A DNA stretch of 64,000 nt from NCBI GenBank assembly GCA_017503805.1, contig JAFVSJ010000004.1:32664-96663 (forward strand). Reading direction: 5' to 3'. How positions within the stretch are numbered: the first letter of the stretch is position 1; the number at the start of each line of letters is the position of its first letter. The notes beneath the pieces were generated by a model, which saw nothing but the letters and a program-made list of their open reading frames with translations, was not told the DNA's origin and searched no databases. This DNA is from Tidjanibacter sp. (GTDB taxonomy: Bacteria > Bacteroidota > Bacteroidia > Bacteroidales > Rikenellaceae). This document shows, in pieces, positions 1-64,000 of this stretch. Both the position numbers and the translations under genes were made by a program.

Positions 1-1395
1 ACTTAATTTTCCCCACATAGCTGACAATTCGACGTCTTTAGGGAGTGGATACTTCCACGTAGGATATGTTGCAAACAGCCGAGTCAAAACACTATCAGGC
101 CCTTGAGTAGTTTGCATTGTCGCTCTATCATACATAAATTTCAATGATATGTTGCTGTATTGATTTTGAGGATTGGGCCAATGTTTTATTGTAACCTCTT
201 TATCTGTTTCTTTGCAAATCTCTCGATTCTCGTCATCTACCCAACCTAGAGATTGGAGTAATTCGCCTGAGACATATTCCCACTCTCCATCGACAATAGG
301 ATTGCCCACGCACATACGTGTGTATACTTTATTTTTTAATACCCCGTTGCTCGTATATTTAGCCAATGACTTTCCGCTCGGATCATCATCTATTCCATAT
401 CCGCCACCGATATCAGAGTGGCAGCCTGGAATAAACAATTCTATGCTATTTGCAGGTAATGATTCTCCAAAATCGGTAATTGCGAAGTTAGCCCTAAACT
501 CATCTAATGCACATATATGGCACGAGCTCTTCACATTATCCAACGATTGGGAGTACAACCCATAGTTCCGAGCATTATCTCGATGAAAATTACTCCACAT
601 CTCGGTTCGAGAAAGTAAGGGTGTTTCTCTCCAACTTGCATCACCTTCTTGCTCATTTAGAAAACCCATAGCTGAAACAGTATCATACACACCCAAAAAA
701 TCTACCGTTACACTATTGACCCTCTGCTTGATTTCATCCAAAAAAGAGACGCGACCATTAGTAAATAAATTGCCGGCTAAATAATTGTTAAATTCGTGTT
801 CTCGAGGTAGTACCTGCCCTTCTTCTCTGGCAATTAGATAGGATAATAATCTGGCACAAGTGGCACCGCGACTAAAACCAAAAACATAGAAATGGATATT
901 TCGTATCTTCGATAAGCCTCTATGTATTTCAATGGAGATCTGATTGTATATGTATTGTACTGCTTTGCTAACCTTGGCGACAACACCGGATGAACCGAGT
1001 CCAAAGCCCAAACCAATCACCGGTTTACCATTTACCACGAAATCTGCCACCGAATTTTCTGCCATAAAACCTTCTCTACCCACACCCTCAATATACAGCG
1101 TAACCACCTTATCATTACTATTGTGGCTCAAAGGTCTAAATAGTTTGGCAAGAATTGCAGGATTAGAAATATTACCCTTCCTATTCCAGTCTATAGTATT
1201 GTTTAGGGCCCTATTCTCTTCATTGCGACCTAAAATATCTACTCGACCTTGTAAATGCAACCAATCTGTCCACTTTCCGTTATTGGCATTATTATTGGTA
1301 CCATCAAAGAACACCCCTATATGTATATCGCGCTCGCAGAGAGCACTTTCTGCCCTTTCCTCGTATTCGGCGTTATTTGCACCAACAATCTCCAT
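1..1395 (-). CDS. Tle1-type (DUF2235) T6SS phospholipase effector, partial at left edge
   Basis: Open for 465 codons on the minus strand from an ATG at 1395 to the window edge, so the C-terminus is missing. An in-frame TAG lies six codons upstream of the ATG. The family is the DUF2235 alpha/beta hydrolase of T6SS lipase effectors (Tle1). Visible hallmarks are FFDGTNNN (residues 29-36), nucleophile elbow GFSRGA (Ser175), GVYDTV (Asp238) and GCHSDIGGGY (His326), which together give a complete Ser-Asp-His triad. It starts 29 bases after the PAAR-like gene, directly behind vgrG, the classic place for a cargo effector. It probably attacks phospholipids of rival cells; substrate and toxicity are inferred from family. 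No immunity gene is visible, and one would be expected further left. Confidence 0.85.
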   Translation of the reverse strand, partial: MEIVGANNAEYEERAESALCERDIHIGVFFDGTNNNANNGKWTDWLHLQGRVDILGRNEENRALNNTIDWNRKGNISNPAILAKLFRPLSHNSNDKVVTLYIEGVGREGFMAENSVADFVVNGKPVIGLGFGLGSSGVVAKVSKAVQYIYNQISIEIHRGLSKIRNIHFYVFGFSRGATCARLLSYLIAREEGQVLPREHEFNNYLAGNLFTNGRVSFLDEIKQRVNSVTVDFLGVYDTVSAMGFLNEQEGDASWRETPLLSRTEMWSNFHRDNARNYGLYSQSLDNVKSSCHICALDEFRANFAITDFGESLPANSIELFIPGCHSDIGGGYGIDDDPSGKSLAKYTSNGVLKNKVYTRMCVGNPIVDGEWEYVSGELLQSLGWVDDENREICKETDKEVTIKHWPNPQNQYSNISLKFMYDRATMQTTQGPDSVLTRLFATYPTWKYPLPKDVELSAMWGKLS

Positions 1396-1424
1396 AACAA
1401 TAATTATCAACTATCAGCCCTAAT

Positions 1425-1856
1425 TTACATCTGCTTGAATTGTGAACTCGGTTCCCTACTCATATCAGGGCTACCGGTATTTCTCTGTCCGTCAGACTCA
1501 ATGGTGATTATTCCACCCCAAGCACATCTGCAAATTGACGACCTCAATAGAGCCGGCTGGTTTTCAATGAGATAATCATTCTTACCACCTTGCCATTTAC
1601 TCATAGTATTTGGGATGCAGGGTTGGGGCGTCAAACGACCTTTATTAGCAATAGTCGCCGCCTTGGTCGGTGGAAAACCAAGTGTGTGACACTTACCAAA
1701 AGGGGGTATATTCACCTTAGATATGTGGTCACTAATATTTGCTGCAGGTTCTTCGGTCAGTTTAACTGTTCTGGAAGGAAGGACCTTGAGTTTTGAAGGT
1801 TGATCCCCAAAGCAACACCTCAACACAGCATTAGAAGTCACATAAGAATCTGCCAT
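1425..1856 (-). CDS. DUF4280 PAAR-like T6SS spike-tip protein
   Basis: 143 aa. The pattern fits DUF4280/PAAR-like proteins: an N-terminal LRCCFGDQ motif, spaced Cys/His/Pro residues through the middle (ISKVNIPPFGKCHTLG, QPCIPNT) and a C-terminal SSICRCAWGGIITIESDG repeat, a Cys- and Gly-rich beta structure suited to cap the VgrG trimer. It lies 4 bases downstream of vgrG and 29 bases upstream of the Tle1-like gene, so it is likely the adaptor that sharpens the spike and carries the lipase. There is no C-terminal toxin extension. Family assignment is by motif recall, not a search. Confidence 0.8.
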   Translation of the reverse strand: MADSYVTSNAVLRCCFGDQPSKLKVLPSRTVKLTEEPAANISDHISKVNIPPFGKCHTLGFPPTKAATIANKGRLTPQPCIPNTMSKWQGGKNDYLIENQPALLRSSICRCAWGGIITIESDGQRNTGSPDMSREPSSQFKQM

Positions 1857-1860
1857 AGTT

Positions 1861-3873
1861 CTAATTGACTTTCACTGTAGATGACTTTATTTCTATCTTA
1901 GAACCAGCATTGATATTCATCGAATTTTCTGCCTTTTGCTGATGTACATTAGAATAGAGAAGCATTTTGTCCGAAGCCTCTTCCCTAATATTTTCTGCCG
2001 TCACCTGTAATTTGTGGGCAATCTGTTCATCCTTGTTATTGTTAACCTTCACAAAACTATTTGACTCGACTGTCAAATAATCATTGTTCTTTATCGTTGA
2101 TGACCTATCATTACCCACTACCTCAACTATGTCATTTGATGCTGTTCTGTGCATGTCATTATCGGCATTCATAAAATAATCCTTGCTGGCACTTGCATCA
2201 ATATTATTCCCTGCACGCATAATAATATCATTTTTTGCGTGTAGTTCAATGTTGCCTGTAGACTCCAATTTGATGAGTTTTTCATCTGTAGAGAAAGTCA
2301 AGATGTAGTTTTCCTTCAGATTATCATAGATTCGGATATAACCATCTTCTCCCTCATCGTGTATCTCAATTGTATGACCATTTCGAGTCCTAATGGCTTT
2401 TATCTTATTGTGCCCATTGTTATTTGCGAGCCACGCTCCGTCCGGATTGCCAACTCCATTGTATAATGTACCCTTGACGTATGGGCGTTCCGCATTACCT
2501 CCTTCGAAGTCAATCATAACCTCTTCTCCCACTTCGGGAATGAAGCTAAACCCTTTGCCCCCTCCAGCGTATGGTTGTGACATTCTTATCCAAGGAGTTA
2601 TCATATTGTCGTCAAGCATTGCCTGCCAATCGAATTGAACCCTTACTCGACCTAAGTCATTTGGATCTTCATTATCAACAACCTTGGCACGGCACGAAGG
2701 CGCGACAGGATATACATCAGTATTGAAATATGGAGGATAATCGCAGCCTATGGGTAACCCCTTGAATACATTACTATAAACCTTATCTTTAGAAAAATAA
2801 TGCAATAGTTCGGTTATAAGTATTTCATCTTGTACCACAGGACTTTTTTTATGACTGCTATGGTCTATATAGTTGTCCTCAATAATCAAAACTCCTCCAA
2901 TCTTGATTTTTGAGCAATATGTTTCACCTGAATATGTAAGCATAGAGGCTTTCTCTCCTCTGGCTTGGGTTTTGGTAGAGATAGCCAAAATCTGCTCTCG
3001 ACCATCTTCATCTGCATAACCTCCCGAATGAAGATTCTGCAAAGTATTCTTAATATAATTGTCTTGAGATGCATTAAAAACGCACTCACTCAAGTCATTA
3101 TATTTTCGTTGCATTTCCTCCAATCCCTCTTTCTGATTTGCAGAATAGGAGTTGTAAGAACTTGCTATATGATTAAATGCAACGTGCTGCATTTTCATAT
3201 CGATATTGTAAACCGGAATATCCTGACTCGGATACATTAATTTGACCGATTGTCCAACGGGCAATTTGCCAAAAACAAGTTTTTCCCCAGAATGATACAT
3301 CCATTCCCCGTAACGCTGCGCCAATCGACAAAGAAATTGGTAATTCGTTTCGTTGTACTGTACACAATATGGGATTATGGCAGAATAACGAGCATCTGCC
3401 TCTACGTCCAACACACCACTATAATCATCTACGACATCATTGACTATCTCATTAAGAGTAAGCCCCTCAAAAGATTTGCAATTAGGATTATCATTGAGCA
3501 AGGCGTCATAACTTTCAGCCGTCACATTGATATAGTATTGACTATGACTTCTTCTGCCAACAGCCGAAGTGATTACACCGACAAACACGATCTCTTCCAA
3601 TTTATCGGGATCATCGTGAGGAGAAATAATCTCAGTTTGCAATAATACTGTCATCTGTTTGCCAATCACCTGGCCACAGATTGAGAATAACGCCTCACTC
3701 ATAGCCTCCTCGGGTCCTTTATGCATAGTAAACATAAGTGTATTGGGAGAAAGCAGGCGTTGAAATAGAGAAAAATTATCCAAATGCCATACTTCACCAT
3801 CGAGTTCAATATCAAACTCTGATGATTTCACGCCATCGATAGAAATAGAGATATTTTTAATAGATATTGACAT
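1861..3873 (-). CDS. tssI: T6SS spike protein VgrG (TssI)
   Basis: 670 aa. The first 380 residues resemble the gp27-like base of VgrG. Residues about 390-475 form the gp5 OB-fold, seen as CRAKVVDNEDPNDLGRVRVQF followed by PWIRMSQPYAGGGKGFSFIPEVGEEVMIDFEGG. Residues about 480-670 are the repetitive beta-helix needle, rich in Asn/Asp and ending without an extra effector domain. It therefore acts as a plain trimeric spike and depends on the neighbouring PAAR-like protein and effector for cargo. It lies 17 bases downstream of the second hcp gene in the same minus-strand operon. ATG start at 3873. Confidence 0.93.
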   Translation of the reverse strand: MSISIKNISISIDGVKSSEFDIELDGEVWHLDNFSLFQRLLSPNTLMFTMHKGPEEAMSEALFSICGQVIGKQMTVLLQTEIISPHDDPDKLEEIVFVGVITSAVGRRSHSQYYINVTAESYDALLNDNPNCKSFEGLTLNEIVNDVVDDYSGVLDVEADARYSAIIPYCVQYNETNYQFLCRLAQRYGEWMYHSGEKLVFGKLPVGQSVKLMYPSQDIPVYNIDMKMQHVAFNHIASSYNSYSANQKEGLEEMQRKYNDLSECVFNASQDNYIKNTLQNLHSGGYADEDGREQILAISTKTQARGEKASMLTYSGETYCSKIKIGGVLIIEDNYIDHSSHKKSPVVQDEILITELLHYFSKDKVYSNVFKGLPIGCDYPPYFNTDVYPVAPSCRAKVVDNEDPNDLGRVRVQFDWQAMLDDNMITPWIRMSQPYAGGGKGFSFIPEVGEEVMIDFEGGNAERPYVKGTLYNGVGNPDGAWLANNNGHNKIKAIRTRNGHTIEIHDEGEDGYIRIYDNLKENYILTFSTDEKLIKLESTGNIELHAKNDIIMRAGNNIDASASKDYFMNADNDMHRTASNDIVEVVGNDRSSTIKNNDYLTVESNSFVKVNNNKDEQIAHKLQVTAENIREEASDKMLLYSNVHQQKAENSMNINAGSKIEIKSSTVKVN

Positions 3874-3890
3874 ATGGATAAACCGTCATT

Positions 3891-4376
3891 TTAGAACAAA
3901 TCTCCAGCACCTAAACGACCTATTTCGTGCTCAAAACGATTACGCATATCACCCAAAACACCACCCCACTCATTGACCAACATTACACTATCACTGACAC
4001 CAATCCTAAGTACCTCTGCACTAATGGTTATGGTAGTATACATCAACTTTTGGTCGTTGTCATTAAAATAGTCCTTTAACCTTATGCAATAGGCATTTAT
4101 GAATTGAATGGTCTTGAAACTGCGTTTATTATTATGAGAATAAACACAAAAACGAAACAGTCCTGACTTAACCTCGGTTTTATGGATCATCCACTTATAG
4201 AAAAACACATCGTCATCGCTAGTAGCTGGCATCACAAATGTGATCTGGCCTCCCATAGGACGAGATGTAGGTTTTCCGGTATCATCAACCGTTTGAGTGA
4301 ACTCATATTCGCATTCAACCACGCCATATGTCCGATCGGTTCCATCAAGTATTTTCAAATATCCCTGCAGTGCCAT
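3891..4376 (-). CDS. tssD: T6SS tube protein Hcp paralogue (TssD), long form next to vgrG
   Basis: 161 aa. It aligns by eye with the 139-aa TssD upstream: a GYLKILDGTDRTYGVVECEYEFTQ strand, then TGKPTSRPMGGQITF, a central DVFFYKWM segment and a final ITISAEVLRIG strand, the two-sheet Hcp fold of the Bacteroidetes tube family. It has a longer C-terminal tail (about 25 residues, ending RLGAGDLF) than its neighbour. Its place directly before vgrG suggests a specialised Hcp, for example at the tube-spike junction or as an effector carrier. That role is inference. ATG at 4376 follows a 12-base motif AATACCCAAACC also found before the other hcp gene. Confidence 0.85.
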   Translation of the reverse strand: MALQGYLKILDGTDRTYGVVECEYEFTQTVDDTGKPTSRPMGGQITFVMPATSDDDVFFYKWMIHKTEVKSGLFRFCVYSHNNKRSFKTIQFINAYCIRLKDYFNDNDQKLMYTTITISAEVLRIGVSDSVMLVNEWGGVLGDMRNRFEHEIGRLGAGDLF

Positions 4377-4392
4377 TGGTTTGGGTATTAAT

Positions 4393-4418
4393 CGTCAGGA
4401 GGCGGTTGCCTCCTGACG
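4393..4418 (-). terminator. Perfect 11-bp hairpin between the two hcp genes
   Basis: CGTCAGGAGGC (4393-4403) and GCCTCCTGACG (4408-4418) pair perfectly around a 4-base loop. On the minus strand it follows the stop of the 139-aa Hcp gene and is not followed by a U-run, so it is better read as an mRNA 3' stabiliser or partial attenuator than a full terminator. It would let the first hcp accumulate above the downstream vgrG-effector genes, as a tube protein requires. Confidence 0.6.
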
Positions 4419-4430
4419 AATCTGATACAA

Positions 4431-4850
4431 TTAGTTATCTACAGTCCAACGGTTGTTGTGACGAGCATTGCCAATCTGGATTTCCTTGCAGGTAATAGTA
4501 AACTCCTCATACTGGTGAATCTCTCTCTCATCCTGCATCTTAGACGAATCGTAGGTCTCGGAGTACTCAACAACGTAACCTTCCTTGAAAGACAGATGTT
4601 TCATCTCACCGCCCTGACGATTGGGGAACGAAATAGTGCCACTCTTGCTCATATAAGTATCACACATCCACTCCAAAATATCGGTATTACCATCATCGTT
4701 GGATTTAACCTTAAGCTGGATCTTGCCACCACGTGTAGTACCTGTGGGCTGACCCTGAACATCTGTGTGCTGATTGAGTTCGTACCTTACGAATTCAACC
4801 TCACGCTCCTGAATGCCATCGGCATTGATAGTACAAGTTCTTGTAGCCAT
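4431..4850 (-). CDS. tssD: T6SS tube protein Hcp (TssD), main form
   Basis: 139 aa, the usual size for Bacteroidetes TssD. It has the beta strands EREVEFVRYELNQHTD, the turn GQPTGTTRGGKIQLKVKS, a short helix TDILEWMCDTY and the terminal strand YEEFTITCKEIQIGNA. It stacks as hexameric rings to form the inner tube that is fired through the sheath. It lies 38 bases after tssC and is followed by a perfect hairpin, which fits the need for very high Hcp levels. ATG at 4850; no signal peptide, as expected of a cytoplasmic tube subunit. Confidence 0.9.
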   Translation of the reverse strand: MATRTCTINADGIQEREVEFVRYELNQHTDVQGQPTGTTRGGKIQLKVKSNDDGNTDILEWMCDTYMSKSGTISFPNRQGGEMKHLSFKEGYVVEYSETYDSSKMQDEREIHQYEEFTITCKEIQIGNARHNNRWTVDN

Positions 4851-4888
4851 AATAATTGAATTTATTAATTAATAATAGGTTTGGGTAT

Positions 4889-6262
4889 TTATTGCACCTT
4901 CTGATCCCAATCCACACCAGCTGTACCATTATGACCGGTCAACTCGATTAGGAAGTTTTTAGCTGCAAAGAAAGGTTTCATCTCAACTTGTATGCTGATA
5001 TCTTTCGTCTTGGGATCCTGATTTATTCCTTTGAGACTATAATTCTCGATAAGCTTGCCGGGGCCTTTGTAATCACTCAAGAAGTCGTGAATGGCCTGCT
5101 GCAACTCGGCCTTGACTTGCGGATTCCAATTGATAAAAGCTTCGTCGTTGAAGAAATTTTGGAACACCTTTCCAATCCAGTCAAAAACTCTAACGATAGG
5201 ATACTCCTGCAAACCCATTGTTGCACCATTATACAAAGACCTATTGGAGAAGGCCATAGTTCGACCATCCTCTTCAACCATAGGTATTACACCTTGATCA
5301 ATGAGTGAGGCAATCTCCGATTTCCTCAAATCCATTCGAGCTCCTTTGACATTTGACAATGTGCCATATTTTTTGCCCGCAGCACCCTGAGCGATAACAA
5401 CCTCATCTGTATTGGACATCCTACCGGCAAGCGCCGCCGATGCAGGAATAAACAAGTCCTCATCTTCGCCTGCAATGTCGGATTTCTTTCTGCCTACCAA
5501 ATAATTGCAAGTCATAATCATATTGGACAGGTATGCCTCTTGACCCTGAAGACTTGCGTCATCCAACTCATCCTTGAGCATTTCAAAGTTCATACTATCC
5601 TTAAAGTCTGTAATCATAAGGACCTTATTCTTATATGCGGTTTGAGCCCACATTCTAACGGCCTCCCCATCGCCTAAATATCCGGGGACAACCAACATAC
5701 TATAGTTGTTCTTCAAGCTCAAGCGATCGTAGTATTGCTCCAACTCATCTCTAACTGCCAAAGTGTCCTCAGAATCATTGTCGGTCAACTCCTCTTTATT
5801 GACATTCATCAATGTAATACAATCCACCTTGCCTTGACTCGCATTGGCAAAGAAAGAGTCAAGTGCACGATATGTAACCTCAAGATTCATTATCTCACTA
5901 TGTATATTGAAGAGGTTGTTCTTGAGATTCTGTTCAGCTTTATTACACTCTTGTTTACAAATATCGATGATTTCCATAGGATCAACACCTCCCTGCTCGA
6001 GAATATTCACCCACAAAGCGATCTCGTTTTTCAGCTTTTTCCTTGCTTCTGCATAAGCCGAATCCGACAAAAAAATATTCTTCACCGCTTTTTTTCGGGG
6101 ATCCATATTCTCTACACCCTTTACAAGACCTTTGAGAAGTTGAAATCCTCCATATTTATCAAGTCCACCGATACTGTTCTGGAGCAGTTCGGCAGGGTTA
6201 TCTATTCTTTCTCTCAACTCCAGCGACTCTACACTTGCGAGTTTTTTTTCTTCTGCTGCCAT
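4889..6262 (-). CDS. tssC: T6SS contractile sheath large subunit TssC
   Basis: 457 aa, normal length for TssC (VipB). Recognisable stretches are SIGGLDKYGGFQLLKGLVKGVE near the N-terminus, a conserved core LVVPGYLGDGEAVRMWAQTAYKNK, and the C-terminal QVEMKPFFAAKNFLIELTGH that joins the sheath fold. With TssB it builds the sheath whose contraction drives the Hcp tube outward, and ClpV later recycles it. It lies 34 bases after tssB in the operon. ATG at 6262. Confidence 0.92.
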   Translation of the reverse strand: MAAEEKKLASVESLELRERIDNPAELLQNSIGGLDKYGGFQLLKGLVKGVENMDPRKKAVKNIFLSDSAYAEARKKLKNEIALWVNILEQGGVDPMEIIDICKQECNKAEQNLKNNLFNIHSEIMNLEVTYRALDSFFANASQGKVDCITLMNVNKEELTDNDSEDTLAVRDELEQYYDRLSLKNNYSMLVVPGYLGDGEAVRMWAQTAYKNKVLMITDFKDSMNFEMLKDELDDASLQGQEAYLSNMIMTCNYLVGRKKSDIAGEDEDLFIPASAALAGRMSNTDEVVIAQGAAGKKYGTLSNVKGARMDLRKSEIASLIDQGVIPMVEEDGRTMAFSNRSLYNGATMGLQEYPIVRVFDWIGKVFQNFFNDEAFINWNPQVKAELQQAIHDFLSDYKGPGKLIENYSLKGINQDPKTKDISIQVEMKPFFAAKNFLIELTGHNGTAGVDWDQKVQ

Positions 6263-6296
6263 ATTTGTATTGAATTATAATTTCATTTGAAAAAGT

Positions 6297-6752
6297 CTAC
6301 TCGGCATCCTCTAACTCTGCCAATAACGCTTTCAATGCATTTTTGAGATTTTCTTTAGAAGATTCATCTTTGAGCGTATTCCTCAATGTTTTGTTCTTCT
6401 CCAACTGACGCACAACCGAATTATATGCCTCAATTTTAGCTTTTTTACCACTCAAGAAATCGCTTTGGGCAATCAATTGCTCATCTTCGAAATCCTTAAT
6501 TTGCTTAAACTCGAAATTCTCATACAATACACCACCGTTTTCAGATTCAAGAGCGACACCCTCCTTCGTAGGCTGATAATGTTCAAACACCTCTTTCATA
6601 CTTTTGGGCCTGAATCCCTGGCGGGCTTCATCCGTATTGGGTGCAACGTCAGTAAATTGGTCTGCATAAAGAGTCCTATTCTGAGGGAACTCAATAATGC
6701 CATCTTGCGCATTTGCATCCAAGACTTTTGTAATAACTGTCTTCCTTGCCAT
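6297..6752 (-). CDS. tssB: T6SS contractile sheath small subunit TssB
   Basis: 151 aa from the internal ATG at 6752 (MARKTVITKVLDANAQDG). A further in-frame ATG at 6824 overlaps the tssH stop as ATGA and would add 24 residues (MSFWQRLFG...) that do not look conserved. The A+T-rich stretch before 6752 (ATAATAGACAAAGTATG) reads like a leader, so I prefer the shorter form but cannot exclude translational coupling. Middle residues include FRPKSMKEVFEHYQ. The C-terminal half is charged and helical (RQLEKNKTLRNTLKDESSKENLKNALKALLAELE). The partner is TssC; order tssH-tssB-tssC is conserved in this class. Confidence 0.85.
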   Translation of the reverse strand: MARKTVITKVLDANAQDGIIEFPQNRTLYADQFTDVAPNTDEARQGFRPKSMKEVFEHYQPTKEGVALESENGGVLYENFEFKQIKDFEDEQLIAQSDFLSGKKAKIEAYNSVVRQLEKNKTLRNTLKDESSKENLKNALKALLAELEDAE

Positions 6753-6820
6753 ACTTTGTCTATTATGTGTTAATGTAATGTTGTCTCTATGGAAATGACC
6801 AAACAATCTTTGCCAAAAAC

Positions 6821-9079
6821 TCATTTAGTACACTCTTCGCTATCGGTTATTTCCCAAATGATCTCTTTGGTTTCGGAATTATATTTCATCAAGACTTTGG
6901 AGTTAGGTACTATATCGCCGGAAATAATCATTTTTGACAATGGTCGACGAATCTCCTTGCGAATGATACCCAATATGGGACGAGCGCCATAATGTGAATT
7001 GAATCCGGTGCTCGTCACATATTTACGAGCAGATTCGTCAATCTCCAGGATAATTTTCTGTTCGTGAAGTGTCTTAAGCAGATTCTTAATATGGATGTCG
7101 AAAATTCTATCTATCATCTCCGTAGTAATTGGAGAGAAAGGCACAATCTCGGTTAGACGGGCAAGGAACTCGGGTCTAAACTGTCCTTGCATCACCTCTA
7201 ACATTTGATCGTGAGTTGGTATATGACCTTGTCCAAATGAATTGAAAATAAAATCACTGCCAATGTTAGAGGTAAATATAATTAGGGCGTTCGAGAAGTC
7301 GCCAATACGTCCCAACCTATCGTGAAGTTTTCCTTCATCAAGAATCTGAAGGAAAAGATCAAATACGGACTTATGAGCCTTTTCTATCTCATCAAACAGT
7401 ACCACGGAGTATGGATTTTGCCTGATTTGGTTTACCAGCAAACCTCCTTCTTCATATCCGACATATCCCGGAGGGGCTCCATAAAGCAATGCCACAGAAT
7501 GTTCCTCTTTGTATTCCGACATATCGAACCTCAATATATTTGATTCGTCATTAAATAGGAACTCTGCCAACGACTTAGCCAGCTCTGTTTTACCGGTACC
7601 TGTAGGACCTAAGAAAAAGAATGAGCCAATGGGTTGTCCCTTTTTATTCAATCCAGAGCGCGATTCAAATACCGCATCAAGTATACTTTTCACTGCGTGT
7701 TCCTGACCAACTACCCTCTTGTGCAAAATAGCTTCAGCGTTGGACAATCTTTCCCTCTCTGCAGCCTGAATGTTGCCCATAGGTATTCCTGTCATCTTGG
7801 ACACTACTTTTCTTACAATGTCTACATTAAGTTGGGCAACTTCATTCTCACCATTTTGTGTCGATTCAATATCAACCTTCATAGCTGCCATAGACCTATC
7901 GAGCAAATCCAACGCAGATGATGGCAAACGTTTGTCAGACATATAGCGCTTTGCCAAACGTACTATTTCTGCCGGCACATCATCATCCAACTCAATTTTA
8001 TGGAATTGCTCATAGGTATCCTTACGGCTTTTCAATACCTCCTCGGTCATTTCGACAGATGGTTCCTCCACCGTCACCTTCTCAAATAACGAAAGCAACT
8101 CTTTGTCTTTTTCGATGTCTTTGGTATATCCATCAAGAGTAGTCGTACAGATAACTTGCAAGTCATTTTTAGTCAATGCCCGTCTCAAAATAGGCAATAC
8201 ACCATAAAGCAACGACTGTTTATCTAACAGATTGTGAAAATTTTCGATGACAAGAATCGGATGAACTTGATTTGCCAGACGATTAATCACATCCTTAAAT
8301 CTATCCTCAATTTCACCCTTATAAGTCACTCCCTGGCACAATGCAATAGTATCCAGCTCATAGGGTTTGACATCCAACAGAAATGAAGGCACAGACTGAC
8401 TTCTTATCATTTGCAAGAGCCCAACTACAAGACTGGTTTTACCCACTCCTGTTTCTCCAACTATGATTACATTTGCTCTGTCTTTCCTCGCTAAAATCTC
8501 TATTAAAGAGCGTATTTCCGAATCGAAACCAACCACCGACAAATCTGGCAAAGATTGCAACATATCCACACACAACATATCACTATCGGACGTGCTAATA
8601 TTTATCATCGATTTAGAGGTCTGCTTCGTGTTCGCATTATTAATACTTCCCTCGTTTGTAATTATTTTATCCGGAGTGAGAGGCATAGTTTTCAACTGTT
8701 CATAAGAAAAAGCCAACCCTGGAGTCAGCAATGCGGCCAAAAGCGAATACTCATCAAGACTATCTAAACCTTTTGCCTTAGCAATGCTGCCTGCCTCTTT
8801 CACGACTTTCTGGGTATCTGCGGATAATACAATTCCCTTCATTTTATATGGGGATTTTTCACATTGCTGCATCCTCATATCTGCCCAATCTACTAAATAG
8901 TAGTAGTCCGCATCCAATGTATCCTCCAGGTAATTAACCAGGCCGGCACTTTTGTGTAACAGAGCCCTTAGGATATGTGCCGGTTCAATCGTAGGACTAC
9001 TGTTATCCGTTGCAAAAGATTGAGCAATATGCAACAAATCAAAATGAAGTGCGCTCAAAGAATCTACATATTTATCCAT
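6821..9079 (-). CDS. tssH: T6SS sheath-disassembly AAA+ ATPase ClpV (TssH)
   Basis: 752 aa, a tandem AAA+ unfoldase of the ClpA/ClpB class. A Clp-N repeat domain covers residues 1-140. NBD1 has Walker A GETGVGKT (208-215). NBD2 has Walker A GPTGTGKT (491-498), Walker B VVLFDEIEKAH (559-569) and the pore loop GAPPGYVGYEEGG. It extracts contracted TssB/TssC sheath for reuse. The NBD1 Walker B reads ILVIENFHNL where the family normally has IDE, so site 1 may bind ATP without hydrolysing it efficiently. It follows upxY by 9 bases and is the first structural T6SS gene of the operon. Confidence 0.92.
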   Translation of the reverse strand: MDKYVDSLSALHFDLLHIAQSFATDNSSPTIEPAHILRALLHKSAGLVNYLEDTLDADYYYLVDWADMRMQQCEKSPYKMKGIVLSADTQKVVKEAGSIAKAKGLDSLDEYSLLAALLTPGLAFSYEQLKTMPLTPDKIITNEGSINNANTKQTSKSMINISTSDSDMLCVDMLQSLPDLSVVGFDSEIRSLIEILARKDRANVIIVGETGVGKTSLVVGLLQMIRSQSVPSFLLDVKPYELDTIALCQGVTYKGEIEDRFKDVINRLANQVHPILVIENFHNLLDKQSLLYGVLPILRRALTKNDLQVICTTTLDGYTKDIEKDKELLSLFEKVTVEEPSVEMTEEVLKSRKDTYEQFHKIELDDDVPAEIVRLAKRYMSDKRLPSSALDLLDRSMAAMKVDIESTQNGENEVAQLNVDIVRKVVSKMTGIPMGNIQAAERERLSNAEAILHKRVVGQEHAVKSILDAVFESRSGLNKKGQPIGSFFFLGPTGTGKTELAKSLAEFLFNDESNILRFDMSEYKEEHSVALLYGAPPGYVGYEEGGLLVNQIRQNPYSVVLFDEIEKAHKSVFDLFLQILDEGKLHDRLGRIGDFSNALIIFTSNIGSDFIFNSFGQGHIPTHDQMLEVMQGQFRPEFLARLTEIVPFSPITTEMIDRIFDIHIKNLLKTLHEQKIILEIDESARKYVTSTGFNSHYGARPILGIIRKEIRRPLSKMIISGDIVPNSKVLMKYNSETKEIIWEITDSEECTK

Positions 9080-9088
9080 AGTAAATTT

Positions 9089-9691
9089 TTATACAGTTTC
9101 TAATACTCGTTCAACATCATTCAGCGATACACTGACACAAGCATATCCCAAACATTCCACCCTTACAGCAACTCGGGGATAATCAGATTTATCCGTAAGT
9201 AAGTTCCCTTCTAAACCAACCAATGGACCAGATTTTATGCGTACCTTACACTCGACATTTGGCAATAACTCGCTAATCTCTATTGGATTATTGGGAGCAT
9301 TCGTCATTAATTTCAGATTGTCTATTTGAGTGTCGGGAATTATGGCGGGCTGACGGGATCCGGGATATGAAACAAATTTCTTGACGTTTGGCAATGTTAG
9401 CAACTCGGCATCCTCACACAAGTCTGTCCTCACAAAAACAATCATTGGAATTACGACACGATGTATAGTCTTCTTCCTATCGCTCCAGGAGCGCACCTCT
9501 GACTGAATCGGCAAAAAATGTTCAATGGATTTTTTGTTTAGTAGTTGACAAACTTTTTTTTCTGTACACGTTCTCACCAAAATCGCTTTCCAAGATTTAG
9601 GGTGCGCTTCGCGGTCGGTTGTCACACCAACAACCGATATTGCTTCCTCATTTTTCCCAATGGCATCAGTAGCCTCCTCAAAAGTTTTCAC
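9089..9691 (-). CDS. UpxY-family NusG-like transcription antiterminator
   Basis: 200 aa. An NGN domain spans about residues 33-125 (SWKAILVRTCTEKKVCQLL... HRVVIPMIVFVRTD... NVKKFVSYPG), followed by a KOW-type beta barrel (about 145-195: VKIR-like CKVRIKSGPLVGLEGNLL). UpxY proteins of Bacteroides are first genes of capsule operons, where they keep RNA polymerase going through long transcripts. Here the gene is first in a T6SS operon, 9 bases before tssH. No ATG is available after the upstream TAG, so GTG at 9691 is taken as start; a GTG 22 codons further in is an alternative. It lies just inside the invertible promoter region and probably acts on its own operon (inference). Confidence 0.82.
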   Translation of the reverse strand: MKTFEEATDAIGKNEEAISVVGVTTDREAHPKSWKAILVRTCTEKKVCQLLNKKSIEHFLPIQSEVRSWSDRKKTIHRVVIPMIVFVRTDLCEDAELLTLPNVKKFVSYPGSRQPAIIPDTQIDNLKLMTNAPNNPIEISELLPNVECKVRIKSGPLVGLEGNLLTDKSDYPRVAVRVECLGYACVSVSLNDVERVLETV

Positions 9692-9730
9692 AATTTTGGA
9701 AATTGTTGCTCTTGCGAACTAAACTCTGCA

Positions 9731-9754
9731 TATCTCTTTCGTAGAGATAGACTC
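9731..9754. repeat. Left inverted repeat of invertible segment (IRL)
   Basis: 24 bases that recur in perfect inverted orientation at 9895-9918. Key part TATCTCTTTCGTAGAGATAG. Internally palindromic (TATCTCT-TTCGT-AGAGATA), as expected for a site bound symmetrically by a recombinase. It lies 40 bases before the antiterminator start codon, so in the ON state it would be transcribed as a hairpin in the operon leader. Confidence 0.9.
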
Positions 9755-9894
9755 CATATTAATCTGCTGCTAAAACCTTTATTTCCTATTGATTGTTAAT
9801 CATTTCAAAAGGTCTAATTTTGATTATTTTTTTGTGTGTTTTTTTGAAAGTTGCTTATGGTTATTTAGGATTATTTTTTTACATTTGTGCCGTA
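9755..9894. promoter_or_regulatory. 140-bp invertible promoter segment, predicted OFF orientation
   Basis: Very A+T-rich spacer between the two inverted repeats. The plus strand carries TATG (9856-9859), 20 bases, then TACATTTG (9880-9887), matching the Bacteroidetes -33/-7 pattern (TTTG ... TAnnTTTG). Transcription would start at about the right repeat and run rightward into the antisense strand of the recombinase gene. No TAnnTTTG occurs on the minus strand of the segment. Inversion would point this promoter left into upxY-tssH and the whole T6SS operon. Orientation effect is inferred from the motif. Confidence 0.8.
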
Positions 9895-9923
9895 GAGTCT
9901 ATCTCTACGAAAGAGATAGACTC
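9895..9923. repeat. Right inverted repeat of invertible segment (IRR)
   Basis: Positions 9895-9918 are the exact reverse complement of 9731-9754. This copy extends to a 29-base perfect palindrome with 12-base arms (GAGTCTATCTCT and AGAGATAGACTC) around ACGAA. It lies 19 bases past the stop codon of the recombinase gene. Confidence 0.9.
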
Positions 9924-9942
9924 TAAATATCCCTAAACTAAA

Positions 9943-11106
9943 TCACTTCAACATATTGATTATATGGCTATTGACTCTATCCACACGAGTAGAGTCGATG
10001 GCTGCAAGATATATTTGAGTTGTAGTTTCGGAACTATGCCCCATACCTTCACTAATAACTGCTAATGGAACATTTGATTTCTTGGCGATGCTTGCCCAGG
10101 AATGTCTTGCTACATACATCGTTAGAGGGATATCTAAACCAATCATTCGACCAATAATTTTTAAATTCCTATTCACACTGCAGAGGCAATTTATATATTG
10201 TTTTCGCTCATTCTTGTTGTCATTTTTAATTATGGGCAACAGATAGTATTTTGAGTTATTTCTATACTTATCAACTATCTTTTGCATACATGATTCCCAC
10301 TTCACAGATAAACGGTTCCCGGTTTTTCTTCTATAGTAAACTAATTCTCCTTTAGACACTGCATCATTACGAAGATAAGCCATATCTACAAATGACATCC
10401 CTCGTGTGTAGAAGGAGAACAAAAACATATCTCTTGCAAAATCCAAACCCTGCCTATTATTAAGATTAATCTGTTTTATCTTTTTGATGCACTCCAAGGA
10501 TACTGCTCTTTTTTTTGTTTTATCCACACCAACATACACATACTTGAATGGAGACTTATTGTCTATTCCCAACTCCACTACTGCTCGATTATAGACAGCT
10601 CTCAATATCCTCATATAGAAAGAACTGCTATTCCTAATTACTCTTTTATCTCTGAGATATATTTCATAAGCAATCATCACATTAGGCACTATTTGTTCTA
10701 ATTCAATATCAACACCCTGTCTAAATCTACAGAAACTATTCAGAGTAGAAGTGTAGGCCTCTGCTGTCCTTATTTTCCCAAGAGACTTCATTCGATTTAT
10801 AATTATTCTCATATATACGAACAAAGTCATTCTTGATGCTTCACCTCTAACTTCGCTTGCTGAAGCCAGAGGTTTCAATTCAGTGCCTTTTGCTTTTTTA
10901 TCCGACATAGTTTTTCTCACACTGCATTTTTGACTACCTAAATCCAAAAGCATCTGACGTAAATAGGTTGTAATTGTCTCATTAGATATTACTTTACCTA
11001 AAGTTTGCACCGTGAGCAAATCCTCTTGGAACAATTCTACATTATTTCTGATTGAGTCTGCTTGCTTACACGCAACCATTTTGCGTTCTCCTCTGTAATT
11101 GGCCAT
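9943..11106 (-). CDS. Tyrosine site-specific recombinase, probable invertase of the T6SS promoter
   Basis: 387 aa. The N-terminal 110 residues are unlike most integrases. A SAM-like core-binding domain (about 90-190: RMKSLGKIRTAEAYTSTLNSF) is followed by the catalytic domain. Catalytic landmarks are box I TRGMSFVDMAYLR, a Lys in YYRRKTGNRLS, box II YVARHSWAS (Arg kept, the His three residues before it is Tyr), and GHSSETTTQIYLA with the nucleophilic Tyr. The stop codon is 19 bases from the right inverted repeat, the usual layout of Bacteroidetes Tsr-type promoter invertases. It could instead be the integrase that inserted the A+T-rich island; adjacency to the repeats favours invertase. ATG at 11106. 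Confidence 0.85.
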   Translation of the reverse strand: MANYRGERKMVACKQADSIRNNVELFQEDLLTVQTLGKVISNETITTYLRQMLLDLGSQKCSVRKTMSDKKAKGTELKPLASASEVRGEASRMTLFVYMRIIINRMKSLGKIRTAEAYTSTLNSFCRFRQGVDIELEQIVPNVMIAYEIYLRDKRVIRNSSSFYMRILRAVYNRAVVELGIDNKSPFKYVYVGVDKTKKRAVSLECIKKIKQINLNNRQGLDFARDMFLFSFYTRGMSFVDMAYLRNDAVSKGELVYYRRKTGNRLSVKWESCMQKIVDKYRNNSKYYLLPIIKNDNKNERKQYINCLCSVNRNLKIIGRMIGLDIPLTMYVARHSWASIAKKSNVPLAVISEGMGHSSETTTQIYLAAIDSTRVDRVNSHIINMLK

Positions 11107-11277
11107 AAATTTTACTATTAATATTTGACATACGTATATTATATTAAATATATAATGTATGGTTTACACACAAGAAACTCATATACGCACAACTATTTTT
11201 TAGTAAATTTTACAAGAAAAACAAGCTGCATAATTAAGAGGTTAAAACAAGAGAATAGGGCAAAATCGGAAGTGAGA

Positions 11278-11309
11278 TTTTAGATTCTCATATTATTTTC
11301 GTATCTTCG
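11278..11309 (+). promoter_or_regulatory. Predicted promoter of GH3 gene
   Basis: TTTT (11278-11281), 20 bases, then TATCTTCG (11302-11309), close to the Bacteroidetes TTTG ... TAnnTTTG consensus. A leader of about 90 bases follows. The remaining intergenic stretch from 11107 is A+T-rich with no gene visible; base composition shifts to G+C-rich around 11,300. Confidence 0.5.
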
Positions 11310-11403
11310 TGAGGTTGAATGGCCTTGCAGTCATTCGACCAGCCGACCAAAGCTACAAGCGCAGACTTCTAATCACGAACTTACTTATTAACTTTTTACC
11401 CAT

Positions 11404-13734
11404 ATGAAAACTATCAAACTCATCGCAACCATCTGTGCAGCAGCACTCTTGGCAGCTTGTGGCAGCAGCCGCACAGCTATCCCCAAAGACAACGACGTGG
11501 AAAAACAAGTCGAAAAAATCCTCAGCCAGATGACCCTTGAACAGAAAGTTGGTCAGATGGCCGAAATCGCTATCGACCTGCTCGGCAAACTCGAAGCTGA
11601 CCCAAATGGTAACCGACAGTTCAATCTCAACGAGGAGAATCTCGAGAACATTATGTCCAAATACAAGGTGGGCTCCGTGCTCAACGCACCCGGCAGAGCT
11701 CTCCCCGCCGAGCAGTGGAATCCGCTCATTGAGAAGATCAACGAAGCCTCCATACGCCACACCGGCATCGCTACCCTCTACGGCATCGATGCCATCCACG
11801 GCACCACCTACACTGCCGGCGCTTCGCTCTTCCCACAGGAGGTCAATGCCGCCGCCTCATTCAACAGGGCACTCACCCGCCGTATGGCCGAGATGACCGC
11901 CTACGAGGTGAGAGCCAGCAACATCCCCTGGACCTACTCCCCCACCCTCGATTTGGGCCGTCGTCACGCTTGGCCCCGTTGCTGGGAGTCGTTCAGTGAG
12001 GATGCCTATCTGACGGCAGAGTTGGGCCGAGAAATGGTCCTCGGCTATCAGGGTGCCGACCCCAACCATATCGACACAAAGCACATTGCCGCTTGTCCCA
12101 AACACTTCCTCGCCTACGGTATGACCAACTCGGGCCAGGACCGCACCCCCGCCTACGTATCCATCGCAGAGCTGAAGGAGAAACACTTTGCACCCTTCAA
12201 AGCGGCCGTTGAGGCAGGCGCACTCTCGTTGATGGTCAACTCCGCATCGGTAAACGGCATACCTACCCACGCCGACCACGAGTTGCTGACCGGTTGGCTC
12301 AAAGAGGGACTCGGTTGGGACGGCGTAGTCGTTTCCGATTGGGCCGACGTACCCAACCTCTACCAGAGGGAGAGGGTAAGCAAGGACTTCAAACACGCCA
12401 TTGCCGACGCTGTGAATGCGGGTATGGATATGGCAATGATTCCCTACGACCTTCGTTTCTGCGAGTTGCTGCTTGAGGCTGTAGATGAGGGCCTTGTGAG
12501 CCGCGAACGCATCGACGATGCTGCCCGCAGGATTGTCCGTATGAAAGTTCGTTTGGGTCTTGACACCACCCCCAACACCTACGTCAAAGATTACCCCGAG
12601 TTCCAGGGTGAGGCCATCCGCGAGGCTTGCTATGAGTCTGCCTGCGAGTCCATCACTCTGTTGAAGAACAACAACAATATCCTCCCCCTCAGCCGCGATG
12701 CCAAGATTTTGGTTGCCGGCCCCAACGCCGATAGGATGCGTCCTTTGTGCGGTGGATGGAGCTTCTCGTGGCAGGGAGATATTGTAGACGAGATGCTGCC
12801 AGACGGAGTGACCATTCTCGATGCAGTGAAGGCCATTGGTGGCAGGAATGTGAAATATGTTGCCGGCGTAGAGTATAAGCAGGGTGGCAGCTACGAGGAG
12901 GAGTGCAACATCAACATCGAGGCTGCTGTGAGGGCCGCACGCGGTGTGGACTACATCGTGCTCTGCCTCGGTGAGAACTCCTACTGCGAGACCCCCGGCA
13001 ATCTGAAGGAGATGGCCATCTCGCCCAACCAACAGGCCTTGGCAAAGGCTCTGGCTGCAACGGGCAAACCTGTGATTCTGGTACTCAACGAGGGCCGCGG
13101 TCGCATCATCCGCAGCTTCGTAGATGATATGGATGCCGTATTGCACACCTACTTGCCCGGTACGGAGGGTGGTCGAGCACTCGCATCTATCCTCTATGGC
13201 GATGTGAACCCCTCGGGTAAACTCCCCTACTCCTATCCCAAGTACTCCAATGCTATGACCACCTACGACCACAAGGTTTCGGAGAGTGTAGGCACAATGC
13301 AGGGTGCCTATGACTACAACGCTGTTGTGGCTATGCAGTGGGCATTTGGCTACGGCCTCTCCTACACCACCTTTGAGTACAGCAACCTGAAGGTCGTAGA
13401 GGGTGGCGAGTTCAAGGCCGGCGACAAGATTAAGATTTCGGTGGATGTGACCAACACAGGCAAACGAGCAGGTAAGGAGAGTGTGTTGCTCTTCGTGAAT
13501 GACGATGTTGCCTCCATCGTTCCCGATGGCCGCCGTCTGCGCGACTTCGACAAGGTGGAGTTGCAGCCCGGTGAGACCAAGACCGTATGCTTTGAGCTTG
13601 CGGCCGAGGAGTTGGCTTTTGCGAAGAACGATGCTTGCTGGTATCTCGAGGAGGGTAGCTACACCGTTCAGTGTGGCCAGCTGACCGAGAAACTCCAATG
13701 CTTGGAGGATGCCGAGCTGGGTGAGTTCATCTAA
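11404..13734 (+). CDS. Glycoside hydrolase family 3 lipoprotein (beta-glucosidase-like)
   Basis: 776 aa. A lipoprotein signal (LIATICAAALLAAC) places the enzyme on a membrane surface. The GH3 N-terminal barrel shows YGIDAIHGTTYTAGASLFPQ and KHFLAYG; the nucleophile Asp312 sits in VVVSDWADV. The second GH3 domain (ITLLKNNNNILPLS ... VLNEGRGRI ... YLPGTEGGRALASILYGDVNPSGKLPYSYP) and a C-terminal fibronectin-III-like domain (VDVTNTGKRAGKESVLLFV) complete a standard BglX-like layout. It likely removes terminal beta-glucosyl or related sugars from oligosaccharides. No SusC/SusD genes lie beside it, so the glycan cannot be guessed. It is the first backbone gene after the T6SS island. Confidence 0.93.
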   Translation: MKTIKLIATICAAALLAACGSSRTAIPKDNDVEKQVEKILSQMTLEQKVGQMAEIAIDLLGKLEADPNGNRQFNLNEENLENIMSKYKVGSVLNAPGRALPAEQWNPLIEKINEASIRHTGIATLYGIDAIHGTTYTAGASLFPQEVNAAASFNRALTRRMAEMTAYEVRASNIPWTYSPTLDLGRRHAWPRCWESFSEDAYLTAELGREMVLGYQGADPNHIDTKHIAACPKHFLAYGMTNSGQDRTPAYVSIAELKEKHFAPFKAAVEAGALSLMVNSASVNGIPTHADHELLTGWLKEGLGWDGVVVSDWADVPNLYQRERVSKDFKHAIADAVNAGMDMAMIPYDLRFCELLLEAVDEGLVSRERIDDAARRIVRMKVRLGLDTTPNTYVKDYPEFQGEAIREACYESACESITLLKNNNNILPLSRDAKILVAGPNADRMRPLCGGWSFSWQGDIVDEMLPDGVTILDAVKAIGGRNVKYVAGVEYKQGGSYEEECNINIEAAVRAARGVDYIVLCLGENSYCETPGNLKEMAISPNQQALAKALAATGKPVILVLNEGRGRIIRSFVDDMDAVLHTYLPGTEGGRALASILYGDVNPSGKLPYSYPKYSNAMTTYDHKVSESVGTMQGAYDYNAVVAMQWAFGYGLSYTTFEYSNLKVVEGGEFKAGDKIKISVDVTNTGKRAGKESVLLFVNDDVASIVPDGRRLRDFDKVELQPGETKTVCFELAAEELAFAKNDACWYLEEGSYTVQCGQLTEKLQCLEDAELGEFI

Positions 13735-13755
13735 CAAGGAGCCGCTTACAAAGAG

Positions 13756-13797
13756 AGAGCGAACCGCAGCCTAAGTGACTGCGGTTCGCTCTTTATT
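13756..13797 (+). terminator. Rho-independent terminator after GH3 gene
   Basis: A 14-bp stem AGAGCGAACCGCAG (13756-13769) with CTGCGGTTCGCTCT (13779-13792), followed by TTATT. It separates the convergent GH3 and endonuclease IV genes. Confidence 0.85.
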
Positions 13798-13823
13798 GTA
13801 GATAGACCATTAAATGCCGACTT

Positions 13824-14675
13824 CTACTTCTGCTCCCCTGCGAGCTGATAGAGGGTTGCAATCTCGCTACTCCAGAGACTCTCGTCGATGGTCTCGAGCA
13901 CAAGCGGCATATTGTCGAATCGGGGATTGCGGGCAATGTACTCGAAGCACTCCCAGCCTATCTGCCCGTGTCCGAGTCGTTCGTGGCGGTCGATGCGGCT
14001 ACCCAGGGGGCGCATAGCCTCATTGAGGTGCATACCGCGCAGGTAGTCAAGCGAGATGATGCTGTCAATCTTGGCGAAAGTGCTCTCGCAGGCCTCACGC
14101 GAGGAGAGGTCGTAGCCCGCAGCGAAGGCGTGGCAGGTGTCGATGCAGTAGCCCACTCGACTCTTGTCCTCAACGCGGTCGATGATGTGGGCAATCTGCT
14201 CGAAGGTGTGGCCGAGGTTGGTACCCTGACCTGCTGTGTTTTCGATTACGGCCGTGACACCCTCGGTGCGTTCGAGTGCTATGTTGATGCTCTCGGCCAC
14301 GCGGTCGAGGCTGCGGTCGATGTCGATGCGACCGAGGTGCGAGCCGGGATGGAAGTTGAGTCGGTCGAGACCGAGGAGTTGGCAACGGCGCATCTCCTCG
14401 ACGAAACTCTCACGCGATTTGGCAAGTCCTTCCTCGTCGGGATGTCCGAGGTTGATAAGATAGGAGTCGTGTGGGAGTATCTGGAATGGTTTGTAACCAA
14501 GTCGCTCACACTCTGTGCGGAAGGCCTCAATATCGGCCTCTGTGAGAGCGGGAGCGAGCCATTGGCGTTGGTTCTTGGTGAAGAGTGCGAAAGCGCCAGC
14601 ACCTATGGCGTGGGCATTGCGGGGTGCGTTGATAAGTCCTCCTGCAGCCGAAACGTGTGCTCCAAAGTATTTCAT
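13824..14675 (-). CDS. nfo: Endonuclease IV (AP endonuclease)
   Basis: 283 aa from ATG at 14675 ([18 protein letters not shown]). A longer open frame upstream reads into the promoter region and is not needed. Family hallmarks are [46 protein letters not shown] and ETIDES, which supply the trinuclear zinc ligands. It cuts DNA 5' to abasic sites in base-excision repair. The length matches bacterial Nfo (about 280). The promoter is predicted at 14727-14734. Confidence 0.95.
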
Positions 14676-14726
14676 AGTCGTTATAATTGTTTTGCTTTGT
14701 TGTCTAAAGTGCTCTATTGTTTTATA

Positions 14727-14763
14727 CAAAGGTAAGAATATCCGACGAAAAACGCTATATTTG
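14727..14763. promoter_or_regulatory. Divergent promoters for nfo and the DUF3078 gene
   Basis: CAAAGGTA at 14727-14734 reads TACCTTTG on the minus strand (nfo). TATATTTG at 14756-14763 on the plus strand serves the DUF3078 gene. Both match the Bacteroidetes -7 element TAnnTTTG. Confidence 0.7.
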
Positions 14764-14801
14764 TGCGGTAATAAGTTTTTATAGCTGTATAGATAGAGAC
14801 T

Positions 14802-15803
14802 ATGGAAGGCGTAGAGAGAAGAATAGTGATGGTGCTCCTGCTGTCGGTGTTGGCCCTGATGGTGTCGGCCGAGGCCTACGGTCAGTATACCATTCGCCGC
14901 GCCCAGCCCACACGTGAGAATACGGCCGAGCCGACTCTCAAGGGCATCACACGCAATCAGCTCTCGAGCGACCTCTCCGATGACTACTACGACCACGCCG
15001 CGTGGGTAGCCGAGCGCAACCGCATACGCCGTGAGCGCAACCTATTCGAGGCACAAGGTTCGTTCCAGACCTCGGCCCTACAGTTTGAGAACTGGACAGC
15101 CGGTGGCGACAACACCTTCTCGGCCCTTGCCACCCTCTTCCTCCACCACCGCTTCAAGCAGAGCAAGTTCACCCACGACCTGACGGTCAACGCCCGCTAC
15201 GGCATCAACTACATCGACCGCACCCCCTTCAAGAATGTCGACGAACTGAAAATCTCGGAGGTAATGTCGTGGGATATCCGCAATAGTTGGTCCTACTCGG
15301 CCACTATGAACTTCCGCACACAGCTCACCGACGGATTCAAGTCGCGCACCGACCAGACACTCATCTCGGCCATACTCTCGCCCGGTTTCTTCGACATCTC
15401 CGTGGGATTTACCTACGCCCCGAGCGGAGCCCCCTACAAGGTGACACTTTCGCCCATTGCGGGCAATATGATTACGATGGTAGACGTTAGACTCTACGAA
15501 CAGGGGCTCAATGGTGTGCCCGCAGGAGATAAGGTCTACAGCAGTATTGGTCCGAGTGTCAACCTTTCGTTCGACAAGAAGTTTTGGCGCAACCGCATCC
15601 GCTATCGCTCCACCTTCTACGCATTCAGCAACCTCACCTCGCCGCCCACCTGCCGATGGGACAATTGGCTCGACTTCAACCTCTCGAAGTACCTCTCCGT
15701 AAACCTCTACGGCGTGATCTACTACCTCCACTCGGCCAGCCCAAGAGCACAATATCAATACTCGGGCACTATAGGACTCTCCTACCGCTTCAGCAACAAG
15801 TAG
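14802..15803 (+). CDS. DUF3078 family outer-membrane beta-barrel protein
   Basis: 333 aa. An N-terminal hydrophobic signal ([18 protein letters not shown]) is followed by alternating beta strands with aromatic ends and a C-terminal strand [13 protein letters not shown] typical of outer-membrane barrels. The family pattern [47 protein letters not shown] matches DUF3078, a Bacteroidetes family of unknown role. Four-residue spacing to the next gene's region and same strand suggest cotranscription with the S41 protease. No function is assigned. Confidence 0.8.
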
Positions 15804-15890
15804 CCCGTTGCAAGGATGGGTCATAGGTGTGCAACCGCGCCACCAAACAATAGCAGAGAAACAAGAGTAATCATCCAACGACCAAACGGT

Positions 15891-17516
15891 ATGAACAACA
15901 ATAGCAGCAATCGCCGAGTACTATGGCTCCCCATCGTGGCTGCCGTAGCACTCTCCATAGGCCTGATTATGGGTTTTTCGATAAACCTGCGCCGCCCTTC
16001 GGCCTCCACCCGCAGCACGCAGTCAACCTCGGGTTCTCCCTCCAAGATAGACCTCACACTCTCGCTACTGAAGAGTTACTACCTGGACCCCATAGATACC
16101 GACACCGTGGTCGAGAACCTTATGCACGAACTGATGTCACAGCTCGACCCCCACTCGATGTATATCCCCGCAGAGGATATGCAGGCCGTCAATGAACCTC
16201 TCGAGGGTGAGTTCGACGGCATCGGCGTGGTATTTAATATGACAACCGACACCGTAGTGGTACTCAACACCGTCGCCGGAGGCCCGAGCTACAAGGCCGG
16301 CATCCTCCCCGGTGACCGCATCATCACCATCGATGGCGACACGGTTGCAGGACGCAAGATAGACCAAGAGGAGATTATCGGTTCGCTGCGAGGCAAACGC
16401 GGCACAAAGGTCAAGGTGGGTATCGAGCGTGCCAATGTGGAGAATCTGGTGGATGTGGAGATCGTCCGCGACAAGATTCCACTGCACAGCATAGATGCAG
16501 CATTTATGATTAGGCCCAAAGTGGGCTACATCCGACTAACGAGTTTCGCACGCACCACCCACAAGGAGTTCCTCGAGGCTGTCGAGAGGCTCAAGGGCGA
16601 GGGTATGGAGAGCCTCATCTTCGACCTGCGTAGCAACTCGGGCGGTTACCTCGACCAAGCCATACTGATGACCAATGAGTTTCTGCCCGAGGGCAAACTG
16701 ATGGTCTACACCGAGGATCGCGCAGGCCGTAGGCAGAGTGAGTACAGCCGCGGCAATGGCACCCTCACCGATCTGCCACTGGTGGTGCTGATTGATGACT
16801 ACAGCGCCTCCTCGAGCGAGATTGTTGCCGGCGCACTCCAAGACAATGACCGAGGCACCATCATAGGCCGTCGTTCATTTGGCAAGGGATTGGTGCAGAA
16901 TCAGATACCTCTGGCCGACGGCTCGGCACTCCGACTCACCATCGCACGCTACTACACCCCCACAGGCCGCTGCATACAGAAACCCTACACACAAGGAGGT
17001 AGCGACTATGTGTTCGACATCATAGACCGCTACGAGCACGGCGAGATGTTCTCGGCCGACAGCATTCGCTTTGCCGACTCGCTGAAGTTTGTCACCCCGG
17101 GTGGTCGCACAGTCTATGGCGGAGGAGGCATTATGCCCGACATCTTTGTCCCCATAGACACCACCGATATGACTCCCTACTACTACGCCGCCACGGGACT
17201 CAATGTGCTCTATCGCTACACGCTCGACTACGCCGACCGTCACCGCGAGGCCATCAACTCCATCCGCACCATAGACCAGCTCAACCGCTTCCTCGACAGC
17301 GACAGCCGCCTTCTCGACGACTTCGTGGCCTATGCCGAGCGCAAGGGAGTGGCACCCGTAGCCAAGGAGATTGCCACCTCCAAGCAGTTGCTCACCTCAA
17401 TGCTCAGGGCCTACATCGCCCGCAATACGGAGTTGCAGGATGTGGGCTACTTCTCGCAGATTATCCCGATAGACGAGACCCTCACAAGGGCACTCAAGGA
17501 GTTGGGGGCCGAATAG
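15891..17516 (+). CDS. S41 family C-terminal processing peptidase
   Basis: 541 aa from ATG at 15891 (MNNNSSNRR); an upstream in-frame ATG at 15816 gives an unconvincing prefix. An N-terminal anchor helix (VLWLPIVAAVALSIGLIMGFSINL) puts the enzyme in the periplasm. A PDZ domain follows (FDGIGVVFNMTTDTVVVLNTVAGGPSYKAGILPGDRIITIDG), then the S41 core (YIRLTSFARTTHKEFLEAV ... LIFDLRSNSGGYLDQAI). The catalytic Ser lies in DDYSASSSEIVAGAL and the Lys in GRRSFGKGLVQ. It resembles Prc/CtpA proteases that trim or degrade exported proteins. The C-terminal 170 residues are less conserved. Substrates unknown. Confidence 0.92.
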   Translation: MNNNSSNRRVLWLPIVAAVALSIGLIMGFSINLRRPSASTRSTQSTSGSPSKIDLTLSLLKSYYLDPIDTDTVVENLMHELMSQLDPHSMYIPAEDMQAVNEPLEGEFDGIGVVFNMTTDTVVVLNTVAGGPSYKAGILPGDRIITIDGDTVAGRKIDQEEIIGSLRGKRGTKVKVGIERANVENLVDVEIVRDKIPLHSIDAAFMIRPKVGYIRLTSFARTTHKEFLEAVERLKGEGMESLIFDLRSNSGGYLDQAILMTNEFLPEGKLMVYTEDRAGRRQSEYSRGNGTLTDLPLVVLIDDYSASSSEIVAGALQDNDRGTIIGRRSFGKGLVQNQIPLADGSALRLTIARYYTPTGRCIQKPYTQGGSDYVFDIIDRYEHGEMFSADSIRFADSLKFVTPGGRTVYGGGGIMPDIFVPIDTTDMTPYYYAATGLNVLYRYTLDYADRHREAINSIRTIDQLNRFLDSDSRLLDDFVAYAERKGVAPVAKEIATSKQLLTSMLRAYIARNTELQDVGYFSQIIPIDETLTRALKELGAE

Positions 17517-17692
17517 CAACCCGACAACACTCTGCACTACTTCCACTCCTCGTCTGCCAAAATGTCAGTCCCCGCAGGTCTGGCACAGAGATTGTCCGAG
17601 GAGTAGTTGTCTGCGGCCACCCGACATAGCCGCAGCAACAACGCAAAACGAATCAAAAAACAATAACAACTTATTTCCAAAGCAGACAAACT

Positions 17693-17965
17693 ATGAACGT
17701 AAAACCACTTTCGGACCGAGTACTCGTACTCCCCAACCCCGCCGAGGAGAAGACCGCAGGCGGCCTCTTCATCCCCGACACAGCCAAAGAGAAACCCCTC
17801 GCAGGTAAGGTCGTAGCCGTAGGCCCCGGCACCGCCGATGTAAAGATGGAGGTAGAGGTAGGCGACACCGTACTCTACGGTAAGTATGCCGGCACCGAAC
17901 TCCACATCGAGGGTAACGACTACCTGATTATGAAACAGTCCGACATTATGGCCGTAGTGGGCTAA
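17693..17965 (+). CDS. groES: Co-chaperonin GroES
   Basis: 90 aa. [46 protein letters not shown] carries the GroES signature and mobile loop (residues about 18-34). The C-terminal roof segment [14 protein letters not shown] is typical. It caps GroEL during folding. groEL follows 78 bases downstream. The 177-base leader has no clear TAnnTTTG element and no CIRCE repeat, so control of the pair is not obvious from sequence. Confidence 0.97.
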
Positions 17966-18025
17966 TCCACACCCCCCGAAGCCACGATAACCACATTTCA
18001 ACACAACCAAAGCAACACACACTAA

Positions 18026-19669
<1,644 letters not shown>

Positions 19670-19693
19670 TCCCCCCCCCCAACATTCAACACC

Positions 19694-19733
19694 AAAAGCC
19701 TCCGATGCCACGTGGCATCGGAGGCTTTTTGTT
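19694..19733. terminator. Terminator between convergent groEL and histidine kinase genes
   Basis: AAAAGCCTCCGATGCCA and its complement form a long stem (19694-19730) with a CGTGG-type centre and T-runs; A/T flanks on both sides allow use in both directions. Confidence 0.9.
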
Positions 19734-19740
19734 TGTGCAC

Positions 19741-21012
19741 CTATTGGTTCTCCCGTATGGAGAATGTGTGGAGTCCTTCGGGAGTATAGTCGTAGGAGAT
19801 GGTGTGTCCGTTGCGCTGGGATATGGAGGCGACAATGGCGAGTCCGAGACCTGTGGAGCCCTCGCGCTTGTGGGGTTGATAGAAACGGCTGAAAACACGC
19901 TCGCCATCGAGGGGTGTGGCATCACCCGTATTGGTAATAGACAACCCCTTGTCATCTATTCGGACCTCAATCCTACCCTGCGGGCGGTTGTGTACGAAGG
20001 CATTTTTCACAAGGTTAGTGACGGCAATATCCATCAGTGTGCCGTTGGCGGCAAATTGCCACTTTCTGCTCTCCTGCACCTCGACAGTTATTCCGCGCCC
20101 CGAATAAATCTCCTGCAACTCCTCCAACTTGCGTCGTATGAGTTGGCCCACATCTACCTGCTCGGTGGCGGGGAACTGGTGGTTGTCTATCTTGGTGAGT
20201 AGGAGCAACGACTGGTTGAGTCGCGAGAGGTGCGAGAGGGTGGATTGAACCTTCAACACCTCAGCGAGTTGACTCTCCGAGAGGGGAGTTTCTGCCAGCA
20301 GGTCGAGACGATTGGAGCAGATGGCCAGAGGGGTTTGGAGTTCGTGGGAGGCGTTGCCAATAAACTCACTCTGACGCTGATAGATGATTCGGTTTTGGCT
20401 ATCGTAGCGATCCACTGCCTCATTCAGACGTGCAAACTCGGAGATATTGGTCGGGTTGTCGAGCGGCTCGTGGGAGCTGTCGAAACGGCTACGGTCGAGC
20501 CAATCGAGCAGACGATAGAGTGGACGCAAACTACGATGAAAAGCAATGGCAATGACTATCAGCACCAACACCACCAACGACAGACATAGCAACGACGACC
20601 AGAGCAGAAGAGCCTCCTTGAGATCTTTTTTCTCGATGGTGGGCGTCATCACGGTCAGCAGATAACCCCTGCCCTCCATATCCACAAAGGTCGTACGCAA
20701 CACCCTTGCCGGCTCCATCTCGCTTTTACTCTCAATCCAGATATCCTCGTTGCTGTAACTCAAGGTGGGGGCTACGGGCATAGTGTCGAGTGGCTCGATG
20801 TGATAGGAGTTATTGGTGCCATTTGTAGCATCTGCCATAGGCTCGCCCGCAAGGTAGCGACGCGAGATGGTCTCGGAGTACTCCTCAAGCGCATCGTCTA
20901 CCTCGTCGTTGACCTCATCGAGGATGGCAAAGTAGAATCCTACGGTCCAGATAGCTACCAGCATTGTGGCCGGTAGTACAATGCGTTGCAATATGTTGGT
21001 AGACAGTTTCAT
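19741..21012 (-). CDS. Two-component sensor histidine kinase
   Basis: 423 aa. Two transmembrane segments (about 10-30 and 137-158) enclose a periplasmic sensor of roughly 105 residues. The H-box NASHELQTPLAI, N-box VTNLVKNAFVHN and G-box GSTGLGLAIV mark a HisKA/HATPase_c kinase. The F-box reads RVFSRFYQP. It is 36 bases downstream of the response regulator in the same operon. Together they probably control the divergent PepSY-like genes through the operators at 21816-21907. The signal is unknown. Confidence 0.93.
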   Translation of the reverse strand: MKLSTNILQRIVLPATMLVAIWTVGFYFAILDEVNDEVDDALEEYSETISRRYLAGEPMADATNGTNNSYHIEPLDTMPVAPTLSYSNEDIWIESKSEMEPARVLRTTFVDMEGRGYLLTVMTPTIEKKDLKEALLLWSSLLCLSLVVLVLIVIAIAFHRSLRPLYRLLDWLDRSRFDSSHEPLDNPTNISEFARLNEAVDRYDSQNRIIYQRQSEFIGNASHELQTPLAICSNRLDLLAETPLSESQLAEVLKVQSTLSHLSRLNQSLLLLTKIDNHQFPATEQVDVGQLIRRKLEELQEIYSGRGITVEVQESRKWQFAANGTLMDIAVTNLVKNAFVHNRPQGRIEVRIDDKGLSITNTGDATPLDGERVFSRFYQPHKREGSTGLGLAIVASISQRNGHTISYDYTPEGLHTFSIRENQ

Positions 21013-21048
21013 AGTTTATGGTCTTGATGAAAGTTCTTCGGCAAAGCA

Positions 21049-21726
21049 TTAGGCTATAGGAGTGAGTTTGTAACCGAATCCGTAGACCGCCTTAATCTCC
21101 ACATCGGCACCCGCCTCGGCCATCTTGCGGCGCACATTCTTCACCTGCGCATAGAGGAAGTCGAAGTCGTCACTCTGGTCGATGTGGTCACCCCAAACGG
21201 CCTCCGCCAAGACCTCCTTCTTGATGAGGTGGCCCGAACGAGAGACAAAGTAGTGGAGAATATCATACTCCTTGCGGCTCATCTCCACCTGCTTACCGCC
21301 AATCTTGACACTGTGGCTGTCGGGGCGGATGGTGATGTTTCCGGCCGAGAGTTCGAGCACTCCACCCTGCCTGCGGCGCACAACACTGCGGATGCGAGCC
21401 AAGAGTTCTACGAGGTGGAAGGGTTTGGCAAGATAGTCATCTGCTCCGAGTTCGAGTCCTGCAACCTTGTCGTCTATGGAGTCGCGTGCGGAGATGATGA
21501 TGACACTCTCGCTTTTGCCCGAGGCTTTGAGTTCCGAAAGCAGGTCGAGTCCGCTACCATCAGGGAGCATCACATCGAGCAGGATGCAGTCGTATTCATA
21601 CTCGGCAATCTTGCGCACGGCTCCGAGGTAGTCGTAGGCGTTTTCCACAATGAAACGCTCCTTGGTGAGCGCGAGAGTCATAATCTCGGCAAGCTCTCGG
21701 TTGTCCTCTACTATCAGTATCTTCAT
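21049..21726 (-). CDS. OmpR-family response regulator
   Basis: 225 aa. Receiver domain with acidic pocket (VEDNRE), phospho-acceptor Asp in CILLDVMLPDGSGL, Thr/Ser switch IIISARD and Lys in LAKPFH. The winged-helix DNA-binding domain (about 128-225: LSRKEYDILHYFVSRSGHLIKKEVLAEAVWG) is of the OmpR/PhoB type, which binds tandem 11-bp repeats. Such repeats are present upstream at 21816-21837 and again, inverted, before the PepSY-like gene, suggesting autoregulation plus control of that gene. Confidence 0.95.
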   Translation of the reverse strand: MKILIVEDNRELAEIMTLALTKERFIVENAYDYLGAVRKIAEYEYDCILLDVMLPDGSGLDLLSELKASGKSESVIIISARDSIDDKVAGLELGADDYLAKPFHLVELLARIRSVVRRRQGGVLELSAGNITIRPDSHSVKIGGKQVEMSRKEYDILHYFVSRSGHLIKKEVLAEAVWGDHIDQSDDFDFLYAQVKNVRRKMAEAGADVEIKAVYGFGYKLTPIA

Positions 21727-21801
21727 ATTCCTAATTTTCGAAGGGTTAGATTCGGCGGATCCATATATAAACTAATAGGTATCCGCATCGGTTTGTCGTC
21801 A

Positions 21802-21921
21802 CAAAGGTCCATAAAAATACCGAAAAGATTCCGAAAAATGGGTACGGGCAGATTTTTTTTCGATTTTTTTGTTCGTTTGGCCCTATTTTCGGATTCTTTT
21901 CAGTATTGGTAGCGACCTTTG
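21802..21921. promoter_or_regulatory. Symmetric divergent operator-promoters of the two-component system
   Basis: Plus strand: TTTTCGGATTC-TTTTCAGTATT (21886-21907), 6 bases, then GACCTTTG (21914-21921). Minus strand: TTTTCGGAATC-TTTTCGGTATT (21837 down to 21816), 6 bases, then GACCTTTG (21809 down to 21802). The two 22-base blocks agree at 20 positions. Each is a tandem 11-bp repeat of the kind OmpR-type regulators bind, placed where a -33 box would be, as in activated promoters. Confidence 0.75.
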
Positions 21922-21990
21922 TACTACAAAAAAGGGGCAACCCACACAAACCAAGACAAAATAAATAATAACTGATAAACAAGAAAAACT

Positions 21991-22428
21991 ATGAAACGAC
22001 AGCTTATCACCCTTATCGCTCTCCTCTCAATGGCCCTCTCGGCCGCAGCTAACGAGCGTCCCGTAACCCTCCAACAACTCCCCGCCAAGGCGCAGAAGTT
22101 CCTCTCCACCCACTTCCCCACCCACACCCTCTCCTACGCCAAGTACGACAACGACATCACCGACAAAACCTACGATGTCATCTTCACCGACGGCACCAAG
22201 GTTGAATTTGGTCGCCGAGGTGAGTGGAAGAAGGTAGAGTGCCGTCGAGGTACGGTGGTCCCCGTCGCTATAGTTCCGCAGAACATCCTCTCCTATGTCG
22301 AGGCCAACTTCGCCGAAGCGCAGATCGTGGATATCGAAAAACATCGATTCGGCTATGAGGTAAAACTCTCGGGCGGCATAGAACTCAACTTCGACAGCAA
22401 CGGCCGATTCCGTCACTACGACGACTAA
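21991..22428 (+). CDS. PepSY-like exported protein (first copy)
   Basis: 145 aa. Signal peptide MKRQLITLIALLSMALSAAA, then two PepSY-like repeats: LPAKAQKFLSTHFPTHTLSYAKYDND...YDVIFTDGTKVEFGRRGEWKKVE and a second from about residue 90 (ILSYVEANFAEAQIVDIEKHRFGYEVKLSGGIELNFDSNG). Such proteins of Bacteroidetes are periplasmic, small and of unknown role; PepSY domains are thought to inhibit or sense. It is divergent from the two-component genes and shares their operator, so it is the likely main target. Confidence 0.82.
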   Translation: MKRQLITLIALLSMALSAAANERPVTLQQLPAKAQKFLSTHFPTHTLSYAKYDNDITDKTYDVIFTDGTKVEFGRRGEWKKVECRRGTVVPVAIVPQNILSYVEANFAEAQIVDIEKHRFGYEVKLSGGIELNFDSNGRFRHYDD

Positions 22429-22527
22429 TAGTTTCCGCCCCCATCTGCCTAATCACCAAAAGCAACCACAATAAAAACAACCCCCTGATAACCAGATTGA
22501 ACGTAACAAAAAAACACTCAACACACT

Positions 22528-22968
22528 ATGAAAAAGCTCATTACAATGGTGGCTATTGCCGCCGCAACACTGCTCTCCCTCCAGAGCTGCGAGAAAGACG
22601 ACAGACTCATCAATCCGGGTGATCTGCCCACAACATCGAGCAACTTCATCACCGCCAATTTTCCCAACGCCACCATCCGCAATGTGGTCAAGGACTACGA
22701 CGATGCCACCTACACCTATCAGGTGAGCCTCTCCGACGGAACCTTCATTGAGTTCCGCAAGAATGGCGAGTGGAAAGAGATTGAGAATCGCACCTCGGGT
22801 GTGCCCAATTCGGTCATCCCAGCCAAGATTCTTGAGTATGTCACCACCAACTATCCCGACAACTTCATCGTAGACATCGAGAAGGACCACCAGATCGACG
22901 TGGAGCTCAACAGCGGTCTCGACCTCGACTTCTCCTCCGATGGCAACTTCATCAGGGTGGACATCTAA
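22528..22968 (+). CDS. PepSY-like lipoprotein (second copy)
   Basis: 146 aa. It has a lipoprotein signal ending in LLSLQSC and the same two-repeat PepSY-like body as the gene 99 bases upstream (LPTTSSNFITANFPNATIRNVVKDYDDATYTYQV ... GTFIEFRKNGEWKEIEN). The pair likely arose by tandem duplication, with one member soluble and one lipid-anchored. It probably shares the upstream regulated promoter. Function unknown. Confidence 0.82.
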   Translation: MKKLITMVAIAAATLLSLQSCEKDDRLINPGDLPTTSSNFITANFPNATIRNVVKDYDDATYTYQVSLSDGTFIEFRKNGEWKEIENRTSGVPNSVIPAKILEYVTTNYPDNFIVDIEKDHQIDVELNSGLDLDFSSDGNFIRVDI

Positions 22969-22994
22969 TCCACTCCCCCACTATCAACCACAAC

Positions 22995-23029
22995 AAAGCG
23001 GCATCCCCCACTACGGAGGATGCCGCTTT
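22995..23029. terminator. Bidirectional terminator
   Basis: AAAGCGGCATCC (22995-23006) pairs with GGATGCCGCTTT (23018-23029), between the convergent PepSY-like and alpha/beta hydrolase genes. Confidence 0.8.
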
Positions 23030-23079
23030 CGTATCTTAATAACTTGTGTCAATTGCCCTCTACGGCAACCCACCCGTCA

Positions 23080-23880
23080 CTATTTCTCCTCGCCCACAAA
23101 ATCGGCAATGGCCTTGGCGCACGCCTCGGGCTCTTCGAAGAAACCGAGGTGGCCGGAGTTCTCGAGCCAAGCTACCGTAGCCTGTGGATGGCCGGCTACA
23201 ATCTCCTCGGCCTTGGCCAATGGGATGTAGTTATCTTTCTTACCAAGAATAAAGAGCTGAGGCACAGTCGACTCGCGCAAGAGTTCGTTGCTATCCTTAC
23301 GCTCTTTCATACCGCGCAGCAGAGCCACAACACCCTCGGGCTCGGCTACGAGAGCCTGCTCCTCGAGGAAAACAATCTCCTCCTTCATACGGCGGAGGTT
23401 ATCGGTGGCAAATCCCTGCTTGGCAGCCGTAGGAGCAAGGAGGTCTTTGTGTCCACCCTCGATGAGTGCAATCTCACGGTCGCGGTCGGCGAGTTTTTCG
23501 GGGCTATCCGTATTAGGGGTAGAGCTCAAGAGCACCAACTTCTCCACCCTGTCGGAGTGGCGACGGAGGGTTTCGAGTGCCACATAGCCACCCATAGAGT
23601 GACCTACAACCGTAGCCCTCTCTATCTGCAACTCATCGAGCACGCCCACAACCGTATCGGCCAAAAATTCCATTGTGTGGATGGGACCCATAACCTGCGA
23701 AATGCCGTGACCGGGCAGATCCATAGCTACAACTCTATACTCCTGCGAGAGAAGTTTGGCGAAGTCCTCCCAAACATCGAGGCTCTCGAGGTAGCCGTGG
23801 AGCAGAAGGATGGTTTTTTCGCCCTTGCGGGAGTCGGCAACGCGCAGTGCGCAACCGTTGGAGATGATGAATTTTTCCAT
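23080..23880 (-). CDS. Alpha/beta hydrolase
   Basis: 266 aa from ATG at 23880 (MEKFIISNG). Oxyanion region [13 protein letters not shown], nucleophile elbow [10 protein letters not shown] (Ser95), acid in [13 protein letters not shown] and His in [12 protein letters not shown] make a complete triad. It lies 36 bases after metK on the same strand, so it may share the metK transcript. The fold covers esterases, lipases and haloperoxidase-like enzymes; the substrate cannot be told from sequence. Confidence 0.88.
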
Positions 23881-23916
23881 ATTATAGTTTTGATTGCAAA
23901 TGAGTTCCAAAAAACA

Positions 23917-25167
23917 TTAGAGGCCGAAGATGCTCTTCATATTCTCCACCTCATCGAGCTCCTCCCAGCCGAAGAAGCGCACCTCGCGGCTTACCGTCTG
24001 GCCATCGCGCACGAGTTCCATAGTGCGAGTGTAGGGGCGGCGACCAAAGTGGCCGTAGGAGGCTGTGGGTTCAAAGATGGGATTGGTGAGACCGAAGCGG
24101 CGCACGATGGCTGCGGGGCGGAGGTCGAAGTGGCTTTCGATAATCTCGGCAATGCGACCATCGCTAACGGAGACTTTGGAGGTGCCAAAGGTGTCGACGA
24201 AGATGTTGATGGGTTCAGCCACACCAATGGCATAGCTCACCTGCACCAACATACGGTCTGCCACACCTGCTGCAACCATATTCTTGGCAATGTGGCGTGC
24301 GGCATAGGCTGCCGAGCGGTCTACCTTCGAGGAGTCCTTACCCGAGAAAGCACCGCCACCGTGGGCACCACGACCACCATAGGTATCTACGATAATCTTG
24401 CGACCCGTAAGTCCGGTATCACCGTGGGGACCACCGATGACAAACTTACCCGTAGGGTTGACATAGAGTCGGTAGTTGCCATCTATCAGTTCAGCAAGTT
24501 TGTCGCCGGCCTTTTCGAGTCGGGCTTTCACCCTCGGAATGAGGATATTTCGCACATCATCGGCAATGATGCGCTGGCAGTCATCGAAATCGTCGTGCTG
24601 GGTGGAGATCACAATTGTGTGTACCCTCAGAGGGGTGCCATTGTCGTCATACTCGATGGTTACCTGACTCTTGGAGTCGGGACGGAGGTAGGTCATCACC
24701 TCACCCTCTCGGCGGATGGCTGCGAGCTCTTTGAGGAGCACGTGGGAGAGGATAAGGGTTGCAGGCATCAGCTCTCGAGTCTCGGTGCAGGCATATCCGA
24801 ACATAATGCCCTGGTCACCTGCTCCCTGTTCCTCCTCGGTCTGGCGCACGACACCCTGATTGATGTCGCCCGACTGTTCGTGGATGGCGGAGAGGATGCC
24901 GCAGGAGTGGCCGTCGAACTGGAGTTCGCTACGGTCGTAGCCTATCTGATTGATAACCCTGCGTGCCACGCCTTGAATATCTACATAGGCATCGGAGCGC
25001 ACCTCGCCCGATACCACTACAAGGCCTGTGGTGCAGAGGGTTTCGCAAGCGACCTTACTTGCGGGGTCATTGCGGAGAAATTCGTCAAGAATTGCGTCGG
25101 AAATCTGGTCCGACACTTTGTCGGGATGTCCCTCGGACACCGACTCGGATGTAAACAAAAAAGCCAT
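23917..25167 (-). CDS. metK: S-adenosylmethionine synthetase
   Basis: 416 aa. Motifs are [60 protein letters not shown] and [19 protein letters not shown] (P-loop-like). It makes S-adenosylmethionine from ATP and methionine. The 3' end is somewhat longer than in E. coli. The promoter is about 235 bases upstream (25403-25410), leaving a long leader with a hairpin. Confidence 0.98.
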
Positions 25168-25514
25168 AATAACTTTAGGTTTTTATTGAATCCCACCTAC
25201 GGGCCACACACCCTCCAAAGAGGTCACAAGGCAGCATAGCGCAGATTCGCGTTAAACAAATTATTATGGATTGATTGGCAGGAGCTGAAGTTGGGGCAAA
25301 GTTCTCACATATCGCTTTTTAGCACTTTTTTGTCACACACATCACCCTTCGGGTGTGATGCTGTGCAACGTGGTTTGCAAGCAGCCAAATCTTTCCACGG
25401 CGCAAAGATACAAAAAGAATTGAGAATAGAGCATCGCCCGAGAGATTTTTCGCACATTCGCCCCACTCGCACCCTCTCTTACAAGAGGTTCCTCATCTGC
25501 AAAGACACCCTCCG
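25168..25514 (-). promoter_or_regulatory. metK leader region with promoter and hairpin
   Basis: 347 bases without a gene. TATCTTTG on the minus strand (25410-25403) is the likely -7 element. A hairpin (25340-25360: CATCACCC with GGGTGTGATG, one 2-base bulge) lies in the roughly 228-base leader. I looked for known SAM riboswitch cores and did not recognise one, nor a U-run that would make this a terminator. Confidence 0.45.
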
Positions 25515-26669
25515 CTACTGCTCGCGCAGGTGGGTGTCGAAGAATCGTGCCACACTCTGCTGCATCAGTTTGCCGAAGTAGTGTGGCGAGGGGAAGAGGC
25601 TATATCCAAACATCTCTTCGGCCCCCTGCGACCGCCATACGGCCGCCATCTTTTCGTAGGCCTCAACAACCCCTGCAGGGAAAAGTTTGTCGCTCGAGCC
25701 CGAGATGAAGAGTGCAGGGCGTGGGCAGGCGAGTGAAGCGATATCGGGATTATCGAGCCAACGGCTGATGTGTGGAATCTGCATTGTGAATGCCGAGCCA
25801 CCTTTGAGTTCGTTGTTGCCCGCAGCGAGAAGTGCATCCGAGGTTGCCATCCAGCAGACCGAGGCCACAGCCGCAACCTTGTCACTCAATGCCGCCGCCA
25901 TCCAAGCCCTATGTCCTCCCATAGAGTGGCCATAGACCCCTATGCGTTTGCTATCCACAAACTCCTGTGCGGCCAGAAAGTCGATGCTGCGCAGGTCATC
26001 CCAAGTGATGATGCCCACAAGCGTAGTGCCCAACTTGAGGCAGTTGGAGGCCAAAGCCTGCTGGGTGTCATACTTGGTCTGTCGGCCATCTTCGCCCTCA
26101 CCTCTATTGCCCCAGAGCAGAGCGTCTATAGCCAGCACCACGTAGCCCTGCGAGGCAAAATAGTCGCCCGTATATACTCCGTCATAGCACTTTGTGAGCC
26201 ACTCATCGGCCTCGGCCACCACCTCGGGGCTCTCGGCAATGGGTGCCACCATCTTCTCCTTGCCGATGGAGAATTTGGCTCCGTGGTCGTGCATAGCCAC
26301 CAGCGCAGGGAAGGGGCCCTCACCCTCGGGAATGAGGAGGTAGGCACGAATGTGGTTGCCGCGCGAAATCTCCAACTCAATCTTGTGGGCCACATAGCCC
26401 TCTCGTTGCTCGGAGGCCAAGATGGTGTAGTCGGTCGAGAGTGGCTCGGCAGGGGCGATGCCCATCTGCTCCTTCACCCTCTCTCGGGCCTCTCTGCGCC
26501 ACTGCTCGAAGTCACCCTCGCCCTGCCACGCAAGCGGATAGGAGCATTGAGGCTCCCAACCACGCGGCATCCGCCCCACAATCTCTTGGGCGTGGAGCGG
26601 GGTGGCCGACAACATCAGGAGTGCCGCCAACAGTGTCCGGAGTGGGGATATGATTCTATGCAAAGCCAT
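25515..26669 (-). CDS. Secreted alpha/beta hydrolase of the dienelactone-hydrolase/acetyl-esterase type
   Basis: 384 aa from ATG at 26669; the signal peptide is MALHRIISPLRTLLAALLMLSATPLHA. Core motifs are YLLIPEGEGPFPALVAMHDHG, the elbow GVYGHSMGGHRAW, the acid FISGSSDKLFP and His in FPSPHYFGK. It resembles Bacteroides Abhydrolase_7/acetyl xylan esterase-like enzymes that act on carbohydrate esters. It follows the DUF2723 gene by 37 bases, so the two are likely one operon. The actual ester is unknown. Confidence 0.85.
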   Translation of the reverse strand: MALHRIISPLRTLLAALLMLSATPLHAQEIVGRMPRGWEPQCSYPLAWQGEGDFEQWRREARERVKEQMGIAPAEPLSTDYTILASEQREGYVAHKIELEISRGNHIRAYLLIPEGEGPFPALVAMHDHGAKFSIGKEKMVAPIAESPEVVAEADEWLTKCYDGVYTGDYFASQGYVVLAIDALLWGNRGEGEDGRQTKYDTQQALASNCLKLGTTLVGIITWDDLRSIDFLAAQEFVDSKRIGVYGHSMGGHRAWMAAALSDKVAAVASVCWMATSDALLAAGNNELKGGSAFTMQIPHISRWLDNPDIASLACPRPALFISGSSDKLFPAGVVEAYEKMAAVWRSQGAEEMFGYSLFPSPHYFGKLMQQSVARFFDTHLREQ

Positions 26670-26706
26670 CTTTGTGCAAACAATTATCAACCTACGACAA
26701 CACCTC

Positions 26707-29700
26707 CTACTCGGCTACCTCCTCACCTACAAATCCCTCTTTGGGGATGATGAAGTAGCCATCTATGCTGCGGAGGAACTCCTCGCGAGTGCGGTCGTTG
26801 ACCGCTGCCACTGTGCGCTCGGGCTGTCCCTGCTCATTGCGAGTCATACCGAAGTAGAGCTCGGCAATCTCGAGGCTGCGGTCGAGGTCGTTCATAATCT
26901 CAAACCTCTCGTGGGGCAACAGCACCGAGTAGATGAGGTGTTCGAGGTATTGGAACTCGTCAACAATAGCATCTGCAATGAAGTCCTGCTTGGAGTCGGG
27001 GAATGTGAAGTAGTAGTATAGTTTCTCGGTGATGTTGTTGGCAAACTCGAGTGCAAGTTTATCGCCCTTCTCGACTGCACCTGCGGCATAGTAGGCATCA
27101 ATGTAGGGGAACGATTGGTAGCCGTGGGGCAGTTTATCGAATGGAAGTTCCTCCATACCTCTGTCGAGCACAGCCACAGCCTCCTCACTCCTACCCTCGG
27201 CCACGAGCGCCTCGGCAAGACGTGCAAAGCCGCCGCGAATCTGTGTGGAGTTGAGATTGAAGCGCGAGAATGTGTCTACGTAGACATCGGGGTCGTTGAT
27301 ATTGCCGTAGCGGTAGACATTCATAATATTGTTGTAGAGATACTCGGTGTCGATACGTCCCATCTCGGCCACACTCTCCACCGGTGTACGGATGGGGACA
27401 AGCCTATAGGCAAAGCCGTCGTACTGGAGGTAGTCGTTCAGACCGATATTCTTGAGCAGGTTGGGCTGCACGAAGTAGACGGGGCGACTCCAATCGAGCT
27501 CGGCGAGCATATCGAGTATCATCAGTTCGGGTTTCTCGAGTGTGGAGGCGGTGATGTTAATCTCCAACGAGTCGAGGATAAGGTGGGCATCCTCGGGGCG
27601 CACAATGCCTGCACGAAGAACGTTCTCCTTGTTGACGGGGAGCGAGAGTTTATGTTGGGGCAGGAAGTCGAATGCCAAATCGTCGGAGTAGACCAACTTG
27701 GTGGCTCGATTTTCGCTGCGTACCACATCGAGAGCATCCTTGAGGTCTACTCGGTAGTCCACCACATCCTCGACGAAGATGTAGTCATTGGCATACATAT
27801 ACTTCGACTGCGGCATCGAGAAGGGTATGGGAGCACTCTCATTGTAGGCGTGCTTCATCTCCTCTACATACCAACCGCCACCGAGGTAGCTCTGGTTCAT
27901 AATCCTCACATCGGGACGGATCCCCTCCACCTCTTGGTTGTACCACATCGGGAAGGTATCGTTGTCGCCATAGTTGATGACAATGGAGTTGGGCAACACG
28001 GTATTGAGGTAGTTGTAGCCCATATCGCGCATCACATAGCGGCCGCTACGGTCGTGGTCATCCCAGTTCTCTGCACAAAGGATGGCAGGCACCGAAAGGC
28101 ACACTACCGTAGCTGCAACTGCGGGAGCCACCTCGCTCTTCTTGAAGAGCTTACCGAACCACTCCACAGCAGCCAGCACACCGAAACCAATCCACATACA
28201 GAAGGCATAGAAGGAGCCGGCGTAGACATAGTCGCGTTCGCGGGGCTCACCGGGGGGCGAGTTGAAGTAGACCACAAGAGCCACTCCCATCATCACAAAC
28301 AGCCACAACACCACGGTGAAGTATCGTGGATTCTTGGAGAGCTGCCAGAAGAGTCCTATGAGTCCGAGTATGAGGGGGATGAAGTAGTAGTGGTTGCGAC
28401 CCTTGTTGGAGGCAATCTCCTCGGGGAGATTGTCCTGCGGGCCGAGCATCACCTCATCCACGAAGTCTATGCCCGACATCCAATTGCCGTCGGTAATCTC
28501 GCCTACGGATTGGTTGTCACTCTGTCGGCCTACGAAGTTCCAGAGGAAGTAGCGCCAATACATAAAGTTGAGCTGATAGTCAAAGAAGTAGCGCAGGTTC
28601 TCACCAAAGGTGGGCACTGTGTAGACCTCACCCTGATGGCGCACGCGGCGACCCTTGACGCGTCCCCACGATTGGTAGCCCTCAATGTGGCGTTCGTTGC
28701 TCGACCACATACGGGGGAAGAGCATCTTGAACTCGGCGGGATAGTCGTAGCCCGAAACGGTGCGCTCACCAACGTATCGGCCCTCTTCGTTGACATAGTA
28801 TTTGGTCCTATACTGCACATCCTCCACAGGAGCTGCGTAGGAGACACCTGTGACGATGGGTTGAGCCTCATATTGCTCACGTCCGAGCAGGTAGAGCAGT
28901 GCGTAGGGGTTATCGGGGTCGTTGGAGTTCATCGGCGGATTGGCCACAGCACGGATGAGTACCGAGGCATAGGAGGAGTAGCCGATGAGTATGACTGTGA
29001 GGGCCGTAGCAGCGAGGTTGGCGAGTTTCATACCCTTCCGCTGAGTGAGGTAGACGGCCACGCCGAGTGCGGCAAAAAGCAACACCACATAGATTGCAAA
29101 ACCGAGGTTTACGGGAGCACCGAGGTGGATGTTGAGCATACGGTCAAACCACGCACCCACCTGCGTGGTGTAGGGGATGACTATACTATTCAGGAAGAGA
29201 ATCAGCGCACCACTCACGAGGGTGGAGATGACCACCCCTTTGGCTGTCACCTCGGGAGTCTTACGGAAGTAGTAGACAAAGACGAGTGCCGGGATGGTGA
29301 GCAGATTGAGGATGTGGACACCTATCGAGAGTCCCATCATATAGGCGATAAATATGAGCCAACGCTCATTACCCTTTTGGTCGGCAACATCTTCCCACTT
29401 GAGGATGGCCCACACCACCACAGCCGTCATCAACGATGAGAGTGCATAGACCTCCGCTTCGACTGCCGAGAACCAGAAGGTGTCGGTAAAGGTGTAGGCA
29501 AGTGCGCCCACAATACCTGCACCCATAATGGCAATAGTCTGACCGCGTGAGGGCACACTACCGCGCGAAGTGACCATACGACGTGCTATGTGGGTGATGG
29601 TCCAGAAGAGGAACATAATGGTAGCGGCCGCAGCGAGGCACGACATAATGTTGACCATCAGCGCCACCTTCGTAACATCTCCAAAGGCAAATTGCGTAAA

Positions 29701-29889
29701 GAAGTTGGCAATCATCATAAAGAGTGGCGCACCGGGAGGGTGACCAACTTCGAGTTTGTAGGAGGTGGGGATGAACTCGCCACAGTCCCAGAAACTTGCG
29801 GAGGGTTCGGTGGTGAGGATGTAGACCAGAGCCGAGATGAGGAAAGTGGCCCATCCGAGCAGGTTGTTGATTCTATTGTAGGTTCTCAT
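26707..29889 (-). CDS. DUF2723 membrane protein (GT117-like glycosyltransferase)
   Basis: 1060 aa from ATG at 29889 (MRTYNRINNLLGW). The N-terminal half has about 10-12 membrane helices. Diagnostic DUF2723 residues are TTEPSASFWDCGEFIPTSYKLEVGHPPGAPLFMM, the acidic pocket typical of GT-C enzymes. The C-terminal half is soluble with TPR-like repeats (GGFARLAEALVAEGRSEEAVAVLDRG). The family is common in Bacteroidetes and has been linked to protein O-glycosylation; that role is inferred. TAACTTTG on the minus strand (29931-29924) is a likely promoter. Confidence 0.9.
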   Translation of the reverse strand: MRTYNRINNLLGWATFLISALVYILTTEPSASFWDCGEFIPTSYKLEVGHPPGAPLFMMIANFFTQFAFGDVTKVALMVNIMSCLAAAATIMFLFWTITHIARRMVTSRGSVPSRGQTIAIMGAGIVGALAYTFTDTFWFSAVEAEVYALSSLMTAVVVWAILKWEDVADQKGNERWLIFIAYMMGLSIGVHILNLLTIPALVFVYYFRKTPEVTAKGVVISTLVSGALILFLNSIVIPYTTQVGAWFDRMLNIHLGAPVNLGFAIYVVLLFAALGVAVYLTQRKGMKLANLAATALTVILIGYSSYASVLIRAVANPPMNSNDPDNPYALLYLLGREQYEAQPIVTGVSYAAPVEDVQYRTKYYVNEEGRYVGERTVSGYDYPAEFKMLFPRMWSSNERHIEGYQSWGRVKGRRVRHQGEVYTVPTFGENLRYFFDYQLNFMYWRYFLWNFVGRQSDNQSVGEITDGNWMSGIDFVDEVMLGPQDNLPEEIASNKGRNHYYFIPLILGLIGLFWQLSKNPRYFTVVLWLFVMMGVALVVYFNSPPGEPRERDYVYAGSFYAFCMWIGFGVLAAVEWFGKLFKKSEVAPAVAATVVCLSVPAILCAENWDDHDRSGRYVMRDMGYNYLNTVLPNSIVINYGDNDTFPMWYNQEVEGIRPDVRIMNQSYLGGGWYVEEMKHAYNESAPIPFSMPQSKYMYANDYIFVEDVVDYRVDLKDALDVVRSENRATKLVYSDDLAFDFLPQHKLSLPVNKENVLRAGIVRPEDAHLILDSLEINITASTLEKPELMILDMLAELDWSRPVYFVQPNLLKNIGLNDYLQYDGFAYRLVPIRTPVESVAEMGRIDTEYLYNNIMNVYRYGNINDPDVYVDTFSRFNLNSTQIRGGFARLAEALVAEGRSEEAVAVLDRGMEELPFDKLPHGYQSFPYIDAYYAAGAVEKGDKLALEFANNITEKLYYYFTFPDSKQDFIADAIVDEFQYLEHLIYSVLLPHERFEIMNDLDRSLEIAELYFGMTRNEQGQPERTVAAVNDRTREEFLRSIDGYFIIPKEGFVGEEVAE

Positions 29890-29923
29890 AGACAAATAAC
29901 TCTCTATTTGGAAAAATATTTTG

Positions 29924-29931
29924 CAAAGTTA
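29924..29931 (-). promoter_or_regulatory. Predicted -7 element of DUF2723 gene
   Basis: CAAAGTTA on the plus strand reads TAACTTTG on the minus strand, matching TAnnTTTG, 34 bases before the start codon. Confidence 0.6.
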
Positions 29932-29981
29932 CGAAAATAATGAGTATTTTTACAACCTAATTCGCAAACACTATCAATACT

Positions 29982-31451
29982 ATGGATACAAAACTGTTGC
30001 TATACAACACTCTCACACGCACGAAGGAGCTCTTCAAGCCCCTCAATCCCGAGCACGTAGGTATGTATGTCTGCGGCCCAACCGTCTATGGTGACCCCCA
30101 CCTCGGCCACACCCGCCCCGCCATCACCTTCGACCTGCTCTTCCGCTACCTCAAGGCCCTCGGTTACAAGGTACGCTACGTGCGCAACATCACCGACGTA
30201 GGACACCTCGAGCACGATGCCGACGAAGGCGAAGACAAAATCAGCAAGAAAGCGCGACTCGAGCAGCTAGAGCCTATGGAGGTGGCACAGTATTACACCA
30301 ACCGTTACCACACCTTTATGGACAAACTCGGTGTGCTCCCCCCCTCGATTGAGCCCCACGCCAGCGGCCACATCATCGAGCAGATTGAGCTCGTCGAGCG
30401 CATCCTCGGTGCCGGTTATGCCTACGAAAGCAACGGCTCCATCTACTTCGATGTGACCAAATACAACGAGAAGTTCCACTACGGCAAACTCTCGGGCCGC
30501 AACCTCGATGACGTGCTTGTAGGCACACGCGAAATCGACGGACAGAGCGACAAACACAACTCCTACGACTTCGCACTCTGGAAAAAGGCACAGCCCGAGC
30601 ACATTATGCGTTGGCCCTCGCCCTGGAGCGACGGTTTCCCCGGCTGGCACCTGGAGTGTACGGCAATGAGCACCAAGTATCTCGGTGAGCAGTTCGACAT
30701 CCACGGTGGAGGTATGGACCTTATGTTTCCCCACCACGAGTGCGAAATTGCACAGTCGTGTGCAGCACTCGGACACGACTCGGCTCGTTATTGGATACAC
30801 AACAATATGATTACCATCGGCGGACAGAAGATGGGTAAATCGCTCGGCAACTTCATCACCCTCGAGCAGCTCTTCACGGGCAACCACGACAAACTCGAGC
30901 AGGCCTACTCGCCTATGACCGTCAGGTTCTTCATCCTCCAGGCCCACTACCGTTCCACGCTCGACTTCTCCAACGAAGCTCTCAAAGCTGCCGAGAAGGG
31001 ATATGACCGACTGATGAAGGGTGTGGATACGCTGGCCAAGCTGAAGGCTTCGGAGAGTTCGACCGTAGATGTGGCCGACCTCAGGCGCAGGTGCGAGGAG
31101 GCTATGAACGACGACCTCTCGTCGCCTATGGTCATCTCGGCCCTCTTCGATTGGGTGAGGATCATCAACTCCATCGCCGACGGCAAGGAGAGCATCTCGG
31201 CTGCCGACTTGGAGGAGCTCAAGAGAGTTGTAAATCTCTACGTATTCGACATTCTCGGTCTGCGCAACGAGCGTGAGGAGGGTGCCGATGACAAGCTCGC
31301 ACCTCTGATGGAGATGGTGCTCGAGATTCGCCGTACCGCCAAGGCCAACAAGGATTGGGCAACCAGCGACCTCATCCGCAACCGCCTTGCCGAGATAGGC
31401 ATCCGCGTCAAAGACAACAAAGACGGCTCGATGGATTGGGAGCAGGCATAG
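29982..31451 (+). CDS. cysS: Cysteinyl-tRNA synthetase
   Basis: 489 aa, class I synthetase. The HIGH motif appears as [10 protein letters not shown], zinc ligands as [10 protein letters not shown] and GWHLECTAM with HHECEIAQS, and KMSKS as KMGKSLGNF. It charges tRNA-Cys. Length and order of domains are normal, with a C-terminal DALR-like anticodon region. A strong terminator follows. Confidence 0.97.
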
Positions 31452-31515
31452 CACCCGCCCATCAGCTCACGCCACCATCGGCCCAGACGATTAGACTTCG
31501 GACCGATAGATAGAC

Positions 31516-31553
31516 AACCCCCGACTGAACGGTCGTTCAGTCGGGGGTTTTTT
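31516..31553 (+). terminator. Terminator after cysS
   Basis: CCCCCGACTGAAC (31518-31530) and GTTCAGTCGGGGG (31535-31547) pair perfectly and are followed by a run of T to 31553. Confidence 0.9.
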
Positions 31554-31600
31554 ATTACCGGTAGGTCGGTGCAGAGGTCGGCCCTATTGCATCCTCACCC

Positions 31601-32842
31601 CTACTCCACAGGCACATACTTATAGAGCCTATCGCCACGATGCACCTGCTGAGGAAGTTTCACCGAGCACTTGCGACCCTGAAGTGCCACCTCAACGGGT
31701 TTCTCGTCAACCCATATCTGGTCGGGCTTAAACTCCACCGCTCCGGTCGTTTCACCCGATATGAGCACTTTGAGGCCCTGCTCCAGAGGCGATGCCTCCA
31801 CCAATATCTCGGCCACTTTTGCCTTCTTGAACACGTTGGTCACGCGGCCCACATAGACCTTGCGCACGGTGGCCGACGAGCCGTAGTTGCTACTCAACTC
31901 CACCACGGGCTGATTGAGGTAGTAGCCACCCCAGAAGCCCCTATTGAATACGGTCGAGAGTTCCTCCTTCCATTTGGCCACCTTCTCGGGAGTGAAAGAG
32001 CCGTGCTCGATGGCCTTCAGAGCGCGGTCGTAGCACTCGACAACCCTCTTGACATACTCCGCAGGACGTGCCCTGCCCTCAATCTTAAGCACCCTCACAC
32101 CTGCATCCACAAACCTATCGAGGAAATCAATGGTGCAGAGGTCTTTGGGCGAGAGGAGATATGTACCCTCGGCGTGGAGTTCCTCTCCCGTATCGCGGTC
32201 GACGAGTTTGTAGGCGTGGCGGCAAATCTGTCGGCAGGCACCTCGGTTGGCCGAACATCCCGTAGCGTGGAGCGAGAGGAAACATTTGCCGCTGACACTC
32301 ATACAGAGTGCACCGTGGGCAAACATCTCAATCTTGACCTTCTCACCCGCAGGGCCGCAGATATTCTCACGCTCTATCTTCTCGTAGACACCCCTCACCT
32401 GCTCAAGCGAGAGTTCGCGTGCGAGCACCACCGTATCGGCCCACTGCGAGTAGAACCTCACAGTCTCACTATTGGAGATGGAGAGTTGTGTGGAGATGTG
32501 CACCTCGAGTCCCTTGCTACGAGCATAGAGGATAGCGGCTTGGTCGCTCACGATGACTGCATCTACCCTCTCTGCTGCGGCCCTATCGAGCAGCGCGTGG
32601 AGGGTTTCGATTTCATCTTCGTAGACCACAGTATTGACCGTCAGATAGGCCTTCTTGCCGTGCTCGTGGGCTATGGCCACTATTTTGGCCAGATCATCGA
32701 GTGTGAAGTTTGCCGCCGAAGCGGAGCGCATATTGAGTTGGCCCACACCAAAGTAAACCGAGTCGGCACCAGCAGCAATGGCAGCGTGGAGCGCCTCATA
32801 GCAGCCACAAGGGGCCATAATTTCTATGTCGGAACGTTTCAT
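31601..32842 (-). CDS. U32 family protein (TrhP/RlhA-like, Fe-S tRNA or rRNA hydroxylation)
   Basis: 413 aa. The pattern IMAPCGCYEALHAAIAAGADSVYFGVGQLNMR opens the U32 domain; LSISNSETVRFY and ERENICGPAGEKVKIEMFAHGALCMSVSGKC follow. Four conserved cysteines (ALCMSVSGKCFLS and GCSANRGACRQICR) match the Fe-S ligands of the family. E. coli relatives hydroxylate tRNA (TrhP/YegQ) or 23S rRNA (RlhA); older annotation as a collagenase is misleading. Which RNA is modified here cannot be settled by sequence alone. Confidence 0.87.
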   Translation of the reverse strand: MKRSDIEIMAPCGCYEALHAAIAAGADSVYFGVGQLNMRSASAANFTLDDLAKIVAIAHEHGKKAYLTVNTVVYEDEIETLHALLDRAAAERVDAVIVSDQAAILYARSKGLEVHISTQLSISNSETVRFYSQWADTVVLARELSLEQVRGVYEKIERENICGPAGEKVKIEMFAHGALCMSVSGKCFLSLHATGCSANRGACRQICRHAYKLVDRDTGEELHAEGTYLLSPKDLCTIDFLDRFVDAGVRVLKIEGRARPAEYVKRVVECYDRALKAIEHGSFTPEKVAKWKEELSTVFNRGFWGGYYLNQPVVELSSNYGSSATVRKVYVGRVTNVFKKAKVAEILVEASPLEQGLKVLISGETTGAVEFKPDQIWVDEKPVEVALQGRKCSVKLPQQVHRGDRLYKYVPVE

Positions 32843-32933
32843 CTTCTCATTTGTGTTGTTTCACATCCGGATTGTCTGATTGCATATTATTGCATCCCTA
32901 TCCACCTGACTTATATAATGTAATGAGTGGGGA

Positions 32934-33908
32934 CTATTTATTGCGACCGAGCAGACTCTGCGCCAAGGCGCGAAGCGGCTCCACTCGTTCGGGCTCCACC
33001 TCGAGGCACGAGAGAGCATCCATAGCTCTCGAGAAATGGGCCTCAATCTCGCGCTCGGCAATCTCCCTCACACCAAGCTGGTCGTAGATGGCAAGCACAC
33101 GTGTAATCTTCTCATCCGAAGCCATAGATTTCTCTTCGAGTAGCGAGTGCAACTGTTTGCGCACTGCCGCATCTGCTCTGTCAAAGGCGGTAATCATCAG
33201 AAAACTCTTCTTGCCCTCGATGATATCGCCACCGATGGGTTTGCCGAGCTGAGCCTCGGTGCCGTAGGCATCCAGCAGATCATCTTGGAGTTGGAAAGCA
33301 ACTCCGAGCTCGGTGGCAAAGGAGAAGAGGTGGCGGCGACTCAAGGTGTCGGCTCCTCCCTGAATGGCCCCAATCATAGTGGCACCTGCAAGCAAAGCGG
33401 CCGTCTTCTTATCAATCATAGCCATATACTCCTCGAGAGTAACGTCGTTGCGTCGCTCAAACTCCATATCCATCTGTTGTCCCTCGCAGACGGTCATAGC
33501 CGTATAATTGAAACAGCCCAGCACAGCGGGCAGATACTCCACAGGTGTCTGCTGCAAGAGTTTATAGGAATATATCATCATCGCATCGCCCGAGAGCAGC
33601 GCCGCATTCGTACCCCACTTGCCGTAGACCGAGGGCTTACCCCTACGTACCGTAGCGTTGTCCATCACATCGTCGTGAAGGAGCGTGAAGGTGTGGAAAA
33701 CCTCAAGCGCCGCAGCCGCAGGTAAGGCCGATAGAGCGTTGTCGGAGAAGATGTTGCAGGAGAGTACAGTCAGCATCGGGCGGAGCCGTTTACCTCCCGC
33801 TGCAAGCGAGTAGGCTATGGGTTCATAGAGTGAGTGCGGATTGCCGTCCACATCGAGGCCTCTCATATAATCGGCCACGCTTCTCTGGAGTTCGGAGAGT
33901 GAATACAT
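32934..33908 (-). CDS. Polyprenyl (all-trans) diphosphate synthase
   Basis: 324 aa from ATG at 33908. First Asp-rich motif LLHDDVMD, second QLQDDLLDAYG, plus GGKRLRP near the N-terminus and KTAALLAG, all standard for the IspA/IspB family. It condenses isopentenyl diphosphate with allylic primers. Absence of bulky residues five before the first motif cannot be judged here, so chain length (farnesyl, geranylgeranyl or a quinone tail) stays open. Confidence 0.92.
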   Translation of the reverse strand: MYSLSELQRSVADYMRGLDVDGNPHSLYEPIAYSLAAGGKRLRPMLTVLSCNIFSDNALSALPAAAALEVFHTFTLLHDDVMDNATVRRGKPSVYGKWGTNAALLSGDAMMIYSYKLLQQTPVEYLPAVLGCFNYTAMTVCEGQQMDMEFERRNDVTLEEYMAMIDKKTAALLAGATMIGAIQGGADTLSRRHLFSFATELGVAFQLQDDLLDAYGTEAQLGKPIGGDIIEGKKSFLMITAFDRADAAVRKQLHSLLEEKSMASDEKITRVLAIYDQLGVREIAEREIEAHFSRAMDALSCLEVEPERVEPLRALAQSLLGRNK

Positions 33909-33942
33909 AGCTAAAATGGTGTTTAATGGTGCCAAATTTGTG

Positions 33943-33950
33943 CAAATATA
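33943..33950 (-). promoter_or_regulatory. Predicted -7 element of polyprenyl synthase gene
   Basis: CAAATATA reads TATATTTG on the minus strand, 35 bases before the chosen start. It supports the ATG at 33908 over the upstream in-frame codon at 33935. Confidence 0.65.
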
Positions 33951-34058
33951 CGTTTTTACTTTGTGATTTCACGAAAAAAGGATATTTTTGAGATTGGAAA
34001 ATTCCAACATCCCGTCGCAACACTAATGAACGTATAGATAAACACAAACCAAAAAACT

Positions 34059-35102
34059 ATGAAAAAACAACTTACCATAGGTATCGACGTGGGCGGTACC
34101 AACACCGTCCTCGGACTCATCGACCGCGAGGGTAACTGCATCGCACGCACCGAATTCCACACCCAGCGCGCAACCAACGAAGATGGCCCCGTATTCTTCG
34201 ACGAGTATATGGACCTCCTCTATGCCGCCATCGAGCGCCTCCTCGAGGCCGTTCCCGCAGAGAGCCACGTGGCAGGTATCGGCATCGGCGCACCCAACGC
34301 CAACTTCTACAAAGGTGCCATCATCAACGCCACAAACCTCACCTGGAAAGACCGCAACAAACCTTCGAAAGATACCCTCGGCGAGTTTGAGAAACAGAGC
34401 CGTTGCGAGGTTGTCAAACTCCTCAAGAAACGCTTCCCCGCAATCAAGGCTGTAGCTATGACCAACGATGCCAACGCAGCAGCACTCGGCGAACTCCACT
34501 ATGGTGGCGGCAAAACCCTCAAACGCAAAGACCTCGTTGAGATCACTCTCGGCACCGGTCTGGGTAGCGGTTTCGTGAGCAACGGCGACATCATCTACGG
34601 CCACAACAGCTTTGCAGGCGAGCTCGGTCACATCATCGTTGAGCCCAATGGTCGCAACTGCGGCTGCGGCAACAACGGCTGTCTTGAGACCTACGCTTCG
34701 GCTACCGGCATCCGTCGTACGGCCCTCAACCTTATCGATAACACAGGCACCCCCAGCTCGCTCCGCAAAATCGAGCGCGACAAACTGACCGCCAAAGATG
34801 TGAGCATCGCAGCTGCCGCAGGCGACAAACTCGCTTTGGAGGTGTGGGACATCACCGCACACTACCTCGCACTCGGCATTGCCACCGCTGCTGCCGTAAC
34901 ATCTCCCGAGGCCGTATTCCTCTTTGGTGGCCCCACCAAGGCCGGCGACCTGCTGATGACCCCTCTGAAGAGATACCTCGATAAATATATGATGAATAGT
35001 ATGAAGGACACCAAGGTGATGTTCTCGAAGCTCGGCGAGGATGCCGCCATCCTCGGTGCTTCGGCCTTGGCTCTAAACGCCATTGCTGCCCTGAAACACT
35101 AA
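34059..35102 (+). CDS. ROK family glucokinase
   Basis: 347 aa. The ATP-binding loop GIDVGGTNTVLGLID, catalytic Asp in TNDANAAALGE, second loop LGTGLGSGF and the ROK zinc site GELGHIIVEPNGRNCGCGNNGCLETYAS are intact. It phosphorylates glucose or a related hexose in the cytoplasm. It stands alone between its own leader and a terminator, so it is probably a housekeeping kinase and not part of a sugar-uptake locus. Confidence 0.93.
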   Translation: MKKQLTIGIDVGGTNTVLGLIDREGNCIARTEFHTQRATNEDGPVFFDEYMDLLYAAIERLLEAVPAESHVAGIGIGAPNANFYKGAIINATNLTWKDRNKPSKDTLGEFEKQSRCEVVKLLKKRFPAIKAVAMTNDANAAALGELHYGGGKTLKRKDLVEITLGTGLGSGFVSNGDIIYGHNSFAGELGHIIVEPNGRNCGCGNNGCLETYASATGIRRTALNLIDNTGTPSSLRKIERDKLTAKDVSIAAAAGDKLALEVWDITAHYLALGIATAAAVTSPEAVFLFGGPTKAGDLLMTPLKRYLDKYMMNSMKDTKVMFSKLGEDAAILGASALALNAIAALKH

Positions 35103-35133
35103 TTCAGCATTGATTGAAGGATGTTGAACACAG

Positions 35134-35166
35134 ACGGTCTCTCTGCGATGGAGAGGCCGTTTTTTC
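35134..35166 (+). terminator. Terminator after ROK gene
   Basis: ACGGTCTCTC (35134-35143) with GAGAGGCCGT (35151-35160), one G-T pair, then TTTTTT. Confidence 0.85.
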
Positions 35167-35203
35167 TTAATCCCTTGACAGACCCCTCCGCCCTAAAGGG
35201 CAC

Positions 35204-35267
35204 CTCCCCTGACTCATGGGAGGATGAAAGAGAGGGTGGCAGCTCCCCTAACTCAGGGGAGGATGAA
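35204..35267. repeat. Pair of 25-bp imperfect direct repeats
   Basis: 35204-35228 and 35243-35267 agree at most positions (CTCCCCTGACTCATGGGAGG and CTCCCCTAACTCAGGGGAGG). Each is also a small palindrome (CTCCCC ... GGGGAG). They precede the larger repeat element at 35304-35517. No coding frame. Confidence 0.7.
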
Positions 35268-35303
35268 TTAAAATTTTCCCGCACCAACTGAAAGTAAAAA
35301 GCA

Positions 35304-35517
35304 CATATCGCGGAGGGAATTTTTTGCCAACAAGGAAGGGCGAGTCCTCAGCCTACTGACGTAGGTGATAATTTGCCTTTGGGGATCGGCAAAAAGTGCA
35401 TATCGCGGAGGGAATTTTTTGCCAACAAGGAAGGGCGAGTCCGCAGTTGACTAATCGTCAATGAGGAGCTCGCCCAACGTAGGTGGTGAAAAATTCACCC
35501 GCGATATGCGCTTTTTT
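35304..35517. repeat. Structured repeat element with 44-bp direct repeat and nested inverted repeats
   Basis: A 44-base block is duplicated exactly (35304-35347 and 35399-35442). From 35391 to 35517 the DNA folds as nested stems: outer CATATCGCG with CGCGATATG, middle GGGCGAG with CTCGCCC, inner TTGAC-TAATC-GTCAA. The ends carry A- and T-runs so it can terminate both the ROK-side and the PiT-side transcripts. The right end overlaps the PiT stop codon. It may be an interspersed repeat family. Confidence 0.75.
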
Positions 35518-37732
35518 ATTCGGGACGCTGCGCCTCCACAAAATACTTCTGCGACTTCAACAAGTTGCGACTCTGAAGAACCATAGTCTTGGTCTCATTG
35601 AGGATGGTCAGATAGAGCATACTTGCCTTGGTCGAGGTGGAGTTATTCTGGATGCGACGGAGCTGATTCTTGATGGCCTGTGCAATCAGGTCAAACAACT
35701 CGTCGCGCATAGCAAGCACAAGGTCGATATTGGCAAAGTCGTTGGACTGCAACATATCGTTGATGCGGCTGTAGAGCTCCGATACGGAGTTGTTGATGGT
35801 GGTCAGGTCCTCCACCTGCTCCTCGCTCATACCGCGGTGGTTGTTGTCGATGTGCTCAAAACAGGGTCGGGTGATGTGGACAAGTGCCTTACACATCTCG
35901 CTGATGTAGTCGACAACCTGCACATAGTAGTGACCTGCATCGACGTAGTTCTCCTCCTGGAACTTATGGAGCGTAGGCAACATCGCATACTTTCTCTCAC
36001 GCGCCGCATAGAAGAGGTCGTTGGAGCGGCGCACAAGTGTACGCAGAGCCTTGCGGTCCTCGGTGAGGGTTGCGGCAATGGTCTGTGCATAGATGTCTGT
36101 GGTGGTCTGCATAATCTGGCATACCTCCACTACAAGGCCGCCAAGCACCTCGTTCTGGTTGTCGGGGAGTTCCACTTTGACAGCCTCCTCGGTTTGGGCA
36201 TTTTTCTTCTTTTTGGGGAGCATCATATAGACGCACAGGAGCGACATTGCGATGATGGCCACCATACCTCCGAGCGAGAGGATGAGGGATATAACAATCG
36301 AGAGCACAAAGGCTGCAAGACCGGTGACAAACCAACCAGCCACAACGGTAATCACACCCGTGATGCGGTTCACAGCACTCTCACGGCCCCACGCCTTATC
36401 GGCAAGCGACGAACCCATTGCCACCATAAAGGTTACATAGGTAGTCGAGAGGGGGAGTTTGAGCGAGGTGCCGATGATGATAAGCATAGAACTTGCGGTA
36501 AGGTTTACGGCTGCACGGATGAGGTCATACTGGCCGAAGTCGGCACCCATCTCTGCTGCCGAGGGAGCCTCGAAGCGGTGAGCTACAGCGGTACGGAGAC
36601 GCTTGGGGGTGTGGTCCTCAAACCAGCGGCTGCAACCCACTGCCACCCTCACGATTGCCCTCGAGAATGCGGTCGAGCCGAACTTCTCGGAGCCCTCATC
36701 TTGTGTGGAGGAGAGGCTGAGCTCGGTGTCGCTGACGTTCTGTGTCTTCTTGGAGGTCCAAAGGGTGAGAATCATAATAAGTCCAGATACGACAAGGAAG
36801 ATGGTATCGGCCTGTACGGGATCGTTGAGTCGGCCCATAAGCATATTGGGATCACCCGTCTCACTTGCAATCTTCCACGAATCGAGACCAGCCAGGGGCA
36901 CACCGATGAAGTTCACAAGGTCGTTACCTGCAAATGCCAATGCGAGAGAGAATGTACCTGCCAAGATGGTCACCTTGAGGATATTAACCTTCAGGCACTG
37001 AAGCAGGAACATAAGCAACGAGCTTGCAGCAAAGACAATCAGCAGGCAGAGCATCGTATTATCATTGATATAGGCCACCAGACCATCGGCAAAGCCTGAC
37101 GACTTAAGACCTTTAATCAGTGCAAAGTAGACGATGATGGTGAAAGCCACACCACACCACAGCGCACCCCAACGGCGGAGTTGCTTGTGGTAGCGGAAGG
37201 TGAAGAGCAGACGGCTGAAGAACATCAGGATGGTACCTGTGATGAAGGCGAGCACCACCGAGAGGAGAATTGCCGAAATCATTGCCAACGCCTTGCCGGA
37301 GTTGATGAGGGTTACGGGGTCGCCGTCGGCACCAATGATGGGCTCTTTGAGAATGGCCACACCTATAGCAGAGCCCAAGAGTCCGAAGACGAGGGCTACA
37401 GTGGTGGAGGTGGGCAGACCGAGCGAGTTGAATACATCGAGCAAAATCACATTGGCGAACATCACGCCGAGGAAGAGAATCATCACCTCGTGGAATGTGA
37501 AGAACTCGGGGTAGTAGACACCGCTACGTGCAACCTCCATCATACCGCTCGAAGTGAGCGCACCGATGATGATACCTATCGAAGCAATAATGAGGATTAC
37601 TTTTTTGGGCGCAGCTTTGGAGCCGATAGCCGAATTAAGGAAGTTTACGGCATCGTTCGACACACCCACATAGAGGCCGCCAATGGCGAGAAGAATCAGC
37701 ACTACGACGGCGAAAGTGTAAACTAAAGACAT
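35516..37732 (-). CDS. PiT family phosphate transporter with fused PhoU-like domain
   Basis: 738 aa. Residues 1 to about 520 form a PiT inorganic phosphate permease with the two signature repeats (GGLYVGVSNDAVNFLNSAIGSKAAP and LPLSTTYVTFMVAMGSSLADKAWGRESAVNRITG) and some 10-11 membrane helices. After a final hydrophobic block and a KKKKNAQTEE linker, residues about 530-738 are a helical PhoU-like domain (LRTLVRRSNDLFYAARERKYAMLPTLHKFQEE). The fused domain probably regulates transport. TACTTTTG on the minus strand at 37784-37777 is a likely promoter. Confidence 0.92.
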   Translation of the reverse strand: MSLVYTFAVVVLILLAIGGLYVGVSNDAVNFLNSAIGSKAAPKKVILIIASIGIIIGALTSSGMMEVARSGVYYPEFFTFHEVMILFLGVMFANVILLDVFNSLGLPTSTTVALVFGLLGSAIGVAILKEPIIGADGDPVTLINSGKALAMISAILLSVVLAFITGTILMFFSRLLFTFRYHKQLRRWGALWCGVAFTIIVYFALIKGLKSSGFADGLVAYINDNTMLCLLIVFAASSLLMFLLQCLKVNILKVTILAGTFSLALAFAGNDLVNFIGVPLAGLDSWKIASETGDPNMLMGRLNDPVQADTIFLVVSGLIMILTLWTSKKTQNVSDTELSLSSTQDEGSEKFGSTAFSRAIVRVAVGCSRWFEDHTPKRLRTAVAHRFEAPSAAEMGADFGQYDLIRAAVNLTASSMLIIIGTSLKLPLSTTYVTFMVAMGSSLADKAWGRESAVNRITGVITVVAGWFVTGLAAFVLSIVISLILSLGGMVAIIAMSLLCVYMMLPKKKKNAQTEEAVKVELPDNQNEVLGGLVVEVCQIMQTTTDIYAQTIAATLTEDRKALRTLVRRSNDLFYAARERKYAMLPTLHKFQEENYVDAGHYYVQVVDYISEMCKALVHITRPCFEHIDNNHRGMSEEQVEDLTTINNSVSELYSRINDMLQSNDFANIDLVLAMRDELFDLIAQAIKNQLRRIQNNSTSTKASMLYLTILNETKTMVLQSRNLLKSQKYFVEAQRPE

Positions 37733-38005
37733 TTATACTTTGAATTGGTGAATATTCGGATTAGTCATCAACACCGCAAAAGTAATCCCTTTTTCATAGC
37801 CAGCAAGCAGCCCAAAAGTTTGTTAACAAAAACTTAAAACTGCGGCAACACTAACTTAACATTTCCACTACAATAACATCTACGTGGCTTTGTAGTGGGG
37901 CAAAATGAGGCTGCAAAGGGCAGGTCGGAGGGAGAAACTGTATTGCAGAGTTGCGATGTGGCAATATTGCAATCTTGCACATCAATGCTCAAGCCATAGC
38001 CACCC

Positions 38006-38036
38006 AACAAAAAAGGATAGCCACCTCTGGCTACCC
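38006..38036 (-). terminator. Second tandem terminator downstream of ferredoxin
   Basis: Stem GGATAGCCA (38015-38023) with TGGCTACCC (38028-38036), one wobble pair, with an A-run at 38008-38014 that is a T-run on the minus strand. Confidence 0.65.
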
Positions 38037-38037
38037 A

Positions 38038-38070
38038 ACAAAAAAAAGGGTGGACCGCCAAAGTCCACCC
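38038..38070 (-). terminator. Terminator of ferredoxin gene
   Basis: GGGTGGAC (38048-38055) and GTCCACCC (38063-38070) pair; the A-run at 38040-38047 gives eight U in the minus-strand transcript. Confidence 0.85.
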
Positions 38071-38094
38071 TCCTAAAAGACTGTAATCACCCGA

Positions 38095-38262
38095 CTACAA
38101 CGAGATAGCCTCGTTGGGGCACACAGCTGAGCAAGCACCACACTCGATGCAGGTGTCAGCGTCGATTACATATACGTCGCCGGCCGAAATAGCCTCTACG
38201 GGGCACTCGCCGATGCAGCTACCACAAGCTACACATTTGTCGGGATCAATTTTGTAAGCCAT
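38095..38262 (-). CDS. Small 2[4Fe-4S] ferredoxin
   Basis: 55 aa, below most gene-finder limits. Two clostridial-type cluster motifs are clear: CVACGSCIGECP and CIECGACSAVCP. ATG at 38262 (MAYKIDPDK), TAG at 38095-38097. It carries electrons at low potential for enzymes such as pyruvate:ferredoxin oxidoreductase or hydrogenase. It is monocistronic, with promoter element TATCTTTG on the minus strand (38325-38318) and two terminators behind it, which suggests a strongly expressed housekeeping ferredoxin. Confidence 0.96.
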   Translation of the reverse strand: MAYKIDPDKCVACGSCIGECPVEAISAGDVYVIDADTCIECGACSAVCPNEAISL

Positions 38263-38317
38263 AGTTTGTTTTGGTTTAGAATAAGTTTAATAAGTGTTTG
38301 TTGCGTATTAAGTACCG

Positions 38318-38325
38318 CAAAGATA
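38318..38325 (-). promoter_or_regulatory. Predicted -7 element of ferredoxin gene
   Basis: CAAAGATA reads TATCTTTG on the minus strand, matching TAnnTTTG, 55 bases before the ferredoxin start. Confidence 0.65.
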
Positions 38326-38411
38326 ATCAAATTTTGTTACCCGATACCCTTCGGCACAAATATTTTGCCATCCGACTACCAAATTATCGGTATCGGCACT
38401 CCTTGCACTCT

Positions 38412-39689
38412 CTACTTGCCGGCAATGATATCGAATCCCAAGTAGGGCCTGAGCACCTCGGGAACCACGATACCCTCGGGAGTCTGGTTGTTCTCCAGCA
38501 AGGCTGCCACAATGCGGGGCAGAGCAAGTGAGCTACCATTGAGCGTGTGGCAGAGGGCGGTCTTTTTATTGTCGGTACGATAGCGGAGTTTGAGTCGGTT
38601 GGCCTGGAAGCTCTCAAAGTTCGAGACGCTCGAAACCTCAAGCCACCTACCCTGAGCTGCCGAATATACCTCGAAATCGTAGGTGAGGGCCGAAGTGAAG
38701 CTCATATCGCCACCGCAGAGACGGAGGATGCGATAGGGCAGACCGAGAGCCGAAACGAGTTTCTCCACGTGAGCCACCATCTGGTCGAGTGCCTCATAGG
38801 AGGTGTCGGGATGATTGATGCGCACAATCTCCACTTTGTCGAACTGGTGGAGGCGGTTCAAGCCACGAACATCCTTACCGTAGGAGCCGGCCTCACGACG
38901 GAAGCAGGGGGTATAGGCAGTCAGGCGGATGGGCAGGTCGCGCTCATCGACAATGCAGTCGCGGTAGATATTGGTCACAGGCACCTCGGCGGTGGGGACC
39001 ATATAGAAATTGTCGGCGGTGGCGTGGTACATCTGTCCCTCTTTGTCGGGGAGCTGACCGGTACCGAAACCCGAGGCCTCATTGACCATAATGGGGGGTA
39101 GCACCTCGAGGTAGCCTGCCTCGGTATTCTGGTCGAGGAAGTAGGTAATCAGAGCGCGCTGGAGGGCAGCACCTTTGCCTTTATATACGGGGAAGCCTGC
39201 GCCGGTGAGTTTCACACCCAACTCAAAATCGATGATGTCATACTTCGAAGCGAGTTCCCAGTGGGGAAGTGCACCCTCACCGAGAGTGGGGATTTGGCCA
39301 CCCTGTTTCACTACCACGTTATCCTCGGCTGTACGGCCTTCGGGAACGATAGCCGCAGGGAAGTTGGGGAGCTGCACGATTTCGGCATTGAGATTCTCGG
39401 TGGTCTGTTTGAGTTCTGCATCGAGAGCTTTGCTCTCCTCCTTGAGTGCGGAGGTGCGGGATTTGATGGCCTCGGCCTCGTCGCGTTTACCCTGAGCGAA
39501 GAGAGCGCCTATCTGTTTGGCGGCAACATTCTGTTCTGCCAGATTTTTGTCGAGTTTCTGTTGGAGTTCTTTACGTGCGTCGTCGAGGGCGATGATGCGG
39601 TCGATAGCCTCACGAGCGTCGACACCTTTGACTGCCAAGCGGCTGATGGCAAACTCCTTGTCATCACGCAGTTGCTTGAGTGTAAGCAT
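38412..39689 (-). CDS. serS: Seryl-tRNA synthetase
   Basis: 425 aa. An N-terminal coiled-coil arm (about residues 25-110, rich in Lys/Glu/Gln) precedes the class II core: motif 2 FRREAGSYGKDVRGLNRLHQFDKVEI and motif 3 near NGSSLALPRIVAALLENNQTPEG. It charges tRNA-Ser and tRNA-Sec-type acceptors. Divergent from the glutaminyl cyclase gene with a shared 83-base promoter region. Confidence 0.97.
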   Translation of the reverse strand: MLTLKQLRDDKEFAISRLAVKGVDAREAIDRIIALDDARKELQQKLDKNLAEQNVAAKQIGALFAQGKRDEAEAIKSRTSALKEESKALDAELKQTTENLNAEIVQLPNFPAAIVPEGRTAEDNVVVKQGGQIPTLGEGALPHWELASKYDIIDFELGVKLTGAGFPVYKGKGAALQRALITYFLDQNTEAGYLEVLPPIMVNEASGFGTGQLPDKEGQMYHATADNFYMVPTAEVPVTNIYRDCIVDERDLPIRLTAYTPCFRREAGSYGKDVRGLNRLHQFDKVEIVRINHPDTSYEALDQMVAHVEKLVSALGLPYRILRLCGGDMSFTSALTYDFEVYSAAQGRWLEVSSVSNFESFQANRLKLRYRTDNKKTALCHTLNGSSLALPRIVAALLENNQTPEGIVVPEVLRPYLGFDIIAGK

Positions 39690-39721
39690 AGGAAAAATCG
39701 GTTTTTATGGTTTATTTGGCA

Positions 39722-39748
39722 CAAATATACCAATTTTTACTATCTTTG
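39722..39748. promoter_or_regulatory. Divergent promoters for serS and glutaminyl cyclase
   Basis: CAAATATA (39722-39729) reads TATATTTG toward serS. TATCTTTG (39741-39748) reads toward the cyclase gene, with TTTG at 39715-39718 as a possible -33 box 22 bases upstream. Confidence 0.7.
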
Positions 39749-39772
39749 TAATCATTCAAGCGACCTTTTTTT

Positions 39773-40582
39773 ATGAAACATCGACTCTTTATTGTTCTTG
39801 TTGCCTTTTCGGCCATAGCTTGCAGTTGCGGAAGTGCAACACAGAAGCGCTCCAACAGCGACAAAAAAGGTGGAGAGATAACCCATTACACATTTCGAAT
39901 AGTGGCCGAACTGCCACACTCTACATCGGATTACACGCAGGGATTCCTCTATGCCGACGGACTCTTTTGGGAGGGCACGGGCGGCTATGGAGAGTCGCAG
40001 ATAAAGAGATATAACCCCGCCAATGGAGAGCCACTCAAGAGCGCAAAGCTCTCGAGAAACTACTTCGGAGAGGGCATAACCCTCTTTGGCGACAAGCTCT
40101 ATCAACTCACTTGGCGCAAAGGCAAAGCCTTTGTATATGATAAGGAGAGTTTCAAGCTCCTGCGCGAATACACCTACGAGGGCGAGGGATGGGGACTCAC
40201 CACCGACGGCACCAATCTCTATATGAGCGACGGCACCGACCGCATCACCCTCCGCAACCCGGCCAACTTTGAGCCCATCAGCTCCTTCTCGGTAACCATA
40301 GGTGGTCGCAAAGCTACCAACCTCAACGAACTTGAGTGGATAGGTGGCGAATTGTGGGCCAATGTCTACCTCTCCGACACCATACTGCGCATAGACCCCA
40401 AGACGGGTAAGGTTGTGGGCATCATCGACCTCACGGGGCTACAATCGCCAAACGACATCAACCTCTACAACACCGACGTACTCAACGGCATAGCCCACGA
40501 CCCCACAACGGGCCGCATCTGGCTCACAGGCAAAAATTGGAACAAAATCTACCAAGTGGAGATTCTCCCCAAAGGCAACTAA
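39773..40582 (+). CDS. Glutaminyl-peptide cyclotransferase lipoprotein (plant/bacterial type)
   Basis: 269 aa. The lipoprotein signal ends VAFSAIAC. The body is a beta-propeller of the plant-type glutaminyl cyclase family: DYTQGFLYADGLFWEGTGGYGESQIKRY, YELTW-like YQLTWRKGKAFVYD, EGWGLTTDGTNLYMSDGT and GGELWANVYLSDTILRIDPKTGKV, ending with LNGIAHDPTTGRIWLTGKNW. It would convert N-terminal Gln of exported proteins to pyroglutamate, common among Bacteroidetes secreted proteins. The TrmH-family gene follows 35 bases on. Confidence 0.88.
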   Translation: MKHRLFIVLVAFSAIACSCGSATQKRSNSDKKGGEITHYTFRIVAELPHSTSDYTQGFLYADGLFWEGTGGYGESQIKRYNPANGEPLKSAKLSRNYFGEGITLFGDKLYQLTWRKGKAFVYDKESFKLLREYTYEGEGWGLTTDGTNLYMSDGTDRITLRNPANFEPISSFSVTIGGRKATNLNELEWIGGELWANVYLSDTILRIDPKTGKVVGIIDLTGLQSPNDINLYNTDVLNGIAHDPTTGRIWLTGKNWNKIYQVEILPKGN

Positions 40583-40617
40583 CTCTCCCACCACAAGACT
40601 AACCCACCGACAAAGCG

Positions 40618-41361
40618 ATGATAACCAAAGCCGAAATACAACTCGTGCGCAAACTCGCCGACAAGCAGGAGCGCCTCCTGCACAACCTATTTGTGGCCGA
40701 GGGCGACAAACTTGTGGGCGAAATAGTGGCCAACCGCAAGTGGCACGTTGAGAGACTCTACCTCACTGAAGGGTCGCTACTCGCCTCCACCTGCCCCAAT
40801 GCCACCATAGTGACCCCCAAGGAGATGGAGCGACTCACCTTACTCCGTAGCGCCCCCCGTTCGATAGCACTCGTTGGACTGCCCAAGCGTACCATCCCCA
40901 CCCCTTCGACCGAGGAACTTATGCTCTGTCTCGACGAGGTGCAGGACCCCGGCAACCTCGGCACCATCATCCGCACGGCCGATTGGTACGGCATCCGCCA
41001 CATAGTATGCTCACCCACCACAGCCGACTGCTTTGCTCCAAAGGTGGTGCAGGCCACGATGGGAGCCCTATTGAGGGTGGAGGTGAGTTACTGCGACCTC
41101 ACCGAATGGTTACAGCAGGCTGCCGACAAGGGTGTGGCCACCTATGCTACCACACTTGAGGGCGAGGACATCCACAAGGCTCAACTCACCCGCGGAGGAA
41201 TCATCATAATGGGTAACGAAGGTAAGGGCGTGAGCCAACAGGTACGCCGACTCGTGAGTCGCGAACTCTTCATACCACCCTACCCTGCCGACCGTCGTGG
41301 CAGTGAATCGCTCAATGTGGCCATTGCCACCGCCATCACCTGTGAGAACTTCCGCCGATAG
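40618..41361 (+). CDS. TrmH (SpoU) family RNA 2'-O-methyltransferase
   Basis: 247 aa. An N-terminal substrate-binding domain (RKLADKQERLLHNLFVAEGDKLVGEI) is followed by the SPOUT knot: motif 1 LDEVQDPGNLGTIIRTADWYG, motif 2 IIIMGNEGKGVS, motif 3 IPPYPADRRGSESLNVAIATAI. It methylates a ribose in rRNA or tRNA; the target is not clear. A second family member (RlmB type) is at 48140-49075. Confidence 0.9.
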   Translation: MITKAEIQLVRKLADKQERLLHNLFVAEGDKLVGEIVANRKWHVERLYLTEGSLLASTCPNATIVTPKEMERLTLLRSAPRSIALVGLPKRTIPTPSTEELMLCLDEVQDPGNLGTIIRTADWYGIRHIVCSPTTADCFAPKVVQATMGALLRVEVSYCDLTEWLQQAADKGVATYATTLEGEDIHKAQLTRGGIIIMGNEGKGVSQQVRRLVSRELFIPPYPADRRGSESLNVAIATAITCENFRR

Positions 41362-41371
41362 GTGGGACAAG

Positions 41372-41403
41372 ATTGGAGAAATCAGATAAAATACATATAT
41401 TTG
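41372..41403 (+). promoter_or_regulatory. Predicted promoter of glsA-glsB operon
   Basis: ATTG (41372-41375), 20 bases, then TATATTTG (41396-41403), a good Bacteroidetes promoter match, 79 bases before the glsA start. Confidence 0.7.
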
Positions 41404-41481
41404 TGGCAATAATGAACACCCGAACGCAATCCACACACACAATCTAACAAGTCGTCGGGTGAGGTTAAACATATAGGTATT

Positions 41482-42297
41482 ATGCAGATAAGTATCAAAA
41501 GTGTGCTCGCTGCAAAGGCACCCAAACTTGCCAAAAAAGTGCCCGGATTTCTCATCCGCGCACTCGAGCGACTTGTTCATCAGGAGGAGATAAACCAAAT
41601 CTTGGCCCGCTTCGGCCACCTGCCCACCATCGAATTTATCCGTAGCGCACTTGGCTATATGGGTGTGACTTGGACCGTGGAGGGTATGGACAAGATACCC
41701 CAAGAGGGACGCTACATCTTCGCTTCCAACCACCCCTTTGGTGGTATGGATGGCGTAATCTTGGCACAGGAGATTGCCGGCCACCTCGGTGGCGAGGTGC
41801 GCTCCATCAGCAACGATATCCTCTTGGCAGTAGAGCCTCTGCGCCCAATGTTCCTGCCCGTAAACAAACACGGAAAGCAGTCGCGTGAGGCAGCCCGCAT
41901 CTTCGAGGAGACTTTTGCAAGCGACATCCCCATCCAAACCTTCCCTGCAGGTCTCTGTTCACGCCGCATCAAAGGCGAAATCACCGACCTCAAGTGGCAC
42001 AACAACTTCGTAAAGAAGGCCATACAGCACAAGCGCGACGTTGTACCCGTCTATGTGGAGGGCCGACTCTCCCGACGTTTCTACAATATTGCCAACACAC
42101 GCAAGTTCTTCGGCATCAAAGCCAACATCGAAATGCTCTTCCTCGTAGACGAGATGTTCAAACAGAAGGGAAAGCACATCAAACTCCACATCGGCACCCC
42201 CATCTCCTACGAGACTCTGGCAGAGATGGGCGATAGGGATAGGATGACCGCCTACGTTCGTAGTCAAGTCTACTCTATGGCCCCAAAAGAGAAGTAA
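41482..42297 (+). CDS. glsA: Lyso-lipid O-acyltransferase, GlsA-like (glycine-lipid synthesis)
   Basis: 271 aa, PlsC/OlsA-type acyltransferase. The active-site block FASNHPFGGMDGVILAQ is the HP-GG-DG variant of the NHx4D motif; a second block FPAGLCSRR carries the expected substrate-binding residues. It precedes a GNAT-type N-acyltransferase by 29 bases. In Bacteroides thetaiotaomicron the equivalent two proteins make glycine lipids: GlsB adds a 3-hydroxy fatty acid to glycine and GlsA adds the second, ester-linked one. Assignment rests on motif and pairing. Confidence 0.8.
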   Translation: MQISIKSVLAAKAPKLAKKVPGFLIRALERLVHQEEINQILARFGHLPTIEFIRSALGYMGVTWTVEGMDKIPQEGRYIFASNHPFGGMDGVILAQEIAGHLGGEVRSISNDILLAVEPLRPMFLPVNKHGKQSREAARIFEETFASDIPIQTFPAGLCSRRIKGEITDLKWHNNFVKKAIQHKRDVVPVYVEGRLSRRFYNIANTRKFFGIKANIEMLFLVDEMFKQKGKHIKLHIGTPISYETLAEMGDRDRMTAYVRSQVYSMAPKEK

Positions 42298-42326
42298 AAA
42301 ACCTTTAGCAGAAAACAACAACGACT

Positions 42327-43418
42327 ATGAAACCAATCATAAAACCCGTTTCGAGGACTCTGTTGCTCAATGAACTCAGGGACGAATACTTCCTGCGCGA
42401 GACCAACCGCGCGGGCAACGAGATTTATGTTGTCACAGCCGCCGAGTGTCCCAATGTGATGAAGGAGATCGGCCGTCTGCGCGAGTGGGCCTTCCGCAGT
42501 GCAGGTGGCGGCACGGGTGAACCCGTAGATATAGACGAGGAAGATCTCGCCCCCGATGGCTACAAGCAGCTTGTCGTATGGGACCCTGTGGCCAAGGAGA
42601 TTGTAGGTGGCTACCGTTTCATCATCTGCGACAGCCCCGACCAGAAGCACCTCTCCACCGAGCACTACTTCCGTTTCACCGATGAGTTCCGCAGGGATTA
42701 CCTCCCACACGCCATCGAGCTCGGTCGCAGCTATGTGCATCCCAACTACCAAAGCACACGCGCCAACGCCAAGAGTCTCTATGTGATGGACAACATTTGG
42801 GACGGACTCGGAGCCATCATCGTCAACAATCCCGACAAGAAGTATTTCTTCGGCAAGGTGACTATGTATGGCCACTACAATGTCGACGCACGCAATATGT
42901 TGATGTACTTCCTCCACAAGCACTTCCCCCCGAAGGGCAATCTGCTCGAGCCCATCCATCCACTCGAGCTCGGCATCAACATCGACTCTATGGAGCGACT
43001 CTTCTGCGGTGAGGACTATGCCGAGGATCACAAGATACTCCTGCGCGAACTCAAGGAGAGGGGTGAGTTTGTTCCCCCGATGATCAGCTCCTATATGAGC
43101 GTCTCGTCGACTATGATGGTATTCTCCACCGTCATCAACCCCGATTTTGGCGAGGTGGAGGAGACCGGCATCCTGATCACCATCCCCGACATCTATCCCC
43201 ACAAGGCCGACCGCCACACCCGAGGACTCGAGAAAGGTGTCAAACCTCTGCGCAAACTCTTCGACAACACGATGATAGCCATCGACAACGTAGTCACCGG
43301 TCGTGCAGCCTCCTCGGTGAAGGTCGCACTGCGACGTAGGCGCACCGAGCGCACCCGCAGAGTGGAGCGAGAAGAGAAGATGGAGAAGGAGAGCCAAAGG
43401 GACAATAAAGAGGAGTAG
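42327..43418 (+). CDS. glsB: GNAT-family N-acyltransferase, GlsB-like (glycine-lipid synthesis)
   Basis: 363 aa. The core EIVGGYRFIICDSPDQKHLSTEHYFRFTDEF and PHAIELGRSYVHPNYQ is the OlsB/GlsB-type hemolysin-like acyltransferase; ELGRSYV marks the acyl-ACP site. The C-terminus (about 335-363) is a run of Arg/Lys/Glu. Paired with the GlsA-like gene in one operon that ends at the terminator at 43449. It would form the amide bond of glycine lipids, membrane lipids important for stress survival in Bacteroides. Confidence 0.82.
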   Translation: MKPIIKPVSRTLLLNELRDEYFLRETNRAGNEIYVVTAAECPNVMKEIGRLREWAFRSAGGGTGEPVDIDEEDLAPDGYKQLVVWDPVAKEIVGGYRFIICDSPDQKHLSTEHYFRFTDEFRRDYLPHAIELGRSYVHPNYQSTRANAKSLYVMDNIWDGLGAIIVNNPDKKYFFGKVTMYGHYNVDARNMLMYFLHKHFPPKGNLLEPIHPLELGINIDSMERLFCGEDYAEDHKILLRELKERGEFVPPMISSYMSVSSTMMVFSTVINPDFGEVEETGILITIPDIYPHKADRHTRGLEKGVKPLRKLFDNTMIAIDNVVTGRAASSVKVALRRRRTERTRRVEREEKMEKESQRDNKEE

Positions 43419-43448
43419 AGTTTTCTCGGCTCCACGGCACAATAAACA

Positions 43449-43493
43449 GACCTCTTTGTGCATTATTATTGTAGACAAAGAGGTCATTGTTTT
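43449..43493 (+). terminator. Terminator after glsB
   Basis: GACCTCTTTGT (43449-43459) pairs with ACAAAGAGGTC (43475-43485) and is followed by ATTGTTTTTT. Confidence 0.8.
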
Positions 43494-43524
43494 TTGTAAC
43501 CAACAAAACCACACACATCCGACT

Positions 43525-45087
43525 ATGAACAACGAGGTGAGCATCCTTTGGGTAGACGACGAGGTCGAACTCCTCAAGCCACACATACTCTTCCTCAAAA
43601 GCAAAGGCTACGAGGTCGACACCTGCAACAACGGCTACGATGCCGTAGATATGGCACGCACCACACCCTATGATCTCATCATCCTCGATGAGATGATGCC
43701 GGGACTCACAGGACTCGAAACACTCCCTCAGATAAAAGAGGTGAGACCTTCGACTCCGGTGATTATGGTCACCAAGAGTGAGGAGGAGAACATTATGGAC
43801 AAGGCCATCGGCTCCAAGATTGCCGACTACCTCATAAAACCCGTAAATCCCAATCAGGTACTCCTCTCGATAAAGAAGAATGTCCACCGCGAACAGCTCG
43901 TAACGGAGCAAACCACGGCCGACTACAGAGCCGAGTTCGGACAGATAAGCACCTCGCTCGGAGTGGCCAATACATTTGCCGATTGGTGTGCCATCTACCG
44001 CAAGATAGTCAGCTGGGAGATGGAGCTCACCGAGTCGACCGACAGTTCGATAAAGGATGTGCTCGCCTATCAGAAGAATGAGGCCGGAGTGGAGTTTGGC
44101 AAGTTCATTAAACGCAACTACATAGGTTGGGTAAACTCGTCTGACGACAACCGCCCGACGATGTCGCACACCCTCTTCCGCAACCGCATCATCCCCGAGG
44201 TGGAGGGGGCCAATGGTAAGGTCACACTGCTGTTGATAGACAACTTTCGCTACGACCAATGGCGCACCATTTGGCCGCTTTTGCTCCCCTACTACGACCT
44301 CCACAGCGAGGAGTTCTATTGCAGTATCCTCCCTACAGCCACCCAATATGCTCGCAACGCCATCTTCGCCGGACTTATGCCGCTTGCCATAGATAAGTTG
44401 ATGCCCGACAAGTGGCTCAACGACAACGAAGAGGGTGCCAAAAACAAATACGAAGAGGATTTCTTGCGCCGTCAGCTCTCACGCGCGGGCAAGGATTGGA
44501 AAGTATCATTCGACAAACTCGTCAAGCCCGAAGCGGGTCGCAGGCTGCTGGAGAATTTCGGACGCGTCAAGGAGGCCGACCTCTCGGTAGTGGTCTACAA
44601 CTTCCTCGACATCCTCTCTCACGCACGCACCGAGACGGAGATCATACGCGAACTCACAGAGGATGAGGCAGCATTCCGTTCGCTCACCCGTTCGTGGTTT
44701 GAGCACTCGGAGCTCTTCTCGATGCTGAAGATGCTCTCCGAGGCAGGCCACACCGTCATCGTCACCTCCGACCACGGCACCACCCGAGTGGAAAACCCTG
44801 TGAAGGTGCAGGGCGACCGCGAGACCTCGCCAAACATACGCTACAAAACGGGGCGCAACCTCAACTACAATCCCAAGCAGGTCTTTGAGATTACCCGCCC
44901 GCAGGAGGCGCAACTGCCACAGAGCAACCTGACAAGCAGCTACATATTTGCCCTCGGCAGGGACTTCCTCACCTACCCCACCAATGCCAACCAATTCATC
45001 CGCTACTATCGCGGCACCTTCCAGCACGGCGGCATCTCTATGGAGGAGATGATAGTGCCCTACATAGTGCTCCGCCCAAAGTCGTAG
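43525..45087 (+). CDS. porX: PorX-type response regulator with PglZ domain
   Basis: 520 aa from ATG at 43525 (MNNEVSILWVDDEVELL); the upstream in-frame ATG lies in the previous terminator. A CheY-like receiver (Asp in LIILDEMMPGLTGLETL, Lys in YLIKPVNP) is joined to a PglZ alkaline-phosphatase-like domain with metal-site residues in LLLIDNFRYDQW, PTATQYARNAIF and VTSDHGTTRVENP. PorX with the kinase PorY regulates the type IX secretion system in Porphyromonas, and its PglZ domain acts on nucleotide signals. The start is followed by tsaE, an arrangement usual in Bacteroidales. Confidence 0.93.
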   Translation: MNNEVSILWVDDEVELLKPHILFLKSKGYEVDTCNNGYDAVDMARTTPYDLIILDEMMPGLTGLETLPQIKEVRPSTPVIMVTKSEEENIMDKAIGSKIADYLIKPVNPNQVLLSIKKNVHREQLVTEQTTADYRAEFGQISTSLGVANTFADWCAIYRKIVSWEMELTESTDSSIKDVLAYQKNEAGVEFGKFIKRNYIGWVNSSDDNRPTMSHTLFRNRIIPEVEGANGKVTLLLIDNFRYDQWRTIWPLLLPYYDLHSEEFYCSILPTATQYARNAIFAGLMPLAIDKLMPDKWLNDNEEGAKNKYEEDFLRRQLSRAGKDWKVSFDKLVKPEAGRRLLENFGRVKEADLSVVVYNFLDILSHARTETEIIRELTEDEAAFRSLTRSWFEHSELFSMLKMLSEAGHTVIVTSDHGTTRVENPVKVQGDRETSPNIRYKTGRNLNYNPKQVFEITRPQEAQLPQSNLTSSYIFALGRDFLTYPTNANQFIRYYRGTFQHGGISMEEMIVPYIVLRPKS

Positions 45088-45137
45088 CGGGGAGAGCCCT
45101 CCACAAGTGATAATACCATTCAGACAACACAATAGAA

Positions 45138-45554
45138 ATGAGAGAGATAAACGTAAACGGAATAGGCGACCTACCCGATGCAGCCGAAGAGATACTCGAG
45201 GCACTCGATGGTCGCAATGTGATAGCCTTCTTTGGCCAGATGGGTGCGGGCAAAACCACCCTCATTCGTGAAATATGCGCCAAACTCGGCAGCGAAGATG
45301 TGGTCACATCGCCCACCTTTGCCCTCGTTAACCGCTACAATTCGGCAGACGAACGCCCCATCTACCACTTCGATTTCTACCGCATTGAGCGCCCCGAGGA
45401 GGCCTTCGATATGGGCTACGAGGAGTATTTCTACTCCGAAGGGCTCTGCCTGGTAGAGTGGTCGGAGAAGATTGAGGAGTTGCTGCCCGACGATGTGATG
45501 AAGGTCTGCATTGAGGTGCTCAGCCCAACCAAACGTCACATCATCGTAGACTAA
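45138..45554 (+). CDS. tsaE: tRNA threonylcarbamoyladenosine biosynthesis ATPase TsaE
   Basis: 138 aa. Walker A FGQMGAGKTTL, then VTSPTFALVNRY and Walker B-like HFDFYRIERPEE and LVEWSEKIEELLP, all diagnostic of TsaE (YjeE). It energises the TsaB-TsaD complex that installs t6A37 in ANN-decoding tRNAs. Fifty bases after porX and likely cotranscribed. Confidence 0.95.
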   Translation: MREINVNGIGDLPDAAEEILEALDGRNVIAFFGQMGAGKTTLIREICAKLGSEDVVTSPTFALVNRYNSADERPIYHFDFYRIERPEEAFDMGYEEYFYSEGLCLVEWSEKIEELLPDDVMKVCIEVLSPTKRHIIVD

Positions 45555-45608
45555 CACCATACACCCAAACAATAGAGACAAACCATCTAAACACCCAAAC
45601 GGCACACA

Positions 45609-46214
45609 ATGATAAAGAATGTGATTTTCGACCTCGGAGGCGTAGTGCTCGGCCGCGACTTCAAACGCCTCGGCGAGGTACTCGGCAACACCTTTGCCTT
45701 CATCTCGGCAGACGAGGCCTTCCCCGAGTATTGGAGCGAGTTCGACCGCGGCACCTACACCCGCGAGGAGGTAACCCGTATGTTGGCCGAGGACTACAAC
45801 CTCACCCTCGAGGATGCCAACTCACAAGTGCAGCGCCTGCTGGAGCTATTGCAACCCATCCCCGAGACCGACCTGCTCATCCGTGAGCTCAAGCAGCAGG
45901 GCATACGTTGCTACGTGCTCTCCAATATGTCGAAGGAGTTCTACGCCGAGCTTCTGAAATTTCCCGTCTTTGAGCTCTTCGATGGTGCTGTCATATCCTA
46001 TCAGGAGCGCCTGAACAAGCCCGACAGCCGCATCTATCATACCATCCTCACGCGCTACGGCCTCGTTCCCGAGGAGACCATCTTTGCCGACGACAAGGCT
46101 GCCAACACTGCTGCGGCCGAGGAGTTTGGCATCCACACAGTGACCTACGACTGCAATGGCGACGGCCCCGAGAGAGTGCGCGAGATAGTTCGCCGCGAAA
46201 ACGGTGCAAAATAG
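45609..46214 (+). CDS. HAD-family hydrolase (YihX-like)
   Basis: 201 aa. Motif I FDLGGVVLGRD carries the nucleophile Asp (the usual second Asp of phosphatases is Gly here, as in YihX/epoxide-hydrolase-N-type HADs), motif II VLSNMS, motif III Lys in RLNKPDSRIYH, motif IV FADDKAANTAAAEEFG. Probably a small-molecule phosphatase. Last gene of the porX-tsaE operon, followed by a terminator. Confidence 0.88.
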   Translation: MIKNVIFDLGGVVLGRDFKRLGEVLGNTFAFISADEAFPEYWSEFDRGTYTREEVTRMLAEDYNLTLEDANSQVQRLLELLQPIPETDLLIRELKQQGIRCYVLSNMSKEFYAELLKFPVFELFDGAVISYQERLNKPDSRIYHTILTRYGLVPEETIFADDKAANTAAAEEFGIHTVTYDCNGDGPERVREIVRRENGAK

Positions 46215-46269
46215 CAGCTATGGAGAGTGGCCGGCACTCACGTCGCCACAATCATCGTTGCACCACAAC

Positions 46270-46300
46270 AAAAAACCGCCCTTGTGGGGCGGTTTTTTAT
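46270..46300. terminator. Bidirectional terminator
   Basis: AAAAAACCGCCC (46270-46281) and GGGCGGTTTTTT (46287-46298) form a stem with T-runs on both strands, between convergent genes. Confidence 0.9.
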
Positions 46301-46322
46301 TAATCTGCGTGTGGTGCTCCAT

Positions 46323-47504
46323 TTAGAAGAGCACGTCACCGTCGTCGAGAATCTGAGTCATACAGTGAGCCGCACCGTAGCCCTTGGTAAGGTTGGTGAG
46401 GGGCACCCAAGTAACATCCACAAAGTTGGCCTTGAAAGCCTCCTGAAGTTCTACCGACTGACCTGCAACGGCCATAATCTTGCGAGGAGCTACATTGAGG
46501 AAGTTGTTGGCGTAGGTAAGTTCATCGCTACGCTGGATGGGGATAACCTTCATCTTCAGTTCGTCCTCAATGAAATCGACAAACGAGATGTCGCTGAAGG
46601 CCTTGTGATAGGGCTCCGAGGGTGACTCGCGCTCCCAGATGTCGATCTTCAGATACTGAGGATCACCCTTGGCGGCCAGATAGCGTGCCTCGGAGAGGGT
46701 GCAGAGGTCGCGGTCGATGATGTTGAAGTAGGTGTCGAGGTGCATCTGCTCCTGCTCTCCCCAAATATCTTTCACAACCACCACTTTGTTGGCTCCGAGC
46801 AAGTCATGCTCCATAAGTTGGTCGATGGCAGCCTGCGTGGTACGCAGACCTCGACCAATGAAGGCGTAGTCGCCGAAGGGGAGGAAGTCGCCACCCTCAA
46901 GGTAGGCATCTTCGCCCTCGATGTGGTAGATGGGAGGGAAGCCAATCTTATTGAGGCAGAACTCTGCAATCTCACACTCGAGCTGACGCTGTGCGGAGTT
47001 CATACGGCCGATGACTATACCCTTGGCGGTAGAAATCATCTGGTCACGCATAAAGAAGATGTTCATAATGGGCCTCTGGATGTAGGTGGCTGCAAAGCCG
47101 GTATTGCTCTCGGTGTAGGAGAGGACTATCTCGGGCTGGAGCATAATCATCTTCACGAGATCCTTGGGGTGTGCGCGGTCTACAATCATCTTTTTATAGC
47201 GTTCCTGCGCTTTGGCCTCGTCGGGGATGTTGGAGGTGTTGTAGGTGAGGAATCGCGATGCGAAAGCCCTCAAGTCGTTGAGTTCTTTACCCTCTACGGG
47301 GCGACCCTCTTTATCGAGAGTACCTTCGAGGAGAATCTGCCTTACGGTAAGCACCTTGGCACCGAAACGCTCGAGAGCGGCGCGGTAGGCAGCGTGTTCT
47401 TTGGCAGCGAGCTCGATGTCGAAGTAGTCCGAGAAGAGCGCTGCATCGGGGTGCATCACACCGAGGAAAAGTTCATCGGTGGGTTCGTGCATTAAGATTA
47501 TCAT
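46323..47504 (-). CDS. Arginine deiminase family protein
   Basis: 393 aa. Guanidino-group-modifying fold with IFFMRDQ, the acidic pair in LEGGDFLPFG, catalytic His in QMHLDTYFNI and catalytic Cys in YGAAHCMTQ near the C-terminus. This fits arginine deiminases (arginine to citrulline plus ammonia), here without the neighbouring carbamate kinase or ornithine carbamoyltransferase genes of a full ADI pathway. Substrate identity is therefore a family-level guess. Confidence 0.87.
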   Translation of the reverse strand: MIILMHEPTDELFLGVMHPDAALFSDYFDIELAAKEHAAYRAALERFGAKVLTVRQILLEGTLDKEGRPVEGKELNDLRAFASRFLTYNTSNIPDEAKAQERYKKMIVDRAHPKDLVKMIMLQPEIVLSYTESNTGFAATYIQRPIMNIFFMRDQMISTAKGIVIGRMNSAQRQLECEIAEFCLNKIGFPPIYHIEGEDAYLEGGDFLPFGDYAFIGRGLRTTQAAIDQLMEHDLLGANKVVVVKDIWGEQEQMHLDTYFNIIDRDLCTLSEARYLAAKGDPQYLKIDIWERESPSEPYHKAFSDISFVDFIEDELKMKVIPIQRSDELTYANNFLNVAPRKIMAVAGQSVELQEAFKANFVDVTWVPLTNLTKGYGAAHCMTQILDDGDVLF

Positions 47505-47574
47505 AGTTCAAACAGGTTTGTGTCGTTATGTTGATTCTCAAAGATAGTAATTTTTCTCCAAATCAAAAAAAATT

Positions 47575-48114
47575 CTACCTCGGAAGATAAGTTTTAAGTC
47601 TTTTTTGGAGTTCTTTTTCCATTCCGCCCGTATGTTTGTTGACCAAAGCGTGGAACTCGGCCGAGTGGTTGTGGTGAACTGTGTGGCAGAGTTCGTGGAT
47701 GCAGACAAACTCAATCAGCTCATCGGGCAGGGCTGCCAGAAAGAGCGAAAGCGAGATGTTACCCTCACGGGTACAGCTCCCCCAACGTGAGTGAGTCTTA
47801 CGCACCGTGACCTTGCCATAGCGGAGTCCCGTACGTCTCGATGCCGCATCGAGCATTGCAGGTAGTTTCACCTTGGCCACCTTGCGAAGAGCCTCTATCT
47901 GCTCCTCACTTCGCGGCGGATGTTGCTCTCGGCGGTGGCGCACCCTCTCGAGCGCACTCTCAATCCACTCCCTGCGTCCTTCAGCCCAACGGAGTGCAGC
48001 CGCTTTGGATTGCCACCACGGGATAGTGAGCCTTACCTCCCCGGCGGGTGTCACTCGCAGCGATATGCGACGCGCCCTGCGGCTCCTCACGACCTCTATA
48101 TTGTACTCTCCCAC
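47575..48114 (-). CDS. YgjP-like (DUF45) zinc metallopeptidase-fold protein
   Basis: 179 aa. Zinc motif CIHELCHTVHHNHSAEFH with preceding TVRKTHSRWGSCTREGNISLSLFLAALP identifies the YgjP/SprT-like DUF45 family. The start codon is GTG at 48114, 25 bases after rlmB. Biochemical role in this lineage is unsettled. Likely the last gene of the rlmB transcript. Confidence 0.87.
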   Translation of the reverse strand: MGEYNIEVVRSRRARRISLRVTPAGEVRLTIPWWQSKAAALRWAEGRREWIESALERVRHRREQHPPRSEEQIEALRKVAKVKLPAMLDAASRRTGLRYGKVTVRKTHSRWGSCTREGNISLSLFLAALPDELIEFVCIHELCHTVHHNHSAEFHALVNKHTGGMEKELQKRLKTYLPR

Positions 48115-48139
48115 TCTCCGGCCTCCTGCTACACTATCT

Positions 48140-49075
48140 CTACTCCCTGCAGAAACGCTGACGCACCGTCTCGAAGAGCATCACTGCAGCTGCTGCCGAT
48201 ACATTGAGCGACTCGATGGCTCCGACCATTGGGATGGCAGCCTTGCAGTCGCAGAGTTTCAGCACCTCCTTGCTGATACCCGTCTCCTCATTACCCATAA
48301 CGAGTACGGTAGGGCCTGTCAGGTCGGCATCGAAGAGGAGGGTATCGGCCTTCTCGGTGGCTGCCACTATCTTCATACCGGCCTGTGCAAGAGTCTTGAG
48401 CGTATTGCGGATGCTACCGGCACGATGTACGGGGATGCGAGTGAGAGCACCTGCCGACGAGCGTATGGCATCTGCATTCACGGGTGCGGAGTTCTTCAGA
48501 GGGCAGATGAGTCCGTGGGCACCTGCGCACTCGGCCGAACGGGCAATCGCACCGAAGTTCCTCACATCCGTAACACCATCGAAGACCACTATGAGAGCCT
48601 GCTCATCCTCGGGAATGCGGTCGAGGATATCCTCCAACTCCACATAGGCGATGGGGGCTATGACAGCCACCACACCCTGATGATTACCTCTTGTGAGTCG
48701 GTTGAGTTTCTCGACGGGCACCTCTTGATAGCGGATGCGGCTACGGTAACATAGGTCCTTGAGATCGGCCATAAGTTGGCCCTCAGCACCCTTCTTGACG
48801 TAGAGTTTCTCTATCTGCTTATCGGTCTCGATGGCCTCAATCACGGGGCGAAGTCCATAGACCAGATTCTCCTCCGAGGGGCGTGGTTTGCGCTCCCTCG
48901 CCTCCTCGCCACGAGAGCGACTCTCGGAGCGCTGACGATTCTCGGGGCGAGCAGGGCGTGTACGCTCCTCCCAATTCAGATCGCGCGCCTCCACATACTC
49001 GGGCTCTGCATCCATAGGGGTTGCAACCTGCTTGGTCCTCACCCTCTTATCCTTCAAAAATTGGCTATTGTCCAT
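48140..49075 (-). CDS. rlmB: 23S rRNA 2'-O-ribose methyltransferase RlmB-like
   Basis: 311 aa. A 65-residue charged, disordered N-terminal extension (RTRPARPENRQRSESRSRGEE) precedes the RlmB substrate domain (VYGLRPVIEAIETDKQIEKLYVKKGAEG). The SPOUT knot motifs are VVFDGVTDVRNFGAIARSAECAGAHGLI, VLVMGNEETGIS and IPMVGAIESLNVSAAAAVMLFE. RlmB modifies G2251 of 23S rRNA; assignment to that site is by similarity. The extension is unusual in length. Confidence 0.9.
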   Translation of the reverse strand: MDNSQFLKDKRVRTKQVATPMDAEPEYVEARDLNWEERTRPARPENRQRSESRSRGEEARERKPRPSEENLVYGLRPVIEAIETDKQIEKLYVKKGAEGQLMADLKDLCYRSRIRYQEVPVEKLNRLTRGNHQGVVAVIAPIAYVELEDILDRIPEDEQALIVVFDGVTDVRNFGAIARSAECAGAHGLICPLKNSAPVNADAIRSSAGALTRIPVHRAGSIRNTLKTLAQAGMKIVAATEKADTLLFDADLTGPTVLVMGNEETGISKEVLKLCDCKAAIPMVGAIESLNVSAAAAVMLFETVRQRFCRE

Positions 49076-49151
49076 AGTTTTGCGTTATGTCGTACGTTGT
49101 TTTCTCAATCATTTTTGGCCTCGGTCGGGACACTTGACCGCACCTCACCCG

Positions 49152-51095
<1,944 letters not shown>

Positions 51096-51199
51096 GATTA
51101 TTCCTTCTCTCTTTTATTTATTCGTCTCTATTCTTTTTGGGGGCATACTCACGGTTGTGGAGAGCCTCCCCACAGCTCCTCGCCCCCTTGTGCGCACCT

Positions 51200-51850
51200 C
51201 TATGCCTCAAGGATAGCCACTATCTCTGCCTCGGGGTCGGCCGCCTTAAACACGGCACTACCAGCAACAAGAGCATCGCAACCAGCCTCGTAGAGTTCTC
51301 TTGCATTATGGCGGCTCACACCTCCATCAATCTCGATTATCGTATTGAGTCCCTTGCGGTTGGCCATAGCCCTCAACTCGGCCACTTTCTCGGTGCTACC
51401 CTCTATGAAGCTCTGGCCACCGAAGCCGGGCTCCACACTCATAATGAGCACCAAGTCAACCAACGGGAGAATATCCTCCAGAACCGAAACGGGGGTTTTG
51501 GGTTTGATGGAGATGCCCACCTTCACACCCTTCTCACGGATGAGGTCGATACATTTCTGCACATCCTCTGTGGCCTCATAGTGGAAGGTTACAAGGTCGG
51601 CACCCGCATCGGCAAAGCGACCCACATATTTCTCGGGCTCGACAATCATCAAGTGCACATCCATAAACTTATCGGTCGCCTCCGTAATAGCCTTCAGCAC
51701 CGGAAAACCGAAGGAGATATTGGGAACGAAAACACCGTCCATAACATCTATGTGTACCCATTCGGCTGCACTGCGGTCAATCATTTTGGTATCCCTCTCG
51801 AGGTGTCCGAAGTCGGCCGAGAGCATTGAGGGCGAAACAATACGTGCCAT
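51200..51850 (-). CDS. rpe: Ribulose-phosphate 3-epimerase
   Basis: 216 aa TIM barrel. Key segments are IVSPSMLSADFGHLERDTKMID, VHIDVMDGVFVPNISFG, DVHLMIVEPEKYV, LIMSVEPGFGGQSF and IEIDGGVSRHNARELYEAGCDALVAGSAVF, with all metal ligands present. It interconverts ribulose 5-phosphate and xylulose 5-phosphate in the pentose phosphate pathway. Lies 104 bases after the ABC-F gene on the same strand. Confidence 0.97.
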   Translation of the reverse strand: MARIVSPSMLSADFGHLERDTKMIDRSAAEWVHIDVMDGVFVPNISFGFPVLKAITEATDKFMDVHLMIVEPEKYVGRFADAGADLVTFHYEATEDVQKCIDLIREKGVKVGISIKPKTPVSVLEDILPLVDLVLIMSVEPGFGGQSFIEGSTEKVAELRAMANRKGLNTIIEIDGGVSRHNARELYEAGCDALVAGSAVFKAADPEAEIVAILEA

Positions 51851-51930
51851 AATTATTGTATCTGTTTTAGGAGTTATTAGATTGTTTTGTTTTAAGGTCT
51901 TATTTATCGGCGGGCAGGGATTCTCCCGGA

Positions 51931-52500
51931 CTATTTCTTGCGGTGATTGTGCGAGTTCATAGTGCGCTCGATGCCGATGGTGGTAAAGTCCTTAATGGCA
52001 GCCACAGCAGCATCGACCATCTTATCGAACTCCACCCTCTCCTCGGCCGAGAGTTTACCCAGCACAAAGTCAATCTGGTGACCCTGTGGGAAGTCACCGC
52101 CCACACCCATACGGATGCGTGCATAGTTGCCACCGCCGCAAAGCGCATCAATATTTTTCAGTCCGTTGTGGCCACCATCACTACCCTTGGCGCGGATGCG
52201 GAGTGTGCCCACGGGGATGGCAATATCATCCACGATGACAATGATATTCTCCTTGGCCACATTCTCCTTGTCCATCCAGTACCTCACAGCCTTGCCGCTG
52301 AGGTTCATATAGGTAGAGGGTTTGATGACCACCAGAGTGCGCCCTTTCCACCTCACCTCCGCCTTGGAGGCGTAGCGGTCGGGGGCAAAAGAGCCATCGG
52401 CACCTGCCACCAACTTATCGACAACATCGAATCCGGCATTATGACGAGTGCCCTCATATTCGGCACCAATATTTCCGAGTCCTACTACAAGATATTTCAT
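51931..52500 (-). CDS. pth: Peptidyl-tRNA hydrolase
   Basis: 189 aa from ATG at 52500 (MKYLVVGLGNIGAEYEGTRHNAGF). Catalytic residues are in TRHNAGFDVVD, KPSTYMNLSG and VDDIAIPVGTLRIRAKGSDGGHNGLK. It recycles peptidyl-tRNAs. An extended frame upstream contains other ATGs at 52557 and 52533, but the promoter element TATCTTTG on the minus strand (52569-52562) puts the transcript start near 52555, which rules out 52557. The gene is thus separate from the symporter upstream. Confidence 0.95.
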   Translation of the reverse strand: MKYLVVGLGNIGAEYEGTRHNAGFDVVDKLVAGADGSFAPDRYASKAEVRWKGRTLVVIKPSTYMNLSGKAVRYWMDKENVAKENIIVIVDDIAIPVGTLRIRAKGSDGGHNGLKNIDALCGGGNYARIRMGVGGDFPQGHQIDFVLGKLSAEERVEFDKMVDAAVAAIKDFTTIGIERTMNSHNHRKK

Positions 52501-52561
52501 ACCATCGGGCTCCTTTGGGGCGGAGCAAAACATTTTTTTGATTAACCTGCCAAACATCCCA

Positions 52562-52569
52562 CAAAGATA
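52562..52569 (-). promoter_or_regulatory. Predicted -7 element of pth
   Basis: CAAAGATA reads TATCTTTG on the minus strand, matching TAnnTTTG; this decides the pth start. Confidence 0.65.
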
Positions 52570-52639
52570 CCTATTTTGTATCGAAACAACAAGCGACAAC
52601 CCCCAAAGGAGTTGTCGCTCATCGACTTTTTTACGACAC

Positions 52640-53899
52640 CTATGCCTTTGTGGGCTGGTGTTTATACTTAAAGATGATGGCAAAGAGGATGGCCACAACA
52701 AGTGCGTAGGCGGCAAAGATATACCACGCTGTGCTCCAACCACCAACCTGCTCGGCTGCGGGAAGGCTATAGACACACTTGTTTACAACAGCCTGTGCGG
52801 AGAGGGTACCGATGGTGGCACCAAATCCGTTGGTCATCATCATAAAGAGTCCTTGTGCGCTCGAGCGTATCTCGGGTTTGGTCTCCTGATCGACATAGAG
52901 CGAGCCGCTCACGTTGAAGAAGTCGAATGCCACACCGTAGACAATCATCGAGAGGATGAACATCCACACACCACCGCCGGGGTTACCCGCACCGAAGAAA
53001 CCGAAACGGAACACCCAAGCCATCATAGCGATGAGCATCACCTTCTTGATACCGAACTTACGCAGGCAGAAGGGGATGAGCAGGATGCAGAGGGTCTCAC
53101 TCACCTGCGAGAGGGAGATGAGTGCATTGGCGTGGTTGGCACCAAAGGTATTGGCAAACTCGGGGATATCCCTGAAGCTGGTGATGAAGGGGTTGGCAAA
53201 GCCGTTGGTAATCTGCAACGAGACACCCAAGAGCATCGAGAAGATGAAGAAGATGGCCATCTTCTTCTCCTTGAAGAGCGAGAAGGCCCTCAAACCGAGG
53301 GTATCCACCAGCGATTTCTTCTCCACCTGTTTATTCACCTTGCAAGCAGGCAATGTGAGGGCATAGATGCAGAGCACCAGGCCGAGCGCACCCGAGAATA
53401 CGAGCTGTTTGGCATTGGTCATAAAGCCCAGACCATCGGTGAGAAGCATCGCGCAGATGAAGCCCACGGTACCGAATACACGGATAGGGGGGAATGCCTT
53501 GACGGTATCCAGACCTGCACCGTTGAGTGCCGAGTATGCCACCGAGTTGGAGAGCGCCAAGGTGGGCATATAGAATGCCACACTGAGCGAGTAGAGTGTA
53601 AAGAGTGTGCCAAAGGTCGGCTCTGGTGTAGAAAGACCATACATACCCGCAGCAAGCATCAGCGCACCTGCCAGACCGTGACAGAGGCTCAAGACCTTCT
53701 GTGCAGGGATCCAGCGGTCGGCAACGATACCCACAAGGGTGGGCATAAAGATCGAAACCACGCCCTGAATAGCGTAGAACCAACCGATATTCTCGGCCAT
53801 ACCCACAGTCACCAGATAGGAGCCCATACTTGTAAGGTAGGCACCCCAGACTGCAAACTGCAGGAAGTTCATAATAATCAATCTGATTTTCAGTTTCAT
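52640..53899 (-). CDS. MFS nucleoside:proton symporter (NupG/NUC_H family)
   Basis: 419 aa with about 12 membrane helices. The N-terminal FLQFAVWGAYLTSMGSYL and WFYAIQGVVSIFMPTLVGIVADRWIPAQKVL, and the central LLIPFCLRKFGIKKVMLIAMMAWVFRFGFF and VDQETKPEIRSSAQGLFMMMTNGFG, fit the NupG-type symporters. It imports nucleosides with protons. TACCTTTG on the minus strand at 53980-53973 is a likely promoter. Confidence 0.9.
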   Translation of the reverse strand: MKLKIRLIIMNFLQFAVWGAYLTSMGSYLVTVGMAENIGWFYAIQGVVSIFMPTLVGIVADRWIPAQKVLSLCHGLAGALMLAAGMYGLSTPEPTFGTLFTLYSLSVAFYMPTLALSNSVAYSALNGAGLDTVKAFPPIRVFGTVGFICAMLLTDGLGFMTNAKQLVFSGALGLVLCIYALTLPACKVNKQVEKKSLVDTLGLRAFSLFKEKKMAIFFIFSMLLGVSLQITNGFANPFITSFRDIPEFANTFGANHANALISLSQVSETLCILLIPFCLRKFGIKKVMLIAMMAWVFRFGFFGAGNPGGGVWMFILSMIVYGVAFDFFNVSGSLYVDQETKPEIRSSAQGLFMMMTNGFGATIGTLSAQAVVNKCVYSLPAAEQVGGWSTAWYIFAAYALVVAILFAIIFKYKHQPTKA

Positions 53900-54090
53900 A
53901 CCATTCTTTATTATAAAAAATTATCTGTTTTGTGTTTTCCTTCTTTCACCTTTCGTTCCAAATCGGCATTCGCAAAGGTATAAATTTCTCTCGAGAATCA
54001 TCCTCCGCCAACAGAAAAACATCACCATTAGAGCAAAATAGATTCAAGTATAGTCAATCGCTTTCTTCCCGCACTCCACGCTCTCGATTG

Positions 54091-55053
54091 CTACATCAAC
54101 CCCCAAAAGTCGAGAGCGGAAACAACCGTAGCTATCAAACCGAGGAAGAACGAAACGATACCTATGTTTTCAAGTATCTTGCTCTTACGAATCTCATCAT
54201 CGGTCTTGTAGAGTATCTTACCCTTAATATCATCTACACCATCCTCATAAGCGACAACATCGTGCTTAATAGACCTCATTGCTTGAATCAGATGGTCGAG
54301 TTGCAACTTGAGTTCCGAGCGACCTTTGCTCTCACACTCGTGTACGTCGTCGACAAGATTGGTTATCATCGCACTAAAGAAGCGAGAAAGTTTATGTGGT
54401 GTGAGTTGGTCGAGAGTGTCGAGCCGCTTGGTTATGGCATAGTCAACATTGATATCGGTGTGAAGTGTGGGCGAGAAACGATAGCTGTAGCACTCGAGTT
54501 CGTGAGCATAAGCCTCCAGCTCCACAAGCATAAATGGCGGAGGGGTTTTATCATTGATTGTCAGCGCGTGGAAACGTATGTAGCGCATCGGAATCGGCGA
54601 AGAGAGGTCGAGTCGTTGCCATCCGCAGTAGCCCTCGCGAAAAGTGTCGAAGAGCACTCGCCAACGCTCACCATCTTCCGAGACAAGGATTCGGTATTGA
54701 TACTTTCGGTTGCAGTTTTCACTCTTGTCGCCTCCACAATTATCCCACAGCAGAAACTGGAGTGTCTGCACCGACTGGATTTGTTCCAGGTCGAGAGTGA
54801 TTGTCCCGGGAGCCAACACCGAGACATAGCCTACATATTCATTATAGTCTCTCACATTGCCATCAGTCAGGGTGAAATGCCCCATACCGTCGGGATTGTG
54901 CACTTTGCAACATTTCCCCCTCTCGGGGCACTCGCGACAGGCCATAAATGGAAGCCCTTGGGAGTTACGATTGGGTTTGTAACAGACCTCTTCGAGTATT
55001 CGTTTGCCAGCCGCAAGATTGGGATTGGCTCTGGCTATCAATTTGTCGTTCAT
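54091..55053 (-). CDS. Discoidin-like (F5/8 type C) protein with C-terminal membrane anchor, copy 1
   Basis: 320 aa. Residues 8-170 look like an F5/8 type C domain: NPNLAAGKRILEE, a Cys-rich insert (CRECPERGKCCKVHNPDG), LAPGTITLDLEQIQSVQTLQFLLW, WRVLFDTFREGYCGWQRLDLSSPIPMRYIRFHAL. A helical linker (about 190-290) leads to one C-terminal transmembrane helix (IGIVSFFLGLIATVVSALDFWGLM). There is no signal peptide, so the domain should face the cytoplasm. It is a paralogue of the gene 12 bases upstream, which lies further right on this minus-strand pair. Function unknown. Confidence 0.7.
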   Translation of the reverse strand: MNDKLIARANPNLAAGKRILEEVCYKPNRNSQGLPFMACRECPERGKCCKVHNPDGMGHFTLTDGNVRDYNEYVGYVSVLAPGTITLDLEQIQSVQTLQFLLWDNCGGDKSENCNRKYQYRILVSEDGERWRVLFDTFREGYCGWQRLDLSSPIPMRYIRFHALTINDKTPPPFMLVELEAYAHELECYSYRFSPTLHTDINVDYAITKRLDTLDQLTPHKLSRFFSAMITNLVDDVHECESKGRSELKLQLDHLIQAMRSIKHDVVAYEDGVDDIKGKILYKTDDEIRKSKILENIGIVSFFLGLIATVVSALDFWGLM

Positions 55054-55065
55054 ATCCTATTATCA

Positions 55066-55986
55066 TCACATTTTTACAACCATAGTTACTATCAGCAACA
55101 CCAAACCGATTATCGAGGAGAGAAGGCCCCAATAGGTCCACCTCGTATTAGAACGCCTCGACTCGGTCATAGCCGCCTGCACAGGGCTAATTACAGCCCT
55201 TTCGATGCCATCGGAGTTGCGCTCAAGAATCTTCACATCGTTGGCAAAGTTGGAGATAATCTTCTGTATGTCGGAGCCCTGAATATTGTACGACTTGGTT
55301 GTCTCGTCGTAACTTATCATATTCATCACCGATTTATTCATCAGCGGCATATCACTTTTGGGAATATTCATCTGGAGATAACTGCGGCCAAATTGGTCTT
55401 TCATAATCATTGTGACAATCCCTGCTATGTCGTGCAGACGCTTGTAGAGCGGCATACCATCTCCCACCTCAATCTGTACCTTTTCCGTTGTGATCTCGGC
55501 ATTGACGGCCACTCTCTCACCATCAGGCAGCGGTTCGGAGTGCTCATAAGCCTCAAACTGAACAATGTGGAAACCGTTGTTCTTGCGATTATCAATGGTG
55601 TGAATACGCAAATAGCGCACTTGCAATGGTGATGAAAGTGTGAAACACTGCCAATCGACAAAGCCCTCGCCAAGCGAGTCGTAGAGGACCTTCCACTCGG
55701 TAGTGTTGTTGATGCAGTCTGTATCTTCGCAGGCGAGTAGGCGGTAATAGTATTGGCGGGGCCCTACTCCGTGATTGGTATCTTCGTTCTCACGATTCAT
55801 CAGCAAGAAACGAATATATCCTATCGGGCAGTTGCTACCGAGGTCGATGGTTATATAGGCGGGCACGTGGACTCCGCAATAACCTTTTGTGCCATCGAAG
55901 TTGTGGCAGCATCCGTCGAGCATAGCCTCTGGAGTGTTACACTCCTCCAACACACGTTTATGTAGTGCGAAATTGGGGTTATACAT
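55066..55986 (-). CDS. Discoidin-like (F5/8 type C) protein with C-terminal membrane anchor, copy 2
   Basis: 306 aa. Same plan as the neighbour: NPNFALHKRVLEECNTPEAMLDGCCHNFDG, VPAYITIDLGSNCPIGYIRFLLMN, WKVLYDSLGEGFVDWQCFTLSSPLQVRYLRIHTID, then a helical middle region and a terminal membrane helix (WGLLSSIIGLVLLIVTMVVKM). First gene of the pair, with promoter element TACCTTTG on the minus strand (56044-56037). The two genes have a lower G+C content than their surroundings. Function unknown; ligand binding through the beta-sandwich is likely. Confidence 0.7.
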   Translation of the reverse strand: MYNPNFALHKRVLEECNTPEAMLDGCCHNFDGTKGYCGVHVPAYITIDLGSNCPIGYIRFLLMNRENEDTNHGVGPRQYYYRLLACEDTDCINNTTEWKVLYDSLGEGFVDWQCFTLSSPLQVRYLRIHTIDNRKNNGFHIVQFEAYEHSEPLPDGERVAVNAEITTEKVQIEVGDGMPLYKRLHDIAGIVTMIMKDQFGRSYLQMNIPKSDMPLMNKSVMNMISYDETTKSYNIQGSDIQKIISNFANDVKILERNSDGIERAVISPVQAAMTESRRSNTRWTYWGLLSSIIGLVLLIVTMVVKM

Positions 55987-56036
55987 ATTGTTTAGGGTTA
56001 GTAATAAACTTGTAGTCTTGTGTTATATTCAACTCT

Positions 56037-56127
56037 CAAAGGTATAATAATTACTCCGAAACGACAAGTGCGCCTCACTTTTTTTGGTCACATAAATAAC
56101 AATGAACCACAAAAAATATTACCTTTG
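56037..56127. promoter_or_regulatory. Divergent promoters for discoidin-like pair and TPM gene
   Basis: CAAAGGTA (56037-56044) reads TACCTTTG toward the discoidin-like genes. TACCTTTG (56120-56127) on the plus strand serves the TPM-lemA pair and places its start at 56160. Confidence 0.7.
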
Positions 56128-56159
56128 TGAGAAGCAGACTAATAAAACAAAACCGAAAA

Positions 56160-57071
56160 ATGAGACGCAAACTACACATATTCCTCATCCTAACCCTCTC
56201 CCTGCTATTGGGAAGCAACCAACTCTCCGCAAGGGAATACACCCCTCAGACGGTGCCCAATGTGCAGGTTGAGGACTACCGACGTTTCGTCACCAACCCC
56301 GACGGCATACTCTCCCAAGAGGCGGTCTACACCATAGACACCACCCTGCTCCGACTCAAAGAGGAGCGCATTGCACAGGTGGCGGTAGTGGCCGTGGAGT
56401 CCATCGGCTTTGCCGAGCCGAGAGAGTTCGCCACCGAGCTATTCCGCCACTGGGGAATAGGGGAGAAAGGGCGCGACAACGGACTTTTGGTATTGCTCGT
56501 TCTCGGTCAGGGAGCCATAGAGATTGAGGTGGGCTACGGACTCGAGGGCACACTCACCGACGCACTCTGCAAGCGCACCATAGAGCGACTGATGATTCCC
56601 CACTTCAAGGAGCGTGACTTCGACCGCGGTATGACCGAAGGCATCGCTGCCCTCTCTGCTGTGCTCACCTCCAACGCCATCCCCGAAGAGCTTGCCGCAG
56701 CCGAGAATGACTCCGACAACATCATCGGCATCTGCATAGCCCTTGCAACAATGTGTGCCTTCATAGCTATGGTCATTTGGCTGCTCCACATCTATTCGCG
56801 CTGTCCCAAGTGCAAGAAGGCGCAGCTCAAGCGCACCAGCGACCGTCTGCAAGTGGAGAAGAACCAATATCAGACCATCTACAAAGTGGCCCACAAGTGT
56901 CCCAAATGCGGTCACATCGTATGGCGACACGAGGTCGACAGCAACTCCCACGGCGGTCCGGGTGGCCCCATCATTATGGGTGGTGGCGGCTTCGGCCGAG
57001 GTGGTGGCGGCTTCGGTGGCGGCTTTGGCGGCGGCTTCAGCGGAGGCGGTGGTGCCGGAGGTCGTTTCTAA
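56160..57071 (+). CDS. TPM domain protein (YgcG-like) with zinc-ribbon and Gly-rich tail
   Basis: 303 aa from ATG at 56160; GTG at 56127 overlaps the promoter and is rejected. Signal peptide (RKLHIFLILTLSLLLGSNQLSA), a TPM/phosphatase-like domain (VTNPDGILSQEAVYTIDTTLLRLKEERIAQVAVVAVESI ... DNGLLVLLVLGQGAIEIEVGYGLEG), a membrane helix (about 196-216), two CPKC motifs (CPKCKKAQ and CPKCGHIVW) and a Gly-rich tail. It precedes lemA by 76 bases, a pairing common in bacteria and linked to membrane protein or envelope quality control. Confidence 0.88.
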   Translation: MRRKLHIFLILTLSLLLGSNQLSAREYTPQTVPNVQVEDYRRFVTNPDGILSQEAVYTIDTTLLRLKEERIAQVAVVAVESIGFAEPREFATELFRHWGIGEKGRDNGLLVLLVLGQGAIEIEVGYGLEGTLTDALCKRTIERLMIPHFKERDFDRGMTEGIAALSAVLTSNAIPEELAAAENDSDNIIGICIALATMCAFIAMVIWLLHIYSRCPKCKKAQLKRTSDRLQVEKNQYQTIYKVAHKCPKCGHIVWRHEVDSNSHGGPGGPIIMGGGGFGRGGGGFGGGFGGGFSGGGGAGGRF

Positions 57072-57147
57072 CCCCTCGGCAGCACTTCCAAATTCACAGC
57101 GACAAACATAAACAACTAATAACCAACTAAAACACGACAAAATTACT

Positions 57148-57732
57148 ATGAAAAACAAAGGTCTTATCATCACCCTCGCCATAGTGGCAGTGGTGGCTAT
57201 TTGGGCCGTCGGTGCCTACAACTCACTCGTAACCCGCTCCGAGAAGGTCGACAACGCTTGGAGTCAGGTGGAGAATCAATATCAGCGCAGGCTCGACCTG
57301 ATTCCCAACCTTGTCTCCACCGTCAAGGGCTACGCCGCACACGAGCAGCAGACTCTCAATGAAGTTGTCGAAGCACGCGCAAAGGCCACGCAGCTGACCA
57401 TCGACAGTTCCAACCTCACCCCCGAGAAACTTGCCGAGTATCAGCAGGCACAGGGCGAAGTGGGTGCCGCACTCGGTCGCCTGATGGCCATTGGGGAGTC
57501 CTATCCCGACCTGAAGGCAAGCAACAACTTTATGGAGTTGCAGGCGCAGCTCGAGGGCACCGAGAATCGCATTGCCGTAGCACGCAAAGATTTCAACGAG
57601 TCGGTCAAGAGCTACAACCTCAAGACCAAACGTTTCCCCACCAACCTCATTGCATCCGCCTTTGGCTTTGAGCCCAAGGCCTACTTTGAGGCTGCTGCGG
57701 AGGCTGCCTCCGTTCCTACCGTAGAGTTCTAA
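57148..57732 (+). CDS. lemA: LemA family protein
   Basis: 194 aa. N-terminal membrane helix (LIITLAIVAVVAIWAVGAYN), then the conserved helical body VTRSEKVDNAWSQVENQYQRRLDLIPNLVSTVKGYAAHEQQTLNEVVEARAKA and ENRIAVARKDFNESVKSYNLKTKRFPTNLIASAFGF. LemA proteins are membrane-anchored coiled bundles of unclear role that occur with TPM/HtpX partners. Confidence 0.93.
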   Translation: MKNKGLIITLAIVAVVAIWAVGAYNSLVTRSEKVDNAWSQVENQYQRRLDLIPNLVSTVKGYAAHEQQTLNEVVEARAKATQLTIDSSNLTPEKLAEYQQAQGEVGAALGRLMAIGESYPDLKASNNFMELQAQLEGTENRIAVARKDFNESVKSYNLKTKRFPTNLIASAFGFEPKAYFEAAAEAASVPTVEF

Positions 57733-57751
57733 AGGCCACAGGGCCTGCACA

Positions 57752-57806
57752 CAAACCGAAGGCGGAGTTGCAAGTGGTTGCAACTCCGCCTTCGGTTTGG
57801 CATTTT
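57752..57806. terminator. Perfect 22-bp stem terminator
   Basis: 57752-57773 and 57778-57799 are exact complements around GTGG, followed by GCATTTTTGG. It ends lemA and faces the convergent rodA. Confidence 0.85.
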
Positions 57807-57847
57807 TGGCGTGAGGGTTTGACTATTCTAAGCCGCTACCCGTATGT

Positions 57848-59293
57848 TTAATATGGTTTATAGACCGTATCTATCGAGCTGTTCTGGGAGTCGAGTCTCA
57901 CGGCAATGAAAAACAATATCGTGAAGGCCAGCAGCGACGAGCCTCCATAGGAGAACATCGGCAGCGGAATGCCAATAACAGGCATAAGACCTATGGTCAT
58001 ACCTACATTAATTATTGTATGGAACAAGAAGATGCCCGCAACACCATAGCAATAGACCCTCCTGAAAGGCTCCTGTTGGCGTTCGCCCATCTTCATAAGT
58101 CTCACAATCAGCAGCGCAAAGAGTGCAAGCACCACAACCGAGCCCACAAAGCCCCACTCCTCACCTACGGTGCAGAAGATAAAGTCGGTACTCTGTTCGG
58201 GGATGAAGTCATATTTGGTCTGGGTGCCATCGAGGAATCCCTTGCCAAAGAGTCCGCCCGAGCCGATGGCAATCTTCGATTGGTGGACATTGTAGCCCCA
58301 ACCCTTCAGGTCGCTCTCCAAACCGAGCAGGTCGAGGATACGTTTCTGTTGGTGTATCTGCAACACTTCGTTGAATACGTAGTCCACAGCCCCGAGGAAG
58401 AGGAGCGAGCAGACAAACATAATGACAAAGAGGTATATATTGGAGAGTTTGCGTCTATAGGCATAAACAAGTGCCACCACAACCATAACCAGCGAGGCAA
58501 TAAGCAGCGCTCCGTAGTAGTCCATCGCGCCACCGGCGAGCCACGACACGCCGTAGATAAACATACTCAAGAATCCCACCGAGGCGAGGTAGATAGCACT
58601 CTCCTTGGGGTTGTGGTTACCGAGCAGTTGGCTCACCACAAAGAGCAGTATGAGCAGTATGAGTAGCGAGGTAGGTGAGAGCAGAAACGACCCCACAAAG
58701 AGTCCAACCACCAAGAAGATGGCGTAGTAAACCCACGGATTGAGTCCCTCTCGGAAGAGCATCAGGAAGAATGAGCAGTAGACCAGAGCCGAGCCCATAT
58801 CGTTCTGTATCAGAATCACCGCCATCGGAAGCAGCAGAATCAGTCCGACTCCCACAAGTCCCTTAATCTTCGAGAGCGAGAAATCGTATTCGCTCGCAAA
58901 TCGTGCCAGCGCGAGTGCCGTAGCCACCTTCATAAACTCCGCAGGCTGCACCGACACGGGGCCCAACACAAGCCACGACTTGGCTCCATTTACCTCCTTG
59001 CCGATAAATAGCGTCATCACCAACACTATGAACATCAGCGCATAGGCCGGATAGGCCAGCTGGTGGTAGTAGATGTCGTCGATGAGGAGTATGACAATAG
59101 CTGCGATGGTCGAAATGCCTATCCAGATGAGCTGCATACCATACTTCGACGAGAGTTCAAAGCTCCCTGCGGTGGCCTCATTATAGACCGCCGCATAGAT
59201 ATTGAGCCACCCGATGAAGACGAGCAACACAAAGAGCAGGATAGTTTTCCAATCTATCCTCGCCCAGCCGAGTTTATCATTTGCGCTTCTCAT
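57848..59293 (-). CDS. rodA: Rod-shape SEDS glycosyltransferase RodA
   Basis: 481 aa with about ten membrane helices. SEDS landmarks are SWLVLGPVSVQPAEFMKVATALALARF, IQNDMGSALVYCSFFLMLFREG, and the C-terminal TDFIFCTVGEEWGFVGSVVVL and GIPLPMFSYGGSSLL. It polymerises lipid II for side-wall growth with PBP2. Its start overlaps the end of mrdA by 17 bases. The central loop is longer than in E. coli RodA (370 aa). Confidence 0.95.
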   Translation of the reverse strand: MRSANDKLGWARIDWKTILLFVLLVFIGWLNIYAAVYNEATAGSFELSSKYGMQLIWIGISTIAAIVILLIDDIYYHQLAYPAYALMFIVLVMTLFIGKEVNGAKSWLVLGPVSVQPAEFMKVATALALARFASEYDFSLSKIKGLVGVGLILLLPMAVILIQNDMGSALVYCSFFLMLFREGLNPWVYYAIFLVVGLFVGSFLLSPTSLLILLILLFVVSQLLGNHNPKESAIYLASVGFLSMFIYGVSWLAGGAMDYYGALLIASLVMVVVALVYAYRRKLSNIYLFVIMFVCSLLFLGAVDYVFNEVLQIHQQKRILDLLGLESDLKGWGYNVHQSKIAIGSGGLFGKGFLDGTQTKYDFIPEQSTDFIFCTVGEEWGFVGSVVVLALFALLIVRLMKMGERQQEPFRRVYCYGVAGIFLFHTIINVGMTIGLMPVIGIPLPMFSYGGSSLLAFTILFFIAVRLDSQNSSIDTVYKPY

Positions 59294-61103
59294 AATTGGG
59301 GTATGCGATTTTCATATCCTTGATATATTGTGCCAACTCGGGCCTGGTCACCTCGCCATTGATATACTGTTCGATGAGCAGACTCGCAATGGGGGCTGCC
59401 ACACTCGAGCCAAAGCCACCATTCTCCACATAGACCGAGATGGCAATCTGCGGATTATCTTTGGGTGCAAAGGCGAGGAAGGTGGAGTGGTCTTTGCCGT
59501 GGGGATTCTGTGCCGTACCTGTCTTGCCGCAGATGTCGAGCCCCTTGACGTAGGCCACGCCTGCGGTACCTATATCGCGGTGGACCGTACCCCACATACC
59601 GTCGATAATCGGCTCATAGTGTTTCTCCTCCACCATCGTGTAGTGGCGCTCATAGAAGCGGCTGTCGAGCGAGTCGCGCCCCTCGATATGCTTCACTACG
59701 TGGGGGATATAGTAGTAGCCCCTATTGGCAATCGTTGCCGCCAAATTGGCCATCTGGAGTGGCGAGCAGCCGAGCTCACCCTGACCGATAGCCATCGAAA
59801 TCACCGTCAGCGAGTTCCACCTCGGGTAGTAGTCATCGTAGAACTCCGACGTGGGGACAAAACCGCCTCGTTCGGAGGCAAAGTCGGAGCCGAGTTTCTC
59901 GCCGAAGCCGAAGCTACGCACATACTTGGCCCAATTGTCATATCCTCCCTTCATAACACCTCCTCGGGTGGGATTGTCGAGTATGTCGCGGAATACGTAG
60001 CAGAAATAGGCGTTGCAGGAGTTGGCCGTGGCCTCCTTGAGGTTGAGTGGCGAGCGGTGCTCGTGGCACTTCACACCTCGGCCGACGTGGTAGCCCTGTT
60101 CACAGGGGTAGCGGCGGTTGGGGGTAACCACACCCTCTTGTAGGCCTATAAGTCCGTTGACGAGTTTGAAGGTAGAGCCGGGAGGGTAGCTCGACATCAC
60201 AGCACGGTTGAAGAGTGGCTGTCGGGGGTTGTCGAGCATCTTCACATAGTTGTTACCCCTATCGCGCCCCATAAGTTCATCGGGGTCATAGGTGGGGCTG
60301 CTGACCATAACCAGAATCTCGCCCGTCGAGGGTTCAATGGCGATGATACTTCCCACCTTGCCCTCCATCAACTCCTCGGCAAACTGTTGGAGAGGAGCAT
60401 CGATTGTGGTCGTAATGGGGGTACCGGCCACAGGGGCCCTATCGTAGATGCCATCTTGGTAGGGGCCCTTGACAGTTCCTCTCACATCTACTACACTCAC
60501 CTTCTCGCCCTTCTCTCCTCGCAATATATCCTCATAGGCGCTCTCGATGCCCGAGTAGCCTATATAGTCGCCACGAGAGTAGTAGGGGTTGCGCGATATA
60601 ATCTTATCGTTCACCTGACCAATATAGCCGAGCAGGTTGCCCGCAATCTTTCGAGGGTAGGAGCGTTGCGTGCGGAAGAGGGTGTAGAATCCATCGAACG
60701 ACCCCTCATCGAAGAGCAACTTGGCCTCCGTAGTGAGCTGGCGTACTACCACCGAGGCCCTCGAGTGGGAGTAGTTCTTGGCCGCCTGCAGCGAGCGAGT
60801 GAGTTGCTCCACGCTCACACCCGCAATCCTCGCCAGCGCCACCGTATCGAATCCCCTATCCTTCGGGATATTGCGCGGCACAACCATAAGGTCATACGAA
60901 GCTACACTCTGGGCCAAAAACTCGCCATTGCGGTCGTAAATCTCTCCCCTCGGTGGGTGTTGCACCTCATAGCGAAGCACATTATTCTCCGCCGCTCTGC
61001 GGTAGCTCCTATCCACTATCTGGATTTGGAACAGCCTCAAGCCCAATACAACAAAGAGCCCGATGACAAACCACTTGAGTATGTTAGCACGACTATCCGA
61101 CAT
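59277..61103 (-). CDS. mrdA: Penicillin-binding protein 2
   Basis: 608 aa. Single N-terminal anchor (ILKWFVIGLFVVLGLRLFQIQIVDRSYR), dimerisation domain, then the transpeptidase with SxxK in YPPGSTFKLVNG, SxN in TANSCNAYF and KTG in DICGKTGTAQNPHG. It crosslinks new side-wall peptidoglycan with RodA. The mreD gene is 19 bases upstream, which fits an intact mre-mrd operon. Confidence 0.96.
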   Translation of the reverse strand: MSDSRANILKWFVIGLFVVLGLRLFQIQIVDRSYRRAAENNVLRYEVQHPPRGEIYDRNGEFLAQSVASYDLMVVPRNIPKDRGFDTVALARIAGVSVEQLTRSLQAAKNYSHSRASVVVRQLTTEAKLLFDEGSFDGFYTLFRTQRSYPRKIAGNLLGYIGQVNDKIISRNPYYSRGDYIGYSGIESAYEDILRGEKGEKVSVVDVRGTVKGPYQDGIYDRAPVAGTPITTTIDAPLQQFAEELMEGKVGSIIAIEPSTGEILVMVSSPTYDPDELMGRDRGNNYVKMLDNPRQPLFNRAVMSSYPPGSTFKLVNGLIGLQEGVVTPNRRYPCEQGYHVGRGVKCHEHRSPLNLKEATANSCNAYFCYVFRDILDNPTRGGVMKGGYDNWAKYVRSFGFGEKLGSDFASERGGFVPTSEFYDDYYPRWNSLTVISMAIGQGELGCSPLQMANLAATIANRGYYYIPHVVKHIEGRDSLDSRFYERHYTMVEEKHYEPIIDGMWGTVHRDIGTAGVAYVKGLDICGKTGTAQNPHGKDHSTFLAFAPKDNPQIAISVYVENGGFGSSVAAPIASLLIEQYINGEVTRPELAQYIKDMKIAYPNYEKRK

Positions 61104-61122
61104 TGTTTTCTTATCTCAACCG

Positions 61123-61626
61123 TTAACCCACAATCCTACGGAACAATCGGGCCGTAAGCGTCACAAGCACTACCGTAACCAGCGAACTCAACACAACCTT
61201 CGCCAATGTGTAGAAAATATGGCTACCCAGCGACTCAAAACCAAAGAATATCAACTCGTGAGTCAGCACCATAATGGCCGCATAAAGCAAAAACGAGTTG
61301 GGAGCAATAGCACCTCCATAAGGGATGGTCTCGTGGACCACATCCTTGCCCATAGAGATGTTGATAATCATCGGACGCAGAAACGCAACAGCCACAGTGG
61401 CAATCGTATTGAGCCCGGCAGTGCCCATAGAGATATCCATAACGGCACCCAACAAAGTACCCAACAGCAACAGCCATATACGCCCCGTCTTCACGGGCAA
61501 CAACACCACAAAGACAACATAATAAAGAGGCACTATGAGCCCCGAAAGCATAAGATTGTCAAACAACAGCGCCTGCAATAGCACCACCGTCACAAAAAAC
61601 AATATGTACTCTATAACTCTCTGCAT
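61123..61626 (-). CDS. mreD: Rod-shape protein MreD
   Basis: 167 aa with about five membrane helices, the usual MreD size. Sequence is poorly conserved; the call rests on topology and position between mreC and mrdA. The 199-base gap to mreC (61627-61825) is T-rich and holds no gene I can support. Confidence 0.85.
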   Translation of the reverse strand: MQRVIEYILFFVTVVLLQALLFDNLMLSGLIVPLYYVVFVVLLPVKTGRIWLLLLGTLLGAVMDISMGTAGLNTIATVAVAFLRPMIINISMGKDVVHETIPYGGAIAPNSFLLYAAIMVLTHELIFFGFESLGSHIFYTLAKVVLSSLVTVVLVTLTARLFRRIVG

Positions 61627-61825
61627 CTCTATTTCTTGTTCGTTCTTTTTGTGTTTGTCGCTCTGCTTTTTTCGCTTTCTCTTGTCGCTTTTTTATAAAA
61701 AACTCCGCAAAAAATTTTTAGCTCAACAGCTTGTCGTGGCTCTCCCACAGGTTGTGGTTGGTTGCGAAAGGTGCGTTGGTTGTCGAGTATGGTGTGGTCT
61801 GCACCATTCTCGGCCTCCGACGAGT

Positions 61826-62638
61826 CTAATACTTACCTTGCAGTTCGTTGAGCTCCTCGCCGTCCATATATTTCACCAGCAGCACCCTATCCAAGCGCGA
61901 CAAGTCGGCGGCCAAGCGCACCGTAAGGTGGCTATTCATCTTATCAATCGAGGGGGTAAACTCCTCCACATAGCCGATAACCCTGTCGGGAGGGAAGCGA
62001 TAAGAGACCGTAGAGACTATCGTATCGCCCGGGGCAAAGTCGGCATAGTGGGGTATATTCTCGAGTTTCACCTCGTGGTAGTCGTCACCATCCCACGCAA
62101 GCGAACCCATATAGTCGTTATGCACACCCTTACCTCCCATAGTGAAGTCGCGGTTGGCAACCGACATACAGACCGCAAACCGTTCCGAGCAGTCGATGAC
62201 ATAGCCCGCAACATAACCCTCGGGGGTGAGCACAGCCATATTGGCCTCCACATCATCGCGTAGGCCCTTATTGATGGTGAAGTAGTTGTGCTGTGCAAAA
62301 ACAGAGTTCTTCACAACCCTCGCCTCGGCGAAGAGGTAGGGAGCAATCTCCTCGGAGGAGATGCGCACGTGCGTGGGGCTCTCCACCAGCGTGGCGAGTT
62401 GCGACTCCAGCTCCACGATGCGGCGCGAGAGTGCTGCGTTCTCACTACGCAGTCCGAAGTAGTCACCAACAGAGCTGAACGCAGCATTGACCTCACCCGT
62501 AACTCCATTGGAGAGGGTGAGCAGTCGTGCGCGAGTGAAACTATTGGCCGAGGTATAGTAGCCTATGGCCAGCACCTCTATCACCACAAAGAGCAGCGGT
62601 GCGGCTATGCGCTTGATGAAAAGTATGAGTTTATACAC
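61826..62638 (-). CDS. mreC: Rod-shape protein MreC
   Basis: 270 aa. One N-terminal membrane helix (IAAPLLFVVIEVLAIGYYT), a coiled coil (ENAALSRRIVELESQLATLVE), and a periplasmic beta domain (NYFTINKGLRDDVEANMAVLTPEGYVAGYVID ... DFAPGDTIVSTVSYRFPPDRVIGYVEE). It scaffolds the elongasome. Starts with GTG at 62638; 116 bases after mreB with a hairpin between. Confidence 0.92.
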   Translation of the reverse strand: MYKLILFIKRIAAPLLFVVIEVLAIGYYTSANSFTRARLLTLSNGVTGEVNAAFSSVGDYFGLRSENAALSRRIVELESQLATLVESPTHVRISSEEIAPYLFAEARVVKNSVFAQHNYFTINKGLRDDVEANMAVLTPEGYVAGYVIDCSERFAVCMSVANRDFTMGGKGVHNDYMGSLAWDGDDYHEVKLENIPHYADFAPGDTIVSTVSYRFPPDRVIGYVEEFTPSIDKMNSHLTVRLAADLSRLDRVLLVKYMDGEELNELQGKY

Positions 62639-62660
62639 CTTGGGATTAGCTTTTCAAAGC

Positions 62661-62690
62661 GTAAGGTCACCCTGCCGAGGGCAACCTTAC
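62661..62690 (-). terminator. Hairpin between mreB and mreC
   Basis: GTAAGGT (62661-62667) pairs with ACCTTAC (62684-62690) and inner CCCT with AGGG. On the minus strand there is no clean U-run after it, so it is better seen as an attenuator or 3' stabiliser that lets mreB exceed mreC-rodA. Confidence 0.55.
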
Positions 62691-62754
62691 ACTATTCTTT
62701 TCTGTTTTTGTTCTCGCTTTTTTATACTCCTTCTGCGGTCTGCCCCGAGGCTGA

Positions 62755-63774
62755 CTATTTCATCAGGAACGAGAACTTGTCGATATTCTTCAGTGCGATG
62801 CCCGTACCGCGTACGATAGCCCTCAGCGGATCCTCGGCAATCACGAAGGGGATGTTGGTCTTCTCATAGAGGCGACGATCGAGGCCTTTGATGAGTGCAC
62901 CGCCACCTGCAAGATAGATACCGTTCTTGATGATATCGGAGTAGAGTTCGGGGGGAACATTCTCCAACACCTTCATAATGGCAGCATCGACCTTCAGGAG
63001 CGACTTCTCGAGTGCATAGGCAACCTCGCTATAGGAGACATTGATGGTCGTAGGCAGTGAGGTCAACACGTTGGGACCTGTAACCACGAAATCTTCTGGT
63101 GGGTTGTCAATCTCGCGGAGCGCTGCACCCACCGACATCTTGATGTTCTCGGCCGTACGCTCGCCAATCTTGACGTTGTACTGCTGACGGATATACTTCT
63201 GGATATCGTCGGTAAACACGTCACCGGCCACGTCGATACTCTCGCTGCAGACGATGCCGCCGAGCGAGATACAAGCGATTTCGGTAGTACCACCACCGAT
63301 GTCGATGATCATATGTCCCTCGGGGGCCTCCACATCGAGACCTGCACCGAGTGCCGCAGCCATAGGCTCAAAAATCATATAAACGTCGCGACCGCCGGCG
63401 TGCTCGGCACTCTCGCGAACGGTACGGATCTCGACGTTGGTCGAGCCGGAGGGGATACAGATAACCATCTTCAGCGAGGGGGTGAAGAGGTGTCCGGGGG
63501 TTTTGACCTTCTTGATCATACCGCGGAGCATCTGCTCGGCGGCGTTGAAGTCGGCGATAACGCCATCTTTGAGAGGTCGTATGGTCTTGATGTTCGGGTG
63601 GGTTTTTCCCTGCATCTTGCGTGCTTCGTTACCGATGGCCTCAACCTTACCGGTGTGTACGTTGACGGCAATGATGGAGGGCTCATCTACAACTACCTTG
63701 CCGTTGTAGATAATCAGGGTGTTGGCCGTACCCAGATCGACTGCCAACTCCTGTGTGAGTGAAAATAAGCCCAT
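62755..63774 (-). CDS. mreB: Rod-shape actin MreB
   Basis: 339 aa, full length. The actin-fold motifs are VDLGTANTLIYN-like AVDLGTANTLIIYN, IADFNAAEQMLRGMIKK, GHMIIDIGGGTTEIACISLGGIV and GIYLAGGGALIKGLDRRL. It forms filaments that guide side-wall synthesis. First gene of the mreB-mreC-mreD-mrdA-rodA operon, driven from a promoter at 63839-63846. Confidence 0.98.
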   Translation of the reverse strand: MGLFSLTQELAVDLGTANTLIIYNGKVVVDEPSIIAVNVHTGKVEAIGNEARKMQGKTHPNIKTIRPLKDGVIADFNAAEQMLRGMIKKVKTPGHLFTPSLKMVICIPSGSTNVEIRTVRESAEHAGGRDVYMIFEPMAAALGAGLDVEAPEGHMIIDIGGGTTEIACISLGGIVCSESIDVAGDVFTDDIQKYIRQQYNVKIGERTAENIKMSVGAALREIDNPPEDFVVTGPNVLTSLPTTINVSYSEVAYALEKSLLKVDAAIMKVLENVPPELYSDIIKNGIYLAGGGALIKGLDRRLYEKTNIPFVIAEDPLRAIVRGTGIALKNIDKFSFLMK

Positions 63775-64000
63775 ATTCTGTTATAGTCTTTTTGTCCGCC
63801 CGTGGGGCGAAGTCTGATTACAAATCGTTATTGAATTACAAAAGTATAAATTTTTTCTCTAACTTTTGCAAGAAAAGATAACTCGCTTAGAATAAATCGG
63901 TTGGTCGGATTGCTTGAAAATTGGGTAACGAGATAGCAACCGTTCGTATTTCTGAGTTCTTCATTGCTTTGCCACAATGTGATAACTCTTGACGCAACAA
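63775..64000 (-). promoter_or_regulatory. mreB promoter region at right edge
   Basis: CAAAAGTA at 63839-63846 reads TACTTTTG on the minus strand, matching TAnnTTTG, 65 bases before mreB. The rest to the window edge shows no gene. Confidence 0.6.

What the first reader, a model, noticed from the sequence alone, without database searches (positions are those of the whole stretch)
9731..9923. Invertible promoter predicted to switch a whole T6SS operon ON and OFF
Seen directly: perfect 24-bp inverted repeats (9731-9754, 9895-9918) flank a 140-bp A+T-rich segment whose only TAnnTTTG match (TACATTTG, 9880-9887, with TATG 20 bases before) points right. A tyrosine recombinase gene ends 19 bases from the right repeat. 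On the other side lies an antiterminator followed by tssH, tssB, tssC, two tssD, vgrG, PAAR-like and a Tle1 lipase gene. Known: Bacteroides capsule operons use invertible promoters of this layout. Inference: the T6SS here is phase-variable and captured in the OFF state. I do not recall a described T6SS under this control.
Basis: partly seen in the sequence, partly recalled or inferred. Interest (0 to 1): 0.95.

Follow-up and report, generated by a model that had tools for sequence, protein, structure and literature searches.

The report
Flippable promoter heading a T6SS operon
A gut bacterium appears to switch its whole toxin-injection machine on and off by flipping a small piece of DNA that carries the promoter, a trick best known from capsule genes, and related bacteria carry the same device in both orientations.

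Summary
In detail: perfect 24-bp inverted repeats (9731-9754, 9895-9918) enclose 140 bp of 75% A+T DNA between a tyrosine recombinase gene and upxY-tssH. One correction: there are two TAnnTTTG matches, not one; both point away from the operon. Comparison strengthens the interpretation. Eight T6SS loci (window plus seven relatives) carry the same device at the same place. Their arms share a TCTCT-N5-AGAGA-type site whose core differs in every locus but always matches between the two arms. In all eight a TAnnTTTG ends 29-34 bp from an outer edge: facing away from the operon in seven, facing it in one (L052). Of 37 related T6SS loci that also start with a NusG-family gene but lack the repeats, 30 have a TAnnTTTG facing the operon. 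The same module stands before non-T6SS upxY genes in both orientations (7 toward, 11 away); three of those head polysaccharide genes. Best reading: a capsule-type phase-switch cassette, recruited more than once by one T6SS lineage, here seen OFF. Flipping itself is inferred; no reads were available. Prior print: one paper mentions T6SS operons among variable genes beside invertible promoters on conjugative elements, and the capture of capsule switches by resistance genes; I found no dedicated description of a phase-variable T6SS.

The parts
9731..9754 (.). operon-side inverted repeat; contains the site TCTCTTTCGTAGAGA (9733-9747)
9895..9918 (.). recombinase-side inverted repeat; contains the site TCTCTACGAAAGAGA (9902-9916)
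9755..9894 (.). invertible segment, 75% A+T (inversion inferred)
9815..9822 (+). promoter-like TAATTTTG with TTG 19 bp upstream, pointing away from the operon
9880..9887 (+). promoter-like TACATTTG, 31 bp from the segment's outer edge, pointing away from the operon
9943..11106 (-). tyrosine recombinase, presumed invertase
9089..9691 (-). UpxY-family antiterminator, first gene of the operon (GTG start)
6821..9079 (-). tssH (ClpV-like AAA ATPase; below the NCBIfam TssH cut-off)
6297..6824 (-). tssB by position and conservation only
   Evidence: no convincing family hit
4889..6262 (-). tssC
4431..4850 (-). tssD (Hcp)
3891..4376 (-). tssD (Hcp)
1861..3873 (-). vgrG
1425..1856 (-). PAAR-like protein (DUF4280)
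1..1410 (-). Tle1-type lipase gene, cut by the window start; the operon continues for about 15 kb on the contig

Best explanation
A promoter-inversion switch of the capsule type controls this T6SS operon. The tyrosine recombinase encoded beside it (or a relative acting in trans) recombines the two TCTCT-N5-AGAGA sites and inverts the 140-bp segment. In one orientation its Bacteroidales-type promoter reads into upxY, whose product then antiterminates the roughly 25-kb upxY-tssH...tssK operon. In the other orientation, captured here, it reads away and the T6SS is OFF. Shown: repeats, promoter matches, gene order, recurrence in eight loci, both orientations across species, arms always matched. 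Inferred: that inversion occurs in living cells, that this recombinase does it, and that it sets T6SS transcription.
For: Eight T6SS loci with the same unit before the first operon gene. Site cores distinct in all 8 loci yet identical between the two arms in 8 of 8. A TAnnTTTG 29-34 bp from an outer edge in 8 of 8: 1 facing the operon, 7 away. Repeats with this core occur nowhere else in the 58 fetched T6SS loci. Of 37 loci with an adjacent NusG gene and no such repeat, 30 have a TAnnTTTG facing the operon and none only one facing away. Recombinase gene beside the repeats in 6 of 8. The same module before non-T6SS upxY genes: 7 toward, 11 away, 3 unclear of 21 rows from 76 loci, polysaccharide genes behind three of the five loci with informative hits. 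No TAnnTTTG in 9001-9730 on either strand, and no TTG-N18-21-TAnnTTTG on the operon strand of 1-9691.
Against: No reads, so no direct sight of both orientations in one species. The edge-proximal TAnnTTTG has a TTG 18-20 bp upstream in only 4 of 8 loci (L052, L090, L093, L140). L090 also has two operon-facing matches further inside. The single operon-facing case, L052, has a different NusG protein (22% identity to the window's) and lies at a contig edge, so its recombinase is unseen. L093 has no recombinase match above 60 bits in its 6.3 kb upstream. 7 of 8 OFF could also mean a switch that rarely flips.
Confidence: 0.83

Rival explanations
1. The inverton is real but effectively locked OFF in most carriers: a silencing relic that rarely flips, so the T6SS is seldom expressed.
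For: 7 of 8 loci face away (two-sided binomial p 0.07), among them the isolate Barnesiella sp. An22 (L088).
Against: Arms match perfectly although cores differ between loci; the closely related L090 and L140 differ by one core base that has changed in both arms. The OFF share does not differ from that of the non-T6SS switches (11 of 18; p 0.36). L052 faces the operon.
Confidence: 0.1
2. Inversion occurs but only modulates: the T6SS genes also have promoters of their own that my consensus misses, so 'OFF' is not off.
For: Only TAnnTTTG-type consensus scans were done; other promoter types would be missed.
Against: No consensus match between the repeat and tssH, nor a full TTG-N18-21-TAnnTTTG on the operon strand of the window's T6SS part. 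The operon part outside the window was not scanned.
Confidence: 0.12
3. The repeats are a hairpin, attenuator or protein-binding site, not recombination sites.
For: Each arm contains a palindrome (pair I10, for the right arm).
Against: Asymmetric cores are inversely repeated exactly in 8 of 8 loci, the promoter stands at either edge, and a recombinase gene is adjacent in 6 of 8. A hairpin needs none of these.
Confidence: 0.03
4. The switch works, but a recombinase encoded elsewhere inverts it and the adjacent gene acts on other sites (a side question to the main reading).
For: L093 has the repeats without an adjacent recombinase match; B. fragilis capsule promoters are flipped by one global invertase (passage of PMC12632263).
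Against: Adjacency in 6 of 8 loci; recombinases of the same subclade stand beside the same site type in congeners and before capsule genes.
Confidence: 0.15

Closest known systems
Invertible promoters of Bacteroidales capsule operons that start with upxY (B. fragilis type)
   Same: Promoter between inverted repeats, upxY first, long operon behind it (passages of PMC12632263); the same site type, promoter position and recombinase subclade in the polysaccharide-linked loci L114, L148, L153 (recombinase seen in L153 only)
   Different: The operon switched is a T6SS; in B. fragilis one global invertase acts on seven loci, here a recombinase gene is adjacent
Resistance genes under invertible promoters on conjugative elements (IP-ARG classes, PMC8748976)
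   Same: Capsule-derived switch with upxY captured by other cargo, at least three times according to that paper; T6SS operons named in one sentence among the variable genes near class IP-ARG-3 (sections 7 and 8 read)
   Different: That paper concerns resistance genes and does not analyse a T6SS switch; the T6SS named there was not compared with this one. Here the unit stands directly before upxY-tssH, and non-inverting relatives have a fixed promoter at that place
UpxY-inverton groups of gut communities (PMC11892184)
   Same: UpxY genes enriched as regulatable genes next to invertons (three passages)
   Different: The text has no 'secretion system' or 'T6SS' (word search); it links them to exopolysaccharide
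Bacteroidales T6SS architectures GA1-GA3 (PMC4714493)
   Same: TssC, TssD, VgrG, TssK-like and TssH-like genes of Bacteroidales type
   Different: The words invert, upxY, NusG, ubiquitin and ThiF do not occur in that text; loci were not compared by DNA here

Membership tests
Invertible promoter of Bacteroidales capsule type | Perfect inverted repeats flanking a promoter | tested here: met
Invertible promoter of Bacteroidales capsule type | Regulated operon begins with upxY | tested here: met
   NF033644 above cut-off
Invertible promoter of Bacteroidales capsule type | Both orientations observed | tested here: inconclusive
   Across species yes (1 toward, 7 away; controls 7 and 11); within one species not seen
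Invertible promoter of Bacteroidales capsule type | Site-specific recombinase inverts the segment | not testable with these tools
   Adjacent tyrosine recombinase with R235, K261, R334, H357, Y366 conserved in 26-28 of 28 rows; activity needs an experiment
Invertible promoter of Bacteroidales capsule type | Controls polysaccharide genes | tested here: not met
   The operon is a T6SS: it works like the capsule switch but has another target
UpxY antiterminator family (NF033644) | Score above the curated cut-off | tested here: met
   123.9 against 100 bits
Bacteroidetes-type T6SS | TssC, TssD and VgrG models above cut-off | tested here: met
Bacteroidetes-type T6SS | TssK, gp25/TssE and TssH models | tested here: inconclusive
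   TssK 22.3 of 23.4, gp25 16.4 of 27.2 bits, TssH 466 of 885: all below cut-off
GA1, GA2 or GA3 T6SS | High DNA identity within the architecture | not tested
   Reference GA loci were not compared

The most novel reading that the evidence does not exclude
One T6SS lineage of gut and rumen Bacteroidales, which itself carries a ubiquitin-like conjugation system, has several times replaced its fixed promoter by a capsule-type inversion cassette. Because capsule and T6SS switches share the site type and related recombinases, weapon and coat may be switched by common machinery in some cells, giving a bet-hedging population with a small armed minority.
Probability: 0.3. Interest if true: 0.92.

Novelty: new variant of a known kind. 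Interest (0 to 1): 0.76.

Why it matters
T6SSs are costly weapons. A heritable, reversible all-or-none switch would make T6SS antagonism a minority trait that metagenomes and pure cultures can miss, and could explain silent T6SS loci. It also shows the capsule phase-switch cassette as a portable regulatory module, with fixed-promoter relatives of the same T6SS as a natural comparison, and it gives a simple handle (PCR across two repeats) to measure the armed fraction of a gut population.

Tried and rejected
A first screen for UpxY (window query, bits above 60) suggested that only six of the fetched loci had it. A second query set with the L052 protein showed a NusG-family gene directly before tssH in 43 of 52 loci, so the antiterminator is usual for this T6SS and only the inversion cassette is special. 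A first orientation screen of genome-search loci assumed they were oriented; they are not, and it was redone. The first recombinase tree carried duplicate, mislabelled rows and its script failed at the end; it was redone.

The UpxY-profile search of 393 order genomes gave, besides the window, 29 fetched loci (of 100 genomes with a match; loci were capped), none with tssH within 1500 bp. The families of G296, G294, G298 and G295 added one T6SS case, L140; only the best 20-30 matches were fetched, and the G298 and G295 samples overlap largely. The repeat pattern (up to 3 mismatches) was absent from 22 congeners. IMG/VR gave no relative of TssC. An OFF excess special to T6SS: 7 of 8 against 6 of 10 (p 0.31) and 11 of 18 controls (p 0.36), not significant, so not claimed. 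The one search list keeps only repeats of 13 bp or more with a CTCT/TTCT/GTCT-type site within 200 bp of UpxY: 21 non-T6SS rows from 76 loci, 3 without an edge-proximal promoter; L113, counted, drops out; L147 appears twice; L161 and L167 come from one genome; a few genomes stand under two handles. The Fisher test of 30 fixed loci against 8 invertons left out the seven fixed loci without a match and counted loci with both directions as toward. One search also left out six of the 58 loci, for lack of a long enough tssH upstream region or of tssH.

I lowered the interest score from 0.83 to 0.76 and the main confidence from 0.85 to 0.83 for that and for the TTG count.

Full report
OBSERVATION. 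The repeats are real and exact: 9731-9754 and 9895-9918, 24 bp, 140 bp apart. No other inverted repeat of 15 bp or more with 30-1000 bp spacing exists in the window, and 1000 Markov simulations of 9000-12000 gave at most 14 bp. The segment is 75% A+T against 49% for the window. It holds two TAnnTTTG matches, both on the + strand and so pointing away from the operon: TAATTTTG 9815-9822 with TTG 19 bp upstream, and TACATTTG 9880-9887 without one. By chance 0.43 matches on both strands would be expected in such a segment, so the promoter rests on conserved position in relatives rather than on the match alone. The TAnnTTTG/TTG consensus itself is recalled, as is its reading as a promoter; PMC12632263 mentions a consensus promoter region inside such inversions.

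SURROUNDINGS. To the right a tyrosine recombinase (9943-11106, minus strand) ends 24 bp from the repeat. In an alignment of 28 relatives R235, K261, Y331, R334, H357 and Y366 are conserved in 26 to 28 rows; assigning them to the catalytic set is general knowledge. To the left, 39 bp away, upxY (9089-9691) passes the UpxY model and is followed after 9 bp by tssH, then tssB (by position), tssC, two tssD, vgrG and a DUF4280 PAAR-like gene. The operon runs on beyond the window on the same contig (L005 125-17073): a Tle1-type lipase, a DUF2931 protein, then a block that includes TssK-like and gp25-like proteins, both below cut-off. The T6SS block has about 40% G+C against 54-55% in DNA further out on both sides. 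At E 1e-20, 8 of 268 family genomes have a TssC: this one, and seven of other genera at 40-43% identity. So it looks like an acquired island (inference).

RELATIVES. A scan of one genome per species with TssC returned 58 loci at 64-88% identity, by their titles mostly rumen and gut Bacteroidales MAGs. Fifty-two had tssH with at least 800 bp upstream; in 43 of these a NusG/UpxY-family gene lies directly before tssH. Six of the 43 (L052, L076, L085, L088, L090, L093) carry an inverted repeat with a CTCT-N5/6-AGAG core just before that gene, and such repeats (14 bp or more, 60-400 bp apart) occur nowhere else in the 58 loci. A UpxY-profile search of further genomes added L140. With the window this makes eight.

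ANATOMY OF THE EIGHT. Arms are 17-28 bp and perfect. The core differs in every locus (window TTCGT, L052 AAGTA, L076 ATGGT, L085 TAGGTA, L088 ATCTG, L090 GCGTT, L093 AAACA, L140 ACGTT) yet is identical in the two arms of each locus. L090 and L140, sisters in both trees, differ by one core base that has changed in both arms. This is what a working inversion site needs and what a hairpin or an idle relic does not. A TAnnTTTG ends 29-34 bp from the outer edge of the segment in all eight: on the operon side, facing the operon, in L052, and on the far side, facing away, in the other seven. A TTG stands 18-20 bp upstream of that element in four of eight (L052, L090, L093, L140). L090 also has two operon-facing matches further inside; L085 and the window have a second away-facing one. 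The recombinase gene ends beside the repeats in the window, L076, L085, L088, L090 and L140; L093 has no match above 60 bits in the 6.3 kb upstream held; L052 ends at the contig edge.

CONTROL 1, FIXED PROMOTERS. Of the 37 loci with an adjacent NusG gene and no such repeat, 30 have a TAnnTTTG facing the operon within 350 bp, 7 of those 30 also have one facing away, 7 loci have none, and none has only an away-facing one (my count). So the usual state of this T6SS is a fixed promoter toward the operon, and the inversion loci are the exception.

CONTROL 2, THE SAME MODULE ELSEWHERE. Among 76 other fetched UpxY loci, 21 rows have a repeat of this kind next to UpxY: 7 toward, 11 away, 3 without an edge-proximal promoter. 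The promoter lies 27-32 bp from the edge (43 in one). L148 and L153 continue with polysaccharide-export and Wzz genes and L114 with a polysaccharide flippase-type gene; L113 and L154 continue with other genes, and L142 and L147 gave no hit. One genome (G295) holds both kinds: its T6SS switch L085 faces away and its other switch L170 faces its operon. The OFF share in T6SS loci (7 of 8) is not significantly higher than in these controls (p 0.36).

ORIGIN. In a tree of 80 UpxY-type proteins the eight T6SS-inverton proteins need four changes of label, and well-supported branches force at least three; no bootstrap tree had one. They fall as {L090, L140, L076, L088}; {L085, L093} inside a 17-row group with the polysaccharide-linked loci; the window, on a long branch of unsure place near L044; and L052 inside the T6SS lineage's own NusG clade. 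The six recombinases sit in one 11-row subclade (96/96) with L153 and with three congeners of the window, not as one clade. Label changes may be gains or losses, but the simplest reading is repeated capture of a switch cassette [recombinase - promoter between repeats - upxY] at the head of this T6SS, with L052 having the repeats around the lineage's own start. L044, among the closest T6SSs by TssC (85%), has a UpxY of this type that is separated from tssH and without repeats.

MECHANISM. Inversion would put the promoter behind upxY; UpxY, by analogy with capsule loci, would let RNA polymerase read through the long operon. In the window state no TAnnTTTG lies in 9001-9730 on either strand. Steps shown: anatomy, recurrence, both orientations among species, matched arms. 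Steps inferred: inversion in cells, identity of the invertase, effect on T6SS activity.

LITERATURE. Ten searches of the held open-access library were used (one search was rejected; one search showed 10 of 27 papers). No listed title is about a T6SS under an invertible promoter. [quoted passage not shown] So the principle of capture is in print, and so is a T6SS near such a promoter, in one clause; a T6SS switch with fixed and inverted relatives is not described in what I read. Other passages: PMC12632263 lists surface proteins, EPS, restriction systems and SusCD 'among others' and has no T6S term; PMC4714493 (abstract, section 6, word search), PMC8102008 (one passage on assembly), PMC11892184 (three passages) and PMC8987985 (twelve passages) hold no such case. 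The main inverton paper (PMC6543533) is not held. Subscription papers and preprints were not searched.

SIDE RESULT. The same operon encodes what looks like a complete ubiquitin-like conjugation set. A 108-aa protein ends in PIAG here and in 27 of 29 relatives; L070 has four further residues and L044 lacks the motif. A relative (L088) is predicted to have the ubiquitin fold (pLDDT 83; Foldseek hits to ubiquitin-like domains from E 3.6e-5, Caldiarchaeum ubiquitin 5.4e-4). An E2-like protein passes the UQ_con cut-off and has invariant HPN and Cys in 13 rows. A ThiF/E1-like protein, a protein with a JAMM-type motif (Pfam JAB 15 of 22.5 bits), and a protein with RING-like and FHA-like regions below cut-off complete it. 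The first two are about as conserved as TssC and so are probably part of the apparatus or its control rather than cargo (inference). Searches listed no paper on a T6SS with such a system.

Noticed in passing
L005:4535-14335 (same contig, just outside the window: window coordinate = L005 coordinate minus 15663): The T6SS operon holds a ubiquitin-like set: ubiquitin-fold protein ending in PIAG, E2 with HPN and Cys, ThiF E1-like, JAMM-type and RING-like proteins; the first two are conserved at 56-87% in relatives.
   Followed up: partly
L004:11379-16113: A cas9-like, cas1 and cas2 gene set next to the T6SS island on the same contig, also of low G+C.
   Followed up: no
L007:2558-2788; L010:1911-2140: Congeners of the window have inverted repeats with TCTCT..AGAGA-type arms beside related recombinases, with no UpxY or tssH match in the stretch held; what they switch is unknown.
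   Followed up: no
L044:4535-7167: A close relative by TssC (85%) has UpxY separated from tssH by two or three other genes and no inverted repeats, perhaps a related start that lost or never had the switch.
   Followed up: partly
L147:1098-1443: A non-T6SS UpxY locus with two overlapping inverted pairs sharing one arm, possibly a switch with more than two states.
   Followed up: no
L170 and L085 (both in G295): One genome carries two such switches: the T6SS one faces away from its operon, the other faces its operon.
   Followed up: no
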